DNA of 64,000 nucleotides from Amyelois transitella (taxonomy: Eukaryota; Arthropoda; Insecta; Lepidoptera; Pyralidae), in the NCBI RefSeq assembly GCF_032362555.1, contig NC_083507.1, positions 9,303,001-9,367,000 of the forward strand, in the 5' to 3' direction. This document shows, in pieces, positions 1-64,000 of this stretch. Every line of letters starts with the position of its first letter. The stretch's first letter is position 1. The notes under the pieces were generated by a model, which was not told the DNA's origin, ran no database searches, and saw only the letters and a program-made list of their open reading frames with translations. The position numbers and the translations under genes were made by a program.

Positions 1-247
1 GGACAGTGGCCCTGGAAATAGAGCTCGGACGTCTACGCCTGTACAAATTTTCAAATCGATAACGTATCACTCTAGTTCGAGCTCAAACCTGTCCAATGGT
101 TTATTCAGCAACGCTGATGACCTATCATCAGTGAAAGTGACTTCAAACTCTATTCGAAATCATTCCACATCAGACAAAGACGACTTGACCATTCCTAACT
201 GTAGTTTACGAATTAAAAAAGCATCAGATGCTAGTAAAAGTGATTAG
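1..247 (+). CDS. C-terminal end of an unidentified Ser-rich protein (partial)
   Basis: An open frame enters from the left edge (codons begin at base 2) and stops at TAG 245-247, giving about 81 residues. The tail is rich in Ser, Asn, Thr and Lys, contains runs such as SSSSNLSNG, and ends in KKASDASKSD. It is low-complexity and probably disordered; no domain is visible and I do not recognise the protein. Codon use is ordinary and the frame is unbroken up to the edge. A canonical AATAAA at 401-406, 155 bases after the stop, supports a real gene end with a short 3' UTR. It could also be the terminal exon of a much larger gene to the left. The function cannot be inferred from this piece. Confidence 0.6.
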   Translation, partial: DSGPGNRARTSTPVQIFKSITYHSSSSSNLSNGLFSNADDLSSVKVTSNSIRNHSTSDKDDLTIPNCSLRIKKASDASKSD

Positions 248-400
248 CTCGAAATTTCACATATATATTATTGTTATTTGTTGTGATATTTAATGAACTG
301 AAATTAGTATACCTGTAAAGTTGTTGTGAATTTATTATATTTATGGATGAAATCAACATGAATTTTGTATATTTTGGTTTAATTTCGTCTGCTTCTTTAG

Positions 401-406
401 AATAAA
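401..406 (+). terminator. Poly(A) signal AATAAA of the left-edge gene
   Basis: An exact AATAAA lies 155 bases after the stop codon of the partial plus-strand gene, just before a SINE copy. This is a typical spacing for a short insect 3' UTR. Confidence 0.45.
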
Positions 407-425
407 TAAGAATTATGTGTAGGTG

Positions 426-636
426 CATACATTCATATAGTCACGTCTATTTCCCTTGCGGAGTAGACAGAGCCAACAGTCAGTCCAAAAGACGTACAGC
501 TATTTCGCTTGATGGTTGGTAGCCCGTCGCCTAAAAAAAGAGCCTATTCCTTAGGAGCTTTTTACGACATCCATGGAAACGAGAAGGAGTGGTCCTATTA
601 TTTTCTTATTATCGGTGCCAGGAACCACACGGCACA
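426..636 (+). repeat. SINE-like repeat copy (family A)
   Basis: This matches the family seen best at 8949-9221: a CATACAT head, CACGTCTATTTCCC, an AGACAGAGCCAACAG block, GCCCGTCGCCTAA, TTTTACGACATCCATGG, and a tail GGAACCACACGGC. The copy is diverged and lacks the central AATTGAGATTCAAATAGTG block. The class is inferred from its length, lack of coding and dispersal. Confidence 0.75.
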
Positions 637-1068
637 TATGTAGTATATCTTGAAAAGAAAACCACCTTGTATAATTTTATTAATAACAACCCAAGCTAAT
701 AAAAGCGTAGTAATAAAATATTGTTGTACTGCGTAGCACTAGTTACCAAACGCTTTTACTGTAACCAGGAAGCATTAAGACTAGCGGAATAAAGAATCTT
801 TTGTAATTACAAGCTAACATAAAGAACATATAATTTTAAAAGTAGAAATAAAAACGTAACTTGTAATCAAATAACAGTACCTACCTATTCGGCGTGTACA
901 CCACATTACGTGCCAGTGTATCCTAACATTTTTCCCACAGACCACAGCGATTACATGTAATCATCGGCTAACAATTAAACTAATGTAAATTGGTAAAGTA
1001 CCCACATAGAACTAATAATAATCACCGTTTTCCCTAGTTATACAGGTTTGACATACCTACCAAGATTA

Positions 1069-1278
1069 TCCTACTACTATTATATTATAAAGGCGAAAGT
1101 TTGTATGGATGTATGGATGTTTGTTACTCTTTCACGCAAAAACTACTGAACCGATTACCATGAAATTTGGTATGTAGGTAGCTGAAGACCCAGAATAACA
1201 CATAGGCTACTTTTTATCCCAGAGTTCCCGCGGGATTGATAGGGTTTCCATGCGGACGAAGTCGCGGGCGGCCTCTAG
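1069..1278 (+). mobile_element. Non-autonomous Helitron (Lep1-like)
   Basis: It begins TCCTACTACTATTATATTATAAA and continues with GCGAAAGTTTGTATGG, AAAACTACTGAACCGATTA, ATGAAATTTGGTA and TAGGCTACTTTTTATCCC. It ends in GCGGACGAAGTCGCGG and then CTAG followed by T. The 5' TC, the GC-rich 3' hairpin and the CTAG/T end are Helitron hallmarks, and this consensus is the well-known Lep1 type of Lepidoptera. It is non-coding and about 210 bp long. Confidence 0.8.
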
Positions 1279-2714
1279 TTACGAATACATCTACATTGTC
1301 ATGCCCTCGTAGTGTAGGGTATTTTTACATAGAACCCACTTAATAATGTTACAGTAAGCCACATAGAAAAGGATTCAATCTTCGAAACATCTACGATACG
1401 ACGACGGTTATAAAGGTACTATCTCTATGCAGCCCATCTACGGCTCTCGAGTACCTAACTAAAGAGAACGCCTATTTATTTACATGGCAGCACTTGCACG
1501 GTTGGTATAGGATTTTTTAGAATCTTTGCACCCTGCCCGCACTGACGTGAATATGAGCCCTCGTTTACAAGAGGTGAAAATGGAATTAAATACATACCAA
1601 CATATGCTCAATAGTGAAGAGTTTTTGATATTGCTATCAAAAATTAAGCTCGAGCATACCTACTTTGCGGAAATGAAACAAAATTTGAAAGAATCAACAT
1701 TTATTTCTTGCTTATATTAAATTGTATTAGTATTCTTTTGTCATTTGTATCACAAACTTTCACAGATTTTATTTTGTAGTACAGCTTTATCAGTTTGTTT
1801 TGGAAATAGTCACAAAAAACTTTTTGGAAATTTGTAGGTTTAATTACCTAGTCATATTTACTAATATCTTTCTTCAACAAACATATAAATCCAATCAATG
1901 GTTTATTTTATTAATAAATAAAAACATTTATTAAAAATACCTAATACAAAATGTTAAATTTCTGCATCACTTGACAAGTTTAATGTTGGTCAAAGTTTAA
2001 AAATTATTTATTTTACGGTAAACTGTTTTTACTCAATTTATAATCACAATTTCCCAATTATTAAAACAATTTATAGATATCTTTGATTTGATTATTATTA
2101 TTTAGCTCTAAAATTTACTTCACTGAAAAGCATACTATACATGTTAAACATGTATCATAATATAACAGCTAAACATCACAGAAATAAATTAAATCTATCT
2201 AAAATAAATAATCTAGAATCTAACACAGACCGATACATTCAAACTGATTTATCGTGGCACAAAAATAAGATGCACATAATGCACTGCACAATCTTAAACA
2301 TTCTTGTTTGTGGACTATATATCCAATGTAGTCTTTTAAGAGATATACTCTGTTGCTGACCACAAATTCATACTTCATATCATGGTAGTTGTATACTATT
2401 TAGTTCAGCAAGAACAAGAGTGGTGTGTTTTAATTATATTTGTTATTTGTGGAACCACTGTAAAACCAGCTCATAGATTGTACTTCAATACAAACAATAG
2501 ATTCTGTTATGAGATTACATTCATGTTTGTATACAATCTGCAAACAATACTGTGATATAATCACTATGATGATTCATTTAAAAATTAGCTAAATTGATTT
2601 ACTCTCAAAAGAAACCACGTAATTTAAATTAAGACAAAACTATTCCTTTAAATTGTATAGCCATTACATTTGGCATTTAGGTTACCACAATCCATAACAT
2701 TATTCAAGGATTGT

Positions 2715-2720
2715 TTTATT
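2715..2720 (-). terminator. Poly(A) signal AATAAA, HIG1 copy 1
   Basis: AATAAA on the minus strand, 51 bases past the stop codon. It is the nearest canonical signal; other matches near 1890-1920 could be used instead. Confidence 0.4.
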
Positions 2721-2771
2721 TGTCTTAATATCAGTAAGTGGTACCAATTGAAGTGTAAATACCACAAGTCA

Positions 2772-3558
2772 TTAGTTTTCTTTCTTTTCCTTCAGAAGAT
2801 GGTCCTTCACTAATGTGTAAGCTAGACCAATGGTCAAGGCGGACACAACAGTGCCTTGAGCCGCTACTCTGAGTTGCATAAGGAAGACACTGGTACTCAT
2901 GTTGCCTCTATTTTTGTATTTGTATGCACCAAAGCCACAAACACCAATCAATCCCAGAATTCCTGAAACACATGAATGATATAATGATGAGGATAATAAT
3001 AAAAGACTTATTTAACTTTCACAGTTCTAGAAGTAAAGATTATTTTAAGAATTATTTTTAGGTGCCATGCCCAGCCAGATGCCATGTGGTTCCCTGCACT
3101 TTAAAATAGGACCACTATATCTCCTTCCAATAGATGTCATAAAAAGTCGACTAAGGGATGGGCTAATAAACTTGGGATTCTTCATTTAAGCTATAGGTTG
3201 GCAACTAGTCACTCTTTGAATCTCAATTACTGAATGTGGCCTTTCAGTCTTAGCAAGATTGTGGCACTGTCTAACCTGAAAGGAATAAAGAAGTGATTAT
3301 ACATATGTGTGAATGTATTTCACTAGAAAATCATTATGTACCATATTTTTTTGGAGCGGAATTTTAGCACTATATGCAAAATAGTAAATGTACTTAGTGG
3401 AATTTTATGTAAAAATAAACTGATGTAACACTTTATTAATTTGATGAAATATTATTAAATTTACCTATAATCATAAACGGCGAGTCTTTCGATTTCCTGG
3501 CTAACTTCTCAGCTTGAGATTCTTCATTATAATCAAATATTTGCTGGGTTTTCGACAT
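2772..3558 (-). CDS. HIGD1A: HIG1 domain family member 1 (copy 1)
   Basis: HIG1-domain proteins of this class sit in the mitochondrial inner membrane and assist respiratory complex assembly and hypoxia survival. Coding exons are complement(3465..3558) and complement(2772..2962), with GT/AG ends and a phase-1 intron after the codons for PFMII; the product is 94 aa, the usual family length. Residues about 28-46 and 64-83 form the two hydrophobic segments. Between them is the conserved loop with STSVFLMQLRVAAQ (about 54-67), which fits the family's Q-x-R-x(3)-Q signature. The start is the first ATG after an AG acceptor at about 3570. A GT donor at 3660-3661 suggests a non-coding first exon above 3661. 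The intron holds a SINE. The C terminus is Lys-rich (KEKKEN). A paralog with the same layout lies at 11646-12327. Confidence 0.9.
3061..3300 (-). repeat. SINE-like repeat (family A) in the HIG1 copy 1 intron
   Basis: Read on the minus strand it shows the family blocks in order: ACTGAAAGGCCACATTCAG, TTGAGATTCAAAGAGTGAC, AAGAATCCCAAGTTTATTAG, TTAGTCGACTTTTTATGACATC and a degenerate GGGAACCACATGGC. It lies within the coding-region intron, in the same orientation as the gene. Confidence 0.8.
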
Positions 3559-4171
3559 TCTTATACAAGCTGAAATTAACACTTAGTAACATTAATCTGG
3601 TTGCCAGAGTATCTATATAATAAATAAAAACTGCCTCTTTAAAAATAATGAAAATACGTACCTTATTAAGTTTAATAAAGAATTATATAATTTGTCAATT
3701 TTCACAACATTACGACACGATTACCAACGGCAATCCCACGAAAAACTAATGGAAAGAAAAAAGAAAAGAACACTCAGATCCAGTCAGACCTTGACAGAAC
3801 TTACGTCACGGAGGTTTCCTTTCCTTCCGTCAGTCAGGACTGCAGTCACGATACGTCAACGTGATAGTTATTTTTTTAATGTTTTCCCGGCAAAGTAAAT
3901 CATGCTGACGTATCTCCCAATACAAGTCATTAATAAACTTTGATCCTAGAATCACAAACGGACTAGACTAGTTCTACCATCTAGTGTTATCATACTAAGA
4001 CTTGTCTTTGTTTTTTTGTTATCCCTTCCGTGTTTTCAATCTAAGTTGACAAACTGATTTGACCACAAGATATTACACATTCTTCATGGTATTCTAATGA
4101 ATACCTACATTCTAATGAATCAAATATTATGAGTAATATTTGATAATAACTTGATAATAACTTTGATATGT

Positions 4172-4690
4172 AACATACATACATAAAATCACGCCTCTTT
4201 CCCGGAGGGGTAGGCAGAGACTACCTCTTTCAACTTCTTCTCTTTTCCTTTGCTTCATCCACATTCATAACTCTCTTCATGCAAGCTCGGCGGTTTCAGG
4301 TACTCTTGACCTGACCCTTTACCAGGACGTCCTTAATTTGATCAAGATACGTTCGTCTAGGTCTTCCCACTCCGACCTTTCCCTCCACACTCTCCTTGTA
4401 TATCTGCTTAGTCAACCTGCTTCCATTCATCCTCCCCTCCACAAGACCAAACCATCTTAACATACCCTTTTCTATTCCTGTAACTACATCTTCTTTCACA
4501 TCACAACATTCCCTTATCACGCTGTTCCTTATCCGGTCACTCAATTTCACACCCATCATACTCCTTAACGCTCTCATTTCCACTGCATTTATTCTGCTTT
4601 CGTGCTTCTATTGCCATACCCAACTTTCACTCCCATACATTAATGTCGGGACCGTCACGCCCCTATGCACAACCAGTCGAGCCTTTTTGG
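4172..4690 (-). mobile_element. 5'-truncated non-LTR retrotransposon, RT C-terminal remnant
   Basis: The minus strand carries a 95-aa open remnant (4296-4583) of the region after the reverse transcriptase core. It has MRALRSMMGVKLSDRIRN, then GIEKGMLRWFGLVE and GRPRRTYLDQIKDVL, a pattern repeated in many lepidopteran LINE polyproteins. The non-coding tail contains AGAGACTACCTCTTTC and ends GGAAAGAGGCGTGATTTTATGTATGTA. Close relatives lie at 61012-61336 (-), about 13150-13320 (+) and 56143-56190 (+). There is no intact polymerase, so the copy is dead. Confidence 0.8.
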
Positions 4691-5214
4691 ATAGTTTATG
4701 ACTGTTCAAAATTTGGAAATTTATAACAAAATTGTACAGTTATAGTTAAAACTTGTTTATCGTTATTTATTTAAAGAATTAAAATTAAGTCACATTTTGT
4801 CAATGAGGACTTCTTTAAAGAATTTAACAAGAAGTTTACGTAAGTATGTAGATCTATTTAGCAGTCGCAGCATAATGTAAACGGTTGATTGTTTTGAACC
4901 TATAACTCGTATACTTACAAGTATATTTAATAAAATACAATTAACAAAGATCTGTAAACTTTATTTGTAAAAAATATTTTAAGTGTAATGGTCCCTAATT
5001 ACATCGGCACTAGAGGTGTTCATTATATTAGGTAGCTGAATAAATATTACTAGATTACTTTTTTAACATAATCAAATATATTTAAATATTAGCTCAGACA
5101 AATATATTATTACAAAAATAGTTTTTATTATATATGAGCAGCGTTATCTATCAAAAGCTTCATAAACTAGTTGCTATGATTTTAATGGCGTCTTTTAAAT
5201 TAAACTGGAAGCGT

Positions 5215-5335
5215 CTATGAATTGACTAACTTTCCTGAAAACTGCATCAAAATCGGTTCTGCGAAATGTTTGATGATAACATTGATACATACATACAGGT
5301 CAAACTGAGAACCACCTTTTTTTGAAAGCGGTTAT
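5215..5335 (+). repeat. Probable LINE 3'-tail fragment
   Basis: The segment runs AAAATCGGTTCTGCG, ...CATACATACAGGTCAAACTGAGAACCACC, TTTTTTTGAAAGCGGTT. This resembles the tails of lepidopteran RTE-type LINEs (GTCGAATTGAGAACCTCC then a T-run). It is short and non-coding; the assignment rests on memory of that consensus. Confidence 0.5.
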
Positions 5336-5879
5336 TCAGCACACCACCTTCCGTACGAACGATTTCGCAACTAACGCTCGACGAAATTTTATATGATAAA
5401 TATTAATAGTAATTTGAACTTATACATTTTAACTTAATAAATACATATTTATAACGTTAAAAAATAATAGCATGTTCACATAAGGCATTGGCAAAATAAA
5501 GCCATTAATCGGTACATCGCAATAATATTTTTTTTCCATAAATAAATACTTAATTTAATTTAAAGGCTCTTAATAAATTAATGCGTTACTTTTTAAATAA
5601 AAATCGGTCTACAATACTAAAAGCAAGAGCTGGTTCTGCCAACTGGTTTTACCAACTAATATGACAAAATGATTGTTATGTTATAAGTAGCAGGGTGACT
5701 GGTACTCGGTGGACATCAGAAATACCATAAATAAATAATGAATATATACGGGAAAAATTAAAAAGACTGATTAAACCTCGAAGTAAGTTTAAAATTTGTA
5801 TAACGAGATACTAACTCAACGATACTTTATTTTATAATAAATACTTGTACATCAAGATCCAAAAATAATATAAGAAATA

Positions 5880-5990
5880 CTAGAAACTAAAAAGTATCCA
5901 TTGCTGGGAAATGAACCCGTGTCCTCCGTCGTGTAAACCGATCGCACTACACAAACACGATAGAACAGCAGTAACGCGCTACGCGCTGAA
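5880..5990 (-). repeat. tRNA-like, possibly tRNA-derived SINE fragment
   Basis: On the minus strand GGACACGGGTTCATTTCCC resembles a T-arm/B-box (consensus GGTTCRANNCC, one mismatch), preceded by GTGTAGTGCGATCGGTTTA. A full acceptor stem and anticodon arm cannot be folded by eye, so this is not called a functional tRNA. Confidence 0.3.
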
Positions 5991-6243
5991 ATTATCGGTG
6001 CCTAGCGACCATCTTATATCGGAAAATGATTTTGGGTGAAAATATAGTTCTCCTTCTCTTTAAATGAACTCTTGAATTAGCTCTTATTCACATACCTACT
6101 TCATTGGTAAGAATGCTTCACAAAGTATAGCCTATCATGCTTCACAAAATTTAGCCTATAGCCCTAGTACTTCTGCAGATTGCACTCCTGACTCCTGACT
6201 TATGTAAAGTTATGTACATTTTTAACAAGAAAACAGATTCTTT

Positions 6244-8570
6244 TTACGAATAATAACGTCGTACTTCTGCCAGTATAACTTCGTAGGAGGATTCATCTAT
6301 AATTATAAATCGTTTGGCACGTCTGCTAAAATAATAGATATCGCCGGTGTAGATATCAAACCATAATGCATGAATATGCAAATCGTGTTTTTCTAATCTT
6401 TTTTTTAGCATTCCGTACGATGCCACGTTTTGAAGTTGTTGTAGCGTGTTAACCTGTAAAATATAATTAAATATGTTTAATATGATTCATACCTAATAAA
6501 TATACTTCATCCAAAGTTTCCATCAATAACTCTATATTTGGTTACGTACTCTTCTACATTCCTACGTAATACCTAATATCATAAAAATCTGTACGTTTTA
6601 GATAGATGCATAACTATATAACTAAAACATCTATCTAACTAAAAAAATAAAAAACCAATGCTTGTAGGTATGTATCAATATTGAATCAATGATATATATG
6701 AGTAAGTATAAATAGAATGCTAGGAAGTTTCACCCGCTAGTTGGCGGAAGTCAGTAAGGGGAGGTTCTTCCATGATGACCCCGGAGAGCTTTTTGGAGGA
6801 TATCCCCGGAATAAAACTCAGGAACATCATTGTCCTTGTTGGTAACAGCTATATTCTAATAATATTTCCAGCTATGATCGGGTAATAAGCGTACCTGTGA
6901 TAACTTGTCTTCTATGCAAAATTTATTGTCAGGATCAATATATGCCACAAATTTTCTTTGAGGCGTTTCAGCACTAAAAACCATTGGTTTTTCAAAGTCA
7001 TAGTTCATATCGAGAAATTTTTTAAGACTGGATTCTCCATGAGTACAAAGCCATGATTTTAAAGGCGAAATTCTTCTTTGTTCCTGTATAAACAGAAATA
7101 GTGTACTTAGGTAACTAACCAATGTAAAGGTGTGAAATTTAACGACGTAAGCTTTTATTTTAACAATACTTACAACACTCGATTCTTCCTTACTCTTCAA
7201 TTTATACAAAAGATTCATTGCTTTACAATCACTATGACCACATACGATTATATGTCTTATATCGTTAATAATGCAACCTAGTTCTAAAGCTGCTGGTTCG
7301 CAACTAGTCATTTCATCTGCAAAATGTTGAGAATGTGGTATCACGTTTCCAGCATTTCGGACTGCAAAAATAATCCATAATTAAGTTTTTGAACATTTCA
7401 AACATAAAACTGTGAAAAATGTGGTTAAAATTACACACCAACGAACATATCGCCAACACTAGTTTCAGTAAATCTTGTTGGAATCATTCGACTGTCCATG
7501 CAGGTGTAGAAGACTGCCTTAGGCTAAGACATTTTAAAAATGGTTCATTAAACAAAAAGTCAGGAAGTTTGCAGAACTTTAATATACAGAAGGAAACATT
7601 TGTTAGAGCATGCGGAAGTTTCCTATTGTTATTGAGTCGATCTCATATACATGGGCGAAATAATTGTAGATTATTATTGTGGAACAAAAATACTCTGTAG
7701 AAATATTGTATCTAGTTGTAGTTGGTAATTTAAAAATCTACTGGGTATACGATAAATGTAAGGTATAATAATAATGAAGTGATAATCCTTCCATTCGTGC
7801 ATATTATGATTCTTGATAGTGATTTTGTGAATTAGAACTTTTGGAAGTCATCAAAAAACAATTTACTTTTTGCATTGTAAAAATATTTGTCTTGTAATTC
7901 TTTGTCGTTATCTTTTTCCACTTTCTACGTGGGATCGGCAAAGTATGTTAGTTTCACTGGTCACTCCCTTTCTACTCATACTATCCTTTACGCCGTCTAT
8001 CTATCTCTTTTTCGGTCTTCCCTATTTCTTTAACCTTTCACTTCTATATTTAAGGCTCTTTTAGTAACATGACCTTCCTCTCTTCTCACGATGTGTCCGT
8101 AACATAATATTTTAAAATGTCTTAAATTTTCCCATAATTGTAAACACCCTAACAAGAGAACTTCAGATTTCTCGTTCAGAACGGCTTTTGTATTTTGTAG
8201 GCATTCTAAATTCTTTGGTTTAAATATTAACATTGATTCTGATTGTCATTGTCATGTGTTGTCATGCAAATAACTAATTCAAAATGTCAAAACAGAAAGT
8301 TTAAGAGACTTGACGTATTTTGATTTTAACTTATATTATTTCATTTTATTTCAGTAAATAATTGAGCTGATTGCATGTTAATTAATACATTTGTGTTATC
8401 TGAACACCGTTTAATAAATTAGATACAAAGAAATAAAGCTAATAATTTAAAGGTAGGTGCAGTCCTCCCGAACTTACCGTTGGGTTGTCTTTTACTTCTT
8501 GAAATTGTTTAACCATGCTTGCACGGTCTATAACGCGGTATCGCATAATACCCCGAAGAATCCGTTCCAT
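6244..8570 (-). CDS. CAHbeta: Beta-class carbonic anhydrase
   Basis: This zinc enzyme interconverts CO2 and bicarbonate; the insect beta enzyme is known to be mitochondrial. Exons are complement(8478..8570), (7439..7523), (7174..7361), (6895..7083) and (6244..6453), all with GT/AG introns, giving 254 aa, essentially the fly length. The protein starts MERILRGIMRYR. Zinc and catalytic residues are visible: C39-M-D41-S-R43 in exon 2 and H102-S-D-C105 in exon 3 (my numbering). Other family blocks are VRNAGNVIPHSQHF, CEPAALELGC, WLCTHGESSL, RKFVAYIDPDNKF and the C-terminal HALWFDIYTGDIYYF ending in EVRRYYS. Intron 1 is the longest (about 950 bp). The gene faces PTPA about 690 bp away, so the two may share a promoter region. 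No targeting peptide is obvious by eye. Confidence 0.95.
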
Positions 8571-8873
8571 TTTTATTTATTTTACAAGCCACTCACATTA
8601 CCTACGTAAATCCTTAAAAGGGTTATATTAGGAGCTAAGAAGCAAACTTGTAGCCAGGGCTCTCGGATCGAGATTGACACCACTGACCTTCAATGGCAAG
8701 CTTATCGCGGGAAACATGAATAGAAACGGCGCGGCCGCATACAGTAACATGTGTTTGTTATTGAGGAACTTATAGATTCTTTGTGATAGTTATATCAAAT
8801 CAATTGGACTAATCAGAATTCCCTGATTAAGTCCTTATTTTAAATTCGTATAACGTTTTTCGAAGTTTATATA

Positions 8874-8937
8874 TAATAATTGTTAAATGTATTTTTTGTA
8901 GGTATTTCTACAAAATATATCTACATTTAACAATTAT
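8874..8937. repeat. Imperfect inverted repeat (hairpin)
   Basis: Arms ATAATTGTTAAATGTA and TACATTTAACAATTAT are exact complements. A second nested pairing (TTTTGTAG with CTACAAAA) lies inside. The repeat abuts the 5' flank of the SINE at 8949 and is AT-rich. Confidence 0.65.
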
Positions 8938-8948
8938 TTTTATTCACA

Positions 8949-9221
8949 TACATACATATCATCACGTCTATATCCCTTACGGGGACAGACAGAGCCAACA
9001 GTCTTGAAAAGACTGAAAGGCCACGTTCAGCTACTTGGCTTAATGATAGAATTGAGATTCAAATAGTGACAGGTTGCTAGCCTGTCGCCTAAAAAATGAA
9101 TCCCAAGTTTGTAAGCCTATCCCTTAGTCGCCTTTTACGACATCCATGGGAAAGAGATGGAGTGGTCCTATTCTTTTTTGTATTGGTGCCGGGAACCACA
9201 CGGCTCATAATATAATTTTTA
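8949..9221 (+). repeat. SINE-like repeat, best full copy (family A), with probable target-site duplication
   Basis: This is the clearest copy in the window. In order it has TACATACATATCATCACG, TATATCCCTTACGGGGACAG, AGACTGAAAGGCCACGTTCA, TTGAGATTCAAATAGTGACA, TTAGTCGCCTTTTACGACAT and GTGCCGGGAACCACACGGC. It is flanked by TTTTATTCACA at 8938-8948 and again at 9222-9232, a likely 11-bp target duplication. It sits in the 5' UTR intron of PTPA. Confidence 0.8.
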
Positions 9222-9256
9222 TTTTATTCACACATGTTAATGTGTTATATCTTCAG

Positions 9257-10297
9257 ATGGACTCTGCAATGGCAATGGGCAGTAGAGCTGGTAGTAGGGC
9301 AGGAAGTAGAGTAAGTGGGGCTGGAATGACAGGTGACACTAAAAAGGAAGAAATGGTACCTGGAGTACTTCCACAAAATCACAGGTTTATTGAGCCTACC
9401 AAGGCTATTAAAACTATCACTGATATGGCTATTTGGGAAAAATCAGAAGCTTACATGGAATATACAGGGTTCATTGCTACGCTGAATGAAGCAATCAAGG
9501 GTAAACCATTATCAGTAGATTGTAAAATTTCTGACAATCTCAAGAAACTTATGGAGATGCTAGATAAAATTGATAAGTTAATAGATGCATTTCCCCCTAT
9601 TGAACAACCACAAAGGTTTGGTAATGTAGCATTTCGTGATTGGCTCAACAAAATTAAGGCAAGCAGTACCCATTTGCTGCAGGATGCTTTGGAGACAAGC
9701 CTGCATTTGGCTATACCAGAATTAAAAATTTACTTGGAAGAGAGTTTTGGCAACTCCACTAGGATAGATTATGGCACCGGCCATGAGATGGCATTTATAA
9801 TGTTTCTTTGTTGTTTGTATAAAATTATGTTCTTGCAGACTGAGGATAGTGTGCCAACAGTATTTATGGTTTTCAACAAATATCTCCATATAGCAAGGAA
9901 ATTGCAACAGACATATAGAATGGAACCGGCTGGAAGCCATGGAGTTTGGAGCTTGGATGACTATCAATTTGTACCTTTTATTTGGGGAAGTTCTCAGCTC
10001 ATAGATCAACCTAAAGTATACCCCCCTGCAAAGTTCCTCGAAGATGACATTATTGATAAATATGCAGATGAGTACATGTTTCTTTCATGCATTAAGTACA
10101 TAAAGGAAGTTAAGAAAGGTCCATTTGCCGAGCATTCTAATCAGTTGTGGAGCATCAGCGCTGTTGGCTCGTGGACGAAAATTAACCAAGGTCTTATTAA
10201 AATGTACAAGAAGGAAGTTTTAGCCAAGTTTCCCGTTGTGCAACATGTCTTGTTTGGGTCGCTTCTGCCAATACGCAGATTTCCAATTAATCATTAA
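9257..10297 (+). CDS. PTPA: Serine/threonine-protein phosphatase 2A activator (PTPA)
   Basis: PTPA is a cytosolic and nuclear ATP-dependent chaperone and peptidyl-prolyl isomerase-like activator of PP2A. The 346-aa frame is uninterrupted. Family blocks are FIEPTKAIKTITDMAIW near the N terminus, QRFGNVAFRDWL, GTGHEMAF (173-180), YRMEPAGSHGVWSLDDYQF from 220, then FIWGSSQLID. The C terminus has WSISAVGSWTKINQGLIKMY, as in animal PTPAs. The start chosen is the ATG directly after TATATCTTCAG, an acceptor for a 5' UTR intron. The 37 upstream in-frame codons are mostly SINE translation and were excluded. The N terminus carries a small repeat (GSRAGSRAGSRV). An AATAAA lies at 10771-10776. The gene has one coding exon, unlike its neighbours. 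Confidence 0.95.
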   Translation: MDSAMAMGSRAGSRAGSRVSGAGMTGDTKKEEMVPGVLPQNHRFIEPTKAIKTITDMAIWEKSEAYMEYTGFIATLNEAIKGKPLSVDCKISDNLKKLMEMLDKIDKLIDAFPPIEQPQRFGNVAFRDWLNKIKASSTHLLQDALETSLHLAIPELKIYLEESFGNSTRIDYGTGHEMAFIMFLCCLYKIMFLQTEDSVPTVFMVFNKYLHIARKLQQTYRMEPAGSHGVWSLDDYQFVPFIWGSSQLIDQPKVYPPAKFLEDDIIDKYADEYMFLSCIKYIKEVKKGPFAEHSNQLWSISAVGSWTKINQGLIKMYKKEVLAKFPVVQHVLFGSLLPIRRFPINH

Positions 10298-10770
10298 AAC
10301 ATACTGAAATATGTTTTGGGTGATATATATGATTATTGCTGATTGCTATGACGTAATATTTCTTATTGTTTAACATGCATTGTTTTGGGTTTTCTCACTG
10401 ATTAGTTAAGTTTTAGTTTTTACTATGTACTACATTTTTATTGAAGGGTAAACTGATCATCAGTATTACAAGTTGTGTAGTTGACTTTCATTGAAAGTAT
10501 TGAAACATTTATTTCATTAGAGAGTACATAAATGTGATATTAAATTTTTAAGCCTATGGTCCAGTCATAAATTATCTTTATTTATTTATATATTTAGTTT
10601 CTTTTTATGTTTAAAATTTTTAGTAACAGCAAGGAATGATAACGTAATTACTTAATAATTAGATGTATCAAATCTGTATTAATGTTTTTTTCTTGTCAGT
10701 ATCATGTGATACTTTATGATGCAATATTTAACTGATTAGTATAACCCTGTATAGAATTTTAATAAGTTTA

Positions 10771-10776
10771 AATAAA
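10771..10776 (+). terminator. Poly(A) signal AATAAA of PTPA
   Basis: An exact AATAAA, 474 bases after the PTPA stop codon, in otherwise AT-rich 3' UTR-like sequence. Confidence 0.5.
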
Positions 10777-10904
10777 TACAAAGCCAATTACCTACCTTCT
10801 TTTATTTCACTGTAAATTGGGGTGGTTAGGTTAGGCTTATAATCACAAATTTCATCACAAGTTATTACCTAAAATAAACAGTGTTAAGAGAATGATTTGA
10901 GAGT

Positions 10905-11125
10905 GACCTTACGTTGAGGGAAAACATCGTGAGGAAACTGCAGATTCAGGATGTGTAACCACAGATCCAATTTGGGTGAGGTTTACCTGTAAAGGTTGCG
11001 GAGGCCAGATGGGAGTCGCTTTGTGTAAAAAGCTGGTTCACCCAATCTAGGATCCATGGTCAAAGGCATACCCTGGGGTCCTCTCCAGAGGTGAGGATGC
11101 AACCGGGACTAAAGTCAGGAGGAAG
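10905..11125 (+). repeat. Dispersed retroelement-type repeat (family D)
   Basis: It contains CATCGTGAGGAAACTGCAG, GTTTACCTGTAAAGGTTGCG, GAGGCCAGATGGGAGTCGC, ACCCAATCTAGGATCCATGG and GGACTAAAGTCAGGAGGAAG. These phrases recur across lepidopteran genomes. Related scraps in this window are at 48755-48835, 50568-50720, 53023-53050 and 59815-59945. The class (probably a non-LTR 3' region) is uncertain. Confidence 0.6.
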
Positions 11126-11390
11126 AAGACGAGAATGCTTTGCGATTTGTTATGGCAAATATCAGATTTTAGAAAATATATGTAATTTAGGTACCTTTCA
11201 CATTCTTTTATAATTCTAGTAAAAAAAAGCAATGTTACAGAATTTATCTCCACTGCAAAGTTACGATATCTATATTTATTTTTCATCATATCACTAAATA
11301 AGGTGAAAACCAGGCACAACACAGCAATACTGATTTGCCGTGTGGTTCCCGGAACTTTAGAGTACCACCACCCCCAGAGAAGTGTTTGAC

Positions 11391-11430
11391 CCTTCGATCA
11401 AGTATATATTTTTTTATACTTGATCGAAGG
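11391..11430. repeat. Perfect 16-bp inverted repeat
   Basis: Arms CCTTCGATCAAGTATA and TATACTTGATCGAAGG are exact complements around a short T-rich loop. It sits between the PTPA 3' side and HIG1 copy 2, next to a SINE scrap. It could be a MITE remnant or a fold-back in a transcript. Confidence 0.75.
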
Positions 11431-11645
11431 TTATATGTCTAAACGGGATCATCGCCAGGAGAAGAATAGACTGCAAAACGAAATATCCCGCCAACACCAC
11501 CGTTGAAACACCGGACGTTGTAAACAAAGGGACATTGGTGAAATTATCACGTACTATGTTTTTTTAGTAAAGAACTATACAATCTTTTGACCGATTTCTA
11601 ATTAGCTTGACGAAGCGCGTCACAGATTTAATACCACATGAACAC

Positions 11646-12327
11646 CTAGTGTTCGTTTGACTTCGGCACTGCTGCTGGTTTGTTAAAATGATTGTTGTAG
11701 AGAGTATACGCCATGCCCGCAGTCAGGGCTCCCACGGCGATGCCTTGTGAGATGACGCGGAACTGCATGAGGAAGACACTGGTGCTCATTGCACCGCGCT
11801 TTCTGTATGTGTAGGCACCAAAACCGACAGCTGTTGCGAGACCCGTCAGCGCTAGAAAACAAATTTTCATACATATCTTGCGATGACCGGCCACTTTGCT
11901 CAGAATGTGAAGGATCTGCGATCTGATAAGCCTAAGATTTACATATGTAGATTATTGTGTGTGTAGGCATCCCAGTGAAAATAACAGGTAGGCACTTCTT
12001 AAAAGGGTGAAAAGACTTAACTTACTTAGTACCATAATTATAGTAGCTTTCGCCTGCGGTTCCGCCCGCGTGTGAAATACGCCCTCTTCCGTACTCCACA
12101 CTATATGAATACAACATTTCATGAAGATCGGTTTAGTAGTTTTGAGGTGAAAGACGGACTATCCACACACTTTCTCACTTATAGATATTAGTATTGATCA
12201 TTATTTTTTTATCTAGGTACTAACCAATAATCATAAACGGAGATTCTTTAGCTTTGCGCAACAATTTCTCGCCATGTGTTTCCTCATGATAGTCGAATGT
12301 GGGCTTATCACGGTTATTCTGCGTCAT
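11646..12327 (-). CDS. HIGD1A: HIG1 domain family member 1 (copy 2)
   Basis: This is a second mitochondrial inner-membrane HIG1-domain protein. Coding exons are complement(12225..12327) and complement(11646..11851), giving 102 aa; the intron is phase 1 after the codons for PFMII, exactly as in copy 1. Hydrophobic segments are about residues 31-50 and 67-85. The loop RGAMSTSVFLMQFRVISQG (53-71) carries the family signature and is nearly the same as in copy 1. The N terminus differs (MTQNNRDKPTFDYHEETHG), as does the C terminus (PAAVPKSNEH). The start ATG is a few bases after the acceptor CTATTTCAG, implying a non-coding first exon upstream, perhaps near 12680-12790. The longer in-frame extension from 12426 lies before that acceptor and was excluded. 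The intron carries a Helitron. Confidence 0.9.
12043..12197 (-). mobile_element. Short Helitron (Lep1-like) in the HIG1 copy 2 intron
   Basis: On the minus strand it reads TCAATACTAATATCTATAAG, then AAAACTACTAAACCGATCTT, CATGAAATGTTG, and ends GCGGGCGGAACCGCAGGCGAAAGCTAC before T. The 5' TC and the GC-rich 3' hairpin are kept; the terminal CTAC departs from the usual CTAG. Confidence 0.7.
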
Positions 12328-12981
12328 ATTTTTTTTGGTACCTGAAATAGATCTCAGTTGGTATTTACAATTTTTAACAGCGTATATGAAAATATTGAAA
12401 CCCAAGTAGGCAGTTAAGTAATCCATTTAGTAATTGGTTAAATCCGCTGTCTATCCAACCGTATTCAAGGCGTGGTTATATGTATGTATTTTACCCAATT
12501 TAATAATTTTGTGCTGTAAATTTCAAATTTAAATAAGAACTCTTGTTTCGTCAACGAGGTACCTACTCTTATCTAAAATGACAAAGTTAACCTGGTTGGA
12601 AGATAAAACATAAAAAAAACATTAAGTCTTCATTAGCTAAATCAATAGATAGTTTTAATACAAGGTTACCGAAACAACATTCATACTCACTGATAACGAA
12701 AATGATAACCGACACGAAGTCCAAAATTCATTCAGCCAGAAATATAACACAACAAACCTACTTACATATAAAAATTATTGTTTGATCACTGAGAAAGGTT
12801 GTGCAAGTTGTTAAAGTTGATTATCTACTATAGTGCTTAGGTCAGTCTACCAAGACGTTTGGTTTATCTTATATGTCGTCACGATATGTGGGTATTGTGT
12901 AAATCAATCCAGTCAGATTCAATTGAGATATGACATCACCAAGTTATTGTAAATGTTTCCTTGTATTAAGTGTTGCAGTTA

Positions 12982-13100
12982 TCTATACCTACTAATACTA
13001 TAAAGACAAAATTTGTTTTGTCTGTAGTGTTTTCACACATAAACCACTGGACCTAACAAAAGATATAAACCACACAAGTCAAAAACGCATTTAAAATAGT
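12982..13100 (+). repeat. Helitron 5'-end fragment (Lep1-like)
   Basis: TCTATACCTACTAATACTATAAAGAC is followed by a degenerate AAACCACTGGACCTAACA. Only the 5' half is recognisable and there is no CTAG end. Confidence 0.5.
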
Positions 13101-13149
13101 TGGCCCATCTACACGTGTAGGTATAGGATCATGTTATATTATTGAAATC

Positions 13150-13325
13150 GGTACGTTCTGCCAGAAGGTCAGGTTAAATGTACCTGAAATCGACGAGCTT
13201 GCATGAAGAGCGTTATAAATGTGCATGAAACGAAAGAAATATACAGGGATCGCGGCAAGTGGAAAGTAAGTGTAGTCTCTGCCCACTCTCCGGGAAAGGG
13301 ACTTACTTATTCTCTGAGTTGTCTG
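13150..13325 (+). mobile_element. Non-LTR retrotransposon tail fragment
   Basis: Plus-strand match to the tail of the element at 4172 and 61012: AAGGTCAGGTTAAATGTACC, GAGCTTGCATGAAGAGCGTT, ATACAGGGATCGCGGCAAGT, GGAAAGTAAGTGTAGTCTCT and CTCTCCGGGAAAGGGACTTA. It is diverged and the frame is lost. Confidence 0.7.
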
Positions 13326-14406
13326 TTTAATTACGCTCTCCAATCCATGAAAAATAGTTGAAGTCCCTTATGAAAGTGCCGATATAACATAATATGATTT
13401 TCACAGTAGCGACAATATTATAAAGTGTTCGCTAAATTTGACCAATTTTTCATTTGAAGTGGTGTAGTTCTCTAGTTACTTGTGTCTTTAGAAAATGAAT
13501 AGAAATTTATTCAAGTTTCTTTAAAACTAAGTATTAGGAGAAAAAAAATGTAATAACGAGCTACGAAACATAAATTAATATATTTTAGAAATAAAATCCT
13601 ATAGTCTTTGTGTGACGTCATAAATGAAATATAAACCAAATAACACAAATACCATTCAAACATGTTTAAGACTTAACATAAAAGCCATTTTCTAATTGGC
13701 AACTCGAATATACCTACATTTAGGCAATATTGTACGATTTTAACCAAACTGCGCTGTTTAGCAATACTTGTCTAGCATATAATGACTGTGTGACGAGTAA
13801 ATGGGTAGGTACCTACATTATAAGGGATAATAAAAGGAATATAGACTGATCTGACTGAACGGGTAAGGATATCCTGGCAGTGGATCATATAATTTTTTTA
13901 ATATAAACCAAAAATTTTCAGAGTAGAACATTTTGAAATTTATTTTTTAACCTCCAATATTACCTTCCCAAATAGTTTGATCCAACATGTCTTTATATCG
14001 GAGATGAAAAGTGAATTTTGAATTTGATTGTGTTATTTTAGGGTGTACGGGACAGCGCGACATTTGTTCAAAATCGTACCCATCACAGTATTATTCATTA
14101 GAGCCATGTAAATCTGAGTAAATTAAAACACTTAGTTACATATTTTTGTACCAAAAAATGGAATTTAAATTAAGAATAAAGTTTCAAAATAAGCAAGTAA
14201 CAAAAGCACGTTTAAAACGCACAATAGGTATAACGTTTACATATACTAACTTTTACTTATTCAAAATAATTATTATTCTTGGGAATTCAGGAATACTTGG
14301 AAATTTAAAATTATATCAACTTTAATAATTTTTACTCTAAGAATTCAGGAAACTGTCATCGAATCCATTGAAATTAAATAATTTTTTATCATGGTTCTGA
14401 GGTTAA

Positions 14407-15690
14407 CTCTTCAATTCCCAGTGTCACTTGTAGGTGACACAAGTTTGATATTTTTTTTTAATACATACTATTTTTAATTTTTAATTCTACCACTATAATA
14501 GTAAAGCTATTGAATTATATTATTTACTTTTTTTTTCTGACAACACTAACCTAAAGTCATCTGTTAAATTCATTCATTTGTTTCGCGCGTAATTCGACCT
14601 GTTCTAGTTTTTGTGACTTCGTGCGATAAAAAGTGAAAGAAATATGCCTAGACCGTAAGTATTGATATCTTTTCTTTTTATATGTATTTCATGAATATAT
14701 TAGCTGTTATAAAAATGTATTTTATAATAAAAATAACCTATAGCATTATTGATATATCTTTGTATATGTGGGGTGTCACTTGTGGGTGACACTGGGCATT
14801 ATAGTAACTATACATACAGAAACTATCTGAATTCATTCAAAGTAATAACTCAGCTATTTTTTGCATTTAGGCTTATTGCTTTTTGTTGCTTTTGTTTGAA
14901 TGCTTGCATGCGTGTTACAGGTTGACGTTAGATGAAATTGCTGCAACAAAACTGGATCGGATTGGATTTGTGGACAAAAAACGTGCAAAAATTCAAGTCG
15001 ACTGCCCAGCCATCATCAAGATGTACAATAAGTATATGGGTGGGGTAGACCGTTTTGACGAAAACGTTGACTCCATTAGAGTATCTCTTCGTGGTAAAAA
15101 GTGGTGGTTCCCTCTCTTTGCTTTTGGATTAGATGCAGCTTGTCAAAATGCATGGCTGATAAAAAGACGATCAGAAAATAACTGGACCTACTGCGATTTT
15201 CGGCGAAATGTGGCAACTATATATCTGCAAAAACATGGCAATCTCCGAGCCGTAATTCAGCTTGTGGTGTTCCTATGCAGATGAGGGTGCCTGCCGAAAT
15301 GAGGAGTGCAGGAAGTGCGGACGATCACTCGGAAGTTGACTGCTCTCAACGAAGATGTGGTTATTGTCACCAACGCACTAGAAAAATGTGTGCCAAGTGC
15401 AATATTGGTTTACATCTAAAGTGTTGGTATAGCTTTTACAATAAATAAGTTTATTTTTTCATTTTATAAATACATTTTGTTATAAAACCAGATGTTTTCT
15501 TTCTACTGTAAGAAAAAATGTTAATTACACTATGCCCAGTGTCACCTGTAGGTGACCCCCCCGAAAAAAATATAAGGGGGTAGTCTACATTTATTTTTTA
15601 TTTTTTTAGGCTTATAGAAACACAAAATAGGTTATGTTATACAAAAACAATGATAATATTTTCACTTATTTGATCATGGGAATTGAAGAG
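14407..15690 (+). mobile_element. piggyBac-like element, internally deleted, with TTAA duplication
   Basis: TTAA at 14403-14406 and 15691-15694 brackets the element. The terminal inverted repeats are a perfect 14 bp: CTCTTCAATTCCCA at the left and its complement at 15677-15690. Subterminal palindromes of the form GTGTCAC-N6-GTGACAC lie at 14421-14440 and 14773-14792, with a shortened one at 15539-15556; the first is directly next to the left TIR. The interior codes only for the C-terminal part of a piggyBac transposase (see the pseudogene at 14644). TTAA targeting, TIRs and coding remnant all agree on the superfamily. Confidence 0.93.
14644..15448 (+). pseudogene. piggyBac transposase remnant (C-terminal region and Cys-rich domain)
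   Basis: The catalytic core of the transposase is missing. An ATG at 14644 begins MPRP and reaches a good donor (CC/GTAAGT, 14655). An acceptor TTACAG ending at 14920 joins it in frame to LTLDEIAATKLD, then directly to IQVDCPAIIKMYNKYMGGVD, RGKKWWFPLFAF and QNAWLIKRRS, the region after the DDD core. This frame stops at 15284. The Cys-rich C-terminal zinc-binding domain (CGYCHQRT, CAKCNIGLHLKCW) continues in another frame to TAA at 15448, so there is a frameshift near 15258. A short spliced product is possible but would lack the catalytic aspartates. Confidence 0.85.
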
Positions 15691-15694
15691 TTAA

Positions 15695-17221
15695 AAGAAC
15701 ATATTTATGATTTTCAAAGACCTGATACTGCTAATACACACGATGATGAAATTCATCTAAGTAGGATTTCCTCAAATATACATTCATGCAAATATTTAAC
15801 AAGCGCATGCATATTGTCTTATAATAAACCTACAAAGTTACAATGTTTAATGTAAATAACTTTAATCTTAGTCTAAAATAACATAACGCGAAAATTTTAT
15901 GTGGAGCAATAGCGTTTTTAAAAAAAATGTGAAATCGTTAAGCTTATGGTATGATCATCACAGACAGTAGAAACAGAAATATATCAGGATTTGGGCTTTC
16001 TGTTACGCTAGTGGACAGCAAGCCAAAAGACGTGAATGCTTCCCTCTTCCAATTTGGCTTTATCTATTGCCGTCTCAGAATTAATAATGAACAACTTCTT
16101 CGAAGCATAACATTTTGACATGTTTGAGTGAATCTAACCTCATGTAAAGGGAGAATATAGCTTAGCTACTAAGAAAACTTTTCTTTATAGTATAACCCAT
16201 GGCTATACATTGTGCTGGTGAGACGGCGGCGCAATAAGTTTATTTTTTCGTCAAATATGCTGATCGGATTTAATGGTTGGGCAGTATTTTTAATTTTTTT
16301 TATTTATAAATCCTGGAGTATCATTCTTCATACGAGTACTTTCCTATTATTTCGTTTTATAATGTTTGACTATATCTATTAACACTGTTTCTATAATTGT
16401 TCTCGGAATCGGACTGACATACAATTTTGTGAGTAAAATATAGCCTAATATTCCGTCTTTATAAGTAACTAAAATATAATAAAGTATTTTTTATTATAAT
16501 TAATCAGAATAAATGGTCAAACGAGTATTTTATATCGCTATCACGTATTTACTGCATTACTAAGGCATAGACGGTAATACAAAATAGTCGTTTGAAACGT
16601 ATTTTTTTAAACTAGAACGACTCTTCAATTGATACAATTATACACATCAAAATATAAACATTTCACTCTTCAACCACTTCCGAAAATCTATTTGTACAGG
16701 TTTACTTGTAAAACATCAACAAATTCGCAAGACTAGATAGATGATATATCAAAAGCAAAAACATTTTACTTTCATATAAAAATAAAAATCAATTCAATTA
16801 TACGTTGGTATGTTCCTAACTCTACGCGTAGCGCATCGTCTCGTCGTCGCTTGTATGAACAGACTTGCAAATGTCCCGACATTACAGTACAATCAAACTC
16901 ATGTTTAATTAATGTATTCAGTTTCTGATTATGTCAAAACTCAGGGAACAAAATTTATAGTATTATATCTACAGCTATGCGAGGTAGTTAACATTTACAA
17001 GTAACCCTGTAAAAGCTGTACTCACTTATCAACTAAAATATGCTGAGTTGTGATAATAATTGGGTACAAAAATTCAAGGATTACTTATTACCCGTAAGAA
17101 CCAATTCTTACTAAATCATGACATTTGATGTCTAAATTGCACTCTCTGTAATCTGAAATTACCTAAAACGCTAAAGTGCCTTCGGGCAAGAATTCGCTCT
17201 TGTTATGTTTCGTACAAAATT
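15695..17221. other. AT-rich intergenic stretch, nothing recognised
   Basis: Apart from a chance ORF that straddles the right piggyBac end (15634-15855), I see no gene, repeat family or hairpin here. The part nearest 17.2 kb may be RagA 3' UTR. Confidence 0.5.
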
Positions 17222-17421
17222 ACCTATTATAATAAGCTACGAGTGAAGCTAAGTGATATGTTCACTCGTTTTTAGTGCTTGTTTACTTACTCGCCTTTAA
17301 GCGACATATTCACTTGTTTTTAAGTGACGTGATCACTTGCAGAAGTGAGGTGTCCACTCGTATTTTAGTGACAAAATCACTCGCAGAGGTGACGTGTTCA
17401 CTCGTAAATTAACTACATATT

Positions 17422-17442
<21 letters not shown>
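17222..17442. repeat. Palindromic minisatellite (AGTGA...TCACT units) overlapping the RagA 3' end
   Basis: About eight diverged units of roughly 25-30 bp, each an imperfect palindrome such as GTGACGTGTTCACTCG, GTGATATGTTCACTCG and GTGACGTGATCACTTG, separated by T-rich spacers. The final unit (17424-17441, CACTCGTAGTTTAGTGAG) lies inside the last RagA coding exon. Confidence 0.75.
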
Positions 17443-21091
<3,649 letters not shown>

Positions 21092-23131
21092 ATGGCCCGT
21101 CATCGCAATGTGAGGAATCGAAAATACTCTGACGATTACGACTATGACGATGTTTACGGGCATTCAGTGGAAGAAGATTCATGTTTATCCCCGAGTGACA
21201 CCGCACAATGGATTTACGATCGTTCTCAGAACCAGCAGGCGATATCAAACTTTATGGAAAGCCATGACAACATTCAAGAAGAAGTGGAGGACGAGGTTCC
21301 TGACGCTCAGCATCCAATCCTTGATCGCCGCGATTCGGTAGATCTGCGCAGCCTCAATCTCGAAGAAGATGAAGAAGCAAAGCTAATGTCTTGTTTAGAT
21401 GAGCTGCGAAATGTTCTAGGTGATACATTTTCCGAAAACATACTCATACAATCCGTGCTTAAACATAAATTCGACGTTACTAAAGCCTTAGATGATATCT
21501 TAAATATCAATAATAAGACACCGAAAACAGTCGAAGCAGAGTCAATCAAACCCCTGCCTATTGTTACTATAGATACTATAAAAGCTCCTGTCATATCAAC
21601 AAAAGATACAACTCCCAAAGTTATTGCTTCAAAATTAGAACCTAGTGGCAGTGGTGCAATTATCAAGGGATTCAAGGTGGACAACAGTGTAAGCTCTAGT
21701 AGTCAACCCAACACTCCTCGTGACCAATCTCCAGCGGAAAGAGTTTTGACACCAAAATTTGATCAAGATGAAATCAAGCCAGCTAAATTGAAAGAGAACA
21801 AAATAGATCCCAATGTACAGTATTCTAATGAAAGAGGCTCTGATAAGGATCATTTATACATTGTAGTAATAGGCCATGTTGATGCTGGTAAATCTACTCT
21901 AATGGGGCGGTTGTTGTGTGATCTTGGTGAGGTAACTCAAAGAACTATGCACAAATATGAACAGGAGAGTAAAAAACTTGGAAAACAAAGTTTCATGTAT
22001 GCATGGGTGTTAGATGAAACTGGAGAGGAGCGAATCAGGGGCATAACTATGGATGTTGGTCGAGCCCAGTTTGAAACAAAGACTAAGAAAGTAATAATTC
22101 TTGATGCTCCAGGACATGCTGATTTTATTCCTAATATGATAACAGGGGCAGGACAAGCTGATGTTGCCCTTCTAGTGGTTGATGCCACCAGAGGAGAGTT
22201 TGAATCTGGCTTTGAATTTGGTGGGCAGACACGAGAACATGCTCTCCTTGTGAGATCCTTAGGTGTCAATCAGTTGGCTGTTGCGGTCAATAAGCTGGAC
22301 ACAACAAACTGGTCACAGGATAGATTTAATGAGATAATCAAGAAACTGAAACTGTTCTTAAAACAGGCAGGGTTCAAAGATTCTGATGTGACATATGTAC
22401 CTTGTTCAGGCTTGACTGGTGAAAATTTGGTGAAAGCTCCTGCAGAGCCAGAGCTATTAAAGTGGTACAATGGACCTTGCCTTTTAGAAGTAATTGATAA
22501 TTTTAATGTCCCAGACAGACCAGTCTCTAAACCCCTGAGACTATCAGTCAATGATGTGTTTAAAGGTACTGGTTCAGGTTTCTGCGTTTCTGGTCGTATT
22601 GAAAATGGAATACTCAGTAAGGGGGACAAGATTTTAGTGTGTCCCACAAAGGAGGTGGCAGAAGCTCGAAGCATAGCTATCAATGACATGCCCAATAATA
22701 TTGCTTTTGCAGGTGACCAAGTCACTGTCACACTGTCTGGAGTGGACATGCAGAATGTTTCTGTTGGATATGTATTAAGTGATCCAGTACAACAGGTGCC
22801 TGTTACTACTCGCTTTGAAGCTAGGATAGTTGTATTTAATGTCAAAGTACCTATAACTAAAGGCTACCCAGTTTTGATTCACCACCAGTCATTAGTGGAG
22901 TCAGCTAATATTGTTAAATTGAAGGCTTTGTTGAATAAAAGTACAGGAGAGCTGATCAAGAAGAAGCCACGTTGTTTAGGAAATAACTCGGTAGCTGTTG
23001 TTGACATAGAAGTGTGTCGTCCAATCTGTGTAGAGCGCTATAAGGATGTCAAAGAGCTGGGGCGCGTCATGTTGCGTGTTTCAGGCGTCACGATTGCTGC
23101 TGGATTAGTTACTGATATTCTAAGTATTTGA
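21092..23131 (+). CDS. HBS1: HBS1-like translational GTPase
   Basis: HBS1 with Pelota (Dom34) binds stalled ribosomes with an empty A site and starts no-go and non-stop rescue. The 679-aa frame is uninterrupted in one exon. The N terminus has the HBS1 signature (MARHRNVRNRKYSDDYDYDD, then YGHSVEEDSCLSPSDTAQWI), followed by an acidic helical region to about residue 140 and a Ser/Pro/Lys-rich linker to about 250. The eEF1A-like GTPase follows: G1 GHVDAGKST at 261-269, GITMDVG in switch I, G3 DAPGHADF at 338-345 and G4 NKLD at 400-403. The beta-barrel domains II and III follow, ending GVTIAAGLVTDILSI. The first ATG is used and gives the expected N-terminal motif. Long antisense ORFs across it are shadows. 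Confidence 0.97.
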   Translation: MARHRNVRNRKYSDDYDYDDVYGHSVEEDSCLSPSDTAQWIYDRSQNQQAISNFMESHDNIQEEVEDEVPDAQHPILDRRDSVDLRSLNLEEDEEAKLMSCLDELRNVLGDTFSENILIQSVLKHKFDVTKALDDILNINNKTPKTVEAESIKPLPIVTIDTIKAPVISTKDTTPKVIASKLEPSGSGAIIKGFKVDNSVSSSSQPNTPRDQSPAERVLTPKFDQDEIKPAKLKENKIDPNVQYSNERGSDKDHLYIVVIGHVDAGKSTLMGRLLCDLGEVTQRTMHKYEQESKKLGKQSFMYAWVLDETGEERIRGITMDVGRAQFETKTKKVIILDAPGHADFIPNMITGAGQADVALLVVDATRGEFESGFEFGGQTREHALLVRSLGVNQLAVAVNKLDTTNWSQDRFNEIIKKLKLFLKQAGFKDSDVTYVPCSGLTGENLVKAPAEPELLKWYNGPCLLEVIDNFNVPDRPVSKPLRLSVNDVFKGTGSGFCVSGRIENGILSKGDKILVCPTKEVAEARSIAINDMPNNIAFAGDQVTVTLSGVDMQNVSVGYVLSDPVQQVPVTTRFEARIVVFNVKVPITKGYPVLIHHQSLVESANIVKLKALLNKSTGELIKKKPRCLGNNSVAVVDIEVCRPICVERYKDVKELGRVMLRVSGVTIAAGLVTDILSI

Positions 23132-23639
23132 TTGATCTGATGGATATTTTTGTTATTAAAATGGCCTGGTACCTGACATCAGTTAATACAAATTAAAATA
23201 TCACTGAAATCTTATAAATTTACTTCGCTGATGTGACGTCAACAACATCATTGAAAATTATTTGTAATGTGATGGTATTGATTGCAGTGACAATAATATA
23301 GGACAATATTATCTCATAATATACACATTTGTTATACAAATTGGAGCTGATTATTATTTCAGAGGCCAGGTCATTTTAACGTGAAGCACTTGTGGTTTTT
23401 ATGTACAATATGTATCGTGCTATATAACAAATTGGTTTATTAATGATTTATTTATAATGCTAATTAAAGTTGTTGTCATAGTTATTTTAATCTTTTGTTT
23501 TAATTTAACCCATCCATTTTAAACAAATGCAATTACTTTTAAGAAGTTCGTGAAATCAAAACATTTTATGATTAAGTCTAGGTAGCAAAGAATAAGCTGC
23601 TACTCGTCATATGGTAAAATAGATCAACAGAACGAGTGT

Positions 23640-23760
23640 ATAGTCTTATTTTAGGCGCAGGATTAGCAACCTCATCATCTGAATTTTTATCAATCCAGTT
23701 GAACGCATGGCCTTTAGTCTTCGAAACTGTTGGTTCTGTCTACTTAAGCTAAGACCTTAA
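23640..23760 (-). repeat. Diverged SINE fragment (family A)
   Basis: On the minus strand it reads AGACAGAACCAACAGTTTCG, AAGACTAAAGGCCATGCGTT, ATTCAGATGATGAGGTTGCT, in the order expected for the SINE, with many changes and no 3' tail. Confidence 0.55.
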
Positions 23761-24061
23761 ATTAAGACTTGATATAATATAAAAAATAACTAAAAATAAC
23801 CTATAGAATAAAATAAATAATACCTACCTACTCTACAGAACCTCCGTTATTCGTCTGGAAAAGTCCGCCGCAAGGACCAAGAGATTCAATTTAGATAAGT
23901 ACCTAGTTGTCGGCGACAGCTTGTTACATAAGTTTATTACAATCAACAATCCAGCCAGTTATTTTCTCTCTTTCTTTCTATCTATTGTAACATTGGATTG
24001 CCTCTCAGTTGTTTCACACTTTTTGCTTTACAGAGCTGGTAATTTAACCTAATCTACCTAC

Positions 24062-24285
24062 GAAGAAGGTTGCTCCCAATCACGTCGGGGTCACCATTGT
24101 AGCGGGAGCGATAGTTCTGGCTCGACCGCTACAAAGGGAAGGTCTTCCGCCAGGTTAGGTGTTATGCCGGGGGAACCGCAGCTTCGACGATGTTTTTGTC
24201 GGAGGTTCTATATATGCCTAATGAAATCTTTGCTTGCGCGATTATTATTGGTTGTTGTATATTGTGGCGTAGAGATACACATATG
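24062..24285 (+). repeat. Dispersed repeat family C, copy 1
   Basis: It shares with 41541-41745: GACCGCTACAAAGGGAAGGT, TCTTCCGCCAGG, TTATGCCGGGGGAACCGCAG, GTCGGAGGTTCTATATATGC, then a TTGCTTGCGCGA block and GATTATTATTGGTTGTTGT with TGTGGCGTAGAGAT. It is non-coding and the class is unknown; terminal repeats were not resolved. Confidence 0.65.
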
Positions 24286-24599
24286 TATACCTACCTACTC
24301 GGCTTTCGTCTAGAGTTACAGTATTACCTATGAAATTACTTCATCTAAGCCACTTAGCTGGTATTTGTTAGCGTTTCCTTAATTCGTAATATACGGGCTG
24401 GAGGAGGTTTATACTTTTCAAATAAGAGCGGTTCTGGGTTCCATCGTCAGCATAGAAAATTATAATGTGCAAATGAGCTTTATAGCTTAAGAAGAAGATG
24501 CAAGTCAACATTGCAATCCAAAAAACAAACAGAATTTGAATTTTTTACCCCGTGTTTACCGGCTACCGGCTGGATAGAATATGGATAGATATAGTAACA

Positions 24600-24655
24600 A
24601 GAATAGCACCATGACAAACTCTTCTACGCAAACGAAGTCACGGGTAACAGCTAAT
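24600..24655 (+). repeat. Helitron 3'-end scrap
   Basis: CTACGCAAACGAAGTCACGGG then TAACAGCTAA resembles the GCGGACGAAGTCGCGGGC...CTAG end seen at 34577-34845, degenerate and without the 5' half. Confidence 0.45.
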
Positions 24656-25227
24656 ACTTAAAAAATGTTCCGGAGTGTACGCTGTCACATAATTTAACAG
24701 CCCATAGCCAGTCATCGCCGCTGTTCCGTTGCGGTGAAAATTAATTTCCTACCCATTTCCCAATAAGAACGGTATTTTTCTATTTGCAGATGAATGATGA
24801 AATAAGTAGGTATCCTAGATATCTATGGAACTAAGTAGAGGTTGTGCTAAACCATCTCGCCTATTTCCCTGAGATACCAGTGATGATGTAGCGGGTATTA
24901 GGTTAAGTTTAAAATTGGTATTATAATGAATATTTAAAGATTTTTATTATTTGTAAATTATATCGTATTTAAGTTTCTGCTGAGTCCAGCCCCTAGAATA
25001 CGGTCCTGTCTCCTAATAGAATACCTAGCGCCCGGCAATTTGAAATCGCGGAGTCTGTCTGTCTGAGAATGGATTTCGTTGCGTTTTTGTTCGATAGTTT
25101 TTTGTTTCTTTTCACATTTTTTCCATCGAATATATTTTAAGTTAGTGTATTGTATAAATAGCATCTAATATATGTTTATTTTGTAAATCGTATTTTTCTT
25201 AACATAATTCGCAAGTTGCTATAATGA

Positions 25228-25442
25228 GATACGTGTTGACCGAGCCACGTGATAATCGCTACACACGATGTCTGAGTCGCTAGATGTCTGAGTCACTTGA
25301 TGTCTGAGTCACTTGATGTCTAAGTCACTTATGTCTGAGTCGCTTGATGTCTCAGTCACTTGATGTCTGAGACAGGTGATTACCGAGACACGAGATGTCT
25401 GAGATACTTGATGTCTGAGTCACGTGATTGCTGCGATATGTG
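25228..25442. repeat. Minisatellite, about 16-bp unit (GATGTCTGAGTCACTT)
   Basis: Roughly a dozen tandem units with consensus GATGTCTGAGTCACTT, mostly 16 bp, with variants at the edges (GATTACCGAGACACGA, GATTGCTGCGATATGT). Three units contain an exact TGAGTCA, the AP-1 core motif. It lies between HBS1 and the gene-poor stretch. Confidence 0.85.
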
Positions 25443-25487
25443 AACATTATAAAATTAAGTCTTTATCCGTTTCTTCTATTTCTAGAG

Positions 25488-25565
25488 CTAGCAAGCTGAC
25501 ACTATTTGAATCTCAAGTCCAGCATTAAGCCATACAAGCTCAACGTGGCTTTTCAGTCTTTGAAC
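25488..25565 (-). repeat. SINE fragment, left half of a head-to-head pair
   Basis: On the minus strand it reads ACTGAAAAGCCACGTTGAGC, GGCTTAATGCTGGACTTGAG, ATTCAAATAGTG, clear family A blocks. The copy to its right (25578-25770) runs the opposite way. Confidence 0.65.
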
Positions 25566-25577
25566 GTGACTGACGTA

Positions 25578-25770
25578 TGTATGTATTTTATCTATTACAG
25601 GGAACGCCAACAGCCTCGAAAAGACAGCAAGGCCACGTTCAACTATATGGTTTAAATTATCATCAAATAGTGCCAGTTTAAAAACCCTTTTCCTTGATAG
25701 TTTTTTACAATTTGCACTGGTAGAGAAGCAAGTAGCACACACTATGTTTTTGCAACCGGACTAGCATGGA
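25578..25770 (+). repeat. SINE fragment, right half of a head-to-head pair
   Basis: It reads ACGCCAACAGCCTCGAAAAG, ACAGCAAGGCCACGTTCAAC, ATAGTGCCAG, and the variant tail AGTAGCACACACTATG with CCGGACTAGCATGGAAGC. Confidence 0.65.
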
Positions 25771-26120
25771 AGCTTTTAATTATAAAGCAAATAATTATAA
25801 ATTAACAATTTATTACCGGCTGGCCGCGCAGAGAGGTTTTCAGACCACATTTCCACTTCGTTAAGCCTTCTAATGAACGGAAAATTCACTTAGAGCGGCG
25901 AGCTTATAACTCCCTAAAATGAATCAGTAATATTCGAAGTTTTGTATGACAAAGCGGCATAATTTGCCAAATTTTCAACCGACTTTAGAAAGGAGGTGGT
26001 GTCTTTATTTCAACTGTGTGATATTTTTGTATGTTCAAATAAAAAAAAAATACCCAGTGATCGCGTTACATGATATCGTGGTCAATTATCTATTTGTTTA
26101 TTTAATATGTATTTATAATA

Positions 26121-26215
26121 TCTCACTAATATTATAAATGCGAAAGTTTGTAAGTATGTGTGTTTGTTACTCTTTCATGCAAAAACTACTGAACGGATTT
26201 TCACGAAACTTTCTA
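26121..26215 (+). repeat. 5'-end Helitron fragment (Lep1-like)
   Basis: TCTCACTAATATTATAAATG then CGAAAGTTTGTAAGTATG, TTACTCTTTCATGCAAAAAC, TACTGAACGGATTTTCACGA and AACTTT, where the match stops. No 3' hairpin or CTAG follows. Confidence 0.65.
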
Positions 26216-26402
26216 GCTTAGGCAATAATAATAGTAACAAGTTAAAATTTACACATATTATAATTTCAGCTTCAGGTTAACTAAAGGTAATTTTAATTGT
26301 AAAGTCATAAAATAAAGACCGTCGACAATAAATTATTTTGAAATTATATACTGTGTTATTGAACGGCATCAAAAAGGAGTATTCTTAGTTCTTGGTCAAC
26401 TT

Positions 26403-26450
26403 GGTTGGGGGTACCCCCAACCATATGGGCATGTACAGCTATGCCCGATT
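26403..26450. repeat. Perfect 20-bp palindrome next to a second stem
   Basis: GGTTGGGGGTACCCCCAACC at 26403-26422 is its own exact complement. It is followed by GGGCAT...ATGCCC, a 6-bp stem with an 8-base loop (about 26428-26447). Such GC-rich perfect symmetry is rare in this AT-rich window. Confidence 0.75.
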
Positions 26451-29400
26451 GCCAACAGTGGCAGGAAAATTAAGGTAACTCTAACAAATATAGAGATATC
26501 ACGAGATTACTTTTCGGATTTGTACTGCTACGATGATAGTATAAGACAGTTCGGTTCTTAGCCAGACCGCCGGGCGCGACAAGCCCCGTCCCGAGCCAGA
26601 CAGTCTGGACTGGGGTTGCCAACTTTCATGCAGTCAGTTTTCACTATATGCAATTATGTAGGTACAGTTAACGGCTGCGAATTATGACCGCCTGTTCGTA
26701 CGAATCAAAACTAAAGAGGAGTCAGGTTTCTCTGCCGTTGAAATCAAGCAAAGTGTTTCTCTGCCCTTTGAGCTCTTGCTGTTCGTGCTCGGCGAAGACA
26801 CTGACCTGAAAACAATATGTTGGAGGTTGAGACCACGGTTTTGGTCATGATGCCGCAATGTGATCCTGGATGCGTGAAGTCCAGATGCCATATATTTGAA
26901 TTAGCCTGCATTGCATGCTTAGCCATGACGTGGTTACTTCACATCGATACCATTTTATTACACTGATTATGCATCCTTAAAGTAACAATATTCTTACTTT
27001 TAGGGAAATACAGGAGATAAAATATCTACAAAGGAAGTTATTTCTATAAATAAATACGTTAGGGCTATGGGACTTCGAATAAGTTTGTTGGGATTGGGAA
27101 CCCTAAAAGCGATTGCCACGGGCCGAGCCGCCCAGGCCGCTGGAAGAACGCGGGCGGGCGCCGACAGTTACGGCGCGTATTATATTTTGGGAGAACGGCA
27201 TAGGTATTATTTCTTTCTTTCTACTTATACATAGTAAATGGGGCTTAAAGGATAATAATAACTTAAAGATACATCAATGACATCTTATAATGTTTAAAAT
27301 ATTGACTGATTTAAGCTATGCTTCTATAATATACTGATTCAGGTACAGAAGACGTCGAAAGATTTTTTTTTAATATGATACAATAGAGCGCCCGCAAATA
27401 CCGCATATGTACGATAAAATTCTTTTCCCGCGTTAATTTCGGGAAATCTTCTCTTAGTGCACTCCAAGATCATATAAGGAATTTAAAGTTTTTGACCTAG
27501 CCGCTTAAGCTGTTTGTTGTCTGTTAGTTAGGCCATCCTAAAAAATATGTTTAATTTTTCTGGTCCCCACCTAATTACCAACTTTGTAGATTTCGATTTA
27601 TTTTTCTACTTCATACAGTTAATATACTTATATCAGTGAAAGTATCTGAAATTCAGAGCTGTAATCCTCTCAGTGTAGTGAAACTATGGCCGTAGGAGAC
27701 GGTAACTACAGCAACTGGTCGTTTAGTGCGACGCAAATTGCCGTGTAAGCCGCTTATGGCTGTAATCAGATTATGTGGTCAAGCGCACCCCTTCGGACGG
27801 CCCAAACACAAGAGCTGCTTTTATATAGTATTTCTATTTGTCGTGTGCGGTAGTAGGTAGAATAATGATACATATAAAGCTAGGTTGATTCCATTGTGGT
27901 TCTATCGATACCATGGTCTACATACTTTTTTTTACAGGCCCAGGAAAAGGTACTTTTATATGCGTAAAACATTTTATAAGCAAAGATAAATCCTCATGGA
28001 AAGGTGATTTCAGGGAAAATATCTATATAAAATAGGTACTGGTAAAAGACAATCATTTGAATATAAAGCGACACTTGCGCCACACGTTACGCGTCCAGTG
28101 GGCCGAGGCTGGATGACCCTTGTTAATGAGTACTTCCCTCGCTTTGTTACCCTAATTAATTAGTTATTGTGTGAGCGACCGGATTTTAGTTTAAGTACAC
28201 ATATCTATTTGAAGGTAATATGGTATGCTATCACATTAATTATTGCGGCAGGAGTGTCGTAGCACTTAAAGATGTCAAGCTTCTTGGAAGTCTATCCACG
28301 AACGTTGACAAGGCATTATAATAAATAATGTCTTATTTTCTCTTTTCACTTTTTTGGTTTTCCTCATAGTTAGAGTAACGTGGTTATAATATGACTTTTA
28401 TTGGTTACTTCTTATACATAGAAATGATAAATTGACTAAGAGGAAAGGAATGGTATCTACTGGTGAGAATTGTCTCGTGCCAAAGTAGATATTTAATAGT
28501 TTAAATTGTTTACAGAGAGGAATAAACTTTGTAAGTACTTACTTAGAATGCGTCACACTATGAACAGCGCAAAGTTTTATTAGCCTGTCAATCTGAAACA
28601 TAATTCCTTTAAGGGCCTCCGTACCTCCAAATTATAAAATGATTTTTCAAATTTTCTTTTATAATCCCAATCATATTTTTTACGATTGTCTCTAATGTTA
28701 CGATGCATAACAATGTTGTTTTATCAATATCAAGTATTTGGTGCGTGAACTGGTCACATTACCCTCGGAGGATCATAAATCAAACAGATATGATAGATTT
28801 CCAAACTGTACGCTTTATTTATTTGACAATATTCTACAATGTTGGATCCTTTACATTATTTTACTAGGTAAAAAACTAAACTTCACATTTAATGGAAACT
28901 ATTTTTTACTAATAATTGTAGAATAGGTATGCCTTCAGTCCGAAACGAAAAATCTAAATCTTTTTAAGAAAATTTATATTAGTCTGTTAGTGTATTCAGT
29001 CAGTCAGCCAGTTTCCTCGTTTATAGTAAAGATAATTGTCACTGGGTCACGACCATGTTTCTGCAAGAAAAACCTTTGTGCTAATAATAATAAATTCGAT
29101 ATCCATCATTGGGCACCAAAAGTGCTTTTTGAATCTGTGATTCTAAGCTTTGTCTGCCTCAAAAATGATACTTAGATGTAAAACGTGTGTGTGTATTCAA
29201 TAAGTGGTTAAAGTTACAGCAGCAGAATTCTTGAGTGACATGTTAATGTAGAGAGTAGTCACAGCGTGCTCGAACCTTAATTGCCGCCGCCAAAGTTATT
29301 TCTCAAGTTTCAGTATGACGCCGCCATCGCCTGTAATTTTCGCCATTACAGAGCCTAAATGTTATTTTGATAGTTGCAAGTTTGAGTACAGTTTTGTCAA

Positions 29401-31500
29401 AGAATAATGAGTAAAGAGTACAGAAAAGGAATGTTAGTAAAACATATCGTGATATATTTACAGTTGTTCCATTGTTTTGATGTAGGTATTAACTTACCTA
29501 ACTTTTCTGGATTCTAAAATTCTGAAGTAATACTCCGGCTATTTCTTTAAGGTATGAAAATTTCTGATTTCTGATTGCATTATGTCTTTACGGGGAAATT
29601 CACAGATAAATATTTATAAGATCAGACCATACATAAAATATCTAATCAGATCTTAACAAGAATGAAAGAAGGCCGAGACCAACACCTTATAAGTACAAGA
29701 AAATATTCCATTGAAAAAAAAAATACTGAGCTTATTTAACAGCGTGACTAAATTGAGACATGAATTTTGATGATAGCTTTACCCGCATTTCCGCATTATC
29801 ACGAATGTAGTCCGCATTTTAAACTGAGTGCAATCTCGTCGAGAGACCCGTACAAGAGGTGATGAGTACCTAAAAAGAGGTGATGAGTAGCGTTTTGTAA
29901 ATGGCCAACTTATCCCTTAGAGATCTCTTTCAGTCAACTAAATACGGCGTTATATTTGAAGAAAGAACTGATGATGGCGTAATGGTACAGATTAATAGAA
30001 CTACATCAGATGTTGGAACATTTATTGTGGTGCTAAAGATGATATCTATCGATCAAACAATAAAAACACGCCAGTGGCTTTGTCATTTTGTTTATATGAC
30101 AAAACAAATGAAGAGGTGCATACGAAATAGGTACGCACATCATATCTTCAACCTCCGCGTTCAACTATTGCCACCTTTCTCATTCCTGTGGAAAAATTAT
30201 AAAATAAAGTAACCTATCTTTGACCTCGGATAATGAGTTCGTTTCATACATAAAATCGATCCAGCAGTTTAGCAGTAAAAGCGTAATAGACATAGACTTA
30301 CGCACAAGTACCTAAGTAAGTAAAGCAAGTATAAGAAAAACCTTCAGGAAATGCCAATTAAAGGACAAGCTCTTGGGATGTTCGACACAAGCATTAGCAC
30401 CCTACACGAAATAAATATTTAGGAACCTAAAATGTTCGCGGGGCGAGCAAACAAATGATGGCATGCTACATAGCCTGAATACAAAACAGCCTGCCGTTTT
30501 ATCGTCGGGTTTCATTGATTTCTCTGCTCATGCTGATACGATTTTTTACTTGGAACTAATAAAATTAATATGATGTCTGTTTATTTGTTAGTAGAGTATG
30601 TGAGAAAGTGGTGTACCTACCTATCATTTTAGTTTTAGCCTTTATAACATGAATAAACAAAAATATCCTAATATGTGTAAAATAAAGTAGGTACCTCCCC
30701 ATAGGAGTGAAGAATATCTTGGATAAAAAGAAAACACTTTTCTTCATTAAATCCAGGAAGAAAACATAGTAGCTAAATATAGTTTATGTTTTAACTAGTA
30801 GTAAGCATAACACAAAGTAGCCCTCCGCCTTTGTCTGTTTTTAAGTTTTCTCCTTGTATACGACGCAACGGGTTTTGTATACTGTATAGTTTTCACTGTT
30901 AAGTAGTCAATATATGGAAGGTTTACACATAAGTATGTGCAAAACATTCTTCAAAGGAGCCTATGCTTAGCTCGGTTCTCTAATGTTATACCTAATTAAA
31001 ATGCAAGAACCCAAACAACTGGCAAACATGTATATACTTATAAAATAAATCTAAATTGATAAAATAAATCGTTTTCAAGTCGGACAGATGTACAATCGTT
31101 CCTCTTATTTGTGATACAAAAGTGCGAAGGTAATTTCTCGGCGTCGTAAACTCGCATTCGGAGGGCTGGGAGCGGCGCCCTGGGCGGCCTGTTATTATGT
31201 ACTTTTTATGGCAACCCTACGATCTCCCGAGTATTCTTATACGTAAATATTGCTGAGGATTAAATTGCTTGTTAAGTCCTTTCAATATTCTTTATCGTAT
31301 TGATATTGAAAAAATTTAGGCGGATTCTTGGTAAAATTGCAAATAGGCTGAATTTTAAGTTACGTCTCACAGATATTTAATTAATTTATCGGAATACACA
31401 CTACACAGTTTCTACTAGTAGAACTTATTTTCTCTGTATCATGATAATCTTATATTTTCCATGACTAAAATCATCTTCATCATGAAATTGATTAAAGTTA

Positions 31501-34500
31501 GTTAGTATGTCATCAATTTACTAGTCTAACTTAATGAATAATGTATTTGGATGGAAATCAATGAAACTCTGTTTATTTTGAAGTCCCGTTTGGGAAGCTG
31601 TACGTCGGAGTTTAATACGTGTCTGGGTGGTAGTCGGGCCGATTTATTCGCAATCAGTCGACCGACGCGTGAAATTGGCATGAGTTCTTGTTTGACCCCC
31701 TGGATGGACCCCCTGGGGACAGGTGCTTTTAAGAATTTTGGTAATATATCCCAAAAACACATTTCTTAATTGAATTTATGATGGAATTAAATTATTCTGC
31801 TTCTGGCGAAAGCTAAAACGCAAAAATGAAATACATCTCAATAAATCGATTAACATTAAGGTCTTCCCCTAGTGGCTGAAATTACATATACATTACAGTA
31901 TATTAGTGGCTACATTTAAAATTGTATGAGTAGGTATGATTGGTGTATCAAACACCTATTATTAATTGTGCCTATTTCGAAATTAATAAAAGGTACCTAC
32001 TTTTAAAGAAAAAAGGATGTGAGTTTTATTCCTTCGCAAAAAAGAAAATATGGTAATACTTAAATAGAAAAAGATAGTGCTGAGTGGATCCCGGCAAAAG
32101 GAATAGAACCATCCATCTCTCATTTCAAGTATAATGTTTTAAATCTGTGAAACAGAGAAATAATCAGTTGTCAATTTGAGATATTTTTTATATATTTACA
32201 GACATACATAAATAAGAACATAGATAAACCTCTTGTAGGGAGTCCTTTCTAAAGAACTAAAGAGAAACAGCCGAAATCACCACGCAATGGTGTTTAATCA
32301 ACTTTGTTCTGCGACTGTAACAGACAGACAGAGGAGAGACCCAAAACAACAGCCGTTGTTTGGGATCCCGCATTTCAGGCAATTATTCCCAGCAGTTCCC
32401 TTGGGGTGACAATTGGGAAAAGCTCTCCAGTTGTCACGGGAGCACCAAATTGATTTATTCAACTTGCTTATCTTAAAATTGTATCCAGTCACCGAGCAAA
32501 ATATAGACTGCCCCGACGTTGTTTCTCAATTTTTTGCGTGTGGTCGATAGCCAATAGAATAAATTACTTATTATGCATGTACTATTTTAATTTAAATATG
32601 TCGATTTTGCGTGTCTGTATCGATTTCCGTTTGATTTCGTAACTCTGTTAGAGATCGATCTCACCTTGTTTGTTCTTGCGCGTGGGCAGCGGAAGAGCAA
32701 GATTTAGATGAAAAATGACAAATACGCTTTGACTCGCGTTAATTACATTTATTTGAGTCATTGAGAAATAATAATATAGAGTTTATTGACCAGAAATCTT
32801 TTATAAAGTTTCACTTTAACCATGCAAATTATTTTGTTTTCGCAGTTAACTACTAGAATATAAAAATTTCATAATTGTAAGCAAATTAACTTTCTATTTA
32901 TATCTACTTAAAGCCGTATGTTTATATAATAAAAACGTGTTGCTAACTTTTACAGCTTTATGGACTTGGATTTTGTACAGGCACGGTAGCACTGGGCAAA
33001 AGCTGGTCATGTTGAGAAATGACCCAAAGGCAAAAATTTTACCAGTACCTACATGCATTATGCGTATTCAGCAAAATCAGATTTAGGCGTACGTGTATAG
33101 TGTACGTGTTATCTATTCGATTGTGCAAAGTAACGTTGGTCTATGGAATCGTCTCAAATAAACAAAAGAATTATTTGTTTTTAAACAGTTTCGTACCCAA
33201 ACAAGTTATGTTCCCCCCTAGGGCTGGGACGATTGAATACGTCCGAAATATTTATTAACAAGAGCAGGTGTTATTTATCGCACCTCTGTCAATAAATAAA
33301 TATAATGTAGACCGTATGTTAATTTATGCCTATACCTTTATGTTATTTTGAATTCACATTTACTTAGCGATTGACTGCAAGAAGTTCTTCTTCCAAATAT
33401 ATAAAATAATACACTGACTGACTGATGTACTACATCTACGCACCAGAGGAATAATTTGCTAAAATTACTTGCTTAAAAAATATATATGCTTTTGTCCTCT
33501 AGTCACTTGCTTTAGCATACGAGAGACACGATTAATCTCAGCTTTATCAATATTGGAAAAGCCAATATTAGAGATTTCGATCCTATTGTAAAATTAACTT
33601 TTGTCTGAATTCCTAAAATTCAATAACCTAGCAACAAAAATGAAGATAATCGGAAGAATTCAAAAATTTTCTTTGATTAAAACATTAAGAATTAACTTTA
33701 TTATAATGGATTCACCATTTCTTTCGTGTAAATTCATAAGAATACGTAATTTGATATCAGAATGAATATTTTAAGGCGATAACCAGGCAACTTTGTTTAT
33801 ATGTTACGGTATGAGTGCGACTAGTTTTTTTGCTCATAGCTTTGTCCGCATCACCCATGTCTTAAACTTGAACTTCTATTGTACTTACTTGTTTTTTTTC
33901 TACCCATACATACACAACATGTAAATCTTATTTGGGGAAGACAGAGTATAAGTCGTAAGACTCGAAAGTTGATGAAAAAATGCCAGAAATAAGAGCAGAA
34001 TTGAAGATGGTCCATTTTCCGGCACTCTAGTGTCTTTTTACGTTTTTATACCTTGCGAGATAGACAGACAGTTTTTAAACGACTGAAAGGCCACGTTCAG
34101 CTGAATGGCATACCTAATGATGGAATTGATTAATCTCTTTACCTTGTCCGGTTTTCGGCAACTCGCCTTATATTATCTCTGGCAACGCAAGTTAGGAATT
34201 ATTTAATGTATTTCTTCTTACTGGACCAGCGGAGGTAGCACGCAGCCTGACATTTAAAAACAACAAAGAATTTTTATGTTTTGATTAAGATAAAACCAAA
34301 TGCAACTACAAGTAAGGCGTTGTCACGACCAATGCATTTATAACCGCATGGTAATAATATTGTACCACCAGGAATACTGGGACGCACTGCATTGGAATAC
34401 AAACTTGCCTCTAAGCAGGCGCGTAGGCAGAATATACCATTACGAACACCTACTTAAGCTTAGATAATAGTATAATATACTTATCTATCTATCTAGATAT

Positions 34501-34576
34501 CTCGAATATATGTATAATTACTTATTATGTAGTAAATTTTAGTAAGTACATTTCCAACTGAGATCCACGATGTTGA
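31501..34576. other. Gene-poor stretch
   Basis: It contains a GC-richer island at 31590-31730 open in both strands (no family recognised), another at 32290-32520, and a SINE fragment (34035-34200). The rest is AT-rich without visible structure. Confidence 0.45.
34035..34200 (+). repeat. SINE fragment (family A)
   Basis: It has CTTGCGAGATAGACAGACAG, CGACTGAAAGGCCACGTTCA, GCTGAATGGCATACC and TAATGATGGAATTGATTAAT, typical 5' half blocks, then loses similarity. Confidence 0.7.
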
Positions 34577-34845
34577 TCTATACTAATATTATAAAGCTGA
34601 AGCTGTTTGTTTGCTTGAACGCGCTAATCTCAGGGACTACTGGTTCGAATTGAAAAATTATTTTTGTCTTGAATAGACCATTTATCGAGGAAGGCTTTAG
34701 GCTATATAACATCACGCTGCAACTGTTAGGAACAAAGAAATAAAGGAATATGTGAAAAAAAAACGGGGATAATTATTCATCCTTGAGGGCTTCAATGATG
34801 CCCAAAATAAGTATTCCACGCGGACGAAGTCGCGGGCATAGCTAG
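34577..34845 (+). mobile_element. Helitron, non-autonomous (Lep1-like), both ends present
   Basis: It starts TCTATACTAATATTATAAAG and ends CCACGCGGACGAAGTCGCGG then GCATAGCTAG before T. The 5' TC, the subterminal 3' hairpin and the CTAG/T terminus are all present. It is non-coding, 269 bp, and one of the two most complete copies in the window. Confidence 0.85.
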
Positions 34846-34914
34846 TATTAGAATAAGTAAGGAGATGATTACTACTTAGATTACATTCTAAACAAATAAC
34901 CAACTAAACTGTTT

Positions 34915-35085
34915 CCAAAATTCTCTTTCAGTGCTCCATCTACACCTCCCGAAGAATATGCTTACATTTCAAATTTCAGCTTCACTTCACATCTAGACCA
35001 CATGCCAAAATCTAATTTGTAGACCCAGCGGTTGTGCGTTGATATGTCAGTTAGTCAATCAATCTGTTTCCTCTTTTTTTTTATA
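34915..35085 (+). repeat. LINE-tail-like repeat (family E)
   Basis: It contains CAAATTTCAGCTTCAC, TAGACCCAGCGGTTGTGCGT, TGATATGTCAGTTAGTCAAT and CTGTTTCCTC then a T-run. A sister copy is at 56690-56845 and a scrap at about 28980-29040. The shared phrase GTGCGTTGATATGTCAGT identifies the family. Confidence 0.6.
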
Positions 35086-35514
35086 AAAAGTAAAGATTTT
35101 GATTGTTGAATAATGGAAAAGTATCTTACAAAATGACATCAAAGTTGCAAATGACAACTGTTCCGCGATTGCTAAATTTCATCCACGTAATAACTCGAAA
35201 CTCGGTAATAGCTTTGAATTGGATTGATTGATGTGGGTGCGGGTTCGCCGGTCCGTATAAACCTCGAAGAGTTCTCCAATAGAAACTCAGACTTTAACCA
35301 GTTAAGATCGAGGACATCTGAGTATTATGAGCGTAAGCGAAATGGTATTGAAGAGGCTTGCTCGATGATGAAATTAATATTACCCCAAATATTTATTTAC
35401 TTATTCTTTAACACTTCTTATATACTTAGGACTTACATTGTATAGGTTTACATCAATACGAAATTAATATTGCTTAAAAAATATTTCAACGTTAATATTA
35501 CAATTGTACTTATA

Positions 35515-35600
35515 TATACATAAAATCATGTTAATCATGGGATAAACCTTACGAGTAAGACAGAGATAGACTCGAACAGACTGAAAGGCTACGTTTATTA
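35515..35600 (+). repeat. SINE 5' fragment (family A)
   Basis: It reads ATACATAAAATCATG, AAACCTTACGAGTAAGACAG, AGATAGACTCGAACAGACTG and AAAGGCTACGTTTATT: head and first block only. Confidence 0.55.
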
Positions 35601-36429
35601 CTTATCTTTAAAGTTTTAACAATTCTTAATTTTGATTAATCTACCGTATACAACAACTTTCGATGTCATGAATTCAAGATTAACACTTTCAGTAATGTAA
35701 ATACTATTATCTTATAATCCTTTAATTAATTACGACGTGACTTACGTATTAGGTAGCTTCGTGACAGAAATGCCTAATAGTTATCAATGGCGTCGAGAGA
35801 TTTGCATGTTTAATTTTTAGTCCATGTTATATATAGATGCAAATTGCGAAAAAGATTAATTTTGTGTCGAAATATTAGAAATTAGCGTTATTCATCATGG
35901 TAGCTTTTATGACTCGTGGTATATCATCTCGTAATATTAAGTCATAATAATGAAAACTGTTCTCTACAACATGATTCGCCAAATGACTGATCATGTTATG
36001 CTACATCTGCCAGGCCCAAGTAGGAAAAGCTATCAGAAATCCTGGCTTGTCGTTCTTAGGGATGGTATGACTGTTCTCAGAATGGGGTGCCGATGATCGG
36101 TCGAAATAAATCATCTACTTCCAAGGCATTTATAGTCAGAGCTTCAACTGAGAACTTGTATGTGAGATCATTTGATGAAGCCTAAGAATTCTCGGACTTA
36201 GCGGCTTCACTTCTACCAATGCTCACGGTAGGTACTTAGAATGTATTTTATATTCATCTCCATATTGATAAGTAAAAAGGGCACAATAAAGACTGCACTC
36301 ATGGAGTTGTGACTCTGAAAGGGTCGGAAATGGGCTTTCAGCGAGCGCCGAAACACGCGTCACAGAATTATGCCCGGAAATAAGTAATTGAAGGCACCAC
36401 GCTTCAGCTTTGTGCGGGAATTCGGGTGT

Positions 36430-36790
36430 GCCGTTGCCGTGTGGTTCGCATCTTCTTACGATAAGCTGGCAACCTGTCACTATTTTAATCTCAATTTCAT
36501 CATAAGGCGGATTTATATTTGTCTGACGTGTTGTGTGGTGACGCGTCAGAACGGTATCGGTTCTATACATTTAGTATGGTAACGTTCATACTAATAATGC
36601 GTGATGTGTTGTGATGGCTTGTGTAAATGTATAGAACCGATACCGTTCTGACGCGTCACGACACGACACGTCAGACAAATATAAATGTTGAAATTGCCAA
36701 ACAGCTGAATGTTGCTATTCAGTTTTTCCAAGACTGTTGGTTCTATCTATCCCGCAAGAGATATAAACGTGATAAAATGTATGTATAAGG
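36430..36790 (-). repeat. SINE (family A) split by a MITE insertion
   Basis: The left piece (36430-36508) carries minus-strand GATAAGCTGGCAACCTGTCA and CTATTTTAATCTCAATTTCA. The right piece (36690-36785) carries CCAAACAGCTGAATGTTGCT, CCAAGACTGTTGGTTC and AAGAGATATAAACGTGATAA. Together they match one SINE in minus orientation interrupted near its middle. Confidence 0.75.
36511..36686. mobile_element. MITE-like fold-back, 63-bp arms
   Basis: Arms at 36511-36573 and 36624-36686 are complementary over 63 bp with two mismatches, around a 50-bp centre. The outer ends read ATTTATATTTGTCTGACGTG. The arm contains GACGCGTCAGAACGGTATCG. It is non-coding and inserted within a SINE. No superfamily is assigned because target duplication bounds are unclear. 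Confidence 0.85.
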
Positions 36791-39494
36791 GTTATTAGGG
36801 TTTGCAGTCAGAATATTCCTTTGAATCAATTTTGATCTATAGAGAGGTTTGTATTAATAACAAACCGGTGCAATTTTTTACGAATTTCTGTTACAGAAAA
36901 TTGAGTATGAGCTTGGAACATTCTTAGTTGTAATCTAAATACCTGCGAACTTCACAGCATGAATACAGGCGAATTTAGTAAAAACATTTGATTCACTAAC
37001 ATTTCTAGTTAAGACAGAGAAAGTTTGATGAATGACGTTTGTAATATTATTGTCACTTATAAAACCGGTAAAAATGAAGTCCCTTTATCTAATAAAGCCG
37101 TCAGTTATTGGCGACATATCATGTTTCAACGATTATCATTTATTACCTTTTCGGTTCGGCCACGGCGCGTGCCGGCAGATATGATAATATTTTAATTTCA
37201 GTCTCAGAATCCGTGTTAATGGCCTCTCCACTGAGCGATGGCGCCACTCCGCAACAATTTTTATATTATTTATGCATGCCTCTTGACCGACACCTACGAA
37301 TTGCTTGAATAGATGGAAAGCAGGCGTTCATTCAATTTTCAACCTACAAACACCGATGGATTGACAAAAATGTCATATTTGGATTGGGTTGAGCTGTTGT
37401 AAGACCGGTGAAAGCCATAATATATAGTCGTATTTTGTTTTTTCATTGTCGGAGGGGTAGAAAAAAACTCTTTTCATTTGTCACGATCCCTGCATAATCA
37501 TTTTGTTTCATCCATCCATTTCTTTGTTTAAATGTTCTCTACTACTCGTAAATGTGTAGTGGTCAAGGTTTCCGAATATGTGAAAATTATGATGCGTTTA
37601 ATTTGCAAAAATGACTGCTTTAATAATTCAGAATAATGGGCGCGCTCTTAAATGAAAAGATATTAATTATTAAAAAAATAAAATATTCTGTATACCTGTC
37701 AGTCTGCGAATAAAACGAAAAATACTTACCATTAATTTCCTTTCCCGCGGAAATTATAGGAAATCTTTTCTTGGTGCGCCCGTAGACGGGCTTTAGGGTA
37801 GACCACATAATCGCCTTAATTTGTAATTTGGTTGTGCTGTTTGTAAATATGTTAGTAAGTCATTAAATAATAACTGTTACCTCTTTTATATATATGATTA
37901 TTAAATACTTAATTGAATTGTCAATCAGAACTTCCGCCGTCGACAGGAAATATCGGGCTGTCTAGTTCTCACTCTCACGATAAGCTGACACATCCTCCTC
38001 ACCGGTCTGTCTCGAAATTTATCGTCATAATTATTGTGCAAAAAATAAAGACATAACGGTGACATTTAACTACAGTTTTTGAGAATGTGAATGATCTTTC
38101 CTCCACACCGTGAAACCTATGTATAAGGAAATACGTCGTGCACAGGTAAGCAATATCTAACTATATGTAGAATACGTACCAACTTACTCCAACGTACGGA
38201 AATTTCAAAATACAACTACTAATAATATTTATAATAACATCTTTTTTATAAGAATCGGTTAAGATTTCACCAAAGAACACAATAAAATCATAATATAATC
38301 CCTGCCAATAAATAACCAATTCCGTGAATTCAAACAGTGACGCGGCATCAAGTTGAATTCTTCAGGCGTAAAAACAAATTATAAAAATGAGTTGGCCTGC
38401 TAGTAAATGGATACATTGGATTTAACATAGCTTTGCAGATCCGTTGTCTGTCTCATAATATTCTGTTCTGGTACTTATCATCATTCTCCCCGATCCAAGG
38501 AAGGGAACTAGGTAGGTATTTATAGGTACAGATTATTACATAGAGTATCTCCCATGTGACCTCCGTCATTATATTTTTATCAAGGTCACGCAGTTTCACC
38601 TACAGTACAGAAAATTTCTGTACTGATTTTACCTAAGTATTTTGTGACAAAAAAATCCCGATCTTTGCTTGTGAGTCACATCTCACATGTCGCGGGCCCC
38701 GACGCTATAAAATTCGCAATAACCGAACGTGCTGGTTTTGTATCGATGTCCAGATTCCGAAACAGATAAAGTCTTTTTGATGTGCACACCGAAACTGGTT
38801 CGCGAGCCAAAAAGTGGCCACCACTCGCCATTATCCCATTCATTCAACCCAACGCTTATGTTTTTGGTTCTGTAGGACATCGATTTATTTTTTGGGTCTA
38901 AATGAGACGTTAAAAAACAAACCCCGAGCTAAACTTTATGTCACGGCCGTTTTGGCGAGACGGCGCCAACCCGACAATTGTAAGTGAATAATGAACGAAT
39001 TTATTTTTCCAATTTAATTTTATTCAAAGGAATTTAAATGGGATTTGTGTGTATTTTATTGCACCATGCATTCTTGCAAAATAAAAAGTGTCCTTTGTAG
39101 GTAACTTTTTTATTTAGATTAACCTACTCACTTGTGTATGTTGATCACAGTTGGACCTCAGACTATTCCTGAGGGATAACTGAAAACCATACTCCCTAAG
39201 ACGTAACCGCAACAAAAATATCGAGGAAAAAAAGCAGGGTGAAGGACAAATGATTTAAAAAATTGCATCCAAATACATTTTATAGTTAAGTGGACAGCGA
39301 ACCAACAACATTTCATCTTCGTAGGTATAGACCCTTGACAATTGCGTGGGCCCAAATTTCATGGTAAACGTTAATGAATTGAAACAATGGTTTCATCTTA
39401 GATCTGATAGTGATGGTGTTGTAGGCGAACGAGTGGGAGTCACTATTACTTGCACAAGGGCTAGACATAGGGACATCTCTATTTAAAATTGTAA

Positions 39495-39573
39495 ATCTCA
39501 TCTCTAACATTACTTAACATAAATACCTTTGTATCACCTATGTATTTATGTTCAGTAATGTTGGAAATGAGAT
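39495..39573. repeat. 79-nt hairpin with 31-bp imperfect arms
   Basis: ATCTCATCTCTAACATTACT (continuing TAACATAAATA) pairs with TATTTATGTTCAGTAATGTT (continuing GGAAATGAGAT), with about three mismatches and a 17-base loop. The size and pairing resemble a microRNA precursor, but a MITE remnant is equally possible. Confidence 0.6.
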
Positions 39574-41027
39574 TGAAGACAGCTATTGACTGAGACCTGG
39601 GGACGAATTCTGTGATTTGAGGAGCAAGCAGCGCGCAGTTGGATCTATTAAAACACAGAAATTACTTTATTGTACTTTACAATGAAAACAGGTAGTAGGT
39701 GGCATTATCTGCCAATATATCTTTTATAATGAGGTCAAGTAAAAATTTGTCACTAAGTAAAAACTGATAATTATAACATAAAGGTGGAACATTTGTCAAA
39801 ACTTTGACAATGTAGGTTTATTTCGGTCCTAATGCGATAAAAAGATGTTTTAGCAAAAAATATGTTTGCTACTTTGGACTTGGACTGAAGTGACAATGAG
39901 AAAGTCTATACAACATATAAACATGAAATCACGCTTAATTCTCGGAGACGCAGGCAGAGACTATATCTATCCACTTGTGACAAAAGTCTTTATCGTGCTT
40001 AATGTGTACGCAGCCTTAGTGCAATGATGATGGGATTCATCCCACTGCTTGCAGAGTTAGGTTATTGTGTGAAATTGCAATTTCATGTTGGAAAGCTCAG
40101 CTTTGTGTAACCAAAGCTTTGAAGCTCTTGTTAATCACCTACACAACTTTTTTGTTATTATTGAAATATCGTTTTCAACATAATTTTCTTCAACTTTCTC
40201 ACTATTAATTTTTTTTTTTTTGTTTCACGATATTATTTGTTGATACTATAAATAAATGACAAATTCACATTTAAAAACGTAATACATACACGTCGAATTT
40301 ATTGCAAACGAGAGGCCATTTAAATGTATTTTAGCAGTCGCAAAATATCTATTTATTCCTAAGTAAGGTAAGTTGCAGTACATGAAAAATTCATGGGTAC
40401 TATTTAATCATGATTTTATTCATGACCTTTCTGCTTTTAAGTCGTGTGGTGTCCGACAGATACGACAAGGGGGTTTATACATTTTTGTGGACTATGACAA
40501 GCTTTATGATTTCGTTATTTTGGAAAATATCCCTGGAGTCCATATTCTTTATATTTTTGACGTAGACGTAGTTAGTCATTAAAATTAAAATGAAAGTTTT
40601 ATTCTTTTAATTATGTTGTAGATTTTCGGAATAAAAATTATGTACATAGGTATTCTTTCAATTATAGAAATTCCTGCTTTGCATGTAGAAATAGAGTGTT
40701 TCCTTTTTAGCTAAACCGTTTCAGCAGCAAAACCACAGAAACTTGCCAGTTTGTTTCAGCGCATGTTTTCTCACAGTTATTTTAACTCTCCATTTGAGTT
40801 GCTCTAACTTTGACTGAGTTTGGTATACGCATTCTTAATGATGCTTGTGCCTAGTTTTCCTTACCCATACTTCGGTAAGTGCAAATATTAAAGTGTCTAA
40901 AAAAAAATGTATTTTTAGATATTTGTATAGTTTATTGTAACACTAAAAATCTTCTGATTCGACTTGATTCAATTTGAACTTAGAATTTGGAAGATTCTAC
41001 AATAGCATGTTTAATACGTACTTATAT

Positions 41028-41248
41028 ATCACATTTATATCCCAGGCAGAGCCTCAGTCTCTTAAAGAAAGCCACAAGATTAATGATGGAATTGAGGTTC
41101 AGATAGTGACAGGTTGTTTGCCCATTGCTTAAGAGAATAATCCCAAGTTTATTAGCTTTTCCATTGATTGACTTTACAAACATGGAAAGAGAAGCAACTG
41201 GCACACAGTTTTTTCTTCGCTACTAGACCAGAATGGAAGCAAGCATAT
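41028..41248 (+). repeat. SINE (family A, variant tail)
   Basis: It has TATCCCAGGCAGAGCC, TTAATGATGGAATTGAGGTT, CAGATAGTGACAGGTTG, AATCCCAAGTTTATTAGC, and the tail CAACTGGCACACAG with TTCGCTACTAGACCAG and AATGGAAGC. Confidence 0.75.
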
Positions 41249-41540
41249 TTAATGGGCGTTATTTTAGTGCATTAAATTTTATTCCTGCGGTATTTTTAGT
41301 ATTGTTCTTAAACGATCGTAAACAGAGCCGACCCGTACACAATACAATGCATGCAGCCCGCATGCAGTTGTATTGCATTTCACCTCTCACCGCAAACAAT
41401 GTGCAGGAGTGGGATTGTAAGGCTTAAGAGTATTAGACAAACATGAATTTCACACAAATTGCCCTTTTTTTTAAACGGGAAGATTAAATGGCTTTTTTGA
41501 TTTCATACATACATATCATCACGCCTGTTTCCTTTTTTGA

Positions 41541-41745
41541 TTCCCGACCGCCACAAAGGGAAGATCATCCGCCAGACTATTTATTATGCTTGGGGAACCA
41601 CGGCTCCGACAATGTTGCGTCGGAGGTTCTATATATGCTACAATTCGTGAAATTTTTGCTTACGCGACTTATACTATTCCCTGTTTTTGACTGATAGCGC
41701 CGCGTGATTGGTTGTTGTTACTTGTAGCGTAGGGATGTCGCCACA
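41541..41745 (+). repeat. Dispersed repeat family C, copy 2
   Basis: It parallels 24062-24285: GACCGCCACAAAGGGAAGAT, CATCCGCCAGAC, TTATGCTTGGGGAACCACGG, GCGTCGGAGGTTCTATATAT, TTTTTGCTTACGCGAC, GATTGGTTGTTGTTACTTGT and AGCGTAGGGAT. A further scrap with GCCGCCACAAAAGGGAAGGT lies at about 53893-53965. Confidence 0.65.
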
Positions 41746-44700
41746 AATTGTTACATATCTTATTCAAACATTATTTATTGACAAAATGTAGCATTTTATA
41801 AAAATGGGAAATACACAACGACGCCGGGACTAAACTAATTGCCAATGTTTCAAATTCACATTCACACATCACCAACCGCGTTAATTATCGTGCCAATATG
41901 TCTTACAGCTAAAATGGTATGCAAAAAGAAATAAATAACCGGCCATGTCTGTATACAGCTATCGGAATGTCTACCCTGAGCGCCCCAGAACACAAGGCAT
42001 CCCATCTTAGTTTCTTTGCCTCCATATTCAGACGTATGACTCAACATTGTCCACCCTATTTCAACCAATGTCTCAATTTGTATGCAAGCTCCATAATAAT
42101 GAGACGTTCATTCAAGTCTGCTGCGCGATATGGAATAAGACCTTGCCGACTCTATCTTTTAAATCAATGGTTTTAATTATATGACTCAAATACGGCCGTC
42201 GGCTTAGCTTCAACACGCAGGTGACCGCACCTGTCTGCATTATTTACATAATTTTTTGTTAACTTGAATTACTTGTATTTACATATCTGCTAAATCCTTA
42301 AGTGAAAACCCGATAGTGTACAGAGAAATCAAATTCATCTTTATATATAGACAACATTAGCATATACAATTTTCTCTCGGAAGCTGAATAATCCGTAATT
42401 ATCCAAGTTTATCTAATAACCGCTATCCTAGGCAATCGCCCTTAGCACCGGCATACAATAGATAGCCGATAGATTTAATCACACTGGTCAAAACTACAAG
42501 AAATTCTTTAAGACATTGGTCTGGTAAAGCAACCTGCCAATTAGCCTTTGAGTCGTGTGGTGTCGTTAATTTCTTACATATGTGTATATATTTTTTCGTC
42601 TTTGTCATAATCATCCACTTTGCCTCGCTACGATTTAGGAGTGAGAAAAAATTTCTTTATGTTAGTAATGCTACCGCCAATGTCTTAAGTAAGAATTATC
42701 GTAAAACTCATTATGCAAATTTAGAGACGTTTTATAGTACAGGCGCCTTGTAGACAAGACTTCTCGCATAAACACAGACTAATAAAATACAATATTATAT
42801 GGAAATTATTCCGATGTATCGACCTACGGGTCACCGTTAGATTTCTATAATCGCCCGACATTTTATATGATAATGATCTTAATAAATATAATAATACTAA
42901 AACATGAGTTATGAAAGTGTCTTGTAACGTATCATGTCTGGTAGACATTTATGTTTGTGTAAATTGTATTAGGATCAGGTAAGATTTATGCCAGATGCCA
43001 ATAAAATAAACAATATATAAGTAAACCATATACTTGATATTATTTTTTTATTCACAATTAACCTAGGTAGTCAGTTTAATTTTTTGATGTCATTATAAAA
43101 CATTTTCGCTTTAATTTGTTTCCGAGGCCGATGATCCTGACTCTCTCAAATTTAGAATCTTTTTATTAAAGTTGGCTCAAAAAACCCAATTAGGATGTCT
43201 CTCTAATCGTTCTATCACTATCACGATAAAATAAAAAAAAATATAGGTATAAAAAGTTATTTACAATGAGGAAGAGGGAATGACTTTTTTCTACTTTTAT
43301 GTGTTTCGTTTATGTATTGTATAACCGTAATGGTAAAAACTTCGATAAACTAGTCGATGCAAATAAAAGAAAGTGTAAACGTACAAACATTAACAAAAAA
43401 AAAAAAAATCAGACGTGAGAAGAGAACGGATCACGCTCCATTCAAATCCACGGTCATGAGCTATCTCTTAAAATATGAGAAGAAGTCGCTATTGAGAAAG
43501 TATTCTAAATGTAATTACACCATACCAACAGCATAATAAATTTAAAGATCATTATGCACTGCAACAAAAGGAAGTATCCCCGTCGTCTGTCAGTCTGTCA
43601 GTCTATCGATCATTGACCCGCCTCGAGAACTGAATTCGCAGTGCGTTGCTTGCATATCGCCTGTTCAATCAAGTGACTCATATGCCGAATATTTGACAAG
43701 CTTGCTTGAGTTCTTAAAAAGAAATAAAGGTGAAAATCAAGGTAGAAACTTTTACAGATAATCATAAATAAGCAATTTATTGTCGATGAATAGGGTACAA
43801 AGACTTAGATAATGGATGGATTGGATACTATATAAATATTTGCAATACCCAAAAGGGTTAATATAATAATTTGTAAATATGTTTAAGATCTTGTTATACA
43901 TATATTGTGCAAATTTAAATTTGAATTTGATAAGAACTAGTCTATGTTAAGAGAAAGTGATCCAGCATGCTATGGGGTTACTATTACTAAATCTTGTAAA
44001 TTTCCTACTTTATTATATTAAGAATCTTTGAAATTGACTACTGACAAGCTAATAAAAAAAAACATTTGCAGGTCATAAAATAAAATGATATTAATTAATG
44101 ACATCATAGTATGCTGGTTACATCACTGTGGCAGAACGTGAGCGCACATTAATTTGTCTCATATGTGGTTGAATTTGTGGGCCTATTGTACTAATCTAAA
44201 CTGGCATAACTATAACCAGATCGCATGTTGAATGTTGTTGAAATGGACTTGTTGGTTGTGTTGTACTAATACTGATATATTAAACACATTCTAACATCAC
44301 GTTTAATACACGGTTTCCTCGTCGACCAACTGATATGCACAATGAGTATTCCTAAGTATGATTCTTAATATTCGTAATAATGTTCACCATTATCATAATG
44401 TTGCATAAATCATTATCATGTCATGTAAATATATATATATATAATATGTAGTGAACATATTTTGAAATAAAATCCCCCTATTATCTTTGTTTATATGTAT
44501 TTGCTGTTTGAAATATTGTAAAGGACGGTTATCTATAAATGCGAATGCGAAGCCGGGGCGGAAGCCGCTAGTGTCAAATACACCTTTAAATTGTATCGAT
44601 AAAGTACTTACATCAAAACAGATATCAGGTTACTCGTACACTCAATTTCTTGTCCTCAGTTGCGACTGTTGACCTATGTACCTAGGTATGATCTAGAGAA

Positions 44701-44988
44701 ATAAATGTTTTTGTAGTTTTTGCATGTTTTTCAGAAGATTTGAAGGTTCTTGGATGTTATTTAAAGTTTCTAAAAACTCGTGCACAACATAATAAAAATA
44801 CAACTTTGTGAATTCAATACACGCGCAGATACCATCATCACGCCAGATACCATCATGACTTGACAGGCTTTCGAGGTAACTCAATCTGTGAAATATTATA
44901 CATATAGTATGAGGATAAAACAGAACAAAATGTGAGATCACCGAAAATCAAACCCCGGAAATCAAAACCATGACTCGTAGTTTCGCCG
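41746..44988. other. Gene-poor stretch
   Basis: A non-repetitive, GC-richer island at about 41930-42220 is open on both strands but resembles no known protein. An (AT)n run lies near 44428-44445. I see nothing else definable. Confidence 0.45.
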
Positions 44989-45173
44989 TAGGGTAAGAGT
45001 GGCAACCTTCGTACACCTTTTTTTCTATGGCTTATAAAAAATTAACTAACTGATATTATTGACTTATTTTAGTACTATGTTATCATGAATATTCTAGGCA
45101 TTAATAAAACTTACAACAATTTCGAAAAAAATCTAACGTGCGCTATCAATGACGATTTTTCTGAAAAATGGGA

Positions 45174-45255
45174 ATCGTGCGAATGTGCCCCATAGCAAGG
45201 GTACATTCGTACAGTGCCTAGGGTGCTTTCGTACATGGTAGGGACCTTTCGTACA
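45174..45255 (+). repeat. Left subterminal motif cluster of the pogo element
   Basis: Three direct copies of GGGNNCNTTCGTACA at 45199-45213, 45221-45235 and 45241-45255, plus a degenerate inverted copy near 45174-45191 (CGAATGTGCCCC). Another TTCGTACA sits in the TIR at 45008-45015. These are likely transposase binding sites. Confidence 0.8.
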
Positions 45256-45750
45256 ATGAAATAAGAAAACTATTTACTTATTCAACACATATATTTTTTA
45301 ATCACTTTTATACATATTATGTAATATTAGCTCTTGTACTTATAATTATTCAATATTGACGTCTATTATAATTAAAGCAGTCTTTACTTGGTTAATTCTA
45401 GAAATACCTTTAGTTTTCAACATAAAAGTTAAAGAAAATTTACCATTTAATATAAAAAAATATTTAAAAAAATGCTTATTTTAAGATATTTTTATAGCAT
45501 TAATATTAATTGCACGAAAAGAGATTTATATTTATTAAAAAATATATATTAATTCTAACAAACAATGTAATTAGTTAAAGTCAGTATCATCCAAAACAAA
45601 ATAATTTTACACAAAAGAAGCTTAAATAATAGTCAACATTGGACCAAATAGTCTTATAAACTTTTCGTACCCATTAGGTACAGTTAGTTGAAATTTATAT
45701 TTATAACCTATTTAGGTATATAAACCTGCAATAATAATCAAATTATTAAA

Positions 45751-47838
45751 CTACTGAACATTATACCCAATAAAGTTTCTCTCAAAACAAAATATGTTTG
45801 CAGTCCTTGCAGTGCTTGCTGATTTGGGTGGAGGTAAAACTGCAACGACGTCCGACAAAAAGACCGTTCCTTCATCTATCACATTTGGAAAAACAAACTT
45901 CCAAGAACCTGGTTTCTTTCTTAAAAAAGAAACGTGATATTCCATTGGTCCATATTTCTTTAAAACTTTTCCGACATAATGAAGAACAGTTGACTTTTTT
46001 TCAAATTGTACTAATACGAAAGTTTCTTCATTAATGTTTTGGCTCAATACTGGTTCTTCTTTATTAGTTGCTTCTTCAAAATCCGATGCTTCAGTCGATA
46101 AAGGTGAAGAACTGCTCTCCCTTAAACTTATATTAATTTCATCTTCACTATCAGTTTCTAACTCTGCATCTTTTTTTTGTATCTTTGGTTTCGTTATTTT
46201 ATCAGTCTTGACTATCATCTTCAATGCACGCTTCATTTCTTTAGCTTTATTTCTTCTTTCTTGCTCTTGTTTTTTCATTTCCTTTGCCTTTTGTATTTCT
46301 AGAAGCCTTTGCTTTTCTGGTGTGTCTGTGTAAATTCTAGATTTTCCTGGTAATTTTCCTTTCTTCGCCTTTGTACTTTGACTCTTATTTACTTTAGGAT
46401 AGGGTCGAACTGCCTCTGGAGTTATTAGTCCAGGAGCAGATGATGATGGTGCATCAAAGTCTATTGATTGTAGCAGCAGGGATGATGACGATGGCGGTGA
46501 ATTCAGTGGAGTTGATTGTTCAACAATTACGTTTTCTTCACTAGGGTCTTCTTGTTGTTGCCTATTAATATTTATAGTAGCGTTAGAATTGGATTGGTAA
46601 ACTTGAACCGGAGCAAAATCTTCGTCACTAAAAGCAAGTTTATTATATGGCCATATGCCCGTTTTTTCAAAAGCACTCATTATGTTTTTATTGGTGAAGG
46701 ATTCAAAGTAGGCTATTTTAGCTAATTTTGGGATTTGGTAAATGTTCATAGTCTTTCCTGGATTTGATACATGCCAGTCGTTATATGCTACTTTCAATTT
46801 GGCCTTAAAAGGGCCAAATACCCCTACGTCTAATGGCTGAAGACGGTGCGTTGTATGCGGAGGAAATGAGATATAAACTATGCCGTTGTCACGGGCGTAA
46901 TCTATAGCTTCTACCGTGACGTGACTCTCATGATTATCGACCAATAACAGAATAGGGTTTTCTTTTGTGCATGATGTCTTCTTTTGAATATGTTTTAGCA
47001 CTTGTATGAAAATTTCCGAATTTATCCACCCACTTCTTGTGGCAACACCCAAGCTACCTTCAGGGGCACCTGTCATAAAATGGTCCTTAAAATGCACTCT
47101 TGGAAAAATAAAAAGTGGCGGAATAGTGTTACCGCTGGCCGATATTATACCCCCGAAAGTTACAAGTTCACCTCTTTCTCCTGAGACTAGTTGGCCGACT
47201 TGCTTGCGACATTTTTCGGCTAATACTTTCGGTGTGCTCATAACAGTAGAAATTCCTGATTCATCAAAATTATAAATTCTGTCACAAGTAAAATTATATC
47301 TGGTCAGTACAGCTTCTAAATTATTAAAAAAGTCATTGACAGCAGTCTTATTAAAACCATACGCACGGGCAGCGCTTGTATTCTCCGGCTTTCTTAGACT
47401 TAAGTTGACATTACGGTGGCGATAACTTTTTGCCCAGTCCAAGCCAGCCATTCCATTATGATCCCAACTAGAAGGATACTCTAACTTATTTGCTTTTGCA
47501 AACTCATACGCTAATTTTCGAAGTTGTACAAGTGTAAGCCCGTAATTCATACGAGAACATTCTGCAATATAGTTATTTAGAAGTACTTCTTCTGACGTGG
47601 TGAATACCTGTTTAGACGTATATTTGGATGCAAAACTACGTAGGGGAGCTTCATTGGTAGTATTTTTTTTTATTTTTGCAAGTCGTGATTCCAGCGTAGA
47701 AGGCTTAATACCGTATTTGGCTGCCGATTTCCTTATAGATAACGTTTTATCTACGACTTCTTCTATAGCAGACTCCATCGCCACTTCATCTACATGTCCT
47801 GACCTCGAAGATTCCTTTTTCTTGTATACGCGCGGCAT
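45751..47838 (-). CDS. pogo/Tigger-family transposase (DDE_1), intact
   Basis: Predicted to cut and paste its own element in the nucleus. The frame encodes 695 aa with no stop or frameshift. Residues about 20-58 (ESAIEEVVDKTLSIRKSAAK, YGIKPSTLESRL) form a Psq/CENP-B-type helix-turn-helix. A CENP-B-like second DNA-binding region follows to about 155. The DDE_1 core has NFDESG with D192, LLLVDNHESH with D301, and THRLQPLDVGVFGPFK with D337, giving a DD35D spacing by my count, then FEKTGIWP near 390. A Ser-rich linker (about 430-490) and a Lys/Glu-rich stretch (about 500-555) precede a conserved-looking C-terminal domain (about 605-695, ETFVLVQFEKK to FCFERNFIGY). The first ATG (MPRVYKKKES) is a natural start. 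Long plus-strand ORFs across it are shadows. Confidence 0.93.
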   Translation of the reverse strand: MPRVYKKKESSRSGHVDEVAMESAIEEVVDKTLSIRKSAAKYGIKPSTLESRLAKIKKNTTNEAPLRSFASKYTSKQVFTTSEEVLLNNYIAECSRMNYGLTLVQLRKLAYEFAKANKLEYPSSWDHNGMAGLDWAKSYRHRNVNLSLRKPENTSAARAYGFNKTAVNDFFNNLEAVLTRYNFTCDRIYNFDESGISTVMSTPKVLAEKCRKQVGQLVSGERGELVTFGGIISASGNTIPPLFIFPRVHFKDHFMTGAPEGSLGVATRSGWINSEIFIQVLKHIQKKTSCTKENPILLLVDNHESHVTVEAIDYARDNGIVYISFPPHTTHRLQPLDVGVFGPFKAKLKVAYNDWHVSNPGKTMNIYQIPKLAKIAYFESFTNKNIMSAFEKTGIWPYNKLAFSDEDFAPVQVYQSNSNATININRQQQEDPSEENVIVEQSTPLNSPPSSSSLLLQSIDFDAPSSSAPGLITPEAVRPYPKVNKSQSTKAKKGKLPGKSRIYTDTPEKQRLLEIQKAKEMKKQEQERRNKAKEMKRALKMIVKTDKITKPKIQKKDAELETDSEDEINISLRESSSSPLSTEASDFEEATNKEEPVLSQNINEETFVLVQFEKKSTVLHYVGKVLKKYGPMEYHVSFLRKKPGSWKFVFPNVIDEGTVFLSDVVAVLPPPKSASTARTANIFCFERNFIGYNVQ

Positions 47839-47890
47839 GGTCCTATAAATAAATTTAATATTATAATATTTGTTACAAAAAAAGTTTCAT

Positions 47891-47968
47891 GGGGTACATT
47901 CGTACAGCACGGGGAGCATTCGTACATTATACGAATGCTCCCCACGTAAACTTGTACGAAAGTACCCC
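47891..47968 (+). repeat. Right subterminal motif cluster with perfect hairpin
   Basis: Two direct copies (47891-47906, 47911-47926) are followed by two inverted copies (47930-47944, 47953-47968) of the GGGNNCNTTCGTACA motif. GGGGAGCATTCGTA at 47911 and TACGAATGCTCCCC ending at 47944 are exact complements, forming a 14-bp stem. The cluster lies just upstream of the transposase ATG. Two more inverted copies lie near the right TIR (48294-48308 and 48311-48325). Confidence 0.85.
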
Positions 47969-49246
47969 AACCCACGGTATCAGTAAATATTTTTTCAAAT
48001 AAATAAATGGTTTAGAAATTTCTAAAAAACATCGTTAAAATATGAAACTAAAACTTTCATTCATCCATTAAATCAAACTTGTTATTCAATCAAAGCTATG
48101 ATGCATCAGTAATATTGGTTTGAAATATTACAAAAAAATTACTTACCGAGTATAAAAACACGTCACGACATGCAACGGCGAAGTTCTCGGCTGGACTGTC
48201 GCGGCGTTCCGTATGTGGCGCGGGTGTTGTGAATGTAATCTACGCACACTACTACAACAGCGCTGACACATTTACAACTCTAGTTAAGAACACTGTACGA
48301 AAGCTCCCTCTGTACGAAGGGTGGCACTTTCCCCCTACTATACAGTCAGCTAGCTAATATTATAAACATGGAAATCTACGTATGCTCTAATGTTCAATTA
48401 GTTTACAATGTTCGTACAAAATGGCCAGTATCTTCGATATTACGTTTGATGTATAGTGCCAGTTGGGAGTGGATCGTTTATGGATAGACGTAAACGTGAG
48501 ATTTATGGGTATTTTTTTTATAAAACATTCTGCCAAAAAACACGATTCTTCATCAATCATTATAATTTAGTTTACTTCCGGGAATTATTTCAAAAATTAC
48601 TTAAATCTTTAGTTTAAGATATTAAATTGTACACACCTTCTTTAAATTAGATCATAGGTAGACACCGGGTCCTCCCAGATTAATGTGAAACCAGAAAAAC
48701 GGGTAACGGGTGGTGGATTTTTATTATAAAATTTTTAAAAACAACATTTGCTTTCTTACCTATCTTCTTACGGGGAAGGAAACATCGCGAGGAGACCTAT
48801 ACAACTTGGCCAACCGGGACGACGCTAGGATGATAGAAATATTATTTTAACAGAATAAAAGTAGCACGTCTGCCCAGGACCCTACCCAGGGCACACTGAT
48901 TTACTGCAAGGGTGCGGTAGCTTTCCCATAATATTTGAATATGAAATGACGTTGCACGATTGTCAATATCCGCCATTAACTTGCCTTTACATGGTAAAAA
49001 GCAAGTAGAATATGTAGGGAGACTAGGGATAGAGGGATAACTCAGCCTACAGGGGAGAAAAACGCGGGTGGGATATTTGATATTCTTTTTCTGAAGCAGA
49101 CAATATGAACATAGAGAAAACTGTTGAATTAAATTATTATGGGGCATTTTAAAATTCACAATAATTGTCATATCATTTGGTTTCACAACATTGAATTGGT
49201 GTTTTGTAAAGTTGTAGAAGAACAAAAGAAATTACTTATTAAATAA

Positions 49247-49400
49247 TCCCAACTAATATTATAAATGTGAAATTAAGTTTATTTGTTTGTTATCTCTTCA
49301 GGCGTTATTGCGCTATCTTTCGCTTCTGACACTAGAGAAGGATATAGGGTACTTTCATCCTCCGGTACAAACTTTAGTTTCCGTGAGGTTTTTGAAAAAC
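49247..49400 (+). repeat. Helitron 5' fragment (Lep1-like)
   Basis: TCCCAACTAATATTATAAAT then GTGAAATTAAGTTTATTTGT resembles the Lep1 5' end. The middle (GAAGGATATAGGGTACTTTC ATCC) resembles the family's TAGGCTACTTTTTATCC block, diverged. No CTAG end is found. Confidence 0.5.
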
Positions 49401-49995
49401 CTGTATTGTTTTGTAGGAGTAATCGCGTGGACCAATTTGCGGGTAATTTAAATAATCCAAAAAAAAGATGATAAAATGCATTTAAAAATTTGTTTAAATG
49501 TCAAATAAGAAGTTAACAAATCTGCATAAAGTTAAATAAAAGTTAAAATTTAATTAAGTCTAGTTTCAAGCTTACGTAAATTATCCAATTATTTTGATAT
49601 TCAACCACAAACCATTGTTAATTTATAACTAGAGAACAATGTCTACTAAAACAATTGTTTCTTTAAGAGATCGAGACAAGATGATGAATTTTAATCAAGC
49701 TGCTGAAAACTTAGTTCCATGATGATAGTAAAATTATTTTATTATGTTACATTGTAAATAAAATATCTACCTGTATCTGTAACCGAAAAGTGACTTAATT
49801 TCAATTTTCATGCCAAGTATTTTCTGATAAGTTCTTTATTTGTTCCCTTAAAATAGCAAGATCTTCATATTTATGGACTGGGTCTACTTCATTGGGATAG
49901 TCAATTTCATAAAAATAAATAATATTCTATTTATAAAAAAATATGGCACTACTTTTTTACATCCTCACGTTCCTAGAAATCGAGCTCGGGGTTCG

Positions 49996-50566
49996 TTTTT
50001 AGGGTTCCGTACGTCTGAATACAAAAACGGAACCCTTATAGGATCACTCGTGTGTCTGTCCGTCCGTCGTTTACAGTCAATTATCTCCGAATCTATTAGA
50101 TCGATTAAGTTGAAATTTGGTACACATATCAATTCCTGTGACCCAAACACAGAGGTGTGACGTGAGCAGATGAAATCTGTATATGGGGGGGTCATTTTTG
50201 GGGGGGAAGGGGAAAATTAAAAAAAAAAATCTGCATCGTGTGGCATATCAAGTGAAAGGTCTTGTTGAGAAGATCTTAAATGTATTTTTTTGTAATTTTA
50301 AAATAAATAGTTTCCAAGTTATTCAAGAAAATAGACGAAAATTTACCATTCCCCCCCCTTACTACTACTGAACCTAAAATTTTGAAAAAAATACAGAAAT
50401 TAGTTTTCTCCTTATAGATTATAGGAAAACCTATAAGAAGTCCATGATATTAAAATTACATGGTAAATCACAACCAAATTTGGGTCAGATTTAAAAAAAA
50501 CATGATAGGTAACATCGTACGGAACCCTCTTCACGCGAGTTCAACTCGCACTTGTCCCCTTTTTTA
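49996..50566 (+). repeat. Dispersed non-coding repeat family B (GGGTTCCGTAC ends)
   Basis: It begins TTTTAGGGTTCCGTACGTCT, then TGTCTGTCCGTCCGTCG, GTTGAAATTTGGTACACATA, GGCATATCAAGTGAAAGGTC and AGTTATTCAAG, and ends ATCGTACGGAACCCTCTTCA, CGCGAGTTCAACTCGCACTT. GGGTTCCGTAC near the start and GTACGGAACCC near the end are inverted. The pattern is widespread in Lepidoptera; its class is unclear to me. Confidence 0.7.
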
Positions 50567-53500
50567 ACCATAGGTCCAATACTACTGGATTGGGTAAGCC
50601 AGGTTTTTACACAAAGTCATTCCTTTCTGCCTTCTGCACTTTTGCAGGGGAACTTAACTCGCATATTAGATCATGGTAAACGCTGCACTAGATGTATGTG
50701 CCTGTTCCCTTAGTCTTGTAGTGGTCTTAGTCTTGTATTTTATAGTGCCGGGTATCAAATTGTATTAAAACATTATGGTACAACGTTGACCCAATATTTT
50801 TTTTTGCTGAACATATCCGTGAGGTGTTACTGTTACAATTGGGCACATTGCACATGGACTAGATATGAGTAGATTAAGAATGAATATTATCCATACATAC
50901 GAATATCGACATAAGACAATCGATAGAATCGAAGCACTAGTTACACAATCTATTACTCCGCCCATATTATTGTCTGGGACGGAAGTGGAATACAAAACAT
51001 TGTCCAGTGCTATCAAACTAACCACCAACAAATCTGAACGATATGTGACATATCACATAGCCTACAATTATTTATGTACGAACACGTTTCCAAGGCATTA
51101 ATACGTGACAGGACTGGCCGACTTGTGAGTAGTTGTGAGTCATATGGAAGCAATAATATTAATCGGATATCCTATAAGGACATACATATTTTTAAATTCA
51201 ATAGCACTAACATGGCCAATTTGAGTCGCGTTCAATTATTATTAACTACTTGGCTTCTTATTCAGGATACGCCAAAGACAGCATGTGACACTTTACATAC
51301 CCATAAACGCTAAATCATTGGCTGCATGAGTGAGACCGAAAAGAGATTGTTATTTTTTGCATTCGTAACATAATGACAGAGATTCTTCAGTCGCATACAA
51401 AGCTGATTTTTAAAATGATTAAAGTGAAAAAAAAGTGTTTAAAATGATTAAAGATTCACCCAGTTAAATAATATGAAGATAATAATAATATTATGTTTTT
51501 TTTATTGATGATTCGAGAATCGGCTTTTGCTTATTTGTTTCGTGCCAATTGTTAGTCTGGAGTCGCGACTCAAGATATAATTACGAATCGTACTGATCAA
51601 GACAAAAATATTTTGTTTATTAAGTCAATTAATGAATTATTGATACTTTGGAGTAAAATCAACTCTTAAAAATTCTTTAAATGTTACTTGGGCTATGTAC
51701 TTCGTGGAAGTTAAGTAGGTACTTACTTCATATCTACTTTTGAATAAGCATTTTTATACCAGAGTATTTCAAAAGGTATTTTTTGTCCCTTTCATTATTA
51801 TTAGTAGGTAAGATACATAACCATAGAATGCTATGGACTTCTGCTCACTATCAAGTTAAAGTTTCTCAAGACTTAAAACAAACAAAAGCTTACCGATATT
51901 GATCACAAGGAAAGATAAAATCTCATTTGTAGATAAATACCGCAGTGGGTGTATCGTCAGCCGTTAACTCCGAGCACGGCGTGACCGCATACAATTATTG
52001 ATTACGTATGATCAGACAAGACTCATTAGGTTTACAAAAGCATTAATCAGAGCTTTCACGAGAGATTAACTTAAAACAAATTGAAGTGTGGCGGGCGTGG
52101 GCGGCCGAGTTTACGACGCAACCATTTGAAGATGGCTCTAACATCGCCTGTCAATTAACACTGTTGCATTATATCTTATGGTTCTGTTAACGTCAAATGA
52201 GTTAAGCAACTTTAGCCAACTGTACTGAGAGGGTTATGGTTTTTCTGGTGTTTTTGAAATTAAAGATGTATATTTCACTTTTTCGAATAAGGTGGTTATT
52301 GAATATGTTTATGCCTGATTGACTGACACATCCACGCTCAGCCCAAACTGCAGACTGGATCAAGACATTTGAAATTGGCATAACCTACATAGATTTTTTC
52401 TTTTATGTATATATTATTTCAGATTTTTATTCAACGAATTTACTTGTGGTTTGTCTACCAGCAACATGCCTCGTCAGAAATAGAAGAGATTGGAATGATT
52501 ATATTGTCATATCATTACGATTTCTATGATTTTGACAATGCTGCTCCTTTCACCAGAAGAACTTCGAAAAGCAATACAATTTCAAACGCTACATAGCGTA
52601 GGTGGAAAACTGAATGCACAATCTTAGTCATTATAAATAAACAGACAGATAAGCACAGACAATAGATCGCATCTCAGGTGGGCGGGGTGTTTACCATTTA
52701 ATGAGGATATTTTTGGTCCGTTGCCTTTGTAAGTTCTAACTTCTAAGTCATGATTACAGAGTTTAAATTAATTTGAATTGAATTCGACTATTGTGGGTTT
52801 CGTCAACATTTGAAATAAGAAAGTTTTGAAAAATTCTCAATTTATATTTCTGTAATTCATAAATTTGCGGTATTTTAATTTCTGTTCTTATATTTTTTAT
52901 TTATTTATTTAAGTATCAAACACAATATTCATAATGGAACATTGTGTGTATATATACATATATCAGCAATGCTGATACCGAACAGGATTTGCTGATATTT
53001 TGTGTATAGGATTGTGGTATACAGGACTAAAGCCAGGAGGAAGAAGATAGTTTTGATGGGATTTCAATCCGATAAGGAAGGTCTGAGAAAAACTTAAATT
53101 TTTTCAATTGGTAGGTACAACAGAGTCTGTAAAAAAGGATACCTTTCGCTCTGTTTTTTTGTAGATAATATAAACCTTCATGCTCTTCCATGCAGTCTGG
53201 TAGAGAAGATAAAACTAACGTGTGAGCTGTATTTCTGAAAATAATGTAAGAGTCAATCAAGAGGAAGGATAAAGTTTTGGGATACTTCTTTTACGCAATG
53301 AGCTAGCAAATGGGTAGCTTAATGATAGAATCCCAATTTTATCCATCAAGCTATCCAGGAAAGTGTGGTCTTTGAGTCTCTTTGCGACTATTGGATCATA
53401 AAATCTATTTGCCCTGTATGGAATAAATATATGATTTGTGTGCGTATATACCAAAAAAATTCGTAAATTTATACGGCATACTTAAGAGATTTGATATACA

Positions 53501-56142
53501 TTATTCATACATACACATACATTATTCAAATGAAATCTAGTGTCATTTAATAATTTAGTTAAAACATAGTTACTTTGAATGTTAAATTGGCATGCAATTT
53601 GTTGTAATGAATTCGTCCTTCCAGTATCAATTACGAGGGTTTCCATTCAGGGCATGTGTGGCAGCAGACAAATTTAATTGGCTCCTCACCCGGTACCGCT
53701 CTAGAGCCAAAGTATACATTGCGAGTTAGCACCCGATTGCAATGTAAATAAAATAAATATTGTAGTTTCTATGAGCAATATTTTACCAGAATTTGGTAAA
53801 TTTGATGGTTCAGTGTGATTGATTAATTACTTTTTAGCTTCAAAAAGTCCATCTTATCTTATCCTACTATCCAATAGGCCTTTTTAAACTTGTAGCGGCG
53901 GATGTGTTTCGTGCTCGGCCGCCACAAAAGGGAAGGTCTTTTGCTAGCTTGTGTTACCTTTAGCCCTATTTATAGTATAGCGACAATATGACAAAATAAA
54001 TACCTATAAGATTACTAACAAATTGACCGCATGCCATGTCATGCCAATTAATATAAGGTTTTTATTTTGGATTTGTAGTGTCAAATTGCATGCAACATTG
54101 ATGCCTCTAATCAGCATCCATTTCAAATCGCTTAGTGTACTAAGGCCTTTATGAGAGCAATAACAAACGACCACATGAATTGGGTAGTACGACTTTTTGT
54201 TCATCAATCATAAAGCTAGTTTATTTGTGACACGCTCTAATATGAATAGGATTTGTTTCTCATTCTCACGCATTCCACGGAGTATATCTTTCTACGATCC
54301 GTGCATCGTCGATTTGCTTTAAGTATTTCATTGGGCTTTCATCCGTTTTTGCAAGCTTGTCGGATCTGTTATTGTAAGCTCGTCTGATTTGGTCTATCCC
54401 ACTAGTTACATTGAGTTATTCCATGGTGGGACAAGTGAGACAATTTTGTCCCAGTAGTCCCATGGAACTAGTTAATGACTCCTGACCTGACCTGAACATC
54501 CACGATCAGGTCCTTATCTATTTGAAATAACTTTATTTTAAATAAAAACAGGAACCAAATACAGAGGTATTGATTCGTTGGCAGAGCTAAAGGATAATCG
54601 AGAAAGTTGTTCCCGATCCCCTATGCGGTTAGAAGGTTGGTCGCTTCCTATCAAAAGTTAAACATCTGCCTTACCTAGCCACTCACTCTGGAATCAGTCA
54701 CAGGCGGATCCCGGACTCCACCGGCGAGGACTGGGCCTTATGCGAGAATGACGATGACTCAAAGAAGACAATGTGATCGAACTTTAAAACCTTTTAAACA
54801 GAGAGAAAACGCATTTGAAATTCGATGAAATTTAGACATTTGATATCGCAAAATAATTAATTTTATCCTTACTAAATTCCTACTCACTTTGGTTTACAGA
54901 ACCCGCGCCGTCACCACTTGTAATGAGTTAACTTCTCCGGCATAACATTAAAACTTTTGTTGTAAAACTGGACCCTGAAAAGTTCCATCTGTTACTTTTT
55001 TTCGGTTGAACGGACCAACCTTTATGACGGCTGTATAAAGTTAAAATAACTTTTTATTTTAAACAAACCAAAAGGTAAGTAAATTTTAAAAATCGGAAAT
55101 CAAAGGTGGCTTTGTTATTGACACTGTATTGACTGTTTTTAACAAGAATAAATGATTTGATTGTTTTTGTAACGAATTAATTCATAAACCTCAGGCTTAA
55201 CAAACAATAATTTGCTTGGAAATTACAACGGGGCGAAGCCCCGTGCAAAAGCTAGAAAGTGAGAAAGGCGTGTTACGTATATGCATATATTCAACGATTT
55301 ATGCCTAATTTTGCCTATCGTCTGTCAGTCACACAGTTATAACTTAGCATGACTTTAACACAAAAAACAAAACGAATGGCGATACACAAACTTGATTATA
55401 ATTTGGGGTTTAATAGCTATTATTAAGTGTAATTAAAACTTAGTTCAAATTCCTTTAAAATTAAATGCCGTTTTGATTGAACCGAAATTAAGTTATTACG
55501 CAAAAATTTGCTATATGTAGATATTATTTTCCCGCTATAAAGGCGAGATAAGAAATCAATCGATACAACACTGTATTTATATAATTAAATCACATTTCTA
55601 AAAGCAATCATTGGTATTTGCGATCAAAATGCAGAATTCGTTTTGTGTTTTTTGCCTTTTCAGAGCTACAAACATCGAAAGGAGGGTCTATTTTTTACAT
55701 ATTTTTTCTATTATTTTTTGAGAAAAATCCGAAACTCGTGTAGAGTTTTGGATGGTGGTTTTCGGTTGATTTGCTATCATTGATGTATGTGATATGTTGA
55801 CAGAGCGATGATCTAGATTATCAAAGTAATGGGGAACTTCTGCCTACGTGTAAAATTCAAATAAATTGTTATACAGAACTCCATAGCGCAACCAGAGTTA
55901 GAAAATGTTCCTAATTGCGAGATTCAACTTTTTAAAACAAAAGCTAACTAAGTACTCGTATCGTTTAAAGTTCCCCCGCTTCCCGTAACAACTACAATAC
56001 GTTTGAGAGCTATTGTCCATAAGTGGCCTACTTATACCCCGCTATACTACTTTAACAGTCTGCGCTAGTAGCGATGAAACAGTTGCATTTAGAAATATTG
56101 TTTATTTGCATGTGAAATCGCATTAACTTTGTTGGAAGATGA

Positions 56143-56190
56143 AGTCTCTGCCTATCCCTCCGGGAAAGAGGCGTGATTTTATGTATGTAT
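56143..56190 (+). mobile_element. Non-LTR retrotransposon 3' tail scrap
   Basis: GAAGTCTCTGCCTATCCCTC then CGGGAAAGAGGCGTGATTTT and ATGTATGTA matches the terminal 50 bases of the elements at 4172 and 61012. Only the end is present, consistent with severe 5' truncation. Confidence 0.75.
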
Positions 56191-56689
56191 TTTTTTTCTT
56201 AATTTTGCCAGCGTCGAGTCGATTCTAGTAAAAATGTTCTACTGCGCCCTTTCTCGGGACTTTTTGGGAAAACATCAAAAGTCATTTAATTCGTTCTTGT
56301 AACAATCTGAAACATCTTGCTTATCCACGAACACATAATAATAGTCGATCTTTCAAATACACATTTTGGAAAAATATTACAGCACAAACAACATGATGTT
56401 TGGGTTCCCGCCAAAAAGACACCTAGTTAGTAGTAACTAATATGTTACCGGAGTTTGCACAAATATCAATAAAACAGTTGCTTTTAGAAATGTTGTTTAT
56501 TTCAATGAATGTTTCATCGCATTTACTTGGCGAAACTCATTGGAACGACTTCGTGCTTCGATGTTTATCTCTGACTTGTGCTGTCGATATTGGCATTTGA
56601 GGAAACTGTTTTTGTAATGAAATAAGGTTCATTTGGGTTAGATTTATCGTTTCAATTACAAGCGATATAAAGGTGGAGTTCAGACTTAA

Positions 56690-56845
56690 AATTCCCTTTC
56701 TCACTGGAGTTTGGAGAAATCCTTTCATCCCTAGACCCTATATCGAACTACAATATCAAATTTCAGATCAGCGGTTTGGGTTGTGCGTTGATATGTCAGT
56801 TGATCAGTCAGTCAGTGTCCTATTTATATTTAGGCAAAAATATTT
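56690..56845 (+). repeat. LINE-tail-like repeat (family E), second copy
   Basis: It contains CCTTTCATCCCTAGACCCTA, ATATCAAATTTCAGATCAGC, GGTTTGGGTTGTGCGTTGAT and ATGTCAGTTGATCAGTCAGT, in the same order as at 34915-35085. Confidence 0.65.
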
Positions 56846-59208
56846 AGATAAATTAATTTTGAAGGAACTGATGTGATATGAAGCAAGTTCGAAGCCAACA
56901 ACGTCATATTCAAATCTTGACCGCGTAGGTAATGAGTAATATTAAGCCCAAAAGTTTCCCAATTTATGTCAAAAGAATATATAAAAAGTCTATTTTAACG
57001 ACTTTGTTGTGTACCTAACATTATAACAGCAATTCTGCAGTTAAAATTCATCATCTCGTTACTTCGGCCACGGCGTGCCCAAGAAATGTATTGTGTCGCA
57101 GTCAGGCGCAGTTTATTATATTGTTAAAATACATCGTGGCTATAAAAATGTCTGTCATAGACATTTATCAGTACTAAATAATGGACTCAGAGAATCGAAT
57201 AACGGATAACATAATTCAAAAGAACCATATCAGTAGCATTTCACGGGTCATTGGGCATGGGGCCGGCTTGCCAATATCTTCAATTGCTTACACGATTCAG
57301 GGTTCAACGTGGACGCAAATGGTATCTTTTGGCAAGTCGATCGTTATCAACGTGGCCGGAAGATTTAGTGAGTTAGAAGCGAAGTGGCTCTATCGATTCA
57401 ATACCGGCACTTGGAATTGAAATTTACAGTTGTTTAATATTTGGGTTCTATTTTTCAGGGTATTGTTGGTTGGAGGACAACTGGGTATTAAGCCGCCTAG
57501 ATAAACTACAGTAATAAGAAATCTTGGTTTTCTTTTCATAAAACTAAAATAAGTAAAGTTCAGACGTGCTCTTGATTTTATTTTATTAAAAAACAACGAA
57601 TTCTAAACCATATGTAACCTACAAAAAAATGAAGCTATGCAGCCAAACGTGGCTTTAAATCTTTCCAAGATTACTCTGTTTCCAAGGTTATTATGGCTTG
57701 GTCTACTCCGCTAAAAACGTAATGTGATTATATGTATGTAGGAATTTGTTCTCGCATGAAAATTAATTAATAAATTTACAAAATCTACTTTTCAGCCCAA
57801 GCTATCTGCATCTTTTTTGTAATGCGGCAGGATTTATATAATAAAATTGAGTAAAAGTTTCAAAAATTATCCAACCTTCATGAGTAAAGAAAATTTCAGG
57901 TGATTTACTCCTGGAATGCCTCTACTCGAACCCGCTTGTATCTGCTCTGAGTGGTTGCATTACTACAGTTCTTCTATTCTGTGGAAATTATACTGCTACA
58001 CAAACACAAGCACTTATCTGTCTGTTGCTATGTTATGCTCCGAAAGTGGGTCATTGGGCCACCACATGATGCATGGACGGTGCAGATAGGGAGGAATTTA
58101 AAGTTTATTGGCTGTTCAGAGTGTTTTCGTGTTGAAAGGGTCAAATTGATATTGTTTGAACTTTTTGTTCTTTTTGCCTATGAGAAATAATGATTTTTCC
58201 AGATATAAATCGGGATAGATATTTACTAAAATTCTGTAATAATATTTAAATTCGAATTTTATTTGTTTTTTTACTACTATTTCGTTTGCCAATATATCTC
58301 TAGTACATTCACCGGTTCAGTTAAGAAAAATAAAACGCAAGTTTATAATACAGAGTTTATTTTCATAATATCATATGTATACTCAGATATAACAGCAATG
58401 TCTTCAATCACGCTTTCCAACAATATTTACACAAATCCTGAACAATTTTCTGCTGATCAAACAACCTTCCATAATTTCATTACATTAATTAATTTCGTTA
58501 CGTATATTGCTTTTTATATCTTCAAGATAGAAGTATTTTACACAATCATCAACAGAAATGTTCACATGCTTTGCTGGTCCTTGTATATCCTCATAAATCC
58601 ATTTAAATTCTTAATACATTTACAAAACTCAAGCGCACCATTACATGATGGCTCTATAGTTACACAGCTTTTGCTACATATATTTTACAATAAAATTTGT
58701 AAAGATCTACACGACGATATACTTTAAAATCTCTCCTTTACAAAAGATAGCAAATTACTTTCCAGATTGACAAACAGTTTGGTGAGATATTAAGCCGTTT
58801 AAGTAGCAGAGTAGGCCTTATAAAAAAAATAATTCAATTGTACACTGTCTTTATTAATACACCATAGACGATAATAAACTTTTATAATACACCACCGATG
58901 ATTCATATAAATAATGTAATGTAACATAAGCACAAATATTACTAAATCTGTATCACATTAAATAATATTAGATTAAATTATGACTTATTATAATATGATA
59001 AATAATAATATCCGTAATATTAATATGGCAACAAAATATATTTACTAGCTAAGCACCTAGACCAGTAGGACTTCAGGTATTTACAGTCGGCTGTACACTC
59101 GTACCTTATATTATTTTGTTATCACTCGTTTCTAATCGTTATACTTTCTGATAAAATTATTGCCAACCAGCTAATATTTAACAACGATTAAAGAATCTTC
59201 AATTAATA

Positions 59209-59214
59209 TTTATT
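59209..59214 (-). terminator. Candidate poly(A) signal AATAAA of dally
   Basis: AATAAA on the minus strand, 405 bases past the dally stop codon. Other candidates lie further left, so the exact 3' end is uncertain. Confidence 0.35.
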
Positions 59215-59618
59215 ATCTTATTATTATGACGATAATATCAGGGTTCACTTCGAAATTTTTAAATGCAGAAGTATTGTTCGTCTATAACTACATAATTATA
59301 GATACAAAAAAATATTTACAAAATGAATACACGTCGATATGCGCTGTACATTATTGCAGACGATATAATTTCTTAAATGCGAATGCCTGCATTTACTCGA
59401 GAGATTCGTAAGATCACACATTGGTACTAAACTGATGGAGCACAGCCGCAAAAACAATTTAGCTTCGTGCATTGAAAGGGAGCCGCTAGAAATTGTGTCT
59501 TTATGTGTAAAGTCTAATGCACACACACACGCACGGCACTTAACACATGATATGGTAGGGACAAGTCTCACTGGGTCATGTGAGCAGAGTTTCGGTCACA
59601 GTTCTTGTTGTTGCAGAT

Positions 59619-62600
59619 TTATGTGAGACTTCTAAGCAGAGTGAGAAGTGTCACGCTGAGGACCGCCGATGCAGACCGGGCAGTGGTCGCGGCCGATGTC
59701 TTGGGTGTAGCGGGCTGGTTCTCTGTCTTCACGGCAGGATACAAGCTGTTACCTGTTTATTGACAATGTAATTTTAATTTGTTGAAGAAGACGACTAAAA
59801 AGTCCAAACATATAGTCATGGTTGAATCCTCACCCCTACATAGAGGAGGCCGGCGATCTTTGGTCATGATTCTAGATTGGGTAAGTCAGGATATTCACGA
59901 TGCGATTCTCGCCTGACCTCCACTCTCAATCACTCAGTGATTTATAATGTTTTCATTTATATTATTATTTATATTTATTTATATTTTTATTTATATTTTC
60001 ATTATAATATTTTATGAAAATATTATAAATCATTGCTGAAGAGCTGAGTGTTTTCTTAACAATTTCGACTATTGAAATATGTATGATATAGAACTATAGG
60101 TCACAAGGCCAAACACCAGAAGAAAGATGATGAGAATAACATTTATTAAGATCTTAATCTTACCAATTTCATGTACGCCCGACCCTTCTCCCGAGCCCTC
60201 TTGGTCGTAGGAGAGGTCGTCATCGTATGCTCGTCCTGATCCTGATCCGTCTTCCCCGGCCTCGTCACCTTGCATAAAAGATTCTGCAGACGGAGCGTCG
60301 CTACCCCATGAGTTCGTCACCAGTAACTAAAACAATGTTCGAAATATAAAAAATGTACGTCCGGCTGAATTGGAGTTCTAAGTGAAAAAAAAAACAGATA
60401 AAGGGAAGCGAATCTGTTCTTTTTGCGCTGGCAGCGATTAATAAAATAGAAGTTCAATTTAATAAAATTTCCTATCTCAACCATATTGTTTTGTTTATAG
60501 AATCAACGTCTACAAAATATTGTTTTGTACCTAGGCATATCAATTCAATCTAAGTCAAAGGGCACCAGGGCAAGCGAAATCTATCGATCTGGTAACCCAC
60601 GTGATAACGAAAATTTAATTAATATTCGAATTAATTCCTTCATCTTAATTAATATACACTTAATTTATTGGCGGAACTGGTCTCTTTGTAAATATGATTT
60701 CATGTAATCGTGATAGGATCTTAGTCGTACAAGGAGAGACGCCGTGAACCGAACAGGTTTCTTGGTTTATGGTGATCGCAACGATTTTAATCTCAGATAA
60801 ATGTATGTACATTAATTAAAGTGCCGTTCACGACATATAAGTTATGTTATTGTCGTTCCTTTAGTTAACGAGTCATTCGTTTTGTACACTTTTTGTGAAA
60901 TAATAACCACTCGTGTTTTTCTAGTATCTCGCTTGTCATCTATGCATTCTTGCGTGTACAGATTCATATTTAGAAGATCTTTAACACAACCCTAATTGTA
61001 TTCCGCCCATACATACATAAACTCACGCCTCTTTCCCGGAGGGGTAGGCAGAGACTACCTCTTTCCACTTGCCACGATCCCTGCATACTTCCTTTGCTTC
61101 ATCCACATTCATAACTCTCTTCATGCAAGCTCGGCGGTTTCAGGCACTTTTGACCTGACCCTTCACCAGGACGTCCTTAATTTGATCAAGATATGTTCGT
61201 CTAGGTCTTCCCACCCCGACCTTTCCCTCCACACTCTTCTTGTATATCTGCTTAGTCAACCTGTTTTCATTCATCCTCTCCACATGACCGAACCATCTCA
61301 ACATACCCTTTTCTATTCCTGTAACTACATCTTTTCTATTCCGCCCATATATTTGTTTATAAGAAAATTATAATTAATTAACTTGTTTACTAGCCCCTTT
61401 AAGAGCGCAATCGTTGGATATGATTCGTAAAATCGTATTATAATCTACTTACTCTTTATGCTTCAATGAATGAGGATCAAAGGACTAATTAGCCTTTTTT
61501 GAATATATCTATTAAATATATGATATTCTAAAAAGTATAATTTATAATGGTCTGTTTACCTGTCTTGCTTGTCGTAACTTCTCCCCAAGGGCGGCCATTT
61601 CCGCAACCTTCCCCTCCGTGACTTCAGTCTCCACCTCCGGGTTGTATTTCTGGTCCGACATGGAGGCTGACTGCACTAATGGTTTTGTGTACCTGTCATG
61701 AAAAAAAATATAAATGCTAGGTCAATCTGTGTATTTTATCGCATACATTTTGGGGAGAATTTTAGGTTTGTACTACTGAAATTTAATATTTTAATTTAAC
61801 AATATGTATTTTTTCAGAGGATGTTATGTTAGGTATGCATAGGATCCTCCTCGTAACTTTTCTATTGGTTTAGTAAAAAAGAGTAAGTAAACTCAATGTC
61901 CATCGCTGGTATTTTAAGAAATTTAGATACCTGTAAAAATAGAAACCATTTATTGTTGAAAATGTTACCAAACCTAATAAATAGAGCTCGATGTGAATTA
62001 ATTTGAAGTAGAATGGCTTTGTTTGACCAAAGCGCGGACCGAAGCAGCATGCAATTTCCTACGAATAGTGTGAGCCAAAATAGAACTGATTTTATCATTG
62101 GCTCGGGTCTAGTTCAGTTCAGAATAAACATTACACTGACGGTCTTTGGGGTTTCAAAGTTTTAATTTGGTTACATATATGTTCAATTAGTAACATTACA
62201 ATTAAATGATAAATTTTAGATTGGATGGAATAAGTGTTCGAAAAAGTGTTTTAGTATCTTACACTGCCATTTGACAAGATACTTACTGCAGCTTCCTACT
62301 TTGCTTAATTTTTATTTTAGTATCTTTTTACTCATACTCATACCTACTCATATTTTGATATAAACAGCTTTAATTCTAATCAAATTCATTTCTCCGTTTG
62401 TTGTGTTAAAACCATTTCGTACCATCGGCACAATCTCATGAGAATTGAAAAAGTAACTTTTTGATTCAGAAAAGTTAAGTTATACCCTTGTGCCTAATGT
62501 GAAAGCTTTGAGAACAAAAGAAACGGATGACTATATTAACTCGTTTAAAGTTAAATAGATAGTCAAGGTTGACTATATTCAATAGCTCTGCTCTTGAGAA

Positions 62601-63066
62601 GGTTCTCAAGAGCAGTGCTATTAAATATAATTTTTAAATATAATACAGGTATTCAAACATCAAAACAAACACTTCGTCTTTTGATAGAAAATGCCATAGG
62701 GAGTGTACTTATGGCATAAAGTTTTACTCTTTACAAAAATTCGATTAGATTACACAAATTTTGCATCAAAACTTCGGGCTGGTGTTAAAATTTTGCAAAT
62801 ACAACAGTTATTACTCACTCTCCAACAGTCTTTCCATTCCAGCAGTTGTCAGTTCCGGAGACTGCAAAGTCCTGTTCTTCACAAATCTCATCAGCTAACC
62901 CGTAGAACAGCTTCTTTCGTTCTGCCAGCGAGGCGGTGAACTCCAAGATGGTGGCATCTGGTGGAGGCACGGTGAAGTCATTCCGTCGAGGGGTGGGGGT
63001 AGTAGGAGAGAGGGGGGAGCTCAGTTCCGCGTCAGTCATCGCGGCGGGTCCACACTCTTGTCGCAC
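59619..63066 (-). CDS. dally: Glypican, Dally type: C-terminal exons (partial, 5' part off the window)
   Basis: Dally is a GPI-anchored heparan sulfate proteoglycan and a co-receptor for Dpp, Wg and other morphogens. Four exons, all GT/AG: complement(62819..63066), (61560..61692), (60164..60326) and (59619..59752), encoding the last 225 residues. The first has VRQECGP, FYGLADEICEEQ and the glypican Cys motif DNCWNGKTVGE, running into YTKP across the splice. The second has SDQKYNPEVETEVTE, close to fly Dally as I recall it. The third carries Ser-Gly attachment sites in acidic context (EDGSGSG, EGSGEGSG). The last ends in a hydrophobic GPI signal (AVLSVTLLTLLRS). The WNG...G-Y-T pattern favours Dally over Dally-like; the alternative is dlp. 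N-terminal exons must lie beyond 64000. Confidence 0.88.
59815..59945 (-). repeat. Retroelement-type repeat (family D) in a dally intron
   Basis: It contains ATGGTTGAATCCTCACCCCT, GAGGAGGCCGGCGATC, TCATGATTCTAGATTGGGTA and AGTCAGGATATTCACGA, related to the motifs at 10905-11125 but in the opposite orientation. Confidence 0.5.
59939..60031. repeat. AT-rich inverted repeat in a dally intron
   Basis: GATTTATAATGTTTTCAT at 59939-59956 and ATGAAAATATTATAAATC at 60014-60031 pair over 18 bp with one mismatch. The spacer is a TTTATAT-type near-tandem run. Confidence 0.6.
61012..61336 (-). mobile_element. 5'-truncated non-LTR retrotransposon with 13-bp target duplication, in a dally intron
   Basis: It is the same family as 4172-4690. 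The minus strand reads GAAAAGGGTATGTTGAGATG, AAGTGTGGAGGGAAAGGTCG, CCTGGTGAAGGGTCAGGTCA, AGTGCCTGAAACCGCC, GGAAAGAGGCGTGAGTTTAT. TATTCCGCCCATA occurs at 60999-61011 and again at 61337-61349, an exact 13-bp duplication of the target. It lies in the intron between the second and third visible dally exons. Confidence 0.9.
62581..62622. repeat. 20-bp-arm inverted repeat with 2-base spacer, dally intron
   Basis: AATAGCTCTGCTCTTGAGAA and TTCTCAAGAGCAGTGCTATT pair with one mismatch across a GG spacer. It lies between the first and second visible dally exons. Confidence 0.8.
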
Positions 63067-64000
63067 CTGTGGGCAAGCAGATTTTTGTTGTTGTTTATTT
63101 GTAAACTCTTTATTACACATTTATATATTGTAATAAAAATAAATATAATACTATATGAAACAGTCATTGGAATAAGTAGAATATGTACAACGGCGGACTT
63201 ATCCCAATCAGGATTTCTTCCAGTCAACCAAAATAAAAAGGAAAATCTACAATCAAAGATGCAGCGCACATTGTCATTTAAACAAACCTTACTTAGGCCT
63301 TACTTAGGGACTGAAAAGCAATTTGGATATTTTAAAGGAGTGAAGGTAGCAGCATAAACAGCGGTATAATATATGAAAGGAATATTTCACCTAATGGGAA
63401 ATTACTTGGTCAGAGTGTGGAGTAAATTTGATCGCACCTCAATATGACAGATATTTATGATCTTAAAGCTTTAAAAGTAATTTTTATTAGCATATTTTAT
63501 GCGGTTTATGAGGTTTAACTAATTTGGATTTATAAACGAGTGTTTACCCAGTATGTATTTTTATAGCTAAAATTATGCAAACTTATCATTACAGTATTGC
63601 CATGTTCACGCATTTATTTAAATAAATAGTCAGTTCAGAGTTGTAATTTTATTATTTCAAGAAAAACATTAAAAGGAACTTTGGATTAAATTATTTCTTT
63701 CATCAATTGATATATGTATGTGTGTATAAACTAATTTTACACAGACATTAAGTAAAAGCAATTTAAACACCATTGTTAGAGCCGTCTGACACCATATCTC
63801 ATTACGGCGCCGCATCCTCAGAAACAGGTAAGAGCCATCATGTCCAGGGACAAAAACAATGGATGCAATCACGCGCAGATGAAGATAAATTGCAGGCGGT
63901 GCGATGCTCATCTCGTTTGTCAGCCATCAGCTATCATCAGGGCTTGGAATCCGCGCGGAAATAGCGAGAAGAACTCGTGCTCGTAAAATACTGACAGAAC
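63067..64000. other. Dally intron or upstream sequence to the window edge
   Basis: No confident exon is seen. A short plus-strand segment (63781-63829) ends in a consensus donor ACAG/GTAAGAG and is noted as a finding. The GC-richer 63780-64000 segment is open only in short frames. Confidence 0.4.

Follow-up and report, generated by a model that had tools for sequence, protein, structure and literature searches.

The transposase of Drosophila pogo binds a 12-bp sequence that lies 14 nt from each end of its transposon, as well as a second copy located deeper inside. The pogo superfamily is large and has many domesticated descendants; in the available parts of PMC7386202, its members (pogo, Tigger, Passer, Lemi, Mover and Fot) are described as having a DDD catalytic triad, a helix-turn-helix (HTH), a TA duplication and terminal inverted repeats (TIRs) of ≤40 bp, with elements of 1.2-5.2 kb and transposases of 300-977 aa. 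DD35D groups are placed within this superfamily in the accessible text of PMC7325037. In the hAT elements Herves, Ac, Tol2 and Tag1, the subterminal transposase sites are short and repeated, and the two ends are asymmetric (PMC3143072, in excerpt). Sleeping Beauty, as set out in the available sections of PMC7827188, uses four sites, outer and inner, all of which are needed, together with a transposase tetramer; its ends are unequal, with an extra enhancer half-site at one of them, and its target is TA. In this Tc1-type IR/DR arrangement, TIRs of ~220 bp carry two sites per end and the transposase has a PAIRED-like domain (same sections). Here we describe a pogo element in a stretch of 64,000 nucleotides of the Amyelois transitella genome (the 64-kb window), and the arrangement of the repeated sites at its ends and at those of divergent relatives.

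The window element and its copies

The element is intact, and its parts are as follows:
44991-48335: pogo-superfamily transposon, 3,345 bp, with the transposase on the minus strand
44989..44990, no strand: TA target-site duplication, 3'-end side of the element
44991..45015, plus strand: TIR at the 3' end of the element (the transposase reads the minus strand), ~25 bp
45751..47838, minus strand: transposase ORF, 695 aa, HTH_psq and DDE_1, D192/D301/D337
48311..48335, minus strand: TIR at the 5' end of the element, ~25 bp
48336..48337, no strand: TA target-site duplication, 5'-end side of the element

A first-pass annotation had called this an apparently complete pogo-type element, and the coordinates, the 695-aa ORF, the TIRs, the TA duplications and the three aspartates were all verified. 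The transposase matches DDE_1 (6.7e-15) and HTH_psq (3.3e-5) in Pfam. When it was aligned with its relatives (17 sequences, window protein included), DDE_1 was found in 17/17 with D as the third catalytic residue; D192, D301 and D337 were invariant, with 35 residues separating D301 from D337, i.e. DD35D. The N-terminal HTH is HTH_psq in the window protein; across the 17 sequences, HTH_psq was found in nine and HTH_Tnp_Tc5 in six. The TIRs of ~25 bp fall within the ≤40 bp of most pogo families, and TA flanks both sides at 4/4 insertion sites of the family (below), a count that includes one interrupted copy whose two ends are assumed to belong together. The element is thus a member of the DD35D pogo superfamily; DD35D alone is insufficient to place it in a named subfamily (Passer, Tigger, pogoR and others).

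A single-sequence structure prediction of the transposase (pLDDT 36.3, pTM 0.24) was set aside, and a sequence search of solved structures with the same protein gave a single, chance-level match (E 0.94). Elsewhere, the window holds an HBS1-like translational GTPase (21092-23131, plus strand, one 679-aa ORF), a PTPA homologue (9146-10297, plus strand, one 383-aa ORF) and a carbonic-anhydrase (Pro_CA) exon (6856-7311, minus strand).

Copies were searched for in the genome that contains the window (33 contigs, 327 Mb), where the element and its copies (family A) occupy four sites: the window, two on C32 and one on C2. The full C32 copy is 99.61% identical to the window element over 3,346 columns and recurs as a truncated copy that shares its left flank (99.70% over 1,682). 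The second C32 insertion is split by other DNA; taken as one copy, its pieces are 99.64% identical over 3,043, and two further patches, one of 284 bp and one of 58 bp, are 98.2-98.3% identical. The C2 copy is a 1.6-kb internal-deletion derivative that keeps both ends (99.75% and 99.50%). Since identity is 99.5-99.75% over the main alignments, the window element appears to have moved recently, as the first pass had thought possible, and near-identical copies at four sites point to a recently active transposon that would move by cut and paste. A search with the joined flanks of two insertions returned the filled sites as the sole matches; the flanks of both occur only once in the assembly, so no empty site was found in either case (2/2). 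The segment C32:7.207-7.250 Mb (L046-L049), with three pogo copies of A, two of family P and repeated flanks, is a local duplication or a transposon cluster. The transposases of the C32 copies (L002, L003) finish in another frame from that of the window element, whose C-terminus (…YNVQ) resembles family B (below).

Motif arrays and their spacing

A 15-bp motif, GGGNNCNTTCGTACA, has 11 matches at ≤2 mismatches in the window, every one within the element:
45001..45015, plus strand: 3'-end outer site, inside the TIR, 1 mismatch
45176..45190, minus strand: 3'-end inner inverted site, map position ~186, weak, 2 mismatches
45199..45213, plus strand: 3'-end inner site, 198 bp from the outer site
45221..45235, plus strand: 3'-end inner site, 22 bp beyond the 45199..45213 site
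45241..45255, plus strand: 3'-end inner site, outside the common map
47892..47906, plus strand: 5'-end inverted inner site, outside the common map; family C has one too
47912..47926, plus strand: 5'-end inverted inner site, one arm of a head-to-head pair
47928..47942, minus strand: 5'-end inner site, other arm of the pair, 25 bp beyond the 47953..47967 site, 1 mismatch
47953..47967, minus strand: 5'-end inner site, 341 bp from the second site
48294..48308, minus strand: 5'-end second site, 17 bp inward of the outer site
48311..48325, minus strand: 5'-end outer site, inside the TIR; the 15-mer has 2 mismatches, the core CTTCGTACA is intact

Chance would give 2.10 matches in the window, and 0/100 shuffles reached 11, so the repeated motif that had been noticed in both subterminal zones, direct and inverted, is well founded. 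The array is also present in the family A copies elsewhere. The motif is itself a part of the TIRs, and the sites at nt 14-25 match the reported binding position of the Drosophila pogo transposase.

In a blind 9-mer count, divergent pogo families were found to repeat a motif of their own in the same zones. Families were oriented by the transposase, and their TIRs defined, before the sites were mapped. One map came from ten families; K was then added, and X and W joined after the map was fixed. This gives 13 pogo families mapped at both ends in this genome, carrying twelve different motifs; with 64 of 583 transposase candidates scored, the family count is at least 13 and more are possible. The motif cores are:
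families A and B: TTCGTACA
family C: TGAAAGAGCC
family D: ACTTGATCCC
family E: AAAGTAAC
family F: GGCAAAACGGACC
family H: AAGATGGGGTA
family I: TAAGATGACATA (judged on L016)
family J: GAGTACGCA (judged on L018)
family K: GGCAAAACGGGT
family M: TACCGGTCA
family X: AGATGGCCA
family W: TAAAATTGCGC

Further copies of a family were not counted (L002, L003 and L005 of A; L009 of N; L023 and L024 of P; L027-L030 of M; the C29 copy of X; and L052, an older relative of B), and L019 and L020 were left out of the site maps. The motifs of F and K are alike, as in part are those of H and I. Within the first eleven families, identity between catalytic regions is 34-50%, A-B (70%) excepted; J and W, with 66% identity across 402 residues, have different motifs on the same map. 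Co-variation of the HTH with the motif across families is weak. By eye, the C-terminal domain of the A and B transposases differs from the PHD-finger-like Cys/His pattern that ends those of other families (L006, L008, L011, L015, L017, L020-L022 and L026).

The 5' map, at the transposase-start end, has sites near nt 15(+), 32(+), 374(+), 399(+) and 409(-); the 3' map, counted from the 3' end, has sites near 15(+), 186(-), 213(+) and 236(+). Using distances gathered by hand from the family maps, the 5' outer-to-second distance is 16-18 bp in 13/13 families, the 5' second-to-inner distance 335-343 bp in 12/13 (mean 340.4, SD 2.1), the 3' outer-to-inner distance 196-200 bp in 12/13 (mean 197.6, SD 1.0) and the 3' inner-pair distance 21-23 bp in 9/13 (SD 0.6); i.e. 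the main distances have SDs of ~0.5-2 bp across families. Family M is the exception at 1 mismatch, and ≤2 mismatches gives sites at 373(+), 385(-) and 212(+). Other departures are a separation of 14-15 bp between the third and fourth 5' sites in F and K (against the usual ~25), absence of the 399 site in H, a different 3' set in I save the site at 214, a last 3' site at ~247 in C and D, and the weak 186 site in A.

To score the agreement, we counted coincidences of inner sites (within 3 bp, same orientation) between pairs of 11 families (without X and W, and with the A-B pair omitted), at mismatch limits of 1, or 2 for H and I and 3 for F and K. Coincidences numbered 192 at the 5' end and 168 at the 3' end. 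As a null, 2,000 circular shifts that preserve within-family spacing gave a mean of 11.6 at either end, with maxima of 40 (5') and 38 (3'); uniform placement gave maxima of 30 (5') and 38 (3'). The element middles held just 3 motif matches over the 11 families. Multi-site ends, which the first pass had singled out as notable for this element, are real and, being common to the 13 mapped families, not peculiar to it. That site positions are near-constant while the motif changes between families is more striking than the array itself.

A scan using the distances and no motif scored above its 20 shuffles in 18/30 loci for the 5' end and in 11/30 for the 3' end. Two families that took no part in making the map, N (L008, L009) and P (L023, L024, L026), had 5' ends that beat all 20. 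The scan missed maps that are clear by motif (L013 at the 5' end; L022 and L027-L030 at both; L006, L016 and L020 at the 3' end), and L014 shows the 3' map. Among five families fetched after the template was fixed, and fitted with slightly wider tolerances (the shuffles cover the 30 earlier loci), the map was matched at both ends in X and W and partly in V, and U and Z had no recognisable ends. The map was not recognised in U, Z, L010 and L025, whose ends were not identified, and is shifted or partial in V, Q (L012) and R (L017). In family V (L079, L080, L083; C31:6206720; motif ATAGTTGCC), the inner 5' cluster is shifted by ~8 bp and the second outer site is absent at ≤2 mismatches; V is possibly an intermediate variant of the map. 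Viral contigs searched with the window protein alone gave no relative; searched with the alignment they gave one element, L076 (25% identity, host suspected to be fungal), whose ends carry repeats but in which the 9-mer count showed no inner array. A search of genome contigs for relatives elsewhere found none.

The sister family B (C3) has a catalytic region 70% identical to that of A, and shares its motif core and its map. Shorter elements in which the two B ends are ~1.6-1.9 kb apart occur on C6, C9 (two), C18, C25 and C31; no short B element is among the transposase matches listed for the genome. They share a 3' stretch of 519-528 bp that is 97.7-98.1% identical to B. The 3' sites are retained in 6/6 examined, with 1 mismatch in a single site, and both elements examined at the 5' end (2/2) retain theirs; because long end stretches are retained together with the sites, this is co-retention and no proof of selection on the sites alone. 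Right tips are CCCC|TA in 4/6, and L061 and L063 differ; a seventh element (L067, 835 bp) is without the 3' inner cluster. The interior of these non-autonomous elements (L061-L066) is unrelated and rich in TTCGGCTTCGGTCGG-type repeats. In family M, the 17 TIRs in the genome form eight pairs ~2.6 kb apart plus one unpaired, and a TIR-pattern search of the genome found no short form.

Explanations for the constant distances

We think it probable that the motif is a transposase-binding site whose distances are held by assembly of a synaptic complex, so that the distances stay fixed while the motif drifts. The repeated motif would most likely be bound by the N-terminal HTH region of the transposase. 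Sites in the TIRs, at nt ~14-25, would position the enzyme for cleavage beside TA; the extra 5' site (17 bp inward) and the inner clusters (at the 5' end ~340 bp deeper, at the 3' end ~198 bp inward of the outer site) would load further transposase subunits; and one 5' and one 3' end would be paired in a complex of fixed geometry. Because the motif could drift with its transposase and the distances could not, diverged families would come to have a common map. Fixed distances with free sequence would be the selection expected from an assembled complex. Whether an entire clade within pogo uses such a measured, asymmetric transpososome scaffold (one end with distances of 17, ~340, ~25 and ~10 bp, the other with ~170, ~198 and ~22 bp), its distances fixed while the recognition sequence is rewritten, we regard as an even question.

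Gene regulation is an unlikely alternative, in which the sites are operators or enhancers for the transposase or a host factor and the layout of promoter and splicing sets the spacing. It draws on one further feature:
47843..48146, minus strand: putative 5'-UTR intron, GTAAGT at nt 190 to TTATAG before GACCATG, enclosing the 5' inner cluster, predicted from sequence only

The 5' sites flank shared landmarks: a splice-donor-like GTRAR near nt 192 in 7/13 families (B left out; maximum of 5 in 100 shuffles) and a T-run near nt 199, also in 7/13 (maximum of 4). An acceptor-like AG directly precedes the ATG in A, B, D, K, N and P. Together, these signals suggest a 5'-UTR intron containing the 5' inner cluster. 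No TATA, Inr or DPE-like element at a fixed position is common to >4/13 families. Against regulation, the 3' end, past the stop codon, bears its own equally fixed map, which makes promoter regulation unlikely as the sole cause; the motif belongs to the TIR, the place of cutting; and the non-autonomous B elements retain sites at both ends, albeit alongside long end stretches. If synapsis does hold the distances, the 5' inner cluster in the putative intron may also allow the transposase to regulate itself.

Rather less likely is a chromatin ruler, where the sites are bound as we propose and nucleosomes lie between them, one per ~198 bp and two per 340-380 bp. The 3' outer-to-inner distance is ~198 bp, and that from the 5' outer pair to the inner cluster, ~340-380 bp, is roughly double; the resemblance is one of numbers alone.

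Shared ancestry without function, i.e. a recent split or exchanged ends with the spacing inherited and unselected, is barely credible: all of the families are in one genome, most have TAGGG-type tips, and A-B, and B-M over 37 nt (nt 167-201), can be aligned for short stretches, but the catalytic regions are far diverged, the motifs differ, the spacers (nt 45-365) are otherwise essentially unalignable (identity 0.29-0.42 between families, A-B highest, the main local matches outside A-B being short, like that of B-M), and spacers that old, if unconstrained, would be expected to differ in length.

If the spacing is functional as synapsis would have it, it shows how pogo transposons assemble their ends. 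Position rather than sequence would then be the heritable signature, and a transposase's motif could be read from sequence alone. The thirteen families and twelve motifs are a data set on how HTH specificity changes under constant architecture, and the map is a motif-free means of locating transposon ends, as with the flagged 5' ends of N and P.

Comparison with known systems

In the open-licence literature searched, itself available in part, there was no description of pogo arrays of this kind; older subscription work may contain one. In the accessible text, 'subterminal' is absent from PMC7386202, PMC7325037 and PMC8472432 and occurs once, in a reference title, in PMC9976928, and 'binding site(s)' is absent from PMC7386202 and PMC7325037. 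The window element resembles the pogo elements described there in its DDD triad, HTH, TA duplication, short TIR and size, which is inside the published ranges; it differs in having 11 sites on an asymmetric map common to diverged families.

The multi-site hAT elements belong to another transposase superfamily, and the excerpted PMC3143072 mentions no base-exact map across families. Sleeping Beauty, as far as the available sections of PMC7827188 describe it, is similar in its TA target and in its unequal ends, each with outer and inner sites, whereas the window element has TIRs of ~25 bp, more sites, partly inverted, HTH_psq and D as the third catalytic residue. Nor does it take the IR/DR form, a TIR of ~220 bp with two direct repeats: most sites lie outside the ~25-bp TIR and some are inverted. 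Among worked-out systems, Sleeping Beauty is the nearest precedent for the proposed synapsis on fixed sites.
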